Part shown: positions 1-64,000 of the stretch, one piece after another | Numbering within the stretch: position 1 is the first letter of the stretch | Layout of the letters: each line of letters begins with the position of its first letter | Origin: Nautilus pompilius | Lineage: Eukaryota; Mollusca; Cephalopoda; Nautilida; Nautilidae | Direction: 5' to 3' | Length of the DNA stretch: 64,000 nucleotides | NCBI GenBank assembly: GCA_018389105.1 | Contig: JACATO010002145.1 | Location: 744,001 to 808,000 of the forward strand | Notes under the pieces: generated by a model | The model's database searches: none | What the model was told of the DNA's origin: nothing | The model's input: only the letters and a program-made list of their open reading frames with translations | Made by a program: the position numbers and the translations under genes

Positions 1-1008
1 ACTATGTGATATCATGGCAAAATGATGTCAGTTTTAAAAAATAAGTTTTTCCTGAAATTAGTGTGCATTTCTACCATATTCTGACATTTAAAAACAACTT
101 TAGGCATTATAGTGAAGTTGTCAAACTTTTCATATTTACATTGGAATTATACAAAAAGCAAATGCATTTATAGACACTTTTGGATTGAAAGTTTCCCTTA
201 TAAATTTGGAATATTCTTCAATCTGATAGACTAAGCCCCCTTGTTAACCAGAATCATTTTTACTGTCCCATTTATCTGTCAAACTTAACAGCAATGTTAT
301 TTACTATGATTTTGAAAATGAGTACACTAATCAAGAATTAAAGTTTTTAAATTAATAATAACTTGCACAGTTTTTGTTTTATTTAATTACTTTTAAAAAT
401 GAACAACAATTTCTTTAAGTACTCTAGTGTTGTAAAGTACAGCAGAAATGTCTGAGGTTACTTAAGTGTACACTTAGTTTGGTAGTTTTCTGGTATAATA
501 CTAAAAGGAAAGTGAAGGTGAGTTCACAATAAGAGTGTACATTTGACAATCAGTAAGTTATCTGAAAAGTACAAGGATATTAATGCTTCACTGATATGTT
601 TAAAAATATCAAATAACTTGAAACTTTAGAATAGAACATTGTACAGTGCATTAATTCAGGAAATATAAAATTTTTATTTTATGCAAATTAAGCTATATGT
701 TACAAATGCTGCCTGCTACTGATTTTTTTACCTCTGTATCAGCTGGAAGCTTAGAAAATAAATCATCAACATTTACAATGTTATAGACAGTACCAAATTC
801 ACACTATACATCTGAAGTTGTCTTTTCATTTCCAGTGTTTTGTCTTGGATAGCTGAACAAAGCATCTATGCAAAGACAGTTACTTAAGAAGTCAATGATG
901 TCAGAACATAAATACCTTGCATTCCGCATGCCTACCTGTGACTTTCACATATAACTCAATAGAATTTTTAAAAAGGACATGTGCAAGAACGATATATCTT
1001 CAAACAAG
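1..1008. other. AT-rich intronic sequence, nothing recognised
   Basis: Presumed Tlk intron 3' of the exon at 16270. No ORF, repeat or motif was supported. Confidence 0.5.
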
Positions 1009-1016
1009 GATCTAGA

Positions 1017-4000
1017 ATAGTGATTTTCAATCTTTTGGAACCTACATTCCACCAAATATTTTGTCAAGAAATGTGTGTACTACAATGCTACATACATACT
1101 TGTATGTATTAGCAAAGAGCTGATCTTAGTATTCTAAGAGTCTACAAATTTATCAAAGGACAAATCATTAATCATCTGCAAAGCCAAGCCATTTATTGAG
1201 ACAATCAAGATTAAGAACATAATTAATAGGTTCATTCAAAAATTAAAAATTCTGGGTACACTTGGCAAAATGACAAAGAAATAAGAAAGGGATCAGCCTT
1301 TTCAGGTTGAAGTGAAATAGCTTGGGACAACAAACATTTGCAAAAAAACTACAATTACATAAAAAATTATCATTAAATTACAAAAACTACAAGATGAAGT
1401 GAGAAGGAAAGGAAATGATTAACCATCTTTCAAACCAAGGTAAACTAAAAGTTAGTGAGTGGATGGCATTTTCTTGGCAATCATATCAATTCTTGGATTA
1501 ATTTTTGATGAGGTGAGTCAAAAGGGTGCTTTGATTTAAGATGGTTCCTTCCATTTGTTTTTATAGTTTCCATGGCTGATAACATTTGCATGAAGTAAAT
1601 CATTTTTTCACTGTTTAGAAAGTTTGCAATGGCAGTCTCTTGAATTCTTCCTTCAATGTGGAATCACTCATTTGTTTAATTTCCAAGGGATCCATTATCT
1701 ACTGATAGCCAAAACAAGGATCATCTTTAGAAGGAAAATATTCCTCAAATATGACCCTAAGTTTTTCCAAATGTACTGAAACTACCTTAGCAGTATTATG
1801 GACATCACATTCTGTGTTCACTGCCAAGTCTGCAAAGAAAGGAAGCATATCATATATTTCCTTATCACCTTTGTTGCCAAACAACCAGCTACTTTTTGAA
1901 GGCATCTATCTTAGTTGCAAGAGTAAAGAATGAGCTAATCAGACCATGCAGCTGCAAATTCAATTCATTTAGAAGTCCAGATATGTTTGCCATTTATGTC
2001 AATTTTGAAAGCCATTTGGTATTGTCAAACAACTTTGCGAGTTTAGATTTCTTCTGTTCCAAAATACACTTAATTTCCTCTTTCAGCTCAAAGACCCAGA
2101 ACAACACCCTGCCATACAATAACCATCTAACTTCGGTATGTAACAAAAATCTGACAAGCTACACACCCATTTCTATACATAGTACTGTAAAGATTCCACT
2201 ATTCAGCACATTGGCTTTAATAAGGTTTACCATGCTTATGCAGTCAGACAACACATCAGACAATTTATGGTGCACTTCCTTGCTTGAAAACATCTCACAA
2301 TAATTTGCAGATCAGCATTTGCAATATTGAAAATTTTCGTAGTAACGTTGGATTGCACACCTAGCAGGAGCAGCACCACCAGTACAAAAGCCAAGAATGC
2401 TTCTCCAGGCCAGGCCAGATATTTCTTCTTTCATACCCATATTTATCAGTAATGTGAAATATATCTGAAACTGTAGTTCGTGCAGGTATATTCACAACTA
2501 TTGAAAGAGCCTCTAGCACTTCCTTCTCTCTGGCAAAAAACAAAGAGTATCTATCAGCTTTGTCTCTTTTGAGACATCTGTCAAATTATCAAGTTGAAGT
2601 GCAAGCCACTTTGATTTTTTTTCAATCAAACAATAAATTTTGATGTCACTAAACAACTTTTCAATATAGTGAATAATCGTATCAGTTGAAAGTGGTATGT
2701 ATCAATTTCACTCGCTGCATTATCACTAAGAACTTCTCTGCAGGAATCAAGTGTTACCAATATTTCTCTTATTGTGAATGACATTTGGTGATTCGCAAGA
2801 AAATGACAAAAGATGCCAAAAGTGCAGCTATACCAGTATTCCTCAAAGTAATCATGTGTTTTTGTTGAGTTTTCATCTCTGACTCATGTTGCTATAAGTG
2901 TTCCAGGTTTATTCTTAAGGTGAATGTGTTTTTAGTCCAAATGTCTTTATTGCAGAATTGCTTAGTGTTTTCCTACACATACATATTGGAATAGGTGCAC
3001 TGTCATTTCCACTTTTAAAAAATCCAAAATGTAGCTGTCACCATACTTCCTGATAACAGTCTTTTTTGGTTTCTTTTCTGTTGGTTTACACTTTCAGGTT
3101 CTTCAAATACCATTGTGGCAGGGACACCAAATTTTAAGGGTCCTTGCTTGCTCATAATTCTTGAAAAGAGAGAAAATCTTTGAAGTGCAAATCTCCAACT
3201 CTAGAATTAACAGAGTAAATGTTTAGCTAAGGTAGATTCATTTTCATTATTTATCTACCCCAAAATCATATTCACTGTATAATACATACTTAACACAATT
3301 TTATTTTTAAAAAAAAGAGAGACCAATTGTGGTGGATTAGTTTCAGTTCTGGCATATATTGTTACGCCCTTTACCAGATTGGTTTGAAATCAATAATCTG
3401 GCATTAGGCAGAACTGGAAGCAGCCACCAAGACAGTTGCTGGTACAACCTAACATGACAGACAGCATCACAAGAAGCATGTCACATATTACCTTTGAATG
3501 GCAACCATGAAGGCTTACTAGAATAAGCTCTTAACTTTGGTGTGCTATTACATCCTAAAGAAGCATGAGCATAACTTAACTAAGTAGTTAGCTTGGCAAC
3601 ATTTTACCACAGCTTCAGCCTAGCCCTAAGAAAATGTAACAAGCTAGTTCAGGTTAAATTAAAAGTTATAACATACCAGTCCTACATACACAAAAGAAAC
3701 AAAATGGAAGAAATTTAAGCACATGTAAACTGCAGAAAATCTGTATTATGAATGCCAATTAGCTTAAACAAAGACAGTTGCACAAGGCTTCAGCCACAAG
3801 GCAGTTTCTGATTAGTTAAAGATGGTCAGGTGATCAAGACAAAATAATTATAAACTTAAGTTAAAAATATATATTTACAAGTAAGGAAGTGGTGCAAGCA
3901 TGGCATAAAAAATAACAAATAGTTGAAAGGAAACAGAATGGCCACAAACATGAAAAAAAGATTTAACAAGAATATGATTGCATCATGTGTACACCTAGGC

Positions 4001-4031
4001 AATCACTACATCCCACCAGTTGAGAAACCAT
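1017..4031 (-). mobile_element. hAT-superfamily DNA transposon (ZBED5/Buster-like), decayed
   Basis: An element of about 3.0 kb is bounded by an exact 8-bp direct repeat, GATCTAGA, at 1009-1016 and 4032-4039. Eight bases is the hAT target-site length. The left end begins ATAGTGATTTTCAATC and the reverse complement of the right end begins ATGGTTTCTCAACTGG. Both are decayed forms of the hAT terminal pattern CAGTG-x-TTCTCAA. It encodes the minus-strand transposase pseudogene listed separately. The right third (about 3160-4031) is AT-rich filler with no coding match. It is inserted in the Tlk intron in the same orientation as the gene. Confidence 0.75.
1440..3155 (-). pseudogene. hAT transposase pseudogene, ZBED5/SCAND3-like
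   Basis: The first ATG is at 3155-3153. Reading three minus frames together, successive blocks match the ZBED5-type family. A BED-finger remnant (RHLD.KHIHLKNKPG) is near 2940-2890. A block around 2543-2361 contains REKEVLEALSIVVNIP, followed by a decayed trace of the usual WKNC..VCTDGA motif. A block with LLHTEVRW...GRVL and LAKLFDNTKWLSKL is near 2160-1990, followed by LNELNLQLHG. Then comes the stretch 1905-1699 (MLPFFADLAVNTE). Many stops and frameshifts separate these blocks, and the C-terminal hAT dimerisation segment is poorly preserved. No function is expected. Confidence 0.7.
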
Positions 4032-4249
4032 GATCTAGAGTGTGCAGGCCTGAGCAGGTTGTTACAAGCTATTTTAATTGACAAGTTTTATTAATAAGTC
4101 CATCCAGTCTTAATGAACTGATTTACTATAATGGTAAAGAAGAGTTTCCCTAAATTTAATAAGAATAACAACATTCTCAGCTACAAGCAAATACAGTGAG
4201 TTATCTCCAAAAAGTATCAGTGTTTTGACAAACTTTACTCGTTGCTGTT

Positions 4250-4450
4250 CTCATGAAGAATGTTAAGTTTCATTAAATCCATTGAAGTGGTGGTGATACT
4301 GCCAGTGGAATATCTTGATTTTTGGCACACAATGGATCCAAACCCACAAATTCTTCAAATCTATGTGCCAACATCAGCACAAAAGGCAATCAGAAGAAAA
4401 CACTGGCTTATAATTGAATGCGCTATCCACTGAACACTTTTGCCCCATAA
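4250..4450 (-). repeat. possible tRNA-derived SINE remnant
   Basis: Read on the minus strand, this begins with an A-box-like stretch (GTTCAGTGGATAGCGCATTC). A B-box-like GTTTGGATCC follows about 80 bases later. The spacing is larger than in a tRNA, and no second copy was found in the window. It could equally be chance. No poly-A or tandem tail is evident. Confidence 0.25.
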
Positions 4451-4599
4451 AAATTTAGTAAATATTTTACTTTTAGAAATTTGATATTGTTTTGATGTAT
4501 CCTTAAAAAGACTTTTTATTTACTTATTTATTTTTTAAAATTTAAGTTACAGGAAAAATTTACAAGCCATTATCATTTAAATGACCCCTGCAAGAAGAG

Positions 4600-5545
4600 A
4601 AGGAAGATAAGTTAAAATAAGGAGAGTTTATTAATCTTGGTCTTGAAATGCTGAAAGTTAAGTTAGAATGAAAGACAAAAGTGGGAAGTTGGTTTCAAAG
4701 TCCAATAATATGAGGAAAAAAGGTGCATGCTTTTAAGGGTCTGAATGGATATGCAACAAGGGTAACTAGCTGAGGCCAACCAAGTGGAATAAGCATGAGT
4801 CATGTGTGAAGAAACTGTATCTGCCAGTTCCACCATAATAGCAGCTGTAAAAGAAAGATAAAGAGAAAACTGCTCTGTGATGATCCAGAGACTGAAGAGT
4901 CAGTAAGCAAACTATCTCCTACCAGGCAAACAACCTTGGATTAAACTTGATCAAGAATACTAAGAACAGATGGAGCACCATCCCAAACATGGGTGCATAA
5001 TCCAACATAGGACAAATTTATGATTTGTAAAGAGTAAGAAGTTGAAAAGTAAACTATTTCCTGTCCCAATACAGAAACTGTAATTTCTTGGATGCCTTGT
5101 TTTGTTATACTCACAATATGGAGCCTTCAACTTCTAAAATGTTGATAGAAGTGAGAAAAAGTGCTGTGCGTGACATGAAAAGTAGGGAAACATTAATATT
5201 GGCTTTATTGGAGACAAGTAAGGATTGTGTTTTAGAATGATTAAAGGAAACAAGGTTAACCGAACCCCATTTTACAGTAGACTCAAGATTGAAGTTAAGC
5301 AAATTGGTACTTGAAATATGGCCAGCAGCAAGATACTGAGAAGACAACAGATGAGAATCGAAGCAAACTGAGAACTGGAGAATAAAATTGTCAACACAGG
5401 AATGGACTGAATTTTCAGTGGTAAACAGAAGATCATTAATGAAGGGAAGGAATACAACAGGAAAGATAACAGAGCCTTGTGGAACATCAAAGTCAATGAG
5501 GAAATATTTGAAAGGGAGCACTATTCATGCACTGTATGAAAGATT
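4600..5545 (-). pseudogene. Non-LTR retrotransposon reverse transcriptase fragment (jockey-type)
   Basis: The minus-strand ORF 5521-5111 (136 aa) carries the RT palm motif block: DVPQGSVIFPVVFLPFINDLL. It continues with the region where the catalytic YADD would lie, here decayed to SCVDN, so the catalytic aspartate pair is lost. Next come NLESTVKWGSVNLVSFNHSK and further RT blocks. Below 5111 a shifted frame continues with thumb-like sequence (SQKLQFLY, LYKS.ICPMLDYAPM and a decayed RRAV block). LINEs with GVPQGSV...FINDLL are typical of the jockey/CR1 group. The copy lacks its N-terminal RT and endonuclease, as expected of a 5'-truncated insertion. I could not find the 3' tail with certainty. 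Confidence 0.7.
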
Positions 5546-8500
5546 CTCTCTATCATCATAAGATACTTTACCATTTGCATATGATAATTCTATATGTTTA
5601 TCATAAAACAGCACACTAAAGGCAAAATTCAAGCTTTAAAAGAAGTTTACTTCTTAAAATTGTAAGCAAAATCAACTGTTGGATATCAAGGGTTTCCAGA
5701 ATTTTTCAATAGATCCACGAGGCAAACCCATTTGTCAAGATTTTCTTTCAAATTCCAACCATTGTTAATCACCATAACAATCTAACAAAATGATTTAAAA
5801 CAAAAATGATACTTCCTCACGCTTTCACCCAGTTTCTTGCTTATTTTTACAAATGTAATCAATAACTATACTGCTTAGAAATTAGGAACTTGTATTTAAG
5901 CATACAAGCTCTATTAAAACCACCCATGGAGATAAAACAACTAGGATGGAAAACCAACTCAGATCCAAGGATTAAAGTTAATATCATGATCATCAGTCCA
6001 AAGTATTCTCCAGATATCTGATCATTGCACACCATTTTATTGCTGCAAAGTAATCTTCTATCATATACAAATCGCTTATTAAAAAAAATTTTTTTTTTAC
6101 ATACTTCTAAAGTTTAAAGAAAATGCAATAATAAAACACCTTTGCAGGTGTTCTCTCTGCTCATTTTGTATTGTCAAGATAGCAGCTGCCATGCAGTGTA
6201 TTGTAGGAAAAAATACAGCCTTCAAGGTTCACCTTTTTCAACACCAAATATGTTTATATATATATATAACAAAAAAGATCAACTTACAAGAGAGTTTTAA
6301 AAATGGTTTACAAACAACAAAGTCCTCAGCAAAAGTTTTAACTGGTTCTGTCCACTTGAAAGAAAAAAGCAAGCACACTAAATTCTAAATTTAGAAAATT
6401 AATTTCTTCTTTGCTAAGGCATTCTGACAAATTACAAAAAGTGAATACAAATCAAGATCTAAACTTATTTGTTTTTACACTTAATATTTACTAAAACTTA
6501 AATTTATGCAATAACTTTTCATGACAATAAAATATCTTGAATATTTTACAGGTTTAAATTTAAGTTACTCACCCCTAAATAATTTAGAAACTCAGACTGA
6601 AACAAAGAAACAATGACACCATCTCATAATATGAAGATGAATCTCCCAATAAAAGTTGAAGACAGTTAATTTAGCTCCTAAAAATCTTTTTTTTTCTTTC
6701 GTTTTTTTTCCCTATTTCTCAGGTAAGGTTAGGTGTGCCTTGAGCTATCCACTGACTAATTGTCTCACAAAGTGAGTGTAACAAATTTTTAAGTGTAGTG
6801 TAGTATTAACCTGTGGTAGTACAACTAGATATATTTACTTAGTTGACACCTGGTTTCTAAAGACAGTATTCTTTTTATCACATCTATAAGCAGAAAAACA
6901 CTAAACATTTTAACATTTCTTAAAAATATTCTCTCTCTAGCTAATTATCAAATGAAAAGAAGAAAAAAACAGAGCAGAAGCAAACACTGATATTTTTTTT
7001 TAAAAGGGAAGGTTGATGCATTTTAAAACTTCATTAAAAACAAAACAAAATAGTGTCAGATAGATCTAATTCATAATTCTTGACATTAATTAAAATACAA
7101 ATTTTGAGCTTTAACCTTTAATTTTCATTAGCTGCCAAAATCTTCAAAGAAACCATCAAACAGACTACACACACAGAGTCAGTATCAAACACAACAAAGC
7201 TAAAAAATGTAATTTTTGTCATTTATGAAATTTAAGTATCAATGAAAAGTTTGCTTTTTTCCCCCTAAATCATACATTTAAGCAAATTAACATTACGATT
7301 AGCACAAACACTAATTTTTACCTGTAGTTTTTGGTAGCAGTTAAATGTAAAGCTAAAAAAAATAATAATAAAGGAAAAATAGATTTTCCAATATTTGTTC
7401 TTTTAACAATCTACTCCACAATTTAAAGATGAAGAAAAACAAACAAAAAAAAAACTGCAGAGATATACAATAATTATGACAGCAAAACAACAAATTTCAA
7501 ATGATATAATAGATCTGACCTTTACATGGTAGACCGACTGTCTGTAAAGATAAAGTACAAAGTCAGTTTCTGCATATTGGGGTTTTTCTTGCCTTTTTTA
7601 AAAACTCAACATCTTTAATACAACTTTTCACATATCTCACTGTACCTTCGTTGAAAATTCACCATTTACATTTTTTCCTTTCTTTTTCGACTTTACACAA
7701 AATAATCCTTATCACTCAAACTGTCTACTTTCCTAAATTCAAGACATTTGTAAGTACTGACCCGTAGTTTATCGATGGGTCTAAACCCACCACCAGACAA
7801 TTACAGGGGAGTTTTCTCATCTTGATCTTATGTTATTGATTCTCCACACTCCTTTATGTCTGCCTTTTAGCTATTTTGTTATTGGTTTCGTCTCTGGCCT
7901 GACATTCTACATAAATTTTGCATAATTATAGATGAATGCTACAGCAATAAGAAAACAAAGAATGCAAAACCTCCACTGATTATCTGCTATATCTATTACA
8001 TCAATATATACTCGAGAAAAAGCAATAGTCAATCTCATATATATATGTGACACAAAAATGATTTTATGCAGCTATACTGTCCCCACTCACAATTATGTTC
8101 ATGTATATGCCATCAGATTCCTTTTCTCCATTTTCCCTAAATACCTAACAAAAAAAAAAAATCTTTTTTTTATTTTCAAATTCCTGGTGCTGCAATCTAA
8201 AATCTGAAAGATCCTGTCAATCACTAACCCCCAAAAAAATGTTCTAGCATAAAATTAGCCAAAAACTACAAAGCCTCATCCTAGCAACCATTTAAAACGA
8301 ACCGGCACAGTCATCCATAATTTTTCAAATTACTTATGTGACAATGCCGAGAAGCCTTTTGTTTTGAACATCGCGCATGAAGTCAAGCAGATTTATACAT
8401 CTTTTAAAGCACGAATGCTTCAGAATATTATAGGATTCCAGAGATATTCTGAGTCCATTGCAAAATATGAGAGTTAAAAAAAGGAAATAGTAGAAACCAA

Positions 8501-8793
8501 AAATTGATCTCTGGGAAGAAAATTCAGTTTGTCTGCTTTTAAACTTTGAAGTCTTTTTAGGGTTTTATCTTCACATTAAGAAAAACAAATTACAACTTAC
8601 TATATATATTTTTTTAATTATGTACATAAAACAACTCTTATTGTCCTATGCAAAGTTAATAAATACTCATAAAAGTTACACCATAAGTAAGCTGTGGGCT
8701 TTAATTAATGATCTAAATAGGTTTTAATATCAGTGTCAGTATATAAATGTCCTTAGAAAAATGTATTTCATTTTTTAAAAGATTCTGAAGGCA
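5546..8793. other. AT-rich intronic sequence
   Basis: Many poly-A/T tracts. The part from about 7500 has more CpG (GTAGTTTATCGATGGGTC near 7765) than its surroundings. The same holds after the next 100-400 bases, to about 8400 (GAACATCGCGCATGAAG). No exon or transposon could be supported. Confidence 0.45.
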
Positions 8794-9151
8794 CAGTTGA
8801 ATGTTCAAAATCCAGAAACATTTAAAAACTGTACATTTTTGAAAATATTCCATTTAAAATAAAGTAAAATGTAATCCAGAATTTTTGTCAAAAACTGTAC
8901 AAATTTCCCGATTTGTTGCTTTATTCCTGCACTCAAAGCCAAGTCGACACAAAAAACCAGGCTGAACTTGGTGCTGTGCTTATTGGTGTTTTCTGTGATT
9001 CTGTGCTGTTCTTTGTCATCACCTGTATAAAGTTTGTTCACCTATATCTTAGACCTAGGATAGTGTGTGGATTTATTGTCCAAAAACTGGGAAAATCCAG
9101 AATCTGGTACAGTTCTGATCCTGAAGTTGCTGGATTTGAGACGTTCAACTG
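8794..9151. mobile_element. pogo/Tigger-type MITE
   Basis: A 358-bp segment has terminal inverted repeats. The left end reads CAGTTGAATGTTCAAAATCC and the reverse complement of the right end reads CAGTTGAACGTCTCAAATCC. The right end is followed by TA. The left end is preceded by CA, probably a mutated TA target site. Inner copies of the ATCCAGAA motif recur at about 8874 and 9094, giving further internal symmetry. TIRs of the form CAGTTGAAC..(T)ATCC with TA target duplication are characteristic of pogo/Tigger elements. The ORFs overlapping it on both strands have no recognisable domain and reflect the inverted structure. Confidence 0.65.
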
Positions 9152-9974
9152 TACTACACATCGGGATTTTACAATTCTATCACAAATTTACCAGAAGGTT
9201 TCTCAGAGAAGCAGGAACTCCCCCTTTATAGCTAAACATGATAACTAACAGTAAAAATCCACTTTTCTTGTCAAACAAAGCTCCACCTTAACTACCTAGG
9301 AAATTTTTGGTCTGCCACACACATTAAAAATTGTGAAAGTAAAACTAGAGCTGACAGTCTTCTCATCAGATCCTGTGCAAACCACGGCTAAGATACATGA
9401 AACTAGCAATGTTCCTACAGAGTGACAGGTCTTCACTGTCTGGTCAAATTCTGTTGAATGTCAGAAATAGATTGACCAAAATGGCATTGAGAGTGAAACC
9501 TATACCAGAGGATGACATTGAAAAAAAGCAGCATAAGCTGTTCATGAAACACAGATGAAAATAAATGGTTTGGCCTACAGCCATAAGAAATTTAAAATTA
9601 TTCCTCAGTTGTAATAAAGTCATTCAAACACAATGAGAGTGGAAGGAGCCAATAAATTGCAGGTAACAGTTGAACACGAGGCAAAAAAGTAATTTGGTAG
9701 TTATATATATATGCATGTAATAAACATCCCCTTAAAGTGGCTCTCAGAGAAAAAAAAACAATTATTCATTAAATGCAATACCATGACGTCAGAAACCTCC
9801 AGAGAACAAACAGTTTAAAAGACTAAATAAACTTGGTGATCAGATTAACAGAAGCAAACCAATTAGACAAATCAACATTTCCCGTGCACCATATTATTGG
9901 CTAATCAAGAGTTTGTAACACAGAAAACAAACTTACAATCAAGGAAACAGCTAAGACTTTTGCTTGTGATAGCA

Positions 9975-10290
9975 GATAAACATCACCACACCATGATGTG
10001 TCTCATTACTGTTGTGGAAGCCTGAATATCCACATGTACCATAAAAATGTTATTTAGCTTGTTGTTCCTCATTTTGATGATCACTTACTTGCTATTAGAT
10101 CAATATTAATGAATGACAATGCCTTATGCCTGCAGCAGTGCAATATCTCAAAAACAATGTAGTTTTAAAAAAGTCCTTTGGTTGGCCAGCCATGAGCTTG
10201 AATTTCAACCCAATAAAATGTCTTGTCTTAAAAAGTGCAAATACAACAAATTATCCTATTCTGAATAGTAGTGAACTGGTAGGAAATACC
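9975..10290 (+). pseudogene. Tc1/mariner transposase fragment
   Basis: Two plus-strand frames match Tc1 transposase. One gives a decayed W-G-C-I-S-Y-x-G-V-G-S-L region (SHYCCGSLNI), then DDHLLAIRSILMNDNA, where DNA is the remnant of the second catalytic aspartate motif QDNA. After a frameshift, VQYLKNNVV and GWPAMSLNFNPIKCL correspond to the DWPAQSPDLNPIENLW block. The N-terminal DNA-binding region and both ends are missing or unrecognisable. Confidence 0.65.
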
Positions 10291-10329
10291 ATGGATGCAC
10301 ATGTAATGATCTTTTAGCAGCATGAAGGG

Positions 10330-12880
10330 AAAGTATGAGAAAATCATCTGTATAAGCAAACATTAAAGCAAAGAGAACTCCCCCTGTGGTTAAAATGTGG
10401 ACCAGGAGTTGGGGGTCCACCATCTGTAAAGAACAAAAGCAGAGTTCAGTACTACTACTAATCACACGGATATGGCTATACATACATAATAGGTTTGTGT
10501 GTTGGGTAATACTATGTTCCAGGCAGACTGCAGATATAATACTAAGTGTTGAGGTCAGGTCACCAATGCAACTAAACAGAAGTGGCTTGCAGGGATGGAA
10601 AAGCTGGCATATGGCAGTTCGATTGCATCGCACCCCTCCGGATTATTACCTTTCAGGTCACAGTTCTGCCAGCAGTACAACACCAGCTGTGTACAATGTC
10701 ACATTAGACATTGGGCCCCAAGCCCAGCTCCAGATTTCCACTTTAACCAAGGTTAGATTTGATATTGGCATTAAAAGTCATGATCAAGCTTCCAGGTCAT
10801 TAAGTGACATTTTCAGTGCAAAATAATGACACATCTAATAATAAGCACTTTATACCAATACTTGTTTTAACAGATACTTTCTACTTCTTTCCATGCAAGT
10901 TTAAAATCCTGTTCAAATGTCATCATTTAATCTTCTATTTCTCTCCAAAATATCAGTATTTTGTTGCATCGGGCTGCTTTTAGTCAGATATGCATCTCAG
11001 ATCATCCATTAGTCCTCTTCAATAAATTTGTTTATGAAAAAAAAAAAAAGAAGTGGTATTTAACTTATGTTGGGGTGTATAGATTATCTATACCTGCTTA
11101 TTTTCTCAAATATTGACCATGCAAGTCCAGCAGAGGAGGAATCAACATTAAAGATGGTATGCTTTTTTGTTTTTGTTTTTTTTTAAAAAGGCAAGTCTTA
11201 TTATAGTTGGGCCAGCTGCTCTGTTTGAGAAGCATCAATGTTAATGTAATTATTCCAAAAATACCTGTAGCCAAAGATGAAAATGTATGTAGATTATAAA
11301 GAAAATATTTGCTGGAAGTTGCCCGTGGAAAACTAAATCATTGCCAGCTTTAACCACATTGCAGGAGGTTCACCACACCATCTGTGTCCTTAGAAATTCT
11401 TTGAGAAAAGGAAACATGACAAGAAGGTATAACCGAATCTATTACATCCAACAAGGGAAGAAAACATAGCCACAATAATACTGGCCTGGAGAAAGAAATA
11501 AACTTGGCATCAAAATGTAGTACAGCAATGCCTTAGCATATACTGAATGGAAGCATCGCACCTAATGGTAAAATTAATCTAAAGCAAGCATGGTATTCAA
11601 GGAATTAGCCAAGTTTCTTATAATCCATGAACAAGGTGAGAGTGAACTCAGTAGCCTTAGGTAAAGTTATCTAGACATCACTTGAGTGATCAAGATATGA
11701 TAGACTAGAAACCTGCGAGGATATGGCTATGGTTTTATGTCTTTACTATGCTTTAACCAACTAAATGAAAATACCAATGCTAAATGTAAAGTATACTACA
11801 GGTGTCTCAGGAGACACAAGTTTCTGAAAGAATTACTGTGAAAGAGGCATGTTGGTGCTATCCTTCATAGAGGCAGGCAAAAGAGAGCTGCAGAGTTCAT
11901 ATTTGGTAGGGCTCAGCATGTACCAAAGGATAAAATGATTCAAACATCTTTAGGTGGGTTGAAAATGAGCATTCCTGACACTCATTGGTTAAGAAAAGAC
12001 ATGTAGCATTATACGGCTGCCAGCCTTACCAAACTAAAAAAAAAAAACAATTTTCAAAAGAAAAACAACAGCAAAGAATTCACATGGATAGTAAAAAATG
12101 GGGGGAAATAAAATAAAGCAAAGAATATTTGCCACTAATTTTGATTAAAGAGAAAAATGATTATAACTATAAAATACTAAGTGGTAAAAACAACCAACTG
12201 AATTCATCAATAATTAATGCAAAGAAAGAAATGAGTACTTTTAAAGAACTTTCTCTGTCAACCAAATAACTTATTTCTTTTAAAATGTGATTCAGACATA
12301 TGACTTTTCCCACTACTAACACAAACCATCAAAACCCCTTTTTAATTTTTTTTTTTTTTTTTACATTATATTAAAATGCAATCAAGGGATTTACACTAAG
12401 CAAAACATGGATATTTTGTATGAAAACTTTTGCATGCCAATTTATAGCTACTTTGGCCATTACAGGTACCATATGATCTGATCATTCAACTCCTAGTCAA
12501 CCAAAAGCATAAGTCATGTGACAATTCTATTGGTATAGTGCTAAATGTGGCACTCTGTTTTTGGGTGGGGTGTATCCACATAAGTTACATTAATATCAGA
12601 TGATTCCAAATTAGATATAAAACCTGTGATGAATGTTCACATGAAGTTACTGAACATTGTGTGTTGGCAATTCCAGGGTAAGTTACCAAGAAGCAACAAT
12701 AATATATAGCTAGACTACAGACTGGAAGTAGACATATAGATATGGCTTTTTACTTGGTATAAGCCAAGTATATCAGCCGACTTTGGTATGGGTACAGAAT
12801 ATCCAGTTAATTTCACAATAAACCTTATATCATGTTTGGTTCAAAGTAAACATCTTGGCACATTCTAACCCAGAACATAC
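10330..12880. other. intronic sequence with unassigned ORFs
   Basis: Overlapping ORFs on both strands at 10256-10826 have no recognisable domain. A plus-strand frame near 11860-11990 reads KRAAEFIFGRAQHVPKDKM, faintly like the RT thumb of non-LTR elements, but it is too short to call. Confidence 0.35.
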
Positions 12881-12889
12881 TGTAGCAGA

Positions 12890-13480
12890 TGCATGGGACC
12901 TTCACCTCTGACCAGACCTTATAAAAAACAGATACACTCTGCTGACCTATACATGAGATGTCCAATATTTCACAAACCCCTAACACCAACAAACCATAAG
13001 AAAAAAATGGAGTGGCTCATTTGTACTGGACTTTGGAGACAGGAGCCAGGTTCTCTTTTCTGTTGAGAGTAAATTCAACCTTCACTTTGCTGACAGTCAT
13101 ATATGTGTATGGTATAAAAAAAAACTCCACCATAATGCCTACTATAATATGCTAGAGAGAGACTATCTTGGGATGACAGCATCATAAAACCTTTGTTATA
13201 GCATTTGTAAGAAATTGCAAAAATCAATTCTCTTTCATGGATAAAAATGCAAGGCCCCATTGAGCAAAAATAGTTGTAAACCATCTTCCAGAGAAAAATA
13301 TCTAATGTCTTCCATAGCCTGCTCATTCTCCTGACCTAACTCCCATTGGACAGTCACCACATGCTCCTGAAACCATTCTAGAACTGCCTGAAGTCTTGAG
13401 AGAACATTTGAGTGCACTGCTTAAAGTCATGAGACTTTTGTGTGTAGGAAGCTATTCTTTGTCATTATGGCATCAGTAAA
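12890..13480 (+). pseudogene. Tc1-like transposase pseudogene
   Basis: The plus-strand frames read, in order: a WTLE stretch followed by FSVESKFNLHFADSHICVW (Tc1 FTDESRFNLRFADGRVRVW), then FMDKNARPH.AKIV (catalytic MDDNARPHRA), and then PAHSPDLTPIG ([11 protein letters not shown]) around 13317-13352. The first catalytic aspartate has been lost (DESRF has become VESKF). Several frameshifts and stops are present. ORFs on the opposite strand (13417-13075) are shadows. The terminal repeats were not located. Confidence 0.75.
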
Positions 13481-14330
13481 TGCATCAAACAATGTCCAGA
13501 TATTGCATAAAATGAACTCCGTATGTCAAATTTCACATTCGTTTTTGAATTATATGCAAAAAGTTTTATCCTCAATAAATTCAGTTAATTTTTTAAAATA
13601 CATAAACATCTATTTACTGATAACCAGTGTTTTCTCTTGTAAGGTCATACTTCTGTTTCCCATGACACTCATGGATTTTTCTAGTTCTCTTGTTGAGAAA
13701 AACATATAGAATGAATAAAAATGACTAAATAAAATTGGCAGTGATTGCTTCCAAAAATATTATTTAGGCTTGCTGAAAACTGAAAGGTTATGTAGCAAAC
13801 TAGTAGATATTCTACTTACGCTATGGGAACAGGCCCATGTACTCTTATCATTGTCATTAATCCTCATTATGTTCCTTAGTCTCCATTAAGTTGGTAGACA
13901 CAATCATTTTATGTTACTAAAAATTCTAGTTGTTAAACCTAGCAAAATCTTTCAAGACATTAAAATGTGCAATAAGAGACCTCACTGGAAAATGGCTCAA
14001 GATCCTATTATATGCAGAGATGAAACAATCATCTGTAAAGATAAAAGTGTCTTTTCTTTTATCTAAGGTGGCATCCAATGTCTGAGATTACTTCAAATTT
14101 TTTTTTGCAAAATCACCATATAGTAAGTACACAGAAACACTGTATTTTATTGAGTAGCTACATAGTTCAAGCATAAAAGCAATAATTACTAAATTATTAT
14201 TTAAATATCATTCATATTACTGATGTGTATTTTTTATCTGAAAGTACCAGTCATCTAAGGATCAATAGCTTGCTGTAGATCCTTTTATAAAGGGAAATGA
14301 CAATGAAGGGAAAAATAAAATTTCCAAATG

Positions 14331-15514
14331 CAGTACAACCTCACTTATCCGAATTTTCGTGTATCCAAACAATCGACATGCCCCCCGAACAAAATCTCAC
14401 GTAACCGAACTTTCACACTTTTTTGTTCAGTTGTCAACGTTCTATTGTAATTTTTCTTTGATCTTAACCGAACAAAACATGGCCTTTTTAAAAGTGAACA
14501 GTGGGGGGGGGCATGCCTATATAAGTGATTCATATAGTTTAACGAGGTCTGACTATACATATGTATAACTACTGTATATTAAAGTGATCAGGTGACTGAT
14601 TGTCAGTGAATAAAAAAAAATAAAATAAAAGTCGAGAGCGAGTAAGTTGAGCCCATTTTATGCTATCGAGTAAGTGAGTTTGTTTCTTCATTTTTTGCGT
14701 GTGTGGTCGCCGTTGCTCATTTATCTTTATTATTACGCGTATAGTCAGACTATTATTGCGATATTTTTCACTTGAAAATTTAAATCAATCACATTTTTTA
14801 TTTTTTAATCAAGGGGGAAATGATAATTACTTAATTTAAGTAATTTATTTAATTTAATATAATTTACTAAGAAATATTTTATCTGGTTTTTCATATCATC
14901 TTTGAAGTGTTTAATCTACATAGCATTTTAGACCATTTTAGACTGAACTGTTCACGACACGCACGTTCAAAATGTCTGACAAAGTTTGAAAACAAAACGT
15001 AATGTTCTGTCTCTAGACGACAAAGTGAAGATCTTGAAAAGACTTGACTCTGGTGCAGTAGCTGCACATTTAGCTGAAGAATATGGTGTTTGGCGATCTA
15101 CTATCACCGACATTAAAAATCAAAGAGTTAAACTTACTGAGTTTACAGCTACTCAACCAACGAAAAAACAGTGCACAAGAAAGACAATGTTTGTTGGAAA
15201 CAACCAGAAGATGGAAGACGCCTTGTACATATGGTTCACTCAAGAGTGGGCTAAAGGCACACCTATCACTGGCCCTATTTTGATACGGTACTTCACTTTG
15301 GGTTAGAAAGGCATTGTTTCGAAACAGTTTACACAAGTGACAATTAACATGCATAGCATCTATTGTTCGGATAGGATGTCAATTGAATGTTCGAATTTGA
15401 CCCTCGGCATGCTCACAGCAACACCTGCATTCGGTTTTTTCACATATCTGAACACTCGCGTATCCAAACAAATAACTTGTCTCCGGGCTTGTTCGGATAC
15501 ATGAGGTTGCACTG
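14331..15514 (+). mobile_element. Tigger/pogo-family element, internally deleted
   Basis: The left end CAGTACAACCTCACTTATCC and the reverse complement of the right end CAGTGCAACCTCATGTATCC are matching terminal inverted repeats. The right end is followed by the target TA; the left has TG. Sub-terminal copies of the same motif (ATCCAAACAA, TAACCGAAC, ATCTGAACACTCGCG) recur inside both ends. At about 1.18 kb it is shorter than autonomous Tigger elements (2.4-2.7 kb). It retains only the N-terminal DNA-binding part of the transposase (14958-15306). It is a non-autonomous derivative. Confidence 0.82.
14958..15306 (+). pseudogene. Tigger transposase, N-terminal CENP-B-like HTH only
   Basis: The ORF has ATG at 14972 (MSDK), then a one-base frameshift near 14985. 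The frame then runs to 15306 with NVLSLDDKVKILKRLDSG, LAEEYGVWRSTITDIKNQ and NQKMEDALYIWFTQEWAKG, and stops at TAG. This matches the pair of CENP-B/pogo helix-turn-helix domains, with NQK-x-E-[DE]-A-L-[YW]-x-W-F in the second. In intact copies a DDE domain of about 300 residues follows; here it is absent and the sequence runs into the right terminal region. The protein could at most bind DNA. Confidence 0.8.
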
Positions 15515-15749
15515 TAAGACCATTTTTAAACTAATGCTGCATACCTTTAATAGTTGTCAGGTGATAAAAAGAAATTCCATGAGTAACTAAAGAGTCTATT
15601 AATGAAGTCAGAACACAAGGTGTTATTTGTGCTGTTGTCATGGACAGAATTTAGTATGTGCATAAAGATTTCAAATTAATCTGGTTTTATTTTTCTAATA
15701 ACACCATGGTAGATGCCAAAAAAAGTAAGTGTATCCGGTCCAGATGCCT

Positions 15750-16050
15750 GTTTTAACCCTTTGTACACCACATCAAACTTTTACCTTACTTGTACCACTT
15801 GAGATGCATTTGCACCCAACCTAAAAGTACTAGTGTGTATGTGTGTTTTTGAAATGGCTGTGTTTAGTCAACACAGACATAATGCAGCACATGAAGTTAA
15901 AGCAATATGGATTTGTTGTTATAGTTATTTATTAATGAAGGAAGGAAGGTACTGTGTCCCAGCCCTTCTGTTAAATAAGAGATATGAAAAGTAGAGGTTG
16001 CAAAAGCATCCCAGGTGGCATGGAGAGGGTTAATAAGAATAGAGTTCTGA
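15750..16050. repeat. dispersed repeat, copy 1 (related to 52870-53090)
   Basis: A stretch from about 15895 shares GCAATATGGATTTGTTGTTA with 52894-52914 (one base inserted there). Weaker similarity follows for roughly 150 bp: AGGAAGGTACTGTGTC, AGAGATATGAAAAGTA and CAGGTGGCATGGAGAGGGTT have counterparts in the same order. No TIR, tail or coding domain was recognised. The family is unknown to me. Confidence 0.4.
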
Positions 16051-16269
16051 TAACCAAAAAAAAAAAAATAATAAAAAATGTCATTATACATTTTTTAAAG
16101 TATATCTTCAAAATAAAGAAAAATATATCTACAAAAAATCATAAGTTTTATAAAGAGAATGAAATACTTTGTAATGATTAGCAAGTATGCAGTTTTCATA
16201 TGTTCAGGATATATATATATATAAAAGAACTTATCTGAAAAAATTAGGGGAAAAGGGGCATATTCTTAC

Positions 16270-16341
16270 CTCTTCATCTTTATCTATGGATCCTCCACTC
16301 AGATTGGAATTGTTGTCAGGAGGACCGTGTGTATTGAGAGG
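16270..16341 (-). CDS. Tlk: Tousled-like kinase, second coding exon
   Basis: This is a 72-bp minus-strand exon of exactly 24 codons. The acceptor is a T-rich tract ending TTTAGTTTCAG and the donor is GTAAGAATA. It is open in phase 0 and joins the exon at 37260-37336 without a frame change. The peptide runs PLNTHGPPDNNSNLSGG and then SIDKDEE. Vertebrate TLK2 continues after its LLEARF motif with a PLN-S-E-S-S-N-Q-S-L stretch and a G-S-L-S-D-K-E end, so position and composition agree. The stretch is acidic, Ser/Asn-rich and probably disordered. Further exons (nuclear localisation region, coiled coils, kinase domain) must lie beyond the left edge of the window. The intron between the two exons is about 20.9 kb and full of transposons. 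Confidence 0.72.
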
Positions 16342-17179
16342 CTGAAACTAAAAAAATAAAGAAAATTAAAGTTCACAAAATTAGAATCCACTTTTAAAGT
16401 GGAACTTCCAACACATGGAATACCATAATTATTCTACGAGTCATCTATGTGCTTATTAGCATACCTGGAAGTGGGATGTAATGGTAATTAATTAGAAGTG
16501 GCTCATTCATTTAAGCTTGGAGTAAATTTTTTTTTTTTTTTTGAGTTGGGAATTCTATCTTTGAAGAAGGATAGTTTAACCCAGAAGAGAATTTAGAATA
16601 TTCCTACCTAGTAATTGAGCTTTTTGTTTTTGTGAATAGGAAAAAAACAAAAGCTATGAAAAACTCATATTACTGTCAAGCCTAAAATTAAGTGACCTGA
16701 AAATTTTATTCCAAATCTTTTACTATTTATCTGTGTTTCTATATTTTTTAACAAAGAAAAAATATTTGGGATTCTAGGGGTAGTGGTAGTTATTATTAGA
16801 TCAGTATTATAAATATGGTATTTATCAGTTCTCTACACAATAAAGAAACAATATAACTAGATCAAGAATCAACAATTCAAAATGATGCTTGTAGCCGTTC
16901 TTTTATATATCCATATATACAACTTTAAGGGAACCAACTTTATTAAGCAGACTACAAAGAGCAAAGTTACTGGCCAGTAAAACCTGCAATTTAAGTTTTT
17001 TTGTTTTTTTTATATCTATGTTGCTGCTACTTTTTCATCTTTAAAATAAACTTTCCTTTTTCCAGCTTTTGAATAATAGAATAGTGAAGAATAAACCATT
17101 TTTATTTTAGGTATCCATGTGAATTCTAAGTAAAAAAATTCCATCCTGCAGATATAAGCCTTTCAAAAGGGTGCCCCCC

Positions 17180-17620
17180 CCACTTTTAAAATGTTTCTTA
17201 AAAAAAGTCTGAACATTCATGACAACAGTTTATCATTTGATATTTGCAGCTCTGAATCATGATACCAGTGTTGCAACAAATCAGTAACACTGTTGGAGTG
17301 CTACAGAAAACTGCTGATATATATCGGGTATGTTATACTGGCAAACATGCTGCCCTAGCTTATCTCAGATGTGTGCAGTAGGGTTGATATCAGATGTACA
17401 AGGCCTATCGAGTGTAATGACATTGTTAGCACTAACATCAGGTGCAGTCAGAGTCACTGTAGAAGAAGGGGCACAGAATATTGTTCATATATTGCTAGGC
17501 TGTCAGAACCATTAGCTGATTGCAATGCAGCAGCCCATACCATGACTCATCTGAAAATGACATTAGTCCTAAAACTGAGATCTCTACAATGCACCTGTAA
17601 AAACTGCTAAGTTCTGCTTT
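17180..17620 (-). pseudogene. Tc1-like transposase pseudogene
   Basis: Minus-strand frames read LGLMSFSDESW (Tc1 VLFSDESRF, first catalytic aspartate) near 17570. Further down is a decayed DRPCTSDINPTAHI.DKLGQHV block near 17420-17350 ([23 protein letters not shown]). It is followed by an FSVALQQCY..VATLVS helix region typical of the C-terminus. The middle of the catalytic domain is rearranged. The plus-strand ORFs at 17330-17610 are shadows of this copy. Confidence 0.6.
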
Positions 17621-20600
17621 TTAAACACCAAAGCCTGTTTGGTCAAGTACACTGGTCACTGATTTGACAAAACAATAAAGAAATGACATTCAGATAGAGG
17701 AAAATAGCTGGTCAGAGATCAGTTTAAAGAAAATTGGCTGTATAATCCTGTTCATTAAATCTTCCACAGAAATTTTGGTACGATCTTTCACTTCAATGGT
17801 TCCGAACTTTACTTTAAATGTTAGTAATTCAATAAACAATTAATAAAACCACCTTGCATACCTGGACTGGAAGTTATGTGCATTGTTCATCAGCAATAAT
17901 ATCATTTCATAATTATCATTTCCAATGAACTTCTATAATAATCAGCACAATAACAGCCGGCTGACTAAAAGCATAGTTGTACCATCAACATTTCAATGTA
18001 AGGTTTGCTTTAGCTAATCCACTGCAGCAGAAAAATTAGAAAAGCACCTGCTCTGAACAATAGAAGAGTGGCAAAATCTATTCATTTAAGACACAATTTT
18101 TTCACAAGAATTATATTCTAGTTGTACCTCTAGTTCCAATTCACCAGCTCTATTTAATAGAACCTTCCTTTTACTTTCATGAGATTAGCCTTTATAAAAT
18201 AAATCAATCCCATTGGCTGGATATACAATAATTCTAGCAATGCCATTTCACACACTGCTATTAAAATGAAAATAAAGTTTGACTAAACATTTTTCACAAG
18301 TAGTGGAAAGAATTATTAGCTTTCCATTACGAAAATCAATTTACTTATGATTATGTGGACTAACCAATATTCAAATGTAACCATGAGTTTTACCTAAGTA
18401 AATTAATCTTACAATTTCATTACCTTCACTGTTTCAGTTACAACACCCATTTAAAACATACTACACCCCCCCCCCAGATCCATTTTTCAAACAGTAAAGG
18501 CATTTTCTACTATTCCATATGTTGGTAAAAATGTACAGAGACTTTGAGTCTGATCGTCGTTAATATTTTATTAGTCCTTTAAACTGAGAAATTCTAGATA
18601 ATTTCTTTCTTTAGTGGAATGTAGAATTATCTAGCATCAAAATGACTATCAGCACAGTCTATAGAATACTTCCAGCAGCTGCCTTAACTCTCAGAATTTT
18701 AGGATCTCTCTATGCATATGTTCAGCAGTCTTTCTAAAGTTAATTTCAGATAATCAACTACTTGAGAGTAAATTTTGGTTTCTGTGCTTTTTCCAAAAAT
18801 TGCCAAAAAAAAAACAAACAAAGCAAAATGTAAGAATTCCATCTTGATTCCCCTCCCCTATAGTGTCATGAAAATATCTTTTCCAAATCTGGTCAAAACT
18901 TTAGTTTTGTCTTCTATGCACTTGTTCTTTTTTATTAGTTTCAAAAGAATCAGTAGATTAACGATTAACGTCTGCTGCAAATTTCCAAGATAAGAACCCG
19001 ATTCTTCAAAATTTGTTGCTTGTTTTTTTTTAAGATAATTCAAAAATGTTCTTTGTGCCATTTTAGTCATGTATACATTTAAATAGATGCAACTGCTTAG
19101 AGCTTAATGAATACGCTGCATGCATGAACTAAATGCTTTTCTTTTTCTAGTTGTATTTTAGGAAATTCAAATTATACCTTTTTCCCCATTCCATGAACAA
19201 CTGTAAATGAAAGAACCTAATTCATCAGATTTTTTTAATATCAACAATTTTGCATCAGCACAACCTCAGTTAAATTCATTAATTCTTTCAGCTTTATAGT
19301 AGACTGACAGAGTGACTTACTATATGGTATGCCACTACAAACTTATATAGCAGCTTAATGACCTAGTGTTATGATACTGATAAAACCAGCTAACACCCCA
19401 GTGATACATAACACTATGACAAATTGACTAACAATCTACTAGCTTAAAACCCCATTAATACACCACTGCATATAATACCGGCTTACAAAGAGTGATGCAT
19501 TTCTGCTCACTCATGTACTGGCCATCAAATTTCAAGTAACCAAAATTTAAATTTCTCGAGAAGTTTGAGTGAAGGAAAAATACAACTCACAATGCAATAG
19601 ATGTGGATCAAAGAAGAATGTATTTCTATACTTTTTTAAAATTATTAATATAAATTTTATTATTCTGCATTAATACAGTTTAAATTCAAATCTTTATTAA
19701 TCAGTAAGTTTAGAACTCATGTTGTCCCCCCCCTGCCTATGTAAAACTTCATTCCAAACTTGTTGTTAACCTATCAGTGGATATTCGATCAGAAAAATTG
19801 TTTGTGGTATGTACTTGTTAGCTACCCTCACACACTCAATACTGCCAGGCCTGACCGGTTTTAAAGCATTCTAAATAAGTTAGTTTTTTTTGTTAACCCC
19901 TTCTGAAAACTAAATATTAGCATGTTTTCAAATGCTCAGAAGAAACACGCATTCATTCATTCGTTCTCTCTCTCTCAACAAGATGTATTCCGTCTTACTA
20001 ATCAGTGGTACTATTTACTGTGAAATAAGGGGGATCAAAACTGTAGGATAACAACTTTGTATGAAATAGAAATTAAAATAAAAAAACAATATAATGCTTC
20101 AAGTTTGAATGCCACTATAACAAACCGTCTGTAGTCTTTTTGTATTTTTCTTCCTAAGATTCCAAGATTTAGGCAAGCTTCTTATAGGAACCTTAGTTTT
20201 AAATCTAGGCAGCATTCAGTTTTTGAAAACAGATGTATTTCTAATGAATGCTTAAATGAAGATGCTGAACAAGACATAATTGTGCTTAAAGTTGATTGTT
20301 CGTATATGCATTCTAATTAAAAATTAGAAACCTATGCCTATGTCAAAATAGGTGTATCGCAGACCTTCCTCCAGTAATCAATCAGAGGTAAAGAAAGGGG
20401 TTAAAATAATCACGATGAGCAAACAAGCCAGCAGCGAGTAATGTTTCTGAAACAACAGTTGAACATCCATTTCTCCATGTTTAGGTGGGGTGGAATACCA
20501 TAGATTGGATTTATTTCAAAGCTTAGTTACAGCCCATCTATTATACATAGTTGTCTCTACTGCAAACTAGTGTTCTGGTAGCATTTTACCACACACACAC

Positions 20601-22129
20601 ACACACACACACACACACCACACACACACACACACACACACTGCGCGCGTGTGCTCGTACACGTTTTGCAGTGGTGTTTTGTCATTACTACATAACAAAT
20701 CAAAGCCATGTCTCATCAGTTCAAGATGAACTCGGTCAAATATTTGAAATTTTCACTCTATTAAATGACCAACTAATGCTAAGGTTAACAATAAATAATA
20801 ATAGTAACAATAACTATGCACTAAACTGGACAGTCTCAGAATCATTCTTAATGACTATGACTTCTCCATTCACATCTTTCAAAAAAAAAAAAAAAAAAAC
20901 TAGTTTCAAGGGTCCTATCTATTTTTATAAATGGCAACCACAACAGGTTTGACGGGTTTGTGCTGCCAGAGCATCAGTTAAAATTTTTATCAAGTGTTAA
21001 CAGAAAACTATCACATTCCACCATTTTCCTACCACAGCTTTTACTGATCATAATAAGAGCAGCAGTAGCAGCAACTGAAACAGTAATAATACTTGATGTA
21101 AAAAAAATTGTTGTCTCAATTTGTTAGTAAATCTAGGAACATGGAGAAAGAGAGGGTAGGGCTATGATAACCAACTAGTTACGCCTTTGGCTACTACATG
21201 TTTGAAAAAATTCCATCAGTAACAGAATCTTTGATGCATGGAATGAGGCATTAACTGGTAGGCAGGCTATGGTTAATGATACTGGTAATAACATGTAAAT
21301 CAAGTTAAAATCTGCTGAGAAATAAATCTTCTAAAAGCCTGAGGTCTTGCTTCTCTAAGATATGATGACCATTAACCTCTTGCATTCCCTTATATTATGG
21401 CAATGAAGTACATAAGGTTATTTTTAAGGCTTCAGGGTTCAGAAAATGATTAAGGAAAAAAAATTAGCATTGAAGAGTACACAATGTTCAGTGATCCCAT
21501 TTTACATTATTCTATAGTATGAATAGTTAATAAATCTGTTAGGATAGAGCTCAAAATAATATTGACATTGATGTACATTGAAATAAATATATTAAGAAAG
21601 CCAAAAGTATAATAATAACAGTGTATCTTTCAAATGTACAGAGAATAGAAACTAAAGCAAGGTAACTGGTTTCCTGCTTACAAAATAAAAAAATGTTCAG
21701 AAACTTTGTGCACAGAAAAATAATTCAATGGATTTAACAAACTACATATTATGGAATTGTTAACAATAGTTGAAATGTAAAACAAAAGAAAAAGAGAAAA
21801 ATCTTTAAATTGAAGACAATAGGCTCAGGTAACAGGAGTTCAATACTTGTTATCTTGAAGTGATGATAATTGTTATGCATGCCTCATAGTTTGGGCTTGG
21901 AAAACTGGACAAACCACTGTTTTGTCAATCTATGGTTTGAAATCATTTATGTCATCTAATTAGTAGAGATTAATAACTTCAAAAGACTAATTAATTATCT
22001 GATAATGATTATCCATCTTGTTTAAACTCCGACATAGGTACACAACACCCACACACCCACACATTTTTGAGAAGCTTACTATTTTGTTTAAATAACAGTT
22101 TATTCAAGCTTGACCCCCAGTCATCATTT
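17621..22129. other. AT-rich intron between Tlk exons
   Basis: Apart from the CA repeat at 20589 and homopolymer runs, nothing was recognised. A 10-bp inverted repeat (TAGTGTTATG at 19364, CATAACACTA at 19407) is probably chance. Confidence 0.45.
20589..20641. repeat. (CA)n microsatellite
   Basis: An almost pure CA repeat of about 53 bp is broken once by a CC. The nearby ORF translating as Thr-His repeats is an artefact of it. A 19-base A run follows at 20881. Confidence 0.95.
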
Positions 22130-22445
22130 TAGGTTGTACCAGTCTCAACAATGGAGATAACTACTCCTGACAAGCCTGATGAGGAAATATAGTGCCATGG
22201 TTATCCACTAGAGCACGTCAGACCATTGTTCCACAAAAGGCTCAGCCAGCACTTTCAACTTCAGTAGGAAAAACCCTACTAGAACTCTTAATTTTTTTGG
22301 ATGTGGAAGAAATCCATGTGTCTAATCTGAGAAGAAAAGAAAGAAACCACTCCAGCGCAGCATGCCAAACTAAGCCAACAATGGCTGAGAATCAAACTCG
22401 AGCCCTCAGCCTAACCATTGGGCCATTAGCCATCCTGTCCTTAGT
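22130..22445 (-). repeat. tRNA-derived SINE, copy 1 (minus strand)
   Basis: Read on the minus strand, it starts with an A-box-like GGCTAATGGCCCAATGGTTAGG and a B-box-like GAGTTTGATTCTC, then GGCTTAGTTTGGCATGCTG. The tail has CTAGTGGATAACCATGGCAC and CCTCATCAGGCTTGTCAGGA. The same order of blocks is found at 36685, 46976 and 50769. The RNA polymerase III box pattern indicates tRNA origin. Octopus and squid genomes are known to carry such SINEs. I cannot say which named family this is. Confidence 0.65.
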
Positions 22446-25400
22446 TGATAACAGCATTTCAAGAATGCTATTTTAAAAATGAATTTTACTTATGTACAAA
22501 ACAAGCCAAGTGAAAGTTGTTTGTATTAAAACTACATCATCTTTTAAGTCCTCTAATCTTAGGTATCTCATCCACTTATTGCATTCCAATTCTTAATGTT
22601 ATTTAATTGTTCAAAACCAAGAAACTCTTTACAAGATCCACATTGAAATATATTAGCATTATACTGTTTTTGTATTTCTCCCTTTAATGTCATTATTTGT
22701 CAAATTGTATTTATAATAAAAGTAACTGTTATATAAAATGGCTGTCATTACCTAATTCTTATAAATCTTTTTGTTGCAATTTTTATGCTAAAGCAAAGTG
22801 TTAGATACCTTTTCCTATTCACAGCTTATCTGCCATTGATTTTGGCTACATTCCAATTCAGTACCCTGGTCATCTGTCTACATTTGACAAACTAACCCTT
22901 ACAAACTGCATGTTTCTATTCAAGTGAATAAGTAAAAGCTGCCTCCCCTCCTCTCTCACTGTAAACCAAGCTGCAGAACTAATCAAGTAGAGGGTACTCA
23001 TTTAAGAACTTATCATCTGAAAGTACATGTGGATAAAAATACAAGAGAACCAAAACAATTAAGAGTTTTTTTTTTTTTTTTACTGTAGACTCACTATGCA
23101 TACTGTCATGTCGCCAAACTCAGTTTTTCTGCAATGCTTCATTTATTACAAAGTCAGACACATTCAGTCAATAATGTTTTAAGTTGTCACCACTTGGAGC
23201 TACAAACTATAATGAAAATATACTACTTAAACATGTTGATTTGTTTGCTTGTTTTTTTTTAAAAAATCAATCAGTTCCCCTTTTATCTGACTCCATATTT
23301 TTTTCTGGCAATGTCTTATTTTAATTACCATTTTGTTTCTGCTCTTCCATATCTATTTTAAAATTAGATTATTTTTCAGAATATCTCCAGTATAAAATGC
23401 CTCGACACATTCTGAAGGTCCCCTAAAACATTCAATGGTTAAGATGTTCACTACATACGACAACTTCAAAAAGTGCAGTCAGTGTCCAACACTAGAAAAA
23501 TAGCAATGTTTTTTTTTTTTTAAAGGGGGGGGTCTGCAAGCTGCAGCATACAGAAGAGTGGGAATAGGCTTCAGCAGGCAAAATTCTCAAGCTAGATGCT
23601 TCAACCATCAGAATTGTCAGTGTAGCAGTTACAAGGCCATATATCCAGTTTTCAAATCTAACTACACTAAATATGGCAGCTTGACCAATCAGTTTGTCAC
23701 CAGCCTTGTAAATGAAGAAATTCTTCTTAACATCCAAGTTTTGCTAAAGGCTTCATCAATTCAAATTTGTGAGCATTCCTAGCTCTGTCCTAAAACATTA
23801 AATAATTAATCCAAATGTCAGATGGTCCAGAACCATACAGGATGATTTTCCATGTCTGCCTCTGTTTGTAATTAAAATGCACTGATTCTTACATCCTTAT
23901 CATTTTTCCTCTCTCTGTTTTTCTTCCAAAATTAATCAAGCCTTAAGATAATGTGCTGAAATGCATCGATGGGCAAGCTGTGGTGCTAACCCAAAAAGGT
24001 CACCCCAAACATTCAAATCCCCAAACTCCGGGTCATTAGCAAAGACGGCCTCAGAAGAAACTCACCTGAAAATTATTGACTGAAATAACAATAAATCCAC
24101 TTAAAAAAAAAAAAAACAAATTGTTAGTGGGGGGTGGGTGTTTCATTTAAATAAACATACATATATATTAAAAAAAAAAACAGCACTGGTAACCTGATCA
24201 TGGGTTCCAGTAAAGTTCAGAGTCAAAAGCATAACCCTTTAAGCCAGAAATGAGAAGCTGACTGTATGTAAACCATTAAGAAATGATCAACTTAAAGAGT
24301 TATGACAGACATGTACACTGTACAGATAGCTAATACAAATAATTACTACTACTACTGCAGGTAATCCAAATTCAGATATCAATTTTAATGATCCAAGTTA
24401 GTGATAAAGGAAACAGTAACTCAGTATAAGGCTAAGATGCCAAATACCAGTTGCTGACAAAGCATGTAACCCATTGATTATTGTAAGATATTTCCTTGTT
24501 TTTTGGTGTTATTATTTGATATGGTTTCTGAGAATATAGGACAAGTCAGGTCTGATATAAAGCTCTGTTCATTTTAAACATTAATAATGAGCTCCCTGAT
24601 ATCCACCCAAAAAAGTTTTAATTTGTTTAACTTTTTTAAATACATAATTATCTAAAAATATAAACAAAATACTTTCTTTTAGACCAGTTTTCAAAAAATG
24701 TAAAACTTTTGCAAAAAGAAAACTTAAAAGTTATTCAGTGATAACCAACATTATATACTGCACTTTATAGTAAATCTGTAGGAAAAACCCTTTGGTTTGT
24801 GACAGAAATGCTTGTCTACATAATTTAATTACATGCTACCGTTGCAGTTGGATAAGATTGAAATGAATGATCTAAACCACTTTAATTATATTTAAAATTA
24901 AACAGTCTATTCATGCATGTAAACAAGTGCACTTTCATATCATTAAAATAGAATTTTATTGATGAAAGCTCCTAGAAAATGCTAAAAAAGTAGTTTTCCT
25001 CCTGGCCTTGAACTGCTGAAGTGTGTGGACAGCCTTGATATGCATGCATGCTCTATTGATGTCATATCTAGAAAAAGTGTTGGCCATAGCATGACACCAC
25101 ATCCCCCCCCCCACACACACACACACACAAAATTCAGGAATTAGAACTATATAACTGAACCATATTTGGTAACTATCAAAGAGAGGCAATAAAATGAAAG
25201 TGCAAATTGCCAAAGTAAAGCTTAAAGACAGGCAGTTGAAAACCAAAATGAACATTGCTTTTTCATGCAAAGAAACTTGGTTAAGCCACTGATTCAGATG
25301 TATAGACCATTGTCATAATAATCTGAATACCACAGATTTTGTAAAAATATACTTATTCTGTAATTTATGTACAATAACTGTTCAAAAATTTATTTTCAGT

Positions 25401-25559
25401 ATTTGTTAGTAATAGCTCTTTCAGTGCATATAACCAGTAAATATATAGGCATGAAATTTATCAGATTACCAATAGTGACCTGTTTTTTTACAAAGTTAAC
25501 CCTTTAGTTGCTACTGTGGTAATGTTATTGATCATTTGGACCTTAATTTTTTTTATCAA
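22446..25559. other. AT-rich intron between Tlk exons
   Basis: Short ORFs on both strands at 23492-23782 and 24956-25270 show no domain. Long A, T and G runs are common. Confidence 0.4.
25110..25131. repeat. C-run plus (AC)n microsatellite
   Basis: A short C homopolymer runs into an AC dinucleotide repeat. The overlapping minus-strand ORF translating as Cys-Val repeats and Gly-Gly-Gly is an artefact. Confidence 0.9.
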
Positions 25560-26040
25560 ACTAATTCTATAGATGCTAAATAGGGTTCATATCTAGATGC
25601 TGTGAGGCACTACTGCAGCCAATTCCATGTCTTCCAAGTTTTAAATGGCTCTGAATGTTTGGCATGTTCCTCTGTCTTCCTGCAGGTATGTTGATTATGG
25701 TCAAGGACCTCTGTATAGACAGGAGAATATTTTAAAGGATGAATATGTAACTAACAGAATTTAGGCATCTGTCAATGAACACAAGATCTATTTTTTTCCT
25801 CTTCAAATGCCCTTACAACTTCTCAAATCTTTTCTGCTTAACAATTTTTTTGTAGATCTTTACCTTTCTCCAAACCCTTGCGCATCCTGAAGATATAAAT
25901 TGGTGAAAGTTTGATTCGTCTGCCAAAATTAAACTCTCAATAAGCAAGAGTCCGCTATGACCTTTGTGCCAGACAATGCAATGACCTGAGCCATTACAGA
26001 CTGCACCATCATTGATTTTATAGTGCAACAGCTGAAAGAT
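25560..26040 (-). pseudogene. Tc1-like transposase pseudogene
   Basis: The minus-strand ORF 26028-25813 contains LILADESNFHQFISSGCARVWRKV, matching Tc1 VIWSDESKFNLFGSDGRRYVWR and keeping the first catalytic Asp-Glu. Downstream frames give HTCRKTEEHAKHSEPFKTW (from DNDPKHTAKxxxEW) near 25680 and then LTASRYEPYLAS near 25590 ([10 protein letters not shown]). The second catalytic aspartate block is decayed to DHNQHT. The N-terminal HTH and the ends were not found. Confidence 0.68.
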
Positions 26041-26330
26041 ACTACTGATGTTCAGGAAATTTAAAAGATATGCAGTGGTTATACTATCCTCCCTTATGAG
26101 TCAAATTACACAAAGCACATAATCTAAGTACAGTGAAAGATTAGCGGTAGTGCAGCATAACTAACAAGTTAATTAGCTGAATTAGATACATACTGTTACT
26201 GCAGGCTTTTGGCATCACACTTTCGAGAAAAATTATAAACTACCTGCATCACTGGTTCATTTTATAGTGATAACAATTTTTAGTGTGTTTAAATTATTAT
26301 GGCAAGAATCTATATAATGTTGGACTGCAG

Positions 26331-26331
<1 letters not shown>

Positions 26332-26364
<33 letters not shown>
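26332..26364. repeat. (AT)n-(GT)n microsatellite
   Basis: An AT-rich dinucleotide stretch passes into about 13 GT units ending GTTTGTGTAT. The Thr-His-Thr-His ORF on the minus strand is its translation. Confidence 0.93.
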
Positions 26365-26997
26365 TTGTGTATAACACACACATTACTAATTTATAGATTA
26401 AAAGACTACTGTTCGTTGTGAGTTCAGCAAATATGGCAACAAAAACAAGACAACTTGCATGTTCTTGGCTAACAAGATGTATTAAGAACAGAATTCTTAA
26501 TAGGAGGAACATACTGAGTAATGGATTCTTAGCTCAAGGAAGTTAGTAACAGAAAAAAAATTTCTAATTGAAACAAATAAACCGGTCACTCTGTAAACCA
26601 CATGAAGAAAGAAAGAACTTTAGGGGAATAAAAAATCAACATAAATTATTATACGCAATTTGCTAAGCACGATCTCAAAATCTGTTAGCATGTAAAGAAC
26701 TAGAAGCAGACTGTAGGACTATCAATCAAGAAGCCAGAAACTGAAAAAGCTTAAAGTGATGACAAAAAAAAAAAAAAAAAATGCATCTGATACAATGCTA
26801 AACAAGACAACAAGTGTTGCACTGGTCCAAAATGGTTAAGAAATCTGTTTTTTAGGTATGAGATGGATGGCATGCTAACACTTCCAATTTTTCTTTATAG
26901 CAAAGGAAGCTGAATTCTGTTGTTTGTGGGGTAATTGCATATCAGTTCACCAACTTTAACTACCTTTCAGCAGCATCATCGTTGTTCCTTTCTCTTG

Positions 26998-28525
26998 GCC
27001 TTTAGTAACATTTAAGTAAATAAGCCACAAGCAATTTTTCAGTCTAAATGACAAATTAAACATAAGTAGGGGGTCAATCATTTAAATTCACAAATGTGTT
27101 TAGGGTAAATTTTCACATTAGAATATTGAAAAAACTGGTTGACGCTCTGCTCCTGAGCTTTCTTGCCATTTACCTGTATGTATACTTCTAAAACTTGTCT
27201 TTCTGAAAAGATTGTTATCAAGATGTGTCCAGGAAAATTTCCTAAACATATTTTGTACCTTTGCAGGAGAAAAAAATAAAGCTGATTTCAAAATTTTTCC
27301 TATCCAGGTTATTTCAACAATCTACTTGAGATTTGTTGTCTAACATTGCACAAACATATATCCACAAATACAAATAATTGCAAAATCTTGGAGAAATATT
27401 GGGCAGAGTAGAGACACCTAAATTTGGGGTCATGTTCCAATGGGTACAACTCTGACAACAAAAAGCCATTTAGGAACAATAGTAAACTGCTGAAACGCAA
27501 GCAACCAATCTTCCATACCTAATATGTATGTCTGGCTAAAAGGGGCACATTTTGCCCCTGTTTCTTCAATGTTCCTTAAACATGGCAATTCCACTTCTCA
27601 GAAATCTGTATCATTAAAGCTTAGTTTGCAGAGTCACTTGATGTGTGAAAATACTGAAGACATTTGGAAACTGTGCAAATATCTAGTAGATACAATATAC
27701 AGTACTTAGTGAGAAAAACAATGCATCATCCTTATATTTCCTATACTTCTTTCTTTTAAATTTGACTCCTCCATCTGTGCTATCATGATGTAAGAATATT
27801 GCATTTTTGCATCAGATACTCTTTTCTAGTTCATGGGATAATGAAATTACAAGCAGAGTGCTTCGTCATCAGTTTTCCTTACTATAAATAAAAGCAAACG
27901 ATTCTTAATCACTCGGTTTGTACTGAGGAATTGTTAGTGAATGCATCCAGTTTAGCTTCAGGAGTACAAGCTATACTTGTCATGGGTATCTGGCCTAAAT
28001 GCTTGATAGGCAAATATTTGAATGAGCAATGCCACAAAACATCATATTATAGAACATGTGTCCTCAAGGTCTTGTCTAAATATAGTAATATGGACAAACA
28101 CTTGTTACAGGCAAGATCTGGTTTCATTTCATCTGGCAAATGTTGTGCAGTTACTGCTAGACATGTGCTAGGCCATCGTCATGATGAAAACTGCCTACAT
28201 AAATTTTTCAAAAACCAAAACGTTAAGAAAGATAGCAGGGAACACCATAGTAACTATTACTAAGGCAAACACTGTCTAGATCAAGTGGGGGGAAGATAAT
28301 ACCTGGCTGGAAGCTCTATCCATGCTGCAGAACTAGATATTTAAAACTAGAAGAATCATCTTCAGATTCTCAGAAAGATGTTCTAGTGCTAGATCTATGG
28401 ATGCAGATCTGTCAGTAGAAGCAGCGGCAGTCTATCAATATCAGCTTGGAAAGTTTAGGTGGTTCCCCTGTCAAAGCTTCAAGATTAAGTGAAAGGGTAA
28501 ATTATCTTATGGAAAAAGAAAAGTC
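26998..28525 (+). repeat. near-identical direct repeat, copy 1 of 2
   Basis: This tract matches 44875-46407 with about 20 differences by eye (roughly 99%). The part from about 27906 to 28480 has no difference that I can see. It covers the left terminal repeat and the first part of the coding region of the long-TIR element. Outside the tract the two loci stay homologous for some tens of bases but are clearly diverged. Confidence 0.92.
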
Positions 28526-30030
28526 ACAGTAGCTGTCTCAACTGTACAGCATTGAGTAACAAAACTGCTCTGTAAATCCTGCTGTTAAACCAAAATCATC
28601 AAAACAGTGCACAAAATGTTGATTTTATCATGTCTCTGGAAGAAAAATGCTCTATCTCAACAAAGTAAAAACAATACTGGCACCAGGAAGCTTCAGCATC
28701 AAAACACAAGTTTGGAGTTACAGAATATACGGTTAGACAGGCTAAACAGTTACTCTGACCAGAGAATTCTTGCTTCTCCCAGGAAACACTTTGGCAAGCT
28801 GCTGATCTTGTGGAAGAAATTGTAGCCTTCTATGAGAATGAAGATGTATCCAGGGTAAGTTCTGCAAAGAAACATTTTGTTTCTGTATGGATGTATTGGT
28901 CAGTGTAAGCAAAAGCAGAAAAGACTACTATTGAAAAACTTATATAAGATTTATGTTCTTTACAAAGAAAAGCATCACAACAAAATTGGTTTCTTTGTGT
29001 AACCGTAGGATCAAAAAGTACACACAACTTTTGTGTTTGTTGTTTGTGTCATGCACCAGAATGTGAAGCTGACACTTAGTCCACTTGCTCAGTTTGGTTA
29101 CAAGATAGCAACAGAAATCTTAGTTTACAATCTTACCTACAAGGACTGTATAGTCCAACAAGTCCTGAAAAGCAGACTCCTGAAACAAGGCCTCAGAAAA
29201 TACTCAATGAGAAACATAATGATAATAACATAAGATTCATGCAGTGGACACATACAGACTTAACTGAGATTTTTAACAGAAGCATTTATAGCAGACTACG
29301 TCGAAGATCTGGTTGAAAAAGTTGACCAACTGACCAATTACCACCACATAGCAAAACCAACTCAGTTCAATCAAAGGTCTTGATGCCTGAACTGTTATAT
29401 TGATATAATATTTTGTGGAAAATTATTCTTTTATTATACAAGGTGCCAATGAAGGCTTCTGTTTGGATAATTCCCAAGCTACAATTCATCCTTTTGTAGC
29501 ATATTACAAAGAGAAGAATTGTAAGTGTGTAATAATTGACTGCTTAAAGCATGACAAAATTGCAGTACACCAACGGCATACTCTTGCACACATAAAAGTT
29601 GTGCCATCTGTTGGCCACATTCAGTACTTTGGTGATGGGACAGTGGCTCAGTATGTGAACTATAAAAACGTGGTCAACATGTGCCACTGGCTACCAGAGC
29701 AAGCCTGCAATGGCCTGAGAATAATAAAATAAGTCCTCTGATGTTATATGAACGAGCATAAAATGAAATTCGGAGGCTTAAGTTCTTCTATGTCACAAAA
29801 GAAATAGTAGATTTTCCCATCAACAAGAACTGAAAAACTGCTTAAAACCAATTAAGCAGGTACCAAGCACATGAGGACATCACCACTTTCACCCTGTCAG
29901 CTTGTTCGTGCAACAGGTAAAGTGAGTATTGTTAACCATGGTTAGTTCCCCAACGAAAGTGCAAGCACAAGCAGCCAATAAGAGTGTTGAGGAGCATCTT
30001 TTCCTCCTCAGCAATAGGATAGGAAAAGCC
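27524..30030 (+). pseudogene. Transposase-like protein of an uncharacterised family, decayed
   Basis: Plus-strand blocks in order: GAHFAPVSSMFLKHGNST; a 110-residue ORF at 27931-28263 (MLVNASSLASG...); KSTHNFCVC and HQNVKLTLSPLAQFGYK near 29010-29100; QWTHTDLTE; DYVEDLVEKVDQLTNYHHIAK near 29290-29355; then ORF 29415-29732 with ENYSFIIQGANEGF, NSQATIHPFVAYY, DCLKHDKIAVH and GDGTVAQYVNYKN; and finally RLKFFYVTKEIVDF near 29775. I recognise this ordered motif set from proteins of unknown function in aphids, hydra, corals and molluscs with ENY..W-x-x-SQ-T-[LI]-HP, D-x-x-HD and F-[SG]-DG-x-x-[AG]-QY-x-N. The spaced aspartates suggest a DDE-type catalytic core, which is my inference. The usual FFATSHGK-PCDG block is deleted, and stops are frequent. 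Confidence 0.6.
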
Positions 30031-31420
30031 ACAAGCATTAGTCATACTGTATGCAGCATCAGTACATGTCAATAATTGGTGGATTGCTCACAGAATGAAG
30101 ACTTCCAGATAAAATTCATTAACTCTGAAGAGCCCCACAGTATCACCCCCAGCAGTGAACAGATCTGGAAAATGCTACTTCATAAAGGCTGATGATGTGA
30201 ATACAATAAAGGACAAATTTGACTTTAAGAATTTTACTTATGCAGTAGTAACTAATAAATGTATAAGTCTCATTAATTTAGCGCAGTTCTATACATATTG
30301 CTAAAAGCCATGAATGTGATAGTGTTAAATGAATGTAAAGTACAAAGTCATCAGTAACAGAATCGCCATAGTTAAGAAACACATTGAACAAATGACGAAA
30401 AATTATACACCTTTCAGCCAGATGTACATGACAGGTATGGAAGTTTAGTTGTCTTGTATTTCAGCAGTTTCTTATCATCCCCTACATGGCTATTTTTCTA
30501 TCAAAGTTGTACCCATTGGCATCTGACCTCAAATTTAAGTTCCCTTACTTTGCCCATTATTTCTCCAAGACCTTTACAGTTATTTGTATCTGTAGATACA
30601 TGTTAGTACAATGTTAGAAAAGAAATTTAAAGTGAATTAATTCAATATCCCAGAGAACAAAAAATTCCTAAACCTTTTTTTTTTCCCACTTGCAAAGGTA
30701 CAAAACGTTTAGATAATTTTCCTGGACATACCTTGATAACAGTCTTTTCTAAAACAAAATTTTTAGAAGTATACATACAGGTAAATAAATGAAAAAAAAA
30801 TCAACAGAGCAGAGCATCTTCAGTTTTTTCAATACTTCACAATGTAAAATGCACCCTAAATACATCTGTGAATATAGATGATTGACACCCCCTCATTTAA
30901 TTGGTCACTCTGACTGAAATAATTATCCTATAGAAATGAAAATTTACATATGGTCTAGTTAAATGTTACTAAAAACCAGGACAAGAAGAAAAAAAATTGG
31001 AATTGGTGATGCTAGAAAGATCCTAATATCTGGGTGATTTGGCATGAAATGACTCTATGAACAACATTGGAGCAAACGAAGAAAATTTTTCTGAAATGCA
31101 GGACTGTTAAACAAGTTAGAAGTGCAAAATACATAGCTACTTGTATAATTAATTACAGATGATCAGAGCAGTGACTGCTGTACAAAAAAGTACTTTAGTG
31201 GGTAGACTTGCAAAGACCAGATAAAACAATAAAGACTAATAAACAGAAAGTTTTTACTTCTTAGTTCATGGAAAACTTTCGTTAGTATAAATGCAGTACT
31301 ATTGAAGGAATGGGCAAAACATGGTGTGATTAATGGTTGTAGTAGATTTTTAAAAAATGAAGATTAGTAAGATAATTCTAAAAAGAGAAACCTGGATCTC
31401 AAAATTTAGCAATTTAAGAA

Positions 31421-31457
31421 AGAAACACACACACACACAGAAAGAGAGAGAGAGAGC
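31421..31457. repeat. (AC)n(AG)n microsatellite
   Basis: AC units at the start change to AG units after AGAAAGAG. Nothing else was recognised from 31056 to 32400. Confidence 0.9.
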
Positions 31458-32879
31458 AAAAAAAATTACTTGACTGAGAATTAATTCACTGTTGTTGATT
31501 TGCTAAAAAATTCAATGAAAAATGTAATTTTTCAACCAAATATTTCATACACTTCAAGTCTGATGGTATGTTATCGCACTTACTTTCCAACATATTTAGA
31601 AATGAGGTTTTCAAATTTAACCAGATTTTACCACTAAACACCTAAATACTCCTTTTTTCCCTCCATATTCAGGAAATTTTCCAACCACCAAGAATTTGTT
31701 TAAAGTAAACTTTACCTTGTTCATAGTTTTTAAATTGTACCTATAAATATACCAGATATATTATATAAAACAAAAGTAAACTTATTAATGGTCATATCAG
31801 TCCTGAAGTATATATTTAAAAAGGGGATATAAAAATGGAAGTTTTCAATTTCCCCAACCTATAAAAAATGAAAAATTTGTTCAAGTACAACAGCAAGCGT
31901 CCCACTCCTGATAAAAAGCTAATGTCATCTAAAGACTGACCATGGATCTGGAACAAAATATTTTTACTACTTTCATATATTAATTATACTGTTGTAACTT
32001 TGTGCCAAAATAATTCTAATCAGAAAGTCACCTGGAAAGTTTTCCAAAATCGGGTCTATTTGATAAGAAATAATCGACAACATTACAAACCATTAGTTTC
32101 ATAAAGTAGAGTTTTGTTGTATATTGCATTTGATCTATTTTTTCATACTAATACATTTGACTGTCACTAGTCTTACTTCTACAAGGTACTTTCAGTTATT
32201 AATTATCCATTGTAGAAGATATGGCTTCCATTACAGTATACGAGCAATGTATATTTTAAATCAAAATTGTTATTAAATATGGTATTGCTGACTCTACTAC
32301 TCAAAATCAAGAATACTACATCTAATACTAGTACAATTTACTTTCTCCCTCTTTGAAATCCTCACACAATGTGTGATAACAGATTTTTTTCCAGTGTATC
32401 AGCCTTTATGATTTTAATGTAACTGTCATTTTGGCTTTTAACAAATGCTTCATCGCCCAATGGGCTATTTTTTAATGCTGGTTAAAGAAAATAGCACAAA
32501 AGCATCAAAGATGACATTTGACAATGGCTGTAGAATTTTCCAGAAGAAATGGCATGCTGGAGACTGAAGCAATTCAATATCATGCAACAGATGAGATAGT
32601 GCAAGCCAAAGCATCATTTCTAGGGCACAGACTTATCTTCAGACTTTTTGTAGTGCTGTTAGATAGCATGGAGGCTAATCCAGGTCAACAGAATCACTTT
32701 TTTGGTCTTGAAAGCAAGAGGATACCATTTAAGAATACGGACTTGATTGAAATCTGATCTTCAAGTGAAACAGGTGTCACTGTCATCAGCATCAGGTTAA
32801 TGATATGTAGTCCAAAAAAGTCTGTATTCACATACCACTAATCATGGGCCACTGCAAGGCACAGAGTGAGTGAGTTATA

Positions 32880-33360
32880 GACCATGAAGGGAGGACTGAG
32901 AGAAATCATTCCCCTTATGCTTTTCATAAACAAGTCCAAATTTTGTCTGGAATTTACACATCAACACACCAAAAATGTGAAGGACAGCAGCACCATGACG
33001 GGTATAAGGTACAAGAATGAGATCTTTAATGTTTTCAAAAAGCCATATGCAGGTGCTATTGGCAAAAACTTCACTCTCATGAAATGACAACACCCATCTG
33101 CATTATTTGGGACTTGGAGCAAGAGTCAATCATTAATATGGAGTGGCCAAATTGTTCTTAACCCAATCAAACCCATTTGGAACATGTGTGAGGCTGCCAT
33201 TGCAAGATGTTCTGTGCTGCCACAAACCTTGCAAGAACTTTGTGACGACCTCTTAGAAGCAAACTGACTCAGATTAACATTTAAAGACTCATCGGCATGA
33301 AACACCAGTGTCAAGCTGTCTTTGATATCTTTGACATTTGCCAACATTAATATCTCCTTA
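32880..33360 (+). pseudogene. Tc1-like transposase pseudogene
   Basis: The ORF 32884-33087 contains a FINKSKFCLEF block (Tc1 FTDESKFCL) and RYKNEIFNVFKKPYAGAIG, followed by KNFTLMK. This matches RYRNEIL-x-P-YVRPYAGAIGPNFILMDD. A second frame continues with EWPNCS, then NPIK..NMCEAAIARCSVLPQTLQELCDDLLEAN near 33160-33270, which corresponds to SPDLNPIEHVWDALGRAIA..PPRTLQEL. DES has become NKS, so the first catalytic residue is lost. The copy lacks a recognisable N-terminus. Confidence 0.78.
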
Positions 33361-36300
33361 AATTATAGCTTATGAATATCAACTTTGCTTTCCTTATGGT
33401 ACCTAACAAAATTATGACATCAATGTTTTATCCCTTGATCCTTATCAATTTTTTAGTAGTCTAGTACAGAAAAAACAAGTTATTTTAACTCTTTCGATCA
33501 AATAACTTTCTTACATGTCTAATGTCCAAGATTTTTTCGGCAAGGTAAATTTCCAACTTCCATCCATTTATACCTGACAATCATTCTTATTAACTTGTGA
33601 ATGTGGCTTATAGAAGATACTGTGGCTGCAGATACTAAATTCCAGAAAGTGATTTTCTAAAAGTCCATTTTGAGGACCTGCTGAGAAATTCTGAGTTATC
33701 TTAATAAAATCAGTTTTTCTTGTGAATCACACAGTAAGGGAACCATGAAATAGAAAGCCAGTGGTAAATATGAAATATGGTGAAAGATACAAATCATAAA
33801 AGAAAGCAAAAACAATACCACCATATACCAAGACACCTGGCAAAAATGCCAGCTACCATCAAGACAAATCCTATGAAAAATTGCAACCCATAAAACAGCA
33901 GCCAGTAACAGTCAAAATATTAAAGATATTAACAAATTTAAATAATAAACTAACAGTAAGCTCAATACAAAAAATAATCATCATAAACAACAATAAGCCC
34001 AACTAGTACTTGTTTAATGACGACAACCTTTTTGTTTATTTTAGCTATTGCATTGTAGTGGTCCTATTTTTAAAATACTAAGAGATGATCAGAAAAAAAT
34101 TAAAGTTTGAGTCAGATATCCTAATCACAATGAAGTAGTTGGCTTCCCCCTTATACATTTTTTATATAGAAAATTATGCAAACAATCACCACAATACGGC
34201 ACAGAATGAATTGAGAAATAAAGCTTCCTAAAGAGTAATACTTAAAAAAAAATATATATATATATACTATATTTGAAAATTAAAAATCCCCATCTAACTG
34301 GATTTTAAAAATGCTGTAGATCACTTGGATTTTTAGAAATCTAGAAATGTAATAAGATCTTAACCACAGGAGAAAGAATGGTGTGTCCATTGATAGTTTT
34401 GGGATTTTCAGAATATCAGTATCTATCTATGTATAAATAAATAGATAAGGTTACAAAATTATAATAATAATAATAAGATAAAGACAACAACAAAAATTAA
34501 ACTTTCCTGTAATCTATGACTTATTTAATCCTACTTGGGTAATGTTTTTTGGTGATAGCCCTGATTTTATATTTATTTTTGGAAAGAAAGAAAGAAAAAA
34601 ACCATCTGGTTAAATTTAAGCATCCTGGATTATAAGATGCCCACATGCACCACACCTCTGCAATAGCATCCAGTAAAATCCATTGTTGGTGTTTGTTACA
34701 ACACTATCAGGGGAACCATTCATAAGCACCGAAATACATTTACTGATATTTTAGCTGAACACTGCTTTAAGAAAGAAAAAAGAAGCAAGTAATAAAAATT
34801 ATAATATTCCAATTCACTACTGCTTCTGTTTCATACAAAAATAATCTTAGTATCGAAGGCTGCTTTGGAGCTAGGTCATCCTACTCTCATGAATAATTAG
34901 TTCTCTTTAGACTAGAAATTTTCTGTAAAGTCTGGCATGAACATTTTTTGGCTCATTTTGCTCAGTCTGGCAAACACTTCATTACTGACAAAATGTATGT
35001 TGCCTAAGGCAAGTTAAAAATCTGGAATACTGCATTATGGATGAGCATATTTTAAGCTTCACTTGCGATTCATATCTTTTCAGTTTAGGCAGCCTAACAT
35101 CAGGGCAACCAATACAAAGAAACCATTGGAGCCGCTGGATACCTTGTAACAATATTCCTAGAATTTATGCTACAATTAAGTAAGTATGGCACAATCAAAC
35201 CTGTTGTTGTTGTTTGCCTTAGTCCATACTAGTTGATAGACAGGCAGGTTAGATGATGAAGAATTTTCATCATACATTTATTGACAAGAATTCTAGAGAC
35301 TTTCCACTTAGCTGCCTGCTGTACCTCGTTGTAGTAGCCAATCTCTGTAGAAAAGGACGCTAACCACCTAGCTTTGTAAGTAAGGCAACTGGTTCTGGAA
35401 AATGAACCTGACTGGACTTGTCTTATATGGTGCCTCTGGTGGTGGGAGACAAAGAAATATGAGGAAGGGGGGGGGAAAGAGGGTACAAAAAAGAACTTTA
35501 ACCATTTTAACATATTAAAGGAGAAATAAAATGAAATAAAACTAAGCACATTTACAGAATCCAGTCAGTCTGCAAAATAGCAGTAGGAAAAATGGAATAT
35601 TTTCGTGTCTTTTCACAAATCTATAGACAATTACATAGAGAAGTTTGGTAAAACAGAAGATAACGAGTTAGTCACATACTTCACGTTAACAATTTTCAGT
35701 TAACTGACACAGATAAGAGAAAACATCAAAAATCAAAATCTACTTCTGATATTGTTTTTGTTTCCTCTGATGTTAAAGCAAAAAACAAACTCCACGAAAG
35801 CAGTCTGGCGAGGGTTTAAACTTCGGTCTAATAATCATCCCCGACCAAGTAAAAACTGAATTTTAAAATGGGTAGATTTTTTTTTTTTTTTTTTTACAGT
35901 TCCAGAAACAAGGAAAAAAGAAAAACAAACATTTCTAGAAAACAGAATTTCTTTTGAATACACTACTTTGGAAATGTATTACTGTTTTTAAATGAGGTTC
36001 ACCTTGTATCTGCTAATTGAAAGACAGAGGGCTGGGACTGACGATGATTTAATAAGAGCCGGTGCGATGTCCATCATTCCTGATATGCAGTGAGAAACAT
36101 TTCGCATTTGCAACAAACAGAGAGCTTATTTTGACAGGAATCTTCCTTTATCCCTTTCTAAACAATCTTCCTGGACCACTGCCATTTTGTCACTTTAGCC
36201 AAAGATCAGTCACTGGTTTCTTATCCTGAAGCGTGGAATCCGTTTGTTTTGTTTTTTTTTTTTTGTCAAGTTTTTCACAAATTTCCCCATTAATAGAAAT

Positions 36301-36684
36301 AAAAAAAGAGAAGACAGCTATCCAAAAATCCGTATCTTGTCACTGTTAAGAGAATATCTAAGCATTTAGTATGGAAGAAAAACTGGCTCCCAATATGTTT
36401 AAAATTTTAGTGTTATAAACATTTTACTATTTTATTATTATGTAAATCTATTAATTTATGGGTCCACCAGTAAAACCTTCTACTATGTTGTTAAAGAAAA
36501 GAGAACAAACAAACATTTTAGTACTTCACTGAGCTGATACTCATGATGTAGGAGGATCAAATGAAATTCACAGTAAAATTAAATTAATTAAGTTTAGGTT
36601 AGTGTTGTGCATTTCCAACTTTTTAAGAATAAATGGACTCGGTTCTTTTTGGATTTTAGTCCACCTTTTATGATAATCTTAAGT
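33361..36684. other. AT-rich intron between Tlk exons
   Basis: Contains (ATA)n near 34463 and (TA)n near 34250. The ORF 35549-35229 (minus) is not recognised. 36000-36250 is less AT-rich than its neighbours but has no coding signal. Confidence 0.4.
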
Positions 36685-36935
36685 AGCTGTGGCCCAGTAG
36701 TTAGGCCACTGGACTGCCCAAGTTGAGGGCCTGTGTGGCTTGGTTTGGCATACCTCCTTAGCATGGTCTTCACCAGTCGATTGTGTGGGCTTACTCCCAC
36801 ATCGATAAATGGAGAGTTGTAATATGAATTTCCATCACAGTCGGCAATGATGAGTCCTCGTTGTATGCGATAATGCTTTCTAGTAGACAACTGTGGCACA
36901 AAGCCACCTCATCAAGGTAATCTCCTTCATAGAGA
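36685..36935 (+). repeat. tRNA-derived SINE, copy 2
   Basis: Starts AGCTGTGGCCCAGTAGTTAG, then CACTGGACTGCCCAAGTTGAGGGCC and GTGGCTTGGTTTGGCATAC. The tail contains TTCTAGTAGACAACTGTGGC and CCTCATCAAGGTAATCTCC. Block order matches the copies at 22130 (minus strand), 46976 and 50769. The ORF overlapping it on the minus strand (36899-36594) has no protein meaning. It lies about 330 bp downstream, in gene direction, of the Tlk start-codon exon. Confidence 0.7.
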
Positions 36936-37259
36936 AGACTGGCTAACAACAAAAAACAGAAAGATAATTTCTAGTACTTGCACTTACAATTACTTTAATC
37001 TTACATAGTACAAAAGTCCATCTCAGCAGCATTTCAGTACCTTTTATTTCAAGTATCTCTCCTGAGATCTGATGAAATCAACAATTCCAGCAAACAAATT
37101 CTTACATTAAAAAAAAAAAAAAAACAATTCTGTGGTATTTACTTTTTTTTGTGTGTGCAAAACCACATTTTTCTTAATAACCATATCCCAAGAACTTTAA
37201 GAATGTGTTAGCATTTTTATTTCTTCTTCTAAATCTAGCAAAAATATAAGCCAACTTAC

Positions 37260-37336
37260 CCTATTTCCTAAGAACCTCGCTTCCAGTAATTCTTGTTTAC
37301 GAGGATTTAGGCTATGTAGATTATCCATGGAGAATG
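37260..37336 (-). CDS. Tlk: Tousled-like kinase, exon with the probable start codon
   Basis: This is a 77-bp exon read on the minus strand. A pyrimidine-rich acceptor ending TTTATTTCAG lies at 37337 and above, and the donor GTAAGT directly follows base 37260. The ATG is at 37328-37326 and gives 23 codons that end in phase 0. The peptide begins MDNLHSLNPRKQELLEARF, which closely matches the start of vertebrate TLK1/TLK2 (M-[DE]-E-L-H-S-L-D-P-R-R-Q-E-L-L-E-A-R-F). In the family these are nuclear serine/threonine kinases that phosphorylate the histone chaperone ASF1 and act in chromatin replication and repair. The eight bases before the ATG are probably 5' UTR, but in-frame coding from an earlier exon cannot be excluded. 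The next exon is 16270-16341. I see no upstream exon as far as 64000. Confidence 0.85.
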
Positions 37337-40300
37337 CTGAAATAAACAAGATTTATCTTTTTAATAATAATGAAAAGACTTTAGGATCATCCAAAATAAA
37401 AGTAATTGCATTAAAGACATACTGTTGCTGCTGTCTGATAATGTTTTGGTCATTTTATTTTTAAATAAGTGTATTTGCTAAATGTAATTTTAAATTACAA
37501 CATATTGCAGTACTTAGCTGTTTGTCTGCTTCCACATGCACTTTAAAGAAACTCTGCTATTAAGCAGGCTTAATTTACACCTTAACTTTCCTGAATTACT
37601 AATATCAAGGGAAATTTAGTCAATTTAAATTTTTGGATACTTTTCAAGTGTGTATGGATGACACTACAACTCTGTCAAGTTTACAAAAACAGCTGTGTGT
37701 GCTCACAACTGTTTAAAATTCTGCTGTATGGCATTCATACATTTCTGACCTTGCTAATTTTCTATTCTCATTTTAAGAGAGCTCAAAAAGAGATGGTAGT
37801 CACTAAAGCATCAATATGAGGATTGTGTTTTGATTAGTAATTTTGGTGCTGATCCAAAATACCATTTAGTAGTTAGATACATTAGTGTTCCTTTAATTGC
37901 AGAATTCATGAATCCTTAATGTGCTAAGATTTGTACAGTCTAACAAGCTTCACAAGTGAATGTATGTAAAAGAAATACTATAACTCTGTTTTACTGCACA
38001 GTTAAATAATTCTAAATTCCCAGATGCATTCTTAAAATATCCAATTTTTTTTTACAGAAAGGACATTTAGTCAGTATTCACAGTTATAGCTAGACCATGT
38101 CAGTTTTATACCTATTCAGCCATGGTCACCTACAGTTACTAGTGATAAAGTCTGGTCTAGAAAATCTTGGCATTACCAATTGCTTTTTGACAATGTATTA
38201 TATATTTAAAAAAAATTTTTTTTACAGATTTAAAAGCAGATATTTTATACTAAACATTTGAGCTTTCTTCATATTTCCATGATTTGCTAAAATAAAAAAA
38301 GAAAGTTCTTCTAAGTTTAATTAAGCCCTTGTTAATGATCTAGAAATTAATAGTGGTACAAACAGGGTTTTCATGATTATATCAAGATGAGCTTAGAAGA
38401 ATTGGTGGTAATAGTATTGTTGGAAAATAGGGAAGTGATGGGCCAAGCTTAACTGAACAACAACAATATTCTGCTTCTAGCCAATTCTCTTTTCTTTTTA
38501 AAGACAGCTTACAGACAGACACTGTTCCTTCTCATATTTGATATACCTAACTAGCAAAATGTTTTTATGGTCAAACGAACCACCCCTCTACGTGTTTACA
38601 AATTTCTGAACTAATTTCTAATTTAAATAAACAGGTATGTTTTTTTTCTTTTTTTTTACTACAAACATTCAAATAAAACCCAGATAAGATGGCATCACTA
38701 CGATGGTTTCCAGCAGAGTTTCACTTGAATGTCCCTAGTAGTTAAAAAAAGCTAGAGATGGCACTTCAATGTATTCCTTAGAGCACTTTAGCAAAAACAT
38801 GCATTAGTATCCAACATGTGTCATATTGATATTAAAAGACTATATTCTAACAGACTGTCTGAACATTTTTTTACCCATGCCAACTAATACTGTCTCATGA
38901 AATGCTTGCATATGAAAATATGATTGGAAGAGAGATACACTGACACTAAATGTTGCACATGAAGTTGGCTTATGACCTTAGTACCATCTGCCTGCATCAC
39001 TAGGTAACTTTGTCTGCAGACATGTCTTAAATCAGTAATAAAAACATCAGTGAGAAACCTTATAAAAAAATAGAATTACTGAAACTACACAAAGCTAACT
39101 ATCAAACACAATCAATAGACAACTCAAGATCGTAATCAATAAACTCCACGTTTAAAAAAAAAACAACAAAAAGCGATGTGATGTACAAAATTTGACTGAT
39201 ATGAAAAACATGTCAGAAATGGCAATCTCTCCAATAGGCTTAGGCAGCATACTGGAGAAAGTATAAGACTGATAGCCAAACTTTTCAGGCTGTGGGAGCT
39301 CAAGCTAAGGACTGCAATCAATACTTTTGGATAAACAATGAAACATTGGATTTTCCGTCTATCTTAAGACACTTTATAAAGACTCCCTTTGAAAGAGAGA
39401 AACTGTATAAATCAGAGAGAAATTGTGAAAGCTAAATTAAATACAAACTTGATTAGATCTCAGTAGAGTGCATAAACTAAAAACTAGTGATAAAGCAGTC
39501 CCCTTCAAAGAAAAATAATAATGGCCCCTAAAGCCAATTAAACTTCTTTCCTTTCTTCCACATAGTATAAACACTTTTTAAAAAAAAACAAAAAAACCTA
39601 GCAACAAAAACAGTGCCAAATCAGTTAAAGATTTTGACCAGGTGCCCTTATTTATCTGGCTGGCCAAATCTATTCTTTCCAAGATCAATGCACCCAGAAA
39701 AAAAATGGCAATGATAATTATATAAACCTCAAAATTAAAGTTTTAAAAATATGAAACTACACATGTGAAATGTGAAAAATGTTTCCCTTTTTGATCAACT
39801 GGTTATTTTTTAATATATATTCCAAAAGTTTATTTTAGATCTGAATTTAGTTAATAATCCTTTCAATGATTTATCTAATTTCTTTGGTTTAAAAATGGGG
39901 AGAAACATTCTAGAGCTACAGTGTGTGCAATTTTTAGTTCACACCCACCCACCGACCTCAACAGTATGGAGAAAGCTTAAAACGTATTATAAGAAAAATA
40001 ATCAATTTAATACAGTTTACCTACCATTTTTTCTCTACATAAACAATTACAAACGTTCGATGTGATGCTGGTAGTCAATAAAGAGAAGTGACATCGAATT
40101 AAATTAGTAGTAGAGAAAAGGTACAGGAAATGCATAATTAGCTAGATATTTAAATTTTGTATTTATGCGTGTAATATGAAGCTTCAAAAACATTATTTTT
40201 TATAACTTTGTAAAGTTATTAACATTTTTTTTTAAATGCTAGTCTAAGAAAAATACATTAAACAACAGAGTTTAGAAAAATGGCTTTACTATATTAGATA

Positions 40301-42352
40301 GGATGATAAGACTGGTTATATGATTTACTGCTTCAGCTGCCAAGAGAATCAAGTGTAAACAGATTTAAAATCAACTTCTCCATTGTATTTCAGCCTCCTT
40401 TATAAGAGAGGTGCTGATCCAGCTATGGTGTTTTGTTGCCTTATGAAGTAATTCAAAGCAAATAAATAACCATAAGACAAGAGCACATGCCAAGATTACA
40501 AAAGAAAACTTACACTAATGAAAACAATATCTACCAACTGTTTTCAAATGAAACATACAAAGGATTTTATATCAGGCAATCATTACTTAGAATGAAAAAC
40601 TGTCTCCACCAAAATTCAATAAAAAGCAATTTAACACAATAACTTACATTAAACTTTTGACTTACTGCTTGCCTCTATTGCCTCTATAAATTAGTCTGCT
40701 GCATTAACTTAGTCAGAAAGGTTGGGTTTTTTAACGAAATACTATTAAGAAACAAATTATCTGGCATGTTAGCGCTAATTCAAAAGTATGTCAACAAGTA
40801 TTTCTTAAAGCTCTCCCCAGTACAAATTAAATTAAGATTTTGTTTGTGACTTTTTAAAATTTTTGTATTGTAAAAGTGGCAATGTGAAAACAAAATTAGT
40901 GATGTCTGAGCCCATTTCGAGAAGATTCTCTATAGTAACTTTAGCAAAACAGTTGAAAGAAAATGAAAGCAAATGATTTTTTTTTTCCTAGAAGTGATCT
41001 CTTTAAAAATCAATGATAAAAAAAAACAATATTTCCATAGGACAACAAACAACTTGTATTCCTTGTATAATAAATTCTTTATAAAAAAAAAAAAGAACTG
41101 ATCACTTACAGTTGGTACTTTCTATTAAATAGTACAAAAAATCTAGTGATATAGGGCTGTTTTAGTTTCTTTAATTGCTAATAGTTGGGGCTAGGGGGGG
41201 GGGCATGCTTTTCACTTGTTGCTGATTAAAGTTGATAGGAATGTTTGTGTAAGTGCAGGTCAGGAGGCCAAGAAAAATCCAGCTATGTCAAATATACCCC
41301 AGATCTTGACCAAGCTCTATGCATTACATGCTGAGCTAATTCACCACACTGGAAATACCACTAGAAATTTTTTTAAAAAAAGCTAACTACATGTCAAACC
41401 TGGAGTCCTGTAATATCCTCACTCTGCAGACGTACCGTTACATTGATCTGTTGTTAATATTTATTTTGATCAATGAAGCAAGATAAAGTGGGATTAAAAA
41501 CAACAAAATACCCATCTTTTATCATTTATCCTTTAAAAAGTCAGAAATCAAAACAGATTAAATTAGTTTCATTCACAGTTATTCTCAGAGTAATCAATAA
41601 GATTCTCTGGCATTTTCTACATACTGACAGACTTCTAACATTAGGATATACTGTACCTGATCAGCCGTTTATGGCATAACAATTATGAATTGCATATTCA
41701 CATTCCAATGGGAGAAAAGATAACTAGCTGAGATAAATGCATGCATAATTCAGCTTGGTTTCTTACATTGCTAGTCCTCATTTATATTAGGATAAGGTAT
41801 TAATGCTAATGGATGTCAAAAACATATTATAAATAAAAGTGTACAACTCACTTCTGCTTTGCTGCATTGGTAAATTACCTTTCCATTTTTAACAAGCTTA
41901 AAACATTTTCTTCACTAAATAATATCTAACATTACTAGATAAATGATTATCAATTATAATCTAAAAATAATGCTGTGGTCTATTTTAAAATTCCTTTCTA
42001 TTTTCATCATGTAATAAAAAATATGCTAAAGCAATATTAGATGAATTTTTAAGTAGAAAGTCAGATTATAACATTACATTGTGAAATAACCAGTCAAATT
42101 TTCAATAAGATTTGAGCAATGGGGAAATGCATCAATAACAAAAGAGAAGAAAATAAGTAGCTCATTATGTTACCAGCATTTTATGGTATCTGAGCTCACT
42201 ATCTCTCAGCTGATTTTCAGGCTTGGTACAAGCATGCTCCTGCATACATTTGTTGAAGTTTAACCATGCCAAATGAAGTGCTTTTCAACTATTCATCACT
42301 AAAAACCTGAGCAGTGCTAAAGAATAGACAAACAGGACAACACATCTACATA
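37337..42352. other. AT-rich intron upstream of the Tlk start-codon exon
   Basis: No repeat family, exon or promoter was recognised. 5' UTR exons of Tlk could lie here or further right and would not be visible by coding signal. Confidence 0.4.
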
Positions 42353-43615
42353 CACAGTATTGGCAATAATTATAGAAACACACAAGACATAAATAATACA
42401 ACACAATGCATTAGTATTTGACACATGACTCCCTTGCTTTATATCAGCTTATTTTCATGCTCCCAGTCAGGTTATTGATGTATGAGTGGAATCTGTTCCA
42501 AGCGTCCTGTAGTACTTTTCACAATTCATCCAAGGTGCATGGTTGCCTTTTGACTTTCTTGGTCCACATAACTGTAGCCTCAATGATGTTCATATCAGGA
42601 CTCTGTGCAGGCCAAAATATCTTTGTGGGTGTTTCATTAGCCTCTTTATGTTCTAGCTAGATGGTTTTTTCACCACCTTGGCTATATGCTTGAGGTCAGG
42701 GTTATGTTGGCAGATGAATTATTTCCCAATGAGATATCTTCCTGAGGAAATGACATAATGAATAAGAACCTACCAGCACCTGTCAACAGTCAGTATACCT
42801 TCAATTTTATGCAAATCTTTGATACCCTTGGCTAATATACAGCCCCACACCTATATTGATTTAGCCCCATGTTTCACCATAGCTTCTGTACACTAATTGT
42901 TACACTACTTCCCAGTCCGCCTTCAAACAAGCTGCCATTGATTGTTGCCGAATAGTTCAAACCTGGTCCCATCTGTAAAGAGACCTTCTTTCTTCTAAGT
43001 TTGGACATCCCGCTTTCATTTCTGCTATCCATTTCAGCCTTGCCTTTTTGTTGCCTCTCCTCAACAATGGTTTTCAGACAGCTACACATCCACTGAGACC
43101 ACTTCATGTTAATGTGTTTTACTGTTCTTGAAGAAAAGTTAACACCCATACTTGCAGCCAGGTCATTTGCAAGATCTCTATTGGCTCACCATCTATTATG
43201 TAGTGCACATACTCTGAGGTACTTAATATCACTTTTGAAGAGTCCAGTCATACTTTCTTGATTAAAACTCAACAGTGCCAGTTTCACATATCCTCCCTAA
43301 AGTCTTGCATACAGGTCCTTCCAAAAAATGATGCCAGGTTTCAATCTGCTGAATGGATTAAACTTCACTAGCTAAGATGTTGATATCTATATATTTGTCA
43401 TTTGATATTTCCTTCCTAAAGCCATAGTATTCACCACACTATATTAATATCTATACATTTTTAGGCCTTCTGAAGGTGTAACACTTTCTGACTGCTTGCA
43501 AGACAACCAATCACAGTCTACTATATCAATCATGACTATTCTACGCGATTTTATCACATTCCATTTGCATTTCGTATCCAGTTTTTCCTATTTCCATAAT
43601 TATCACCAAATATTT
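42353..43615 (-). mobile_element. Tc1-like element with both terminal repeats
   Basis: About 1.26 kb, the size of a complete Tc1 element. Left end: CACAGTATTGGCAATAATTATAGAAAC. Reverse complement of the right end: AAATATTTGGTGATAATTATGGAAATA. Both fit the terminal pattern CAGT-x-x-TGG-x-x-ATAATTATGGAAA of this Tc1 group. TA precedes the left end (42351-42352) and TA occurs at the right end (about 43616). The transposase reads on the minus strand and fills most of the element. Confidence 0.75.
42440..43260 (-). pseudogene. Tc1 transposase pseudogene, near full length
   Basis: Minus-strand blocks in order: an N-terminal helix region (LANDLAAS and FSSRTVKHIN) near 43180-43100; TDGTRFELFG (SDETRFNLFG) near 42980-42945; AMVKHGAKSI.VWGCI (VKHGGGSVMVWGC); HNPDLKHIAKVV (DNDPKHSAKVV) near 42705-42670; and WPAQSPDMNIIEATVMW near 42615-42565. 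Then comes KVKRQPCTLDEL and a C-terminal helix. SDE has become TDG, so a catalytic-site residue is altered. Stops and frameshifts throughout. Confidence 0.72.
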
Positions 43616-44806
43616 TAAATGGAATAAAAAAAAGATAAAGGCCTACATTGTTTAATATTTAGTTAATAAATTTTGTCCTAGATGTAGGGCAACAGCATGT
43701 TTTTGAGTTATTCTTCTCATATCATTATGGAAAAATCAGCATCGTTTATGCTCTATTTTTGCTTGTCTTTATTAAGCTCCTCCACCCTAACCCATGTACC
43801 ACTTTAAGATGCAAAACAGATTAAATACACTACATATAAGACTTATTAGTGAAAACACCTGTATAAATTTTTTTTAAAATATAAAATAAACTGTCCAATT
43901 CTTGGCTTAAAAATGGTTGGATTGATAATGATAATAATAAGGGATGTCTATTTCACCTAGATACTTTATTACAATCACAGCCCCTCTACATACACATAAA
44001 GCTTGAGATATGAGGGAAGGGGACAACAATTGGTGCCAGGGTCTGGAGTCAGATGTTAACTAAGATTTCTGATAAGTGATGAAAATTTATAACATTCTAA
44101 ATTTCAATTTTGAGCTCCAATAGTTTGGACATTTGGATTTGAGATCAGTAGAATTTTATATTCTGCTTATTTTTTGACAAAATACAAAGACACAATTTGT
44201 GATTTTCTATTCTGTCCTAGATTATTGTGATTAAACTGGATAGATGAAAGTAAATGAATGAAACAAGTGTACTAAAGGTAGGTGGCACTGGGGCCCAATG
44301 ATCCAATTCACTGGACACAGCAAACAAACAACCAAACGCACACACACACACACCTTATCTTCAGTTTGGCATTATTATTCTGGATTTTCAATAACAAAAA
44401 AAAATTTATTGACTTTGTTTGTATGCATATAAATTAACAAAATAAAAGCTAGGTAGTATACTAGCCTCAGCCATTTAATTTTTGGTATTAAACTACCATA
44501 CCATTCCAGATTAAAAGTCATATTTATTGTTTATTAACTACTATTTACCATGCTGCCATGTACAGGCAGCAGAAGTACTGCTGAAGTGCTAAGTAACCAA
44601 CTTTTAAAAATATTTAGCATCTTTCTAGTTACAGAATAAAGATATTCAACCAATCCTTTTACCAGTGACTGAAAAAAATCTTAAGTAATGAACAATTTTT
44701 TAAAAAAGTTGCCAGGTCAGTTCTTTAAATAATACATGAGTTTCAGAACAAAATAGTATAAAAGTTATAATTGCCTTTCGTAATTTTAAATTCCAATCTA
44801 CCACTA

Positions 44807-46443
44807 GGTCAATCCATACCAAATCATCCAAATATCAGGAACTTTCCAGCATCATTTCCATCTGTTTTCTCCCCGCCTTTAGTAACATTTAAGTAAATAA
44901 GTCACAAGCAATTTTTCAGTCTAAATGACAAATTAAACATAAGTAGGGGGGTCAATCATTTAAATTCACACAAATGTGTTTAGGGTAAATTTTCACATTA
45001 GAATATTGAAAAAACTGATGACGCTCTGCTCCTGAGCTTTCTTGCCATTTACCTGTATGTATACTTCTAAAACTTGTCTTTCTGAAAAGATTGTTATCAA
45101 GATGTGTCCAGGAAAATTTCCTAAACATATTTTGTACCTTTGCAGGAGAAAAAAATAAAGCTGATTTCAAAATTTTTCCTATCCAGGTTATTTCAACAAT
45201 CCACTTGAGATTTGTTGCCTAACATTGCACAAACATATATCCACAAATGCAAATAATTGCAAAATCTTGGAGAAATATTGGGCAGATTAGAGACACCTAA
45301 ATTTGGGGTCATGTTCCAATGGGTACAACTCTGACAACAAAAACAGCCATTTAGGAACGATAGTAAATTGCTGAAATGCAAGCCAACCAATCTTCCATAC
45401 CTAATATGTATGTCTGGCTAAAAGGGGCACATTTTGCCCCTGTTTCTTCAATGTTCCTTAAACATGGCAATTCCACTTCTCGGAAATCTGTATCATTAAA
45501 GCTTAGTTTGCAGAGTCACTTGATGTGTGAAAATACTGAAGACATTTGGAAACTGTGCAAATATCTAGTAGATACAATATACAGTACTTAGTGAGGAAAA
45601 CAATGCATCATCCTTATATTTCCTATACTTCTTTCTTTTAAATTTGACTCCTCCATCTGTGCTATCATGATGTAAGAATATTGCATTTTTGCATCAGATA
45701 CTCTTTTCTAGTTCATGGGATAATGAAATTACAAGCAGAGTGCTTCGTCATCAGTTTTCCTTACTATAAATAAAAGCAAACGACTCTTAATCACTCGGTT
45801 TGTACTGAGGAATTGTTAGTGAATGCATCCAGTTTAGCTTCAGGAGTACAAGCTATACTTGTCATGGGTATCTGGCCTAAATGCTTGATAGGCAAATATT
45901 TGAATGAGCAATGCCACAAAACATCATATTATAGAACATGTGTCCTCAAGGTCTTGTCTAAATATAGTAATATGGACAAACACTTGTTACAGGCAAGATC
46001 TGGTTTCATTTCATCTGGCAAATGTTGTGCAGTTACTGCTAGACATGTGCTAGGCCATCGTCATGATGAAAACTGCCTACATAAATTTTTCAAAAACCAA
46101 AACGTTAAGAAAGATAGCAGGGAACACCATAGTAACTATTACTAAGGCAAACACTGTCTAGATCAAGTGGGGGGAAGATAATACCTGGCTGGAAGCTCTA
46201 TCCATGCTGCAGAACTAGATATTTAAAACTAGAAGAATCATCTTCAGATTCTCAGAAAGATGTTCTAGTGCTAGATCTATGGATGCAGATCTGTCAGTAG
46301 AAGCAGCGGCAGTCTATCAATATCAGCTTGGAAAGTTTAGGTGGTTCCCCTGTCAAAGCTTCAAGGTTAAGTGAAAAGGGTAAATTATCTTATGGAAAAG
46401 AAAAGTCCAACCTTTTTAGCATTAAGTAACAATACAGCTCTGT
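44807..46443 (+). mobile_element. Long-TIR transposon, copy B (left half only)
   Basis: The left end (from about 44807, GGTCAATCCATACCAAATCATCC) resembles the outer right end of copy A in reverse complement. From 44875 to 46407 it is almost identical to 26998-28525. From 46408 to about 46443 weaker homology continues (AGCATTAAGTAACA..AGCTCTGT against AGCATTGAGTAACA..TGCTCTGT at 28548-28573) and then ends. The second half of the coding region and the right terminal repeat are absent. Its 110-residue ORF (45813-46145) is identical to that of copy A. Confidence 0.8.
44875..46407 (+). repeat. near-identical direct repeat, copy 2 of 2
   Basis: The partner of 26998-28525, in the same orientation, with starts 17.9 kb apart. 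The differences cluster in the first 900 bp: short indels in the G run, CA and GTT positions, and scattered transitions. The last 570 bp look identical. Confidence 0.92.
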
Positions 46444-46975
46444 CTGTGACGTGTATATATTTGAATGAAGCTTCCTTAAATACCTATTCCTATACCTTGC
46501 AATCATGTGCATATCATATGAGTGGAATAGCTTATTTTAGATTTAGTTGGTGGCTATTTATGTCAAGTTTTTATATAAATACAGGTCAAAGGTACCTTTC
46601 TTAACTTCTGAGTTTACAAAAATACAATGAATCTGTAATTTATGGCATGGATTAAAAGGCAATTGCAGACAAAACCATCAAATGTTGAAAACAAGACTCA
46701 TGAGAGTGAAAATAATTGAGGTGGCTTTGGATAATCAGTGTTAGCCAAGTAATTCTTGCTCTCAGAATCTGCTTTCTCATGTCAGGAAATTCTAAATAAT
46801 GATTTTTAAAAACCAACAATATTTATATGCAAGTTATGTAAATGTGCTTTATTGTATTTCATTCAAACAATAAATTTCTAATTAAAGGACAAAATAGGAA
46901 ATTTTGTTGTTTGGCTTTTCAACAAATGATATCAATAACCACTGAAGATAATCAAAAACAACAAAAACTGTAGAA

Positions 46976-47225
46976 TAGGGCAGCAGGTGGTTGCACTACT
47001 GGATTGCCAAAGGCAAAGAGCCTTAGTTTGATTCCATGTTGGGGTCAACTCAGTATGGTGGTACACCCTCTAACATGCCAGCTGACTGTGCAAGTTTCCA
47101 CCCACATCTAAAAATCAAGATTTCTAATAAGTATTCCCTGCCAGAGTTGGAAGTACCAAGCCCTCCATTACATAGGATTGGCACTGCCTTCTAGTGGATA
47201 ACAGCAGCACTACGTTCTCTCTCCA
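46976..47225 (+). repeat. tRNA-derived SINE, copy 3
   Basis: Head GGGCAGCAGGTGGTTGCACT and GGATTGCC, then a good B-box-like AGTTTGATTCC at 47025-47035, and TTTCCACCCACATCTAAAAA in the middle. The tail reads GCACTGCCTTCTAGTGGATA, then CAGCAGCACTAC. The middle block is shared with the copy at 50769 and the tail with all four copies. Confidence 0.7.
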
Positions 47226-50200
47226 AAGCAGAAAGGTTATCTTTGTTGTTAATACTAGCATGAAGCACAGAAACAACAGATCATGTTTACACACACACAA
47301 AAAAAACCCAAAAAGCTCATGTGAAAAAGAAAAAAAAAATGCAAATCACAATATTAAGGAAACAGGATTTTCAAGATGTGGTAGGTACTGTGATCACTGT
47401 TATCCAAGTTTATTGACATAATTTTGAAATTTCATCAGTTAACTGCTTATAGTGAGAAATGTTCATACAAAACATTGACACCCATTATCAGACTGAAAAG
47501 TAACAAATCCAGTTAAGACTTAATTCAGGTCCTGTTGCCAAAATACCGTTAACACTCATTTATGTACAGCAGATCCCACCTATAAGGTACATCATTACCT
47601 AGGCCATAACACAGCAACCAAGATGCCATAAAGAAAAAAATTTCAAAATTATTGAACACTAAAGTAAGAGCTGAAATATTATCTATGAAGTAGCATTCTG
47701 ATAAATAAAGTTTTTTTTTTTTTAAAAATAATAGAAAATGGCCTTATTTTACAAAGAATTTCTTTACATCACATTGTCACTGAGAGACTAACTAGAAAGA
47801 TCAAAATGGTAGCCAGGGAATGTACCAAGCTATAAAGAAATTGTTTTAATCTAGTGTAAACTTTTCAGCTGTCATAAATCTGACAAAAAAATCAAATTTG
47901 AAGAAAAATAAAAGAAATTTTTGTTTTAGTTGTTTTTTTTTCATATTCTAATACTTCATAAATCTAAGATGCTACTTAGTTTTTTTTTTTTTTTAAATAG
48001 CATGACTGTGTAAATGTCAAAGCAAGTCATAGAACAAGCCAATATTGCATGTGTCTTCTTATTGTGTATGGAACAATAATCTAGTTCCAGCTTAGTCTTC
48101 ACACAGCACAGTGATAAATGATGCTAATATTATCATAAAGCCAAGTTCCCTAGCAGATAAAAAGGGCTCTTTGTGTAATAATTTCAGATGGCTTAATGTG
48201 TTCTAGTTAACAAATGGACGTAATAACATTAAATTTAAGAACGAAATCCATCGTTTTTTGTAACATGTTCTTCATTGTATGTTCAGCCTAGGTAGTTTGC
48301 TGTGCGCTCCTTATTCCAATAACAGAACACAGTTACAATGGCAGTAAATTGGGCTATAGATAAATTACTCATATATAAGAAAACTACCTATTCAGTAGCA
48401 AAAATTCAGAAACAATCCTTTGCAATAAATATACACTCCACATCAGTCATTTAGTCATCAAAGAAACAACAACCTATGAAACATTTGAAATATCACAAAC
48501 AGAAAGTACTTCCTATGCATAATCAATTTCAGATTTGTTATAATTCTTTTATTCTAGTTTGTGGATATACCATAAAATCATATATGTTATCTTAAAGATA
48601 CTTAATTACATAACCCTGATAGATGTTGACAAATCTAACTGAACAACTTTATGGAAAATCACAGTTCTAGGAACTGACAATGTTGACACAGTGTGAGGCA
48701 ATGAGCTATAAAAGTTGTCAAACTGTAAATTCTCCTTTTTAGAAACAACTAGTGTGTTTACCAAGAATCCTCCAAACCTATCAGAACCTCCCTAGCAAAC
48801 AGATTTTTTGGTTCTTGGTTTCCGTTGTCTCAGCAGCTTACTGATTGCTGATACCCCTGATCTTATGAGACATGTTTTTAACTGAATTTATTGGATAATA
48901 AAATTGTCCTCTTGCTTTTTTGATTCACTACCCCACCACTCACACATCCAGAAACAACACTAATGGTACTGCTAACGTGGGATTTTAACATGCATTTCAA
49001 CCAGTGTGAAGGTCACCATGATATAAACCACCATAAAGAATGATTCTTTCACTATTATATTGTAAGTTACCACAAAAGAAAATCAATTGGGGTAGTAAGC
49101 AACTATGATAGCCACATGCTAATTTTTCTCTGTTCTAATGTTTATAACTAAAGAATATGCACTTAAATTAAAATCCAGTAGTTTATTTCCTCATCCCTAC
49201 AGAGCTATGGCTGTTGTTGCTGTCTCTTATAATTACACTGGCATTTATTAAATAGCAAACAGCATTTTAATTTTGTATTTCCTCTAGCTTAATAGAGTTT
49301 AAAAAAAGGAAAAGAAAACAATCTCTCAGATTGCATTTTAGTAATTTAAAATTCAATTAGTCAACCCTTCTTGGCCATTGTATGTAGCGAGTAAATGTGA
49401 TAAAAATAGCAAGATTTTACAAAAACAAGAAGTAAAAATACAAATAATTTCCCAAAACGTTTTGTATGCAGAACCTGCACAATGTGGATCTTCTGGATAA
49501 CATGGGCAGCAAAAAGAGTGCCTACTTAAAAATTCATTCTCAAGACTAGACGGGATATTATTGTCAGCACAATGAAAGTGAGCCACAGAGAAAAAACCTA
49601 CAGCACAATTATTTCAATAATAGTCTTATTAGTTTTGGTAAGTTAGAGGTAAAATGGGATCTGACTCTTTGTTTTAATGTTCAAAATATTTTATATCTAC
49701 ACTAATCCTAGGAAAATACACTCTTCTATGCTTACAAAAACCCGAATGATCTATCAGTTTTTATGAAAAAGTAAAATAATACTATTATATTTTTTAAAGA
49801 AAAATGGAAAGTTTTAAAATTCAACACTAATTTTACCTATAATTACATCTGATTTTACTAATATAAATTGGCTGTAATGTTACTGAGAACTGTTAATGGT
49901 AGTGTGGAATGGTTTGGTTTGATAGCATTTGTTTTTTAAAAAATGAACCAGCTTAATAAGAGCAAGATAGACACTTTCAATAGCTTCCTCTAAATGCATT
50001 CAGATAGCTATCCTGTGACTGAAACATTTGCCATTTAGCTATTTGATTCATTTACTACACTAAATTCACTTTTAAATGATGTCCAGCATAGATGAGTGGA
50101 ATTTTAAAAATAGGTGAAACATTTAATTTTGCATTAATTACAATCACATTTTCTAATTTTGTTGTTTAATTACAAATAATAAATATTTCATGTTAAACCT

Positions 50201-50768
50201 CAAAACATTGGTTAATCATCCTAAATGCTTTGTTTTTTCATTTCCAAAATAAAACCTTTAATAAGATGAAAGTTTTCAAACAAGAAAACAAACAATTAGA
50301 GACAGATATCAGTAATCTACTAAGACAAACATAAATGTGTATTTAATTCTATTTCCACACTGCTGTTATTTCTAACTGCTTTCCCTTTCATGTTCATTAA
50401 TACATTAAGATAAATTTATCTGGCTGAAAGGTGGGTCAAGTGTTTTGTTAACCTATCTTTATGTATTCCTTACCAGAAAAAGTAAACATTTTAATTATGT
50501 CATAATGAAAAAAAGAAACCTGTAGATCAAATTAGGCAACCAAAGTCTCCATTACTGAGACTAAATTATCCTAGTAAATTTTGTAATCTTTCAAAAGGTA
50601 CCTATATTTTTTACACAATGAGGACACCAAACTTCACAGAGATCTAAAAGTCTAAATAAGTGAATAAACTGGTAAAGTAAAATTTAACATACTCAAGTCC
50701 CTATTGGCTTTGAGATATATTCAGAGTTTTGGGGTTTTGAAAGTATTGTCTGATAACTCCTATTTGGC
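47226..50768. other. AT-rich presumed intron
   Basis: Nothing recognised beyond homopolymer runs. The ORF 49586-49353 (minus) has no domain. Confidence 0.4.
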
Positions 50769-51015
50769 TACGTGGCGGTCCAGTAGCTAACTATTGGACT
50801 GCCAAGGTTGAGGGCTTAGAGTTCACTTCTTGTGACAATAGCACAGTTTCTTCTACAGCTAGGGATGTTTCCACCCACATTTAAAAATGAAGAGTACTAG
50901 TTGGAATTTCAATGCCAGTCAGCAGTGTCAGAATCCACATGGCACAAGATAAGCAACACTTCTAGTAGACAATCATCGCACTACACTCCTTCACCAGGGT
51001 TGTCTACCTTGTGGA
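50769..51015 (+). repeat. tRNA-derived SINE, copy 4
   Basis: Head CGTGGCGGTCCAGTAGCTAA and TTGGACTGCCAAGGTTGAGGG, degenerate B box (GAGTTCACTTC), central TTTCCACCCACATTTAAAAA and GTTGGAATTTCAATGCCAGT. Tail CTTCTAGTAGACAATCATCG then CACTACACTCCTTCACCAGGGTTGTC. It shares the TAGTAGACAA variant with copy 2, so these two may belong to one subfamily. Confidence 0.7.
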
Positions 51016-51286
51016 TGTTAGTAGAAAACAACAAAAACTTTAACTTAAAGTCCACTTCACATAAGTGGTTTTTATTTCAATCTGTCCAAAGTCATTTTCA
51101 CCTTGAAACATTATCAAAACTCTTCAGTTCTTACTCAGCTAAAAGAAAAGCAATGTATATACAAGGTAGTTCACATAAGATTTTCCCTACTGAAGACAGC
51201 AGTATTTAGTCTGCTCTATCAGTGTTTTTGTAGTTTCAACCAAAATATCAAAAACTCCAAACATGGTTTAAAAAAATACTTTCTTC

Positions 51287-51315
51287 GTGTGCGTGTGCGT
51301 GTGTGCGTGTGCATA
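51287..51315. repeat. (GTGCGT)n-like short repeat
   Basis: Imperfect GT/GC alternation (GTGCGTGTGCGTGTGTGCGT). The Arg-Val repeats in the overlapping ORF are its translation. Confidence 0.85.
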
Positions 51316-52386
51316 CGTAAACAGTATCTATATAAATTATGCAAATATTTCAAGATTCTGTTAGGAGGCAATTTTAGTAACTGATTAAGTACCACTCATT
51401 TTACTACTATTTTGGTTTTCTGTTGACAATGTCAATTTTGTGCAATAAAATCTGCCATAAATAGTGATTTTATTCAACAGATGAAGATGATGACTGACAA
51501 TACATTACAATATGTCCACTGTCGTGTCACCTAACGCATGATAATGGCAAATAAACAGAAGCTGGATAACATAGTGTTGCTCAATAGTAAGATAAAATCT
51601 ACTCTAGCTTTTATAATCAAACTTTACAGCAATGAAATCTATATAAGTTCAGAAAGAAAAAAGTTTGCATTTATGTAAAATTCTGAAAATATAATTTTAA
51701 AAAATAATAATACAAGGATTTTAAAACTCATAGTTCAGGTTTTCACTAGCAAAATCTTTAATTGTTAGTTTTTCCAGAGAAAGGCAAAGTTAATTTCACC
51801 CGAAAGAAATTTGAAAATGATACAAATCTAGAATCTAGCAGAAATTAACAGTGTTTGGATATTTTTCCCTTGTAAAATATTTGAACATAATAATTTTCCT
51901 TTTTAAATAGATGACTCAAATATATTTGGTCTCAACCTTAAAAAAAAAATTTCTAAAAAAGTTCATTTCTCCCACATAACAGTTTGTTTTAGATGTAAAT
52001 TATCACATTCTGCCCTTTATTTGGTATCAGAGATTATGCTTCCTGGCTACCTTCAGTTATTTAAAAATCTGCTTTGATACAGTTGTTTTATTTTTTTAAA
52101 GTAAACAGAAACTTTGTTATTTACAAAAGAGAAGTCATATTGCATTTCCTCTTCTTTCCAAATGTTTATTCTTATGATATATATGTGCAGCAAATACTGC
52201 AGGTAGCAACAAGGTTTACGATAACCGTAACAAGTTAAAAGCTTAACCATCCTACTGGAAAAAATGTTGAGAGACATTAACAGAAAAAGATACAACTGCG
52301 GAAACCCTCATGATTTCATGTACATAAATGAAGCGCTAAGAAATGGATATATACTGAATTTAAAAAATTCACAATCTTTTTAAACA

Positions 52387-52410
52387 GACACACACACACA
52401 CACACACACT
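52387..52410. repeat. (AC)n microsatellite
   Basis: About twelve AC units. A short (TC)n stretch follows near 52473. Confidence 0.92.
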
Positions 52411-52869
52411 AGATCACTTCTTTTGGTTTGTTTTTTTATACATTAGCCAAGTTTACAGCACTTGCTACCATCTATCTCTCTCTCTCTTGGACATTTTATC
52501 ACTTTCAAGATATCATAGACACAAACTTATTCAACTAAAATAGTACCATCAAATAAATGATCTACAGAAGTACCAACACAAATTTTGGATTTGTTCTTTT
52601 CATTTTTCGATTTTTTTTAAAATACGGCATGAAATTTTTTCTTTTTTGTTTTAATCTATATAAATTTATCATCTAGTCATGGGGGGTGGGTAATTTAAAA
52701 TTTGAGTTATTCTCGTAGAAAACCACCTGATTCACATAACTTGTCATGTCTTTTGAACATGAAGCTTTTTATTTTAAAAGCAAAAAAAAATAATCAGACC
52801 ACTCTCTGTTAACAAATTAAGGCTATATATGTTGTACTTTATTTATGCCACCTGTTGCATCCCAGCCTA

Positions 52870-53100
52870 GAAACAAAACACATGGGGCTGGAGCAATATG
52901 TGGATTTGTTGTTACAAAGAGGCTGCATTAACAGAAAGGTATTACATGTCACATCTACTATGGCTCAACCTGTGCTGAGTAAAAAAAGATTTGAAAGGTA
53001 CTGCAATCCAAAATGAATCTCAGATGCCATATAGGTTAAAACAGAAAATCATTGATGATGTGTTAACGAAAAATAGAGGGTTAATTAGGACATTTTTCAT
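52870..53100. repeat. dispersed repeat, copy 2 (related to 15895)
   Basis: Shares GCAATAT(G)TGGATTTGTTGTTA with copy 1 and, in order, AGAAAGGTATTACATGTC, AAAGATTTGAAAGGTA, CAGATGCCATATAGG and GAGGGTTAAT. Similarity is perhaps two thirds by eye over about 150-200 bp. The ORF 52991-53248 has no domain I recognise. Confidence 0.4.
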
Positions 53101-53779
53101 TGCTTTATTATTAGCAAAACTAAATAAAAGTTCTTTTCCCAGTTCAGCTACTACTAAGGCGATGGCAAATGCCACAAGCCTCAAAATTGCAAGTGAATGT
53201 ATCAGTCAACAAAATTCTCTTGGCCTTATTATTAACAAGTCTACTTAAACTCAACTCTCATCTTCAGTGGGACAGATGAAGATAATGACATTACAATCTC
53301 CACTAGAGGTAAGCCAGCCTCACAAATATATTCTATATCAAAGACATGACAGCTATGCCAATTCATAAAGAAACTATGTATGCAAAAGTACAGTAAGGTT
53401 TCACAGATCTTTGAAGGATTTTAATGAAGACTGTAGAGTTGCTAAATTACTACATTTTTTGCATATTTGAATTATTGTAAAATAGATGATTACTCACTTA
53501 TGGTTTATAAAAATACAAGAAAGATTGAAAAAAATGTACATCAATCTTATTTCTGCATTTTAAGATATTAAAGCATCAAAATCAGAGTCACATGTAATTA
53601 CCTGTACAAGCTAATTTTACACTAATTGCTTAGGATGATGGAAATCTGAAGATACCTAGCCTGGAAAACATTTGATCTATTAACAGAACATAGTCATTGT
53701 GAACCACATGGGTTTGGTAGCCTTCATTGCTGCCCATTAGAAAATCTCATACAAAGCAAACATTACAAAAGTGACATTA

Positions 53780-54104
53780 GAAAAATCTATAAAACAAAAT
53801 ATCTGCCATTGTAACCATATCAGGTAGGTGGATATCATGTCTGTGGAGAAGGTAATTAGAGCAACCTTTAAAACCTTTCAAGTACACCAGAAAATGCTTA
53901 TGATAGACATTGATTTACAGTTAATTCTGTGCAATGACATACACATATTTTTGCAACTGATAATGCAGCACCATTTAACATAGGATTTTCAATCATAGTC
54001 AATGTCGCTAGCATATAGTGTAAACAAATGCAATAAATTTCTTCACTGCTTAAAAAATCTAAAATAAAGTGATCGAGTTTTCCAATTAATGTAGCAGGAC
54101 TCAC
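53780..54104 (-). pseudogene. possible hAT transposase fragment
   Basis: The minus-strand ORF 54104-53898 ends in ICVCHCTELTVNQCLS. After the stop the frame continues AFSGVLERF and, shifted, GCSNYLLHRH. This resembles the hAT block H-C-[FA]-A-H-T-L-N-L-x-V-N-x-x-L..VL-x-R-C-R-x-L-x-x-x-F-H-R-S. The evidence is one decayed motif pair and no ends, so it could be chance. Confidence 0.33.
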
Positions 54105-54840
54105 ATTGGATCTTGAAATTTTGTTGCCAAACCCTTGGTTGGTGTCTGGTATATTGTCTTTAACCTCATGTAAATCATATAATTGTATTTATTAAACCTT
54201 AAAAATAACACACAATCTGTCTTCCTTTGAAAAAATGTTATACAAGCTTCAGAAGACATGGAGATGTGACTTTAGTGGAGTCATGCATTAACAAAAAGCT
54301 ACAGTAACTTACAATATCTACTGAAAATTATGGTAGAGTATTGTATTGTTGCAAGCAGCAGAAACATAATTCATAATATAAAACATTGTTTTCCACAAAT
54401 GTTACCACTATAATTACTTATTTTTTCCTTACACTCTCTCTATAACAAAGTATAATAATAGTGGCAGATAGAAATAAGTATTACATTCTAATTGCAGTTC
54501 AAGCTATGCATACATAGAAAAAGTATCTAAAATAACAATATTATAATAATGAAAGCAATAGTTATCAAAAGTATGATCTTTATCAGATTTAGAATTTTAA
54601 AAATGTAACAAATTCAAAATCTTTTTATTCTGACTATTCTACTCTTAATAAAAAAAGTTGGCTTGCATTATTAAATCTTTATATTATATAAATAATTTTA
54701 TTTTTGAATTAAACTAAATTAATGAACTGACTGTTTACTGAACTTCATACAATACAGCACTTTGCTGCAACATTTGTTGGATGATATAAAGTTTGTTTTG
54801 TTAATTAATCATTATAAATTCAAACCTGAAAGTATTTCTA

Positions 54841-56110
54841 TTAGGTTGTTACAAAAGTTTTGTCGGTTTTTATATTATGTTAATTTGGGGTTCATTTTTT
54901 GCATGCTTGTGAAGATGTATGTAGATAAGTTATATGTCCTTTTGTAGAATGCGCTTCAGCATACATTAAGCAAAACCTACCTTTTTAAAAATCATAAAAT
55001 GGATATTTGTTTCAGGGTTGAGTGAAGCATGGATAGAGAAGATTTCCGTGCCATTTTTCTTCACAAGTTCAAACTAAGCCACAAAGCAAACGAGGCAACT
55101 CATAACGTTAAGCAAGCATGCATAGGGCGGGAACACAGTGATTGAGAGCACAGTACAACAATGGTTTGCAAAGTTTCAATCAGGAGATGTGAGCCTTGAA
55201 GATAAGGAATGTAGCGGACGTCCTTCCAGCTGTGATCATCATCATCTGAAAGCTTCAGCTGAAGCCAATCCAAGAAAAACCGCTTGAAATTGCTAGAGAG
55301 CTTGATGTAAGCATTGAAACTGTTTCCCGGAATCTTGGTGCAATCAGCAAGTTGAAAAAGCTTGACAAGTGGGTGCCCCATGAGTTGAATGAACAACAAA
55401 ATCATCGATTGGAGATCTGCTCTTCGTTTATCTTAAGAAACAAAACAACCCATTTCTTGACTGAATCATTATATGATGAAAAATGGATCCTTTACAACAA
55501 TTGCAAATGATCAACACAGTGGCTCAACAGAGACAAGACACCTAACCACATTCTAAAACCCAGACTCCACCCAAAGGTCAAGGTCAAGGTCACTGCCATG
55601 GACTGCAACTGGTGTCATCCACTATAACTTCTTGCAACCTGGTGAAACCATCTCAGCTAGAAGGTACTGTCATAAATTAAACGTTCATCAGAAACTCTCC
55701 CAAGGACAGCCAGCATTGATGAATTGAAGAGGCCCAGCCCTGCTCCATGACAATGCTCATCCTCATGTTGCAAAAGTGACTCTTCAGTAACTGAACATGT
55801 TGGGGTGCGAAGTTCTCCCTCACCCAGCCTATTCACCAGACTTTTCTCCCACAGACTACCACCTTTTAAAACACCTTGACAGCTTCCTCCATATGAAATC
55901 CTTCTCCAACCAAACAGCAATTGAAACTGTCTTCCAACAGTTTATCGACTACAGAAATCCAGATTTTTTCGAAATGGTATAAATGTGCTTGTGATTCGTT
56001 GGCAGAAGTGTATTGATAGTAATAGAGCTGACTCTGATTAATAAACTTCCTGTTCGGCAACGATATAAAGTCCCATTGTTGTGAACTGACAAAACTTTGT
56101 AACAACCTAA
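54841..56110 (+). mobile_element. mariner element, complete ends
   Basis: 1,270 bp, the normal mariner length. Left TIR TTAGGTTGTTACAAAAGTTT; reverse complement of the right TIR TTAGGTTGTTACAAAGTTTT. They differ by a single A and the match continues to about 25 bp. Both ends are flanked by the target TA (54839-54840 and 56111-56112). The plus strand carries a transposase pseudogene. The protein resembles the Hsmar1/cecropia-type mariners most. Confidence 0.9.
55029..56035 (+). pseudogene. mariner transposase pseudogene (DD34D type)
   Basis: ATG at 55029 (MDREDFRAIFLHKFKLSHKA), then HTH text AKFQSGDVSLEDKECSGRPS near 55165-55225. LDKWVPHELNEQQ is near 55358-55400, which is the mariner WVPHEL linker. 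YDEKWILYNN, keeping the first catalytic aspartate, is near 55475. ALLHDNAHPHVAKVTLQ with the second aspartate is near 55738. YSPDFSPTDYHLLKHLDSF with the third is near 55830-55890. The end reads LVIRWQKCIDSN. All catalytic aspartates are present, but at least five frameshifts or stops break the frame. Confidence 0.85.
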
Positions 56111-58933
56111 TAGTTTGCTTTCATTTTGAAATGTTCAAGAATTAGTCAATTTTTCAACCAACCAAAAAAAATCAAATCACTTTATATTTAATAAGAATTT
56201 TAACATTTCTTTAATAAATGATAAGAACAATAAAATAAAATAAATCCATATGCCAAATGTGGTCATCATCCTGACTTTCTACAAGGGAAGTGTTATCAGA
56301 CATTTCATATGATTCAAACTGGAAAGATTAGATTTATGTCTGTTCCCAGCATTTACTGGCTTCCTCATCAACATTACCACTTTATCAGAATAATTCAAAT
56401 CTCTAAAAGTACTGCTTCTGAATAAAGCCTCTGCTGATACAACACAAAGCTGAAGTCGTCTTTTTAGCCATGTACTGTATATCCAGAAAACAATTCTTCT
56501 GAACCAAAGACATTCATGCTTTCAGATTTACCTGCGTCATATGGTGCAGTTATTCATTCCATTATTTGTAAATCTGCACTTGTCGATCTTTCACAAACAT
56601 TTTTAGACTCTGCAGAAGTTAATCTGTTTTTGATGTAAAACAAATGCTATCACAATTCTCTGCTGTCCGGCCAAATCTAACATGTGGCAGAGCAGTGGCA
56701 AGAGTCTGAACAAGCTACGCTGAGATCTCAGGAAAATGTTTGCTTTGTTTTAGAGCCCTTCAAAGTTCTAACGACTTTATTTCTGCTGTCTTCACTTTAA
56801 ATTATTCTCCTGCAGCACGCAAGCACCTGAACAGGTAGATACTGAGAAAAATCAAATACAGGAATAAAACTAAACATGTCTAACCAGTTGTGTCCAGAAG
56901 ACACATCTGCACACAAGAGGTTTTGTAATTTAACAAACAAAAAAAAAAAAACAACACTAAAAGAAAAAAAAAAGTTGAACAGTAAATAAAACAGCTTATC
57001 AAAACATTTTTTAAATTATGAATAAGTCAAGTAGAGCATGCTATTTTTTAATTATAAAATCAGAAGAACAAAGCAAATTTTAAAATGCCTCCCACTCCTG
57101 TTAACACCTTACCTAAGCAGAAAAAATATTAGGATTTTGTGTTAAAGATGAGTGAAATCATGAAGCTTCTGTTTAACTAAAAGAGTTGTAGCTTTTTTAC
57201 TGCTAAGCATGTTGGTACTAATCTATTAAGTTTATATTATTTCTACCAAACTGTCTACTTTATTGTCATTAAAAATACAACTAGCACTAATTTAGTATGA
57301 TTTCATTTGTTCTGGCTGTCCAATGTTTTTTTTTTAATTTCTAAGTGAAAACACCATCATGAACTTAAAATCACCAGAAAGTAAACCTGAATACTGAGAT
57401 TATTTGAACAGTTAAGGGCCAAAGAGCAGCCACAATAGTGTGTAGCCAAGCCAGCAAGCCATAACTAAAATAATAGCTTCACATTCTATTTATTGATATA
57501 AATTTGAAGTTATCAAGCATAAACTAAAAACAGATTTTGTAATACTTGTAAACTGTAAAACTTAACCACCCACAAATCCCAAAATGTCACTTTTTAATTT
57601 AACTTATGAAAGGTTTTCATACAGATAAGCAGCAAAGAGTTAGCATTGCTACAATGGACTATTTTTTTTTTGCATTCAAGCAACTATGCATTCATTTCTC
57701 CAAGATTTAATCTACTATTTGTTCAGCAACAAAAAAATAAACAAAATGAAAGATGCATCTAAGGTCTGGAAATTCTCTATCTCAAATAACAGTTTCTAAG
57801 AAATCTACATTACTGCTCACTAATTTTGCTTTTTCTATCAGTCTGCTTTCGCTATAAAGAATTAAAGTTGCTGATAACTTCAGCACATATTTAAAAAAAG
57901 AAAATATTCTGAAAAATCTAATTACACAAATCAATGAATCCAACCAGTGAATCTAACATTGACACGGAATTTAAAATGTACAAAATCTTGAACTCCTCTT
58001 CAAGTAATCCCGTCCAAGTACTCATTTTCTTCATAGACTTTACCAACTTTTCAATAGGAAATTTGTGTGATGCACATTTGTCTATTTAGTCACTTATTTT
58101 GGTAGTCCACAATTTGTATGATCAAATTGTCACACAGGTATTAATTGTGCGTTATGCAGCATGGCAGCAGCTTATCATTGATGAAGATGTCACTACAGCT
58201 TGATGGAAGTAGCAGTCTGTATATTGTTAATCATTGCACTAGGACCATGTCACCGTTAACTAAATGATTTTCCGAGAAAACTTTATTTTTATGTACTTCA
58301 ATTTATTTACAAGTATATCTATAAATTAATAAAGAAAGAAAATGTTTAGAAAGTAAATAAAAAGTTAAACAAAGTAGTGCTTCCAGTTGCTGAGAAATAA
58401 ACATCAATGATCAATCATGGAACAAATTACATGACTACATACACTGACCCATCAGCTAAGTGACCATGAGTGTGGACCGTTGTCCTGCATTACCTATCAT
58501 CCTACCACTTGCAAATGGCAAGGACTTTCCTAACTAGTTTATAGCACAACCAAAATACAATAAAAGAATATTTTAACTTTGGTAGTAACACCACATCTAT
58601 CATAATATTAGTTCAAAATGGTATATGACTTTCCAACATACATATACTACCTGCAGAAAAATGTACAAACTAAAGAGGAAACAGTTCCAGTATAAAAGTT
58701 ATATTAGTTATATATTGCTTGATTCTCCCACCAATGATTTTATTTGTATTTCCAGAGGTCAAACAATCTTTAAAAAGTTTAATTATTATGAAACAGAACT
58801 AAAATAATTGGGTTTTGTTGATGTTGTTGTTTTTTTAAATAAAAACTGCCATACAACCAAATCCAGTATCCAGATGTCTTGTTTACTATTATAAATTTTC
58901 AGGTATTCTTTTAGTTAAGCTATGGACTACATG
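56111..58933. other. presumed intron, one unassigned denser patch
   Basis: The stretch 56250-56850 has mixed composition and looks like decayed repeat or coding sequence. No frame on either strand matched a family that I know. The rest is AT-rich and featureless. Confidence 0.35.
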
Positions 58934-59375
58934 CAGGGGCGTAGCTAATAGGGGGCGGCACGTTTTGGGGGGGGGCGGCATTTTTTGGTCCGAGTGCGCG
59001 TTTGTCAAATTTAGTTCAGGACAGTATGTTACATATATAATGTATTTTTTTGTTCTATTTTTCCAGATATTATTTTTTTCCTGAATTTTTCGTTCAATTT
59101 TTAATGGTAGTTTTTTGAAAGGAAGAAAGTTTTTCTAAAATTTGCTGTAAAAGAAATTTGCTCACCTGAAGTGAGTCACTTCTAATTAATTTTGAATTGA
59201 ATATCAATATTTTCTCATTATATATTTGATAATTTTTATTTTCTAATAGTACTTTTTTTTTCAATAAATAAATAAATAAAAAATGAATTTTTGGAGGTTT
59301 TGAAATTCTACGTTATTTAGAGGGCGGCAAATTCTACGACCGCCCCGGGCGGCACAAACGCTAGCTACGCCCCTG
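58934..59375. mobile_element. hAT-type MITE with perfect target duplication
   Basis: 442 bp with termini CAGGGGCGTAGCTAATAGGG and, in reverse complement, CAGGGGCGTAGCTAGCGTTT. An exact 8-bp duplication, ACTACATG, lies at 58926-58933 and 59376-59383. GGGCGGCA motifs recur near both ends. The interior is AT-rich and non-coding. The CAGGGGCGTAGC terminus and 8-bp duplication place it in hAT. The intact duplication and well-kept ends suggest it is younger than most elements here. Confidence 0.9.
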
Positions 59376-59859
59376 ACTACATGTACACTCGTTGTTCATC
59401 TAATGTCTGTTTCAAATAATGGTAAAGTTGGGAAAATTAAACTGGTTTCTCATCAGCTTATGAAAATTGAAATATCAATTACACAGAGTACTTTGCAACA
59501 GCTTTTTACACACTCACAATCTCTCACTTTCCACCACCATAACAACATTTACACATTTTGTGGCAATCAGTTGAAGAGTTAGTGATATAATAAGTTTAAT
59601 CAGCATAATGCTGACAATATATCATTTGCAAATTGAATCAAGTCTATACCTGAAAGTGTGAGACTATAACATTTAAAGTATCTTTTTGAGGGGTTATTTT
59701 AACTAGAATTTAAATAAAATGGCAAATACAGTCCCATGAAAGCCTGAATAGATTAAAGGTATACAGGAATTGAAACAAGTAAATAGACACTCAAGTTTAA
59801 AAGAACACCTGTTTCACCCGCAACCTTATGTGGCACTGGCAAAACAAGAGAAGTTAATA

Positions 59860-60620
59860 CTTTATGGCATATCCCTTTGCTTTACCAAACATGTTGATAC
59901 AGTGTGATGATGATGTTAGCAATCTTTATCTGTGGAATTCCAGGTCATTCCTGTCACAAATGTGTATTAGAAGTTTCAGGAAGTGCATTTATGGGTATAC
60001 TTTCACAGGGTTTGGTCAAAGACAGCCCATATGCTTAACCTACCTCATGCCTGGAGATTAAGTGAGGCATGAGAAAGTTGTAATACTCTGATTCTCTTTC
60101 CATCTTTGCACTGCATGAGAATACAGAGCTTGAACACTGATAATAATAGTGCCCACTTTGCACAGGTAATACTGGGCAGAAATTACAATTCCTTTAGACC
60201 ACCAACTGGCTCAAATTGTACCCCATACTATGACAGATAGACTGCCATATTTTATTGTGGCTTGTAGATGGTTCAATGGAAATCTATATGTAACCAGTCT
60301 AGATTGATAGATTTTTCCTAAAGGTAGGTGTGTGCATTCCCAATTGCAGTCAATAACTAGCAATGCTTGAGATGAGGCATGGTTTGCATCTCACCACACT
60401 TCTGTTGTACCCATTCTGTGAAGATAACATCTGACAGTTCTTACAGATGACTGCATGTTCTACGATGTTTGCAGCCAATTGTTAGGGTTTGATTTTAAAG
60501 CACAAAGTACGCATTCAGTTTGCCTTTCTTGAAACGGACAATCACCTTGTTTGCAGTCAATAACAAAATAACCATTGCTTTGGAGATTTCCCACTGGTTT
60601 CCACCAATATCCCATTGCCA
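59860..60620 (-). pseudogene. Tc1-like transposase pseudogene
   Basis: Minus-strand frames: HTH-region text SSVRTVRCYLH and SVVRCKPCLISSIASY near 60455-60345 (Tc1 TVRRRLHEAGYRSRVARRKPLIS), then TIKYGSLSVIVWGTI near 60260-60215 (VKYGGGSVMVWGCI). A C-terminal helix with FHRQRLLTSSSHCINMF..KGYAIKY lies near 59945-59862. The catalytic DNDPKH and SPDLNPIE blocks are not recognisable. The plus-strand ORFs 59864-60061 and 60520-60708 are shadows. Confidence 0.62.
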
Positions 60621-63600
60621 AACTATGTGCTTTCAAAGTCCATCAGTTCCCTTGAAACTATTCATATCACAGCTACATGCAAAACCTGTCCTGTACCTGT
60701 CCTTATAGTTTGCAAACTTAAGCTTACTACATGACCTAAATGAAGTACCTGCATCTCAGATAGTATCTATTTACTTTGGCCAAATGTCTGCATAGTGAGT
60801 TCTCTTACTTTTGGACAGACAAAAAGTTTTATAAAAGCGAATGAACATTTAAAGACATTCCTTTTTCACACTTTCTAGGGAGGAAATAAAATGTTATCGG
60901 CAATATCTTTTAACTCCACCTATGCCATCCTAACATTGAAATCAACACATTATTAGGAATTGTTGTTTATAAATGCTGTTTAAATTAGTTGTGTGTCATC
61001 AATAGAGTTCACCAATTTCAGATGTAATAACAGTAAAAGGTTTCATAATGTATTCATTTTTAAAGTATAAGAGAAGTAGATCTGCTGCAATGCCAGAACC
61101 TAAAAATAAAAGATCAGTAGAACTAAACATTCACTCAGCAGGTCTATGATTAAGTGATTCTCTTTTACTAAAGAAGCAACATAGATTAAAGTCTAAATTA
61201 ACGTTGATTTTAACTGTCCACACACACTGACATTTTCACAGCAAGTTCTTTCTATGATTCTAAACGAAAAACATTTTAATGGATTACTGGATATACACAT
61301 GATAATTTTGGATTCAGCAGGCCCTAGCAAAAAGTTTTAAAATATTTAAATATAAGGTACTGTTTGAAAATAGGAGTGAAGGCATACAATTGTATAATTT
61401 AAATAAATATTTTTCTGAAAAATCTTCTTTTTCAAGTTTTCTCTTTTTTACTTTTTTTGTTCCCTTATTATGCAAAGGATTCAAATTTCTTGAATGTTGC
61501 TCACTCTTTAATAACAAAATAGATGTTTACATTTTCAAAGGGAGATAGATGTTTACAGCAAAAATAATTAAGTAGTGAGATGAACATCATTCTGGTAAGA
61601 TACAAAATTAGGCATTTTTGAGTCAGCTTAAAGTAGGAAGAATTGGAATATGCAACAAGCTTCTCTACACTGCTAATTAAGGAGAAGAGCTGACACCTGC
61701 CCAACTAAACTGTGAACATAATCCCTGACTATAGCGGGAGTGGCCAGAATCTGAGAGTTCCACCAAACTAGATATTGGCTTCCATAGCCTAACATCGTGG
61801 AACTACTTTATTTGAATTTTATACACAGACACTTTATTGAAAGTTTGTTTTAAAGAAATGTTCACATTTCTTTGCTAAGTCATGAATCTCCTGTCACTAG
61901 TTACTTTTCAATGACAACATTTCTATGCCAAGTCAATGCACATTAATTAGTCTTTGACTGCAGATGGTTTTGTTCTGTTTTTAGTAATTCTTTCACTACT
62001 ATGCTTGTTGCCATCTTGTCACCTAATATAACTGTTATGCTAAATACATTAAAAAATCAAATCAAATATATTTCCAAGCATTTATTCTATCCACAGATAG
62101 ACTTGTTTGTTTTTCTACTACTTTTCTTTTATTTGTACAGTTAAGGATAATAGCTAACCATTTTTGGCTTTTACTTTACCTAGAGTTCAAAATAGCGAAA
62201 TACAAGCAAAATTACTGATTCCGTTTTATGATCTCGTAACACAACAATCACCTCAGTATTATATCTATTAGATAGTGAATTTAAATCTTAGAAGTAAAAG
62301 CTTAATGGTGGCCACATAATGATTCTGTGCTGACATGGAAAGGGAAAGGTTAATTTTACCTACCAGTGCAATCTGATAAAACCAGTTTATTTTGATACAA
62401 CTTTTGGACTTTTGTGTGTACAAAATTGAATCCAAACAATAAAATCAGAAACCTAAACAAAACAATCACTTTACCTGGAAAAAAAAAAAAAAAAGGAACA
62501 AAATTAACCCTTTGAAGAGCATGCCCATATATTTATGAGAAAGTGAAGTGATTACTGACAGGGCATCCTACAACACCCGAAACCTTGGAAACACATTTAT
62601 GGAATTACTGTCAGGATCAATACCCACTTCCAGTAACTACACAAGCGTACTCTCCCCAAAGGATAGTTTAACTGAAGGTAAATTACACATGATTATCTGT
62701 TGGCTGACTACAAAAGACACTAAGACTAAGGAAAGAAAACCTAAAATGTTATTAACTTTATATAGAATTTTAGAAAAGTTTACAAAAAACCTGAAAATAA
62801 TATTTATATTTACACCCATAAATTGTCTCTAATAAGTTTTCAATTTATATATATGGTGACTTTGAACCAGCCTTTGAATAGGTTAAGTAGGGACTAAACC
62901 TCTTCCCAAAATATCTTTAGGTTGATTACATAAATATCTGAAACCAGATGATGCAAACAATTTAATAAAAAGAAAAGAAGTTTTTTCAGTTACGGTGACA
63001 AAAAAGAAGTCTAAGATGATTTTATGCTACCACAATCTTTTAAATTATTTTTACTACGCTATTCGATTTTGAAAATTATAATAAAACTAACCTTAGGCAG
63101 GTGTTGTGGTATAAGCAAACCTTCATTTCTGCAGGATTCCTATTTCAGACTTCTGAACAGTTAAATGGGACACATCACTACATAATGTAAGTAGTTTAAC
63201 TCTTTATTTGTCATAAAAGCAGAAAAAAAAGATGCTAATGCTTAGGCATGTAACTTGCTTATTTAAAGAAACAAAAATTACTAAACATGCTTGTATAATG
63301 CTATAAAAATTTTAAAAAAAGCATTCCTATAGGTATGAAGGCAATTTTTAACAGTGAAAATGTTTTTGTCATTATCCAAAAAAACAAAAGAAATGTATTT
63401 TTCTGTGTACTCTACACACATTCTGAGGGCATCTAAAAGTATTGCGAAAACTTGCAGATACTAGTTCTTATTTCCTATGAATTGATCAGCATAATCAAAT
63501 TATTAAAAGCCTAAAGCATGGGCTATCAAAAATGTGCAGACGCGCTAAAGCATTAATCATAAAGGCTGACAGAGGCTGAATGAGGAATTACTGACAAGAC

Positions 63601-64000
63601 TGTTTCATGACTGTAGTCTCCTTAAAATAGCTATGTAGTCACAGTGGTCTTCATTAGCTTTGTGCCAGACCCATCTGAGATCTCTACAAATTGTAGAGAT
63701 CTGGAAGACATTGTGCATATTGCGTAGTATTATTTGAAAGACAGAAATAAATGTGACTGTAATAGGCTGAGAATAATATTGAATAGAACCACGTTTAACT
63801 GCAGGTTTGCTGTGTTTTGCTCAGCATTGTCAAATGCAACCATCACGCAGGCATTACTATAGAAGCTGGGGTCATGGTTAGACAACAGGAATGAGCTTTA
63901 CATTGATGTACTGCTTACATGCAGCTAGAGCTAAGTCTGTGAACAACAGCATGGTTGACTCTCTCTCTCAACTGGTTTGTTTATTACTAATTTTACTGCT
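60621..64000. other. AT-rich presumed intron
   Basis: No transposon or exon recognised apart from the palindrome at 63678. The minus-strand ORFs at 61314-61704 and 62637-62819 are low-complexity. Confidence 0.4.
63678..63702. other. perfect 12-bp-arm palindrome
   Basis: AGATCTCTACAA, one A, then TTGTAGAGATCT: an inverted repeat with no mismatch in the arms. No poly-T or gene context gives it a role. Confidence 0.8.

Follow-up and report, generated by a model that had tools for sequence, protein, structure and literature searches.

What kind of sequence occupies positions 26929–31055 of the window (the whole 64,000-nucleotide stretch of Nautilus pompilius contig JACATO010002145.1 analysed here), in which two long inverted arms enclose the remains of a protein? 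The segment measures 4127 bp, with termini fixed by comparison with other copies in the genome, and the extent given in the preliminary description (26930–31055) was correct to within one base. BLASTN aligned 27033–27591 with 30924–30360 in inverted orientation at 76.1% identity over 574 columns (E ~1e-101), and a separate repeat search of the window recovered the same ordered inverted blocks. The arm-to-arm score was 446, whereas 295 random pairs of window segments averaged 24 and reached 36 at most, none of them scoring as high. A profile of the window's three arms, which matches the window by construction, placed them at 26929–27599 (+), 31054–30352 (-) and 44807–45481 (+), giving an arm length of approximately 0.67–0.70 kb in the window element. 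The inverted match first described between 26930–27595 and 31055–30350 was thus borne out by BLASTN, the arm profile and the random-pair control. The features of the window are collected in Table 1.

Table 1. Features of the element and of its second copy in the window (P0001, protein of the relative L001).
Feature	Position	Strand	Evidence or remark
Left target-site duplication TGTG	26925..26928	.	Partner TATG, 3/4 agree
Left terminal inverted repeat arm	26929..27599	+	Start = GGGTAATTGCAT; BLASTN, arm profile, termini
123-aa open stretch	27892..28260	+	One residue differs in the second copy
Probable decayed transposase piece DLVEEIVAFYENEDVSR..	28804..28887	+	Order matches P0001 142–169
Probable decayed transposase piece QKRLLLKNLYKIY..	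28901..28996	+	Resembles QKRLLLINLRELYAEYK of L024 by eye
Decayed transposase piece VCVMHQNVKLTLSPL	29042..29086	+	P0001 233–247, right order; 1/500 shuffles equally good
Decayed catalytic core	29409..29729	+	Alignment to relatives
Right terminal inverted repeat arm	30352..31055	-	Reverse-strand start = GAGTCATTTCATGCC; BLASTN, arm profile, termini
Right target-site duplication TATG	31056..31059	.	Flank comparison of located ends
Second copy, truncated: left arm plus part of the interior, without the right part	44806..46443	+	BLASTN, arm profile

Copies of the element are dispersed in the 727.6-Mb genome. The core DNA (29409–29750) gave 19 matches on 15 contigs, the window included, some of them being pieces of one copy. 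The left arm gave at least 44 matches, including the window's three, with 40 of 115 candidates scored, and the P0001 protein at least 67, with 64 of 869 candidates scored. Among the P0001 matches listed, 55 of the 67 contain internal stops, and the window copy is not one of the 67. Analysis of 14 regions around core matches revealed both arms, inverted around the interior, in ten, one arm in three (L017, L020 and L021) and no arm in one (L018). In L040, the arms span 837 columns within an element of 3491 bp. A subfamily comprising L029, L032, L041, L043, L049 and their relatives shows mostly 87–92% pairwise identity (97–98% for L042 and L049), with left termini close to GGGGTATTCCATGTCAAATGTACAC and right termini close to GGGGCATTCCATGTCAAGTGTACAC; its 4-bp duplications include AGCT and ATCT. 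Two further loci, L048 and L052, are 98.7% identical over 3.8 kb; since this identity runs on into at least the flank past one end, they are probably not two insertions but products of a segmental duplication.

Comparison of these copies revealed common ends of the form GGG[T/G]CATTCCAT, with small variations between copies. The arms end in variants of GGGTCATTCCATATCAGTTCACC or GGGTCATTCCATGCCAAATCACC. Among the 21 arm ends obtained, from arm matches beginning no later than profile position 60, nine were reached only by extrapolation of at least 18 positions, mostly without the motif there. For Sola2, the termini are described as GRG, and the ends of this family would agree with that. At a stringency of at least 11 of 12 bases, GGGTCATTCCAT or GGGGCATTCCAT occurs in 19 of the 30 loci that carry the protein (117,942 bases; L025 and L030 overlap, leaving 29 distinct loci) and at none of 127,978 window positions. 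At 10 of 12 bases or better, the motif occurs in 27 of the 30 loci, some of these matches lying inside coding sequence, compared with eight window positions. Six further left ends were predicted from the arm geometry, and in the 601–701-base stretches examined at the predicted positions the terminus was present in all six, with 14–17 of 19 bases. In L055 and L058, the predicted left terminus is present with its first base changed.

The located ends are flanked by a 4-bp target-site duplication. The duplication was analysed in the 12 elements for which both ends could be placed: the window element, three of the ten both-arm loci (L012, L016 and L023) and eight of the 29 distinct loci carrying the protein. 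L014, in which the right end is unclear, the second window copy and L001 were omitted. The 4-bp flanks of these elements agree at 36 of 48 positions (0.75), compared with 0.37 for mismatched left-right pairs, and 0 of 100,000 permutations reached 36/48. Flanks of 2, 3 and 5–8 bp never rose more than 0.03 above their own controls, and only length 4 stands out. Agreement is perfect in four of the 12 elements (AGCT, ATCT, ATCT and AGCA), three of four in five, two of four in two and one of four in one (L029), and TTAA was found in 0 of the 24 flanking 4-mers. Both the exact ends and the target duplication, for which a multiple-copy alignment had been suggested beforehand, were obtained, as GGG termini and a 4-bp duplication.

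A search with bait sequences found an intact homologue, L001. L001 is a 4-kb contig (JAAEPJ010000558.1) in a MAG labelled bacterium isolate Cli_8, and is probably eukaryotic DNA contaminating the bacterial bin. Its protein, P0001, has an intact frame of 690 aa with the motif order of the Nautilus family, and the termini of L001, GGGCAATTCCAT, lie at 206 and 3741. Unlike the window element with its 0.7-kb arms, L001 has a 12-bp terminal match, with GTACGTCCAACAC-like motifs repeated on either side; its flanks, AAAT and TTCT, agree at one of four positions, with no 4-bp duplication seen. Three Asp residues are conserved in the family, in DFSENY (28 of 30 ORF pieces), SDG (25 of 26) and HGKGxxDG (23 of 27), together with a His (28 of 29) and a last Lys (24 of 25) in the ORF pieces of the genome loci. 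These counts leave out L030, which overlaps L025, and ORF pieces below 40 aa, and are not independent of one another, some loci being closely related. In P0001, the three residues are D365, D445 and D486, with spacings of 79 and 40 residues.

Among 19 aligned members, the best Pfam match had an E value of 0.0034 and the best NCBIfam match one of 0.031, neither of them convincing; the family profile matched no PDB sequence at E up to 10. The Pfam match of the window core to DUF5509 (E 0.0034; 17.1 bits against a cut-off of 25) was rejected as chance, because only 1 of the 19 members matches, and so was FtsK_SpoIIIE (Pfam), with two of the 19 members and a best E of 0.0039. No match was found in Rfam at gathering thresholds. 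No relative was found in viral contigs with the window core, alignments A1, A2 and A3 or the intact homologue; in the genome-contig collection, alignment A1 found no relative and alignment A2 found one, L001. P0001 had no match in plasmids, and its best phage match was Bacillus phage SP-15 (two records, E 0.2), while the window core had one phage match (E 0.6). A text search of one literature collection with the exact peptide and terminus strings returned no related paper, judged by title. Proteins of this family are annotated as uncharacterised in many invertebrates. The preliminary description had assigned the family, by inference, to the DNA transposases that have a D..D..D core, a proposal supported by the arms around the protein in dispersed copies, the precise common termini, the 4-bp duplication and the three conserved Asp residues.

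Analysis of the interior of the window element indicated a reading frame that is short and broken. The peptides quoted in the preliminary description were located on the plus strand within the core. When compared with P0001, this core shows 27% identity (E 8e-5, as a single comparison) and beats all 500 shuffles, and the genome relative L035 is closer to it (1.5e-24) than P0001 is; a tblastn search of P0001 over the whole window did not report the core region. Among nine window pieces compared with P0001, A and D stood clear of the shuffles, unlike the other seven (B, C, E, E2, F, G and H). The piece at 28804–28887 was equalled by 42 of 500 shuffles, which alone is not significant, and that at 28901–28996 by 145 of 500, also not significant. 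In translated comparisons, the 123-aa stretch weakly resembles eight other loci (E up to 0.01). In the core, Tyr replaces the first Asp (YFVENYSF), the second Asp is present (GDG) and the segment of the third Asp is absent. With the first Asp changed to Tyr and the third-Asp segment missing, the window copy should not encode an active enzyme, and its broken frames likewise mark it, on sequence grounds, as dead.

A second copy, absent from the preliminary description, lies in the same window. Over 26999–28520 (against ~44876–46400), the two window copies share 1507 of their 1520 ungapped positions, and within 27601–28480 they are identical at 878 of 880. At the left edge (26929–26998), they agree at 47 of 63 positions with 14 gap columns (~75%; Fisher 2e-16), and at the right edge (28531–28573) at 29 of 35 with nine gap columns (~83%; Fisher 2e-6); beyond 28573 and 46443, respectively, weak matches alone were found, the best at E 0.031. 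Long aligned blocks from seven other copies mostly show 65–73% identity, with shorter blocks reaching ~90%. For two old copies, 18 kb apart, that are ~99% identical inside and diverged at their edges, the simplest reading would be a recent gene conversion. Elsewhere in the window, an ORF on the minus strand (5111–5524) contains VPQGSVIFPVVFLPFINDL and resembles LINE reverse transcriptases.

Taken by its anatomy, the element at 26929–31055 is probably an old, dead Sola-type DNA transposon that moved by cut and paste. While the element was active, its long inverted arms would have been bound, and its GGG...CCC termini cut, by a DDD transposase of ~660–700 aa, presumably an RNase-H-type enzyme, made by the element itself or by another copy. 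The excised element would then be joined to the target with a 4-bp stagger, and such a stagger would leave the 4-bp duplication. In the available text of one description (PMC10741241), Sola elements have a DDD transposase, 4-bp duplications, lengths of mostly 2–9 kb and TIRs of 11–1124 bp. The present family resembles that account in its three conserved Asp residues (compared as residues only), its 4-bp target duplication, its element length of 3.5–4.1 kb and TIRs within the 11–1124 bp range. Some Sola2 elements, according to the part of PMC3627910 consulted, have AT-rich 4-bp duplications, AWWT in one group, whereas the perfect duplications found here (AGCT, ATCT, ATCT and AGCA) are not AWWT. 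Other points weigh against this reading: L001 shows no 4-bp duplication, L029 agrees at one of four flanking positions and two further elements at two, and the core is modestly similar to P0001, although L035 matches it well. The family is probably Sola, placed by anatomy from published descriptions. The earlier statement that no named superfamily could be assigned stands as far as convincing Pfam or NCBIfam models and PDB sequences are concerned; it is weakened by an anatomy that fits Sola as outlined in the accessible part of PMC10741241.

Could the family instead be a separate, unnamed DDD superfamily with Sola-like 4-bp duplications and long arms, not close enough to Sola to be included? 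The database results (best E 0.0034 and 0.031 for the 19 members, and no PDB sequence match) and the lack of a related paper, by title, for the exact strings are what such a superfamily would give. However, the Pfam and NCBIfam results do not separate it from Sola, for either may lack a Sola model, and the features tested agree with the Sola description in the portion of PMC10741241 at hand; we regard this alternative as rather unlikely. The broader proposal of a large, diverse, unnamed DDD superfamily seems to us doubtful; it would combine GGG termini and 4-bp duplications with arms of between 12 bp and more than 0.8 kb and 40 residues between the second and third Asp (P0001), and its proteins would go unrecognised, listed as host genes in the annotations of many animals.

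Membership of a different named DDD/E superfamily whose duplication measures 4 bp or thereabouts (Kolobok, piggyBac, Academ or Ginger) is very unlikely, on a comparison that covered Kolobok and piggyBac. As described in the available sections of PMC9587614, Kolobok has RR/YY termini, 4-bp TTAA duplications and a C/DxxH motif between the second D and the last acidic residue, and the present family shares the RR/YY termini, the 4-bp duplication and the occurrence in animals. However, both Kolobok and piggyBac duplicate TTAA (same sections of PMC9587614), which is missing from all flanks examined here, and C or D was found three residues before the conserved His in 0 of the 10 A4 rows holding the segment (by eye). 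The related KolobokP has long direct repeats (PMC9587614, in part), and those of this family are inverted. A host gene fragment lying in an unrelated palindromic duplication would agree with the short and broken frame of the window, yet the same interior with the same arms recurs at many sites with target duplications. These repeated arm-interior-arm loci and the 4-bp duplications rule this explanation out, and we give it practically no weight.

Returning to the Sola reading, the agreement with the anatomy given in the part of PMC10741241 consulted removes most of the novelty, and the element looks real and fairly ordinary, Sola being already described. For this transposon family, the exact ends, the target duplication and three conserved Asp residues are now defined. 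Because no Pfam or NCBIfam model convincingly matches the 19 members, copies of the family may be mistaken for host genes and may pass as such in genome annotation.
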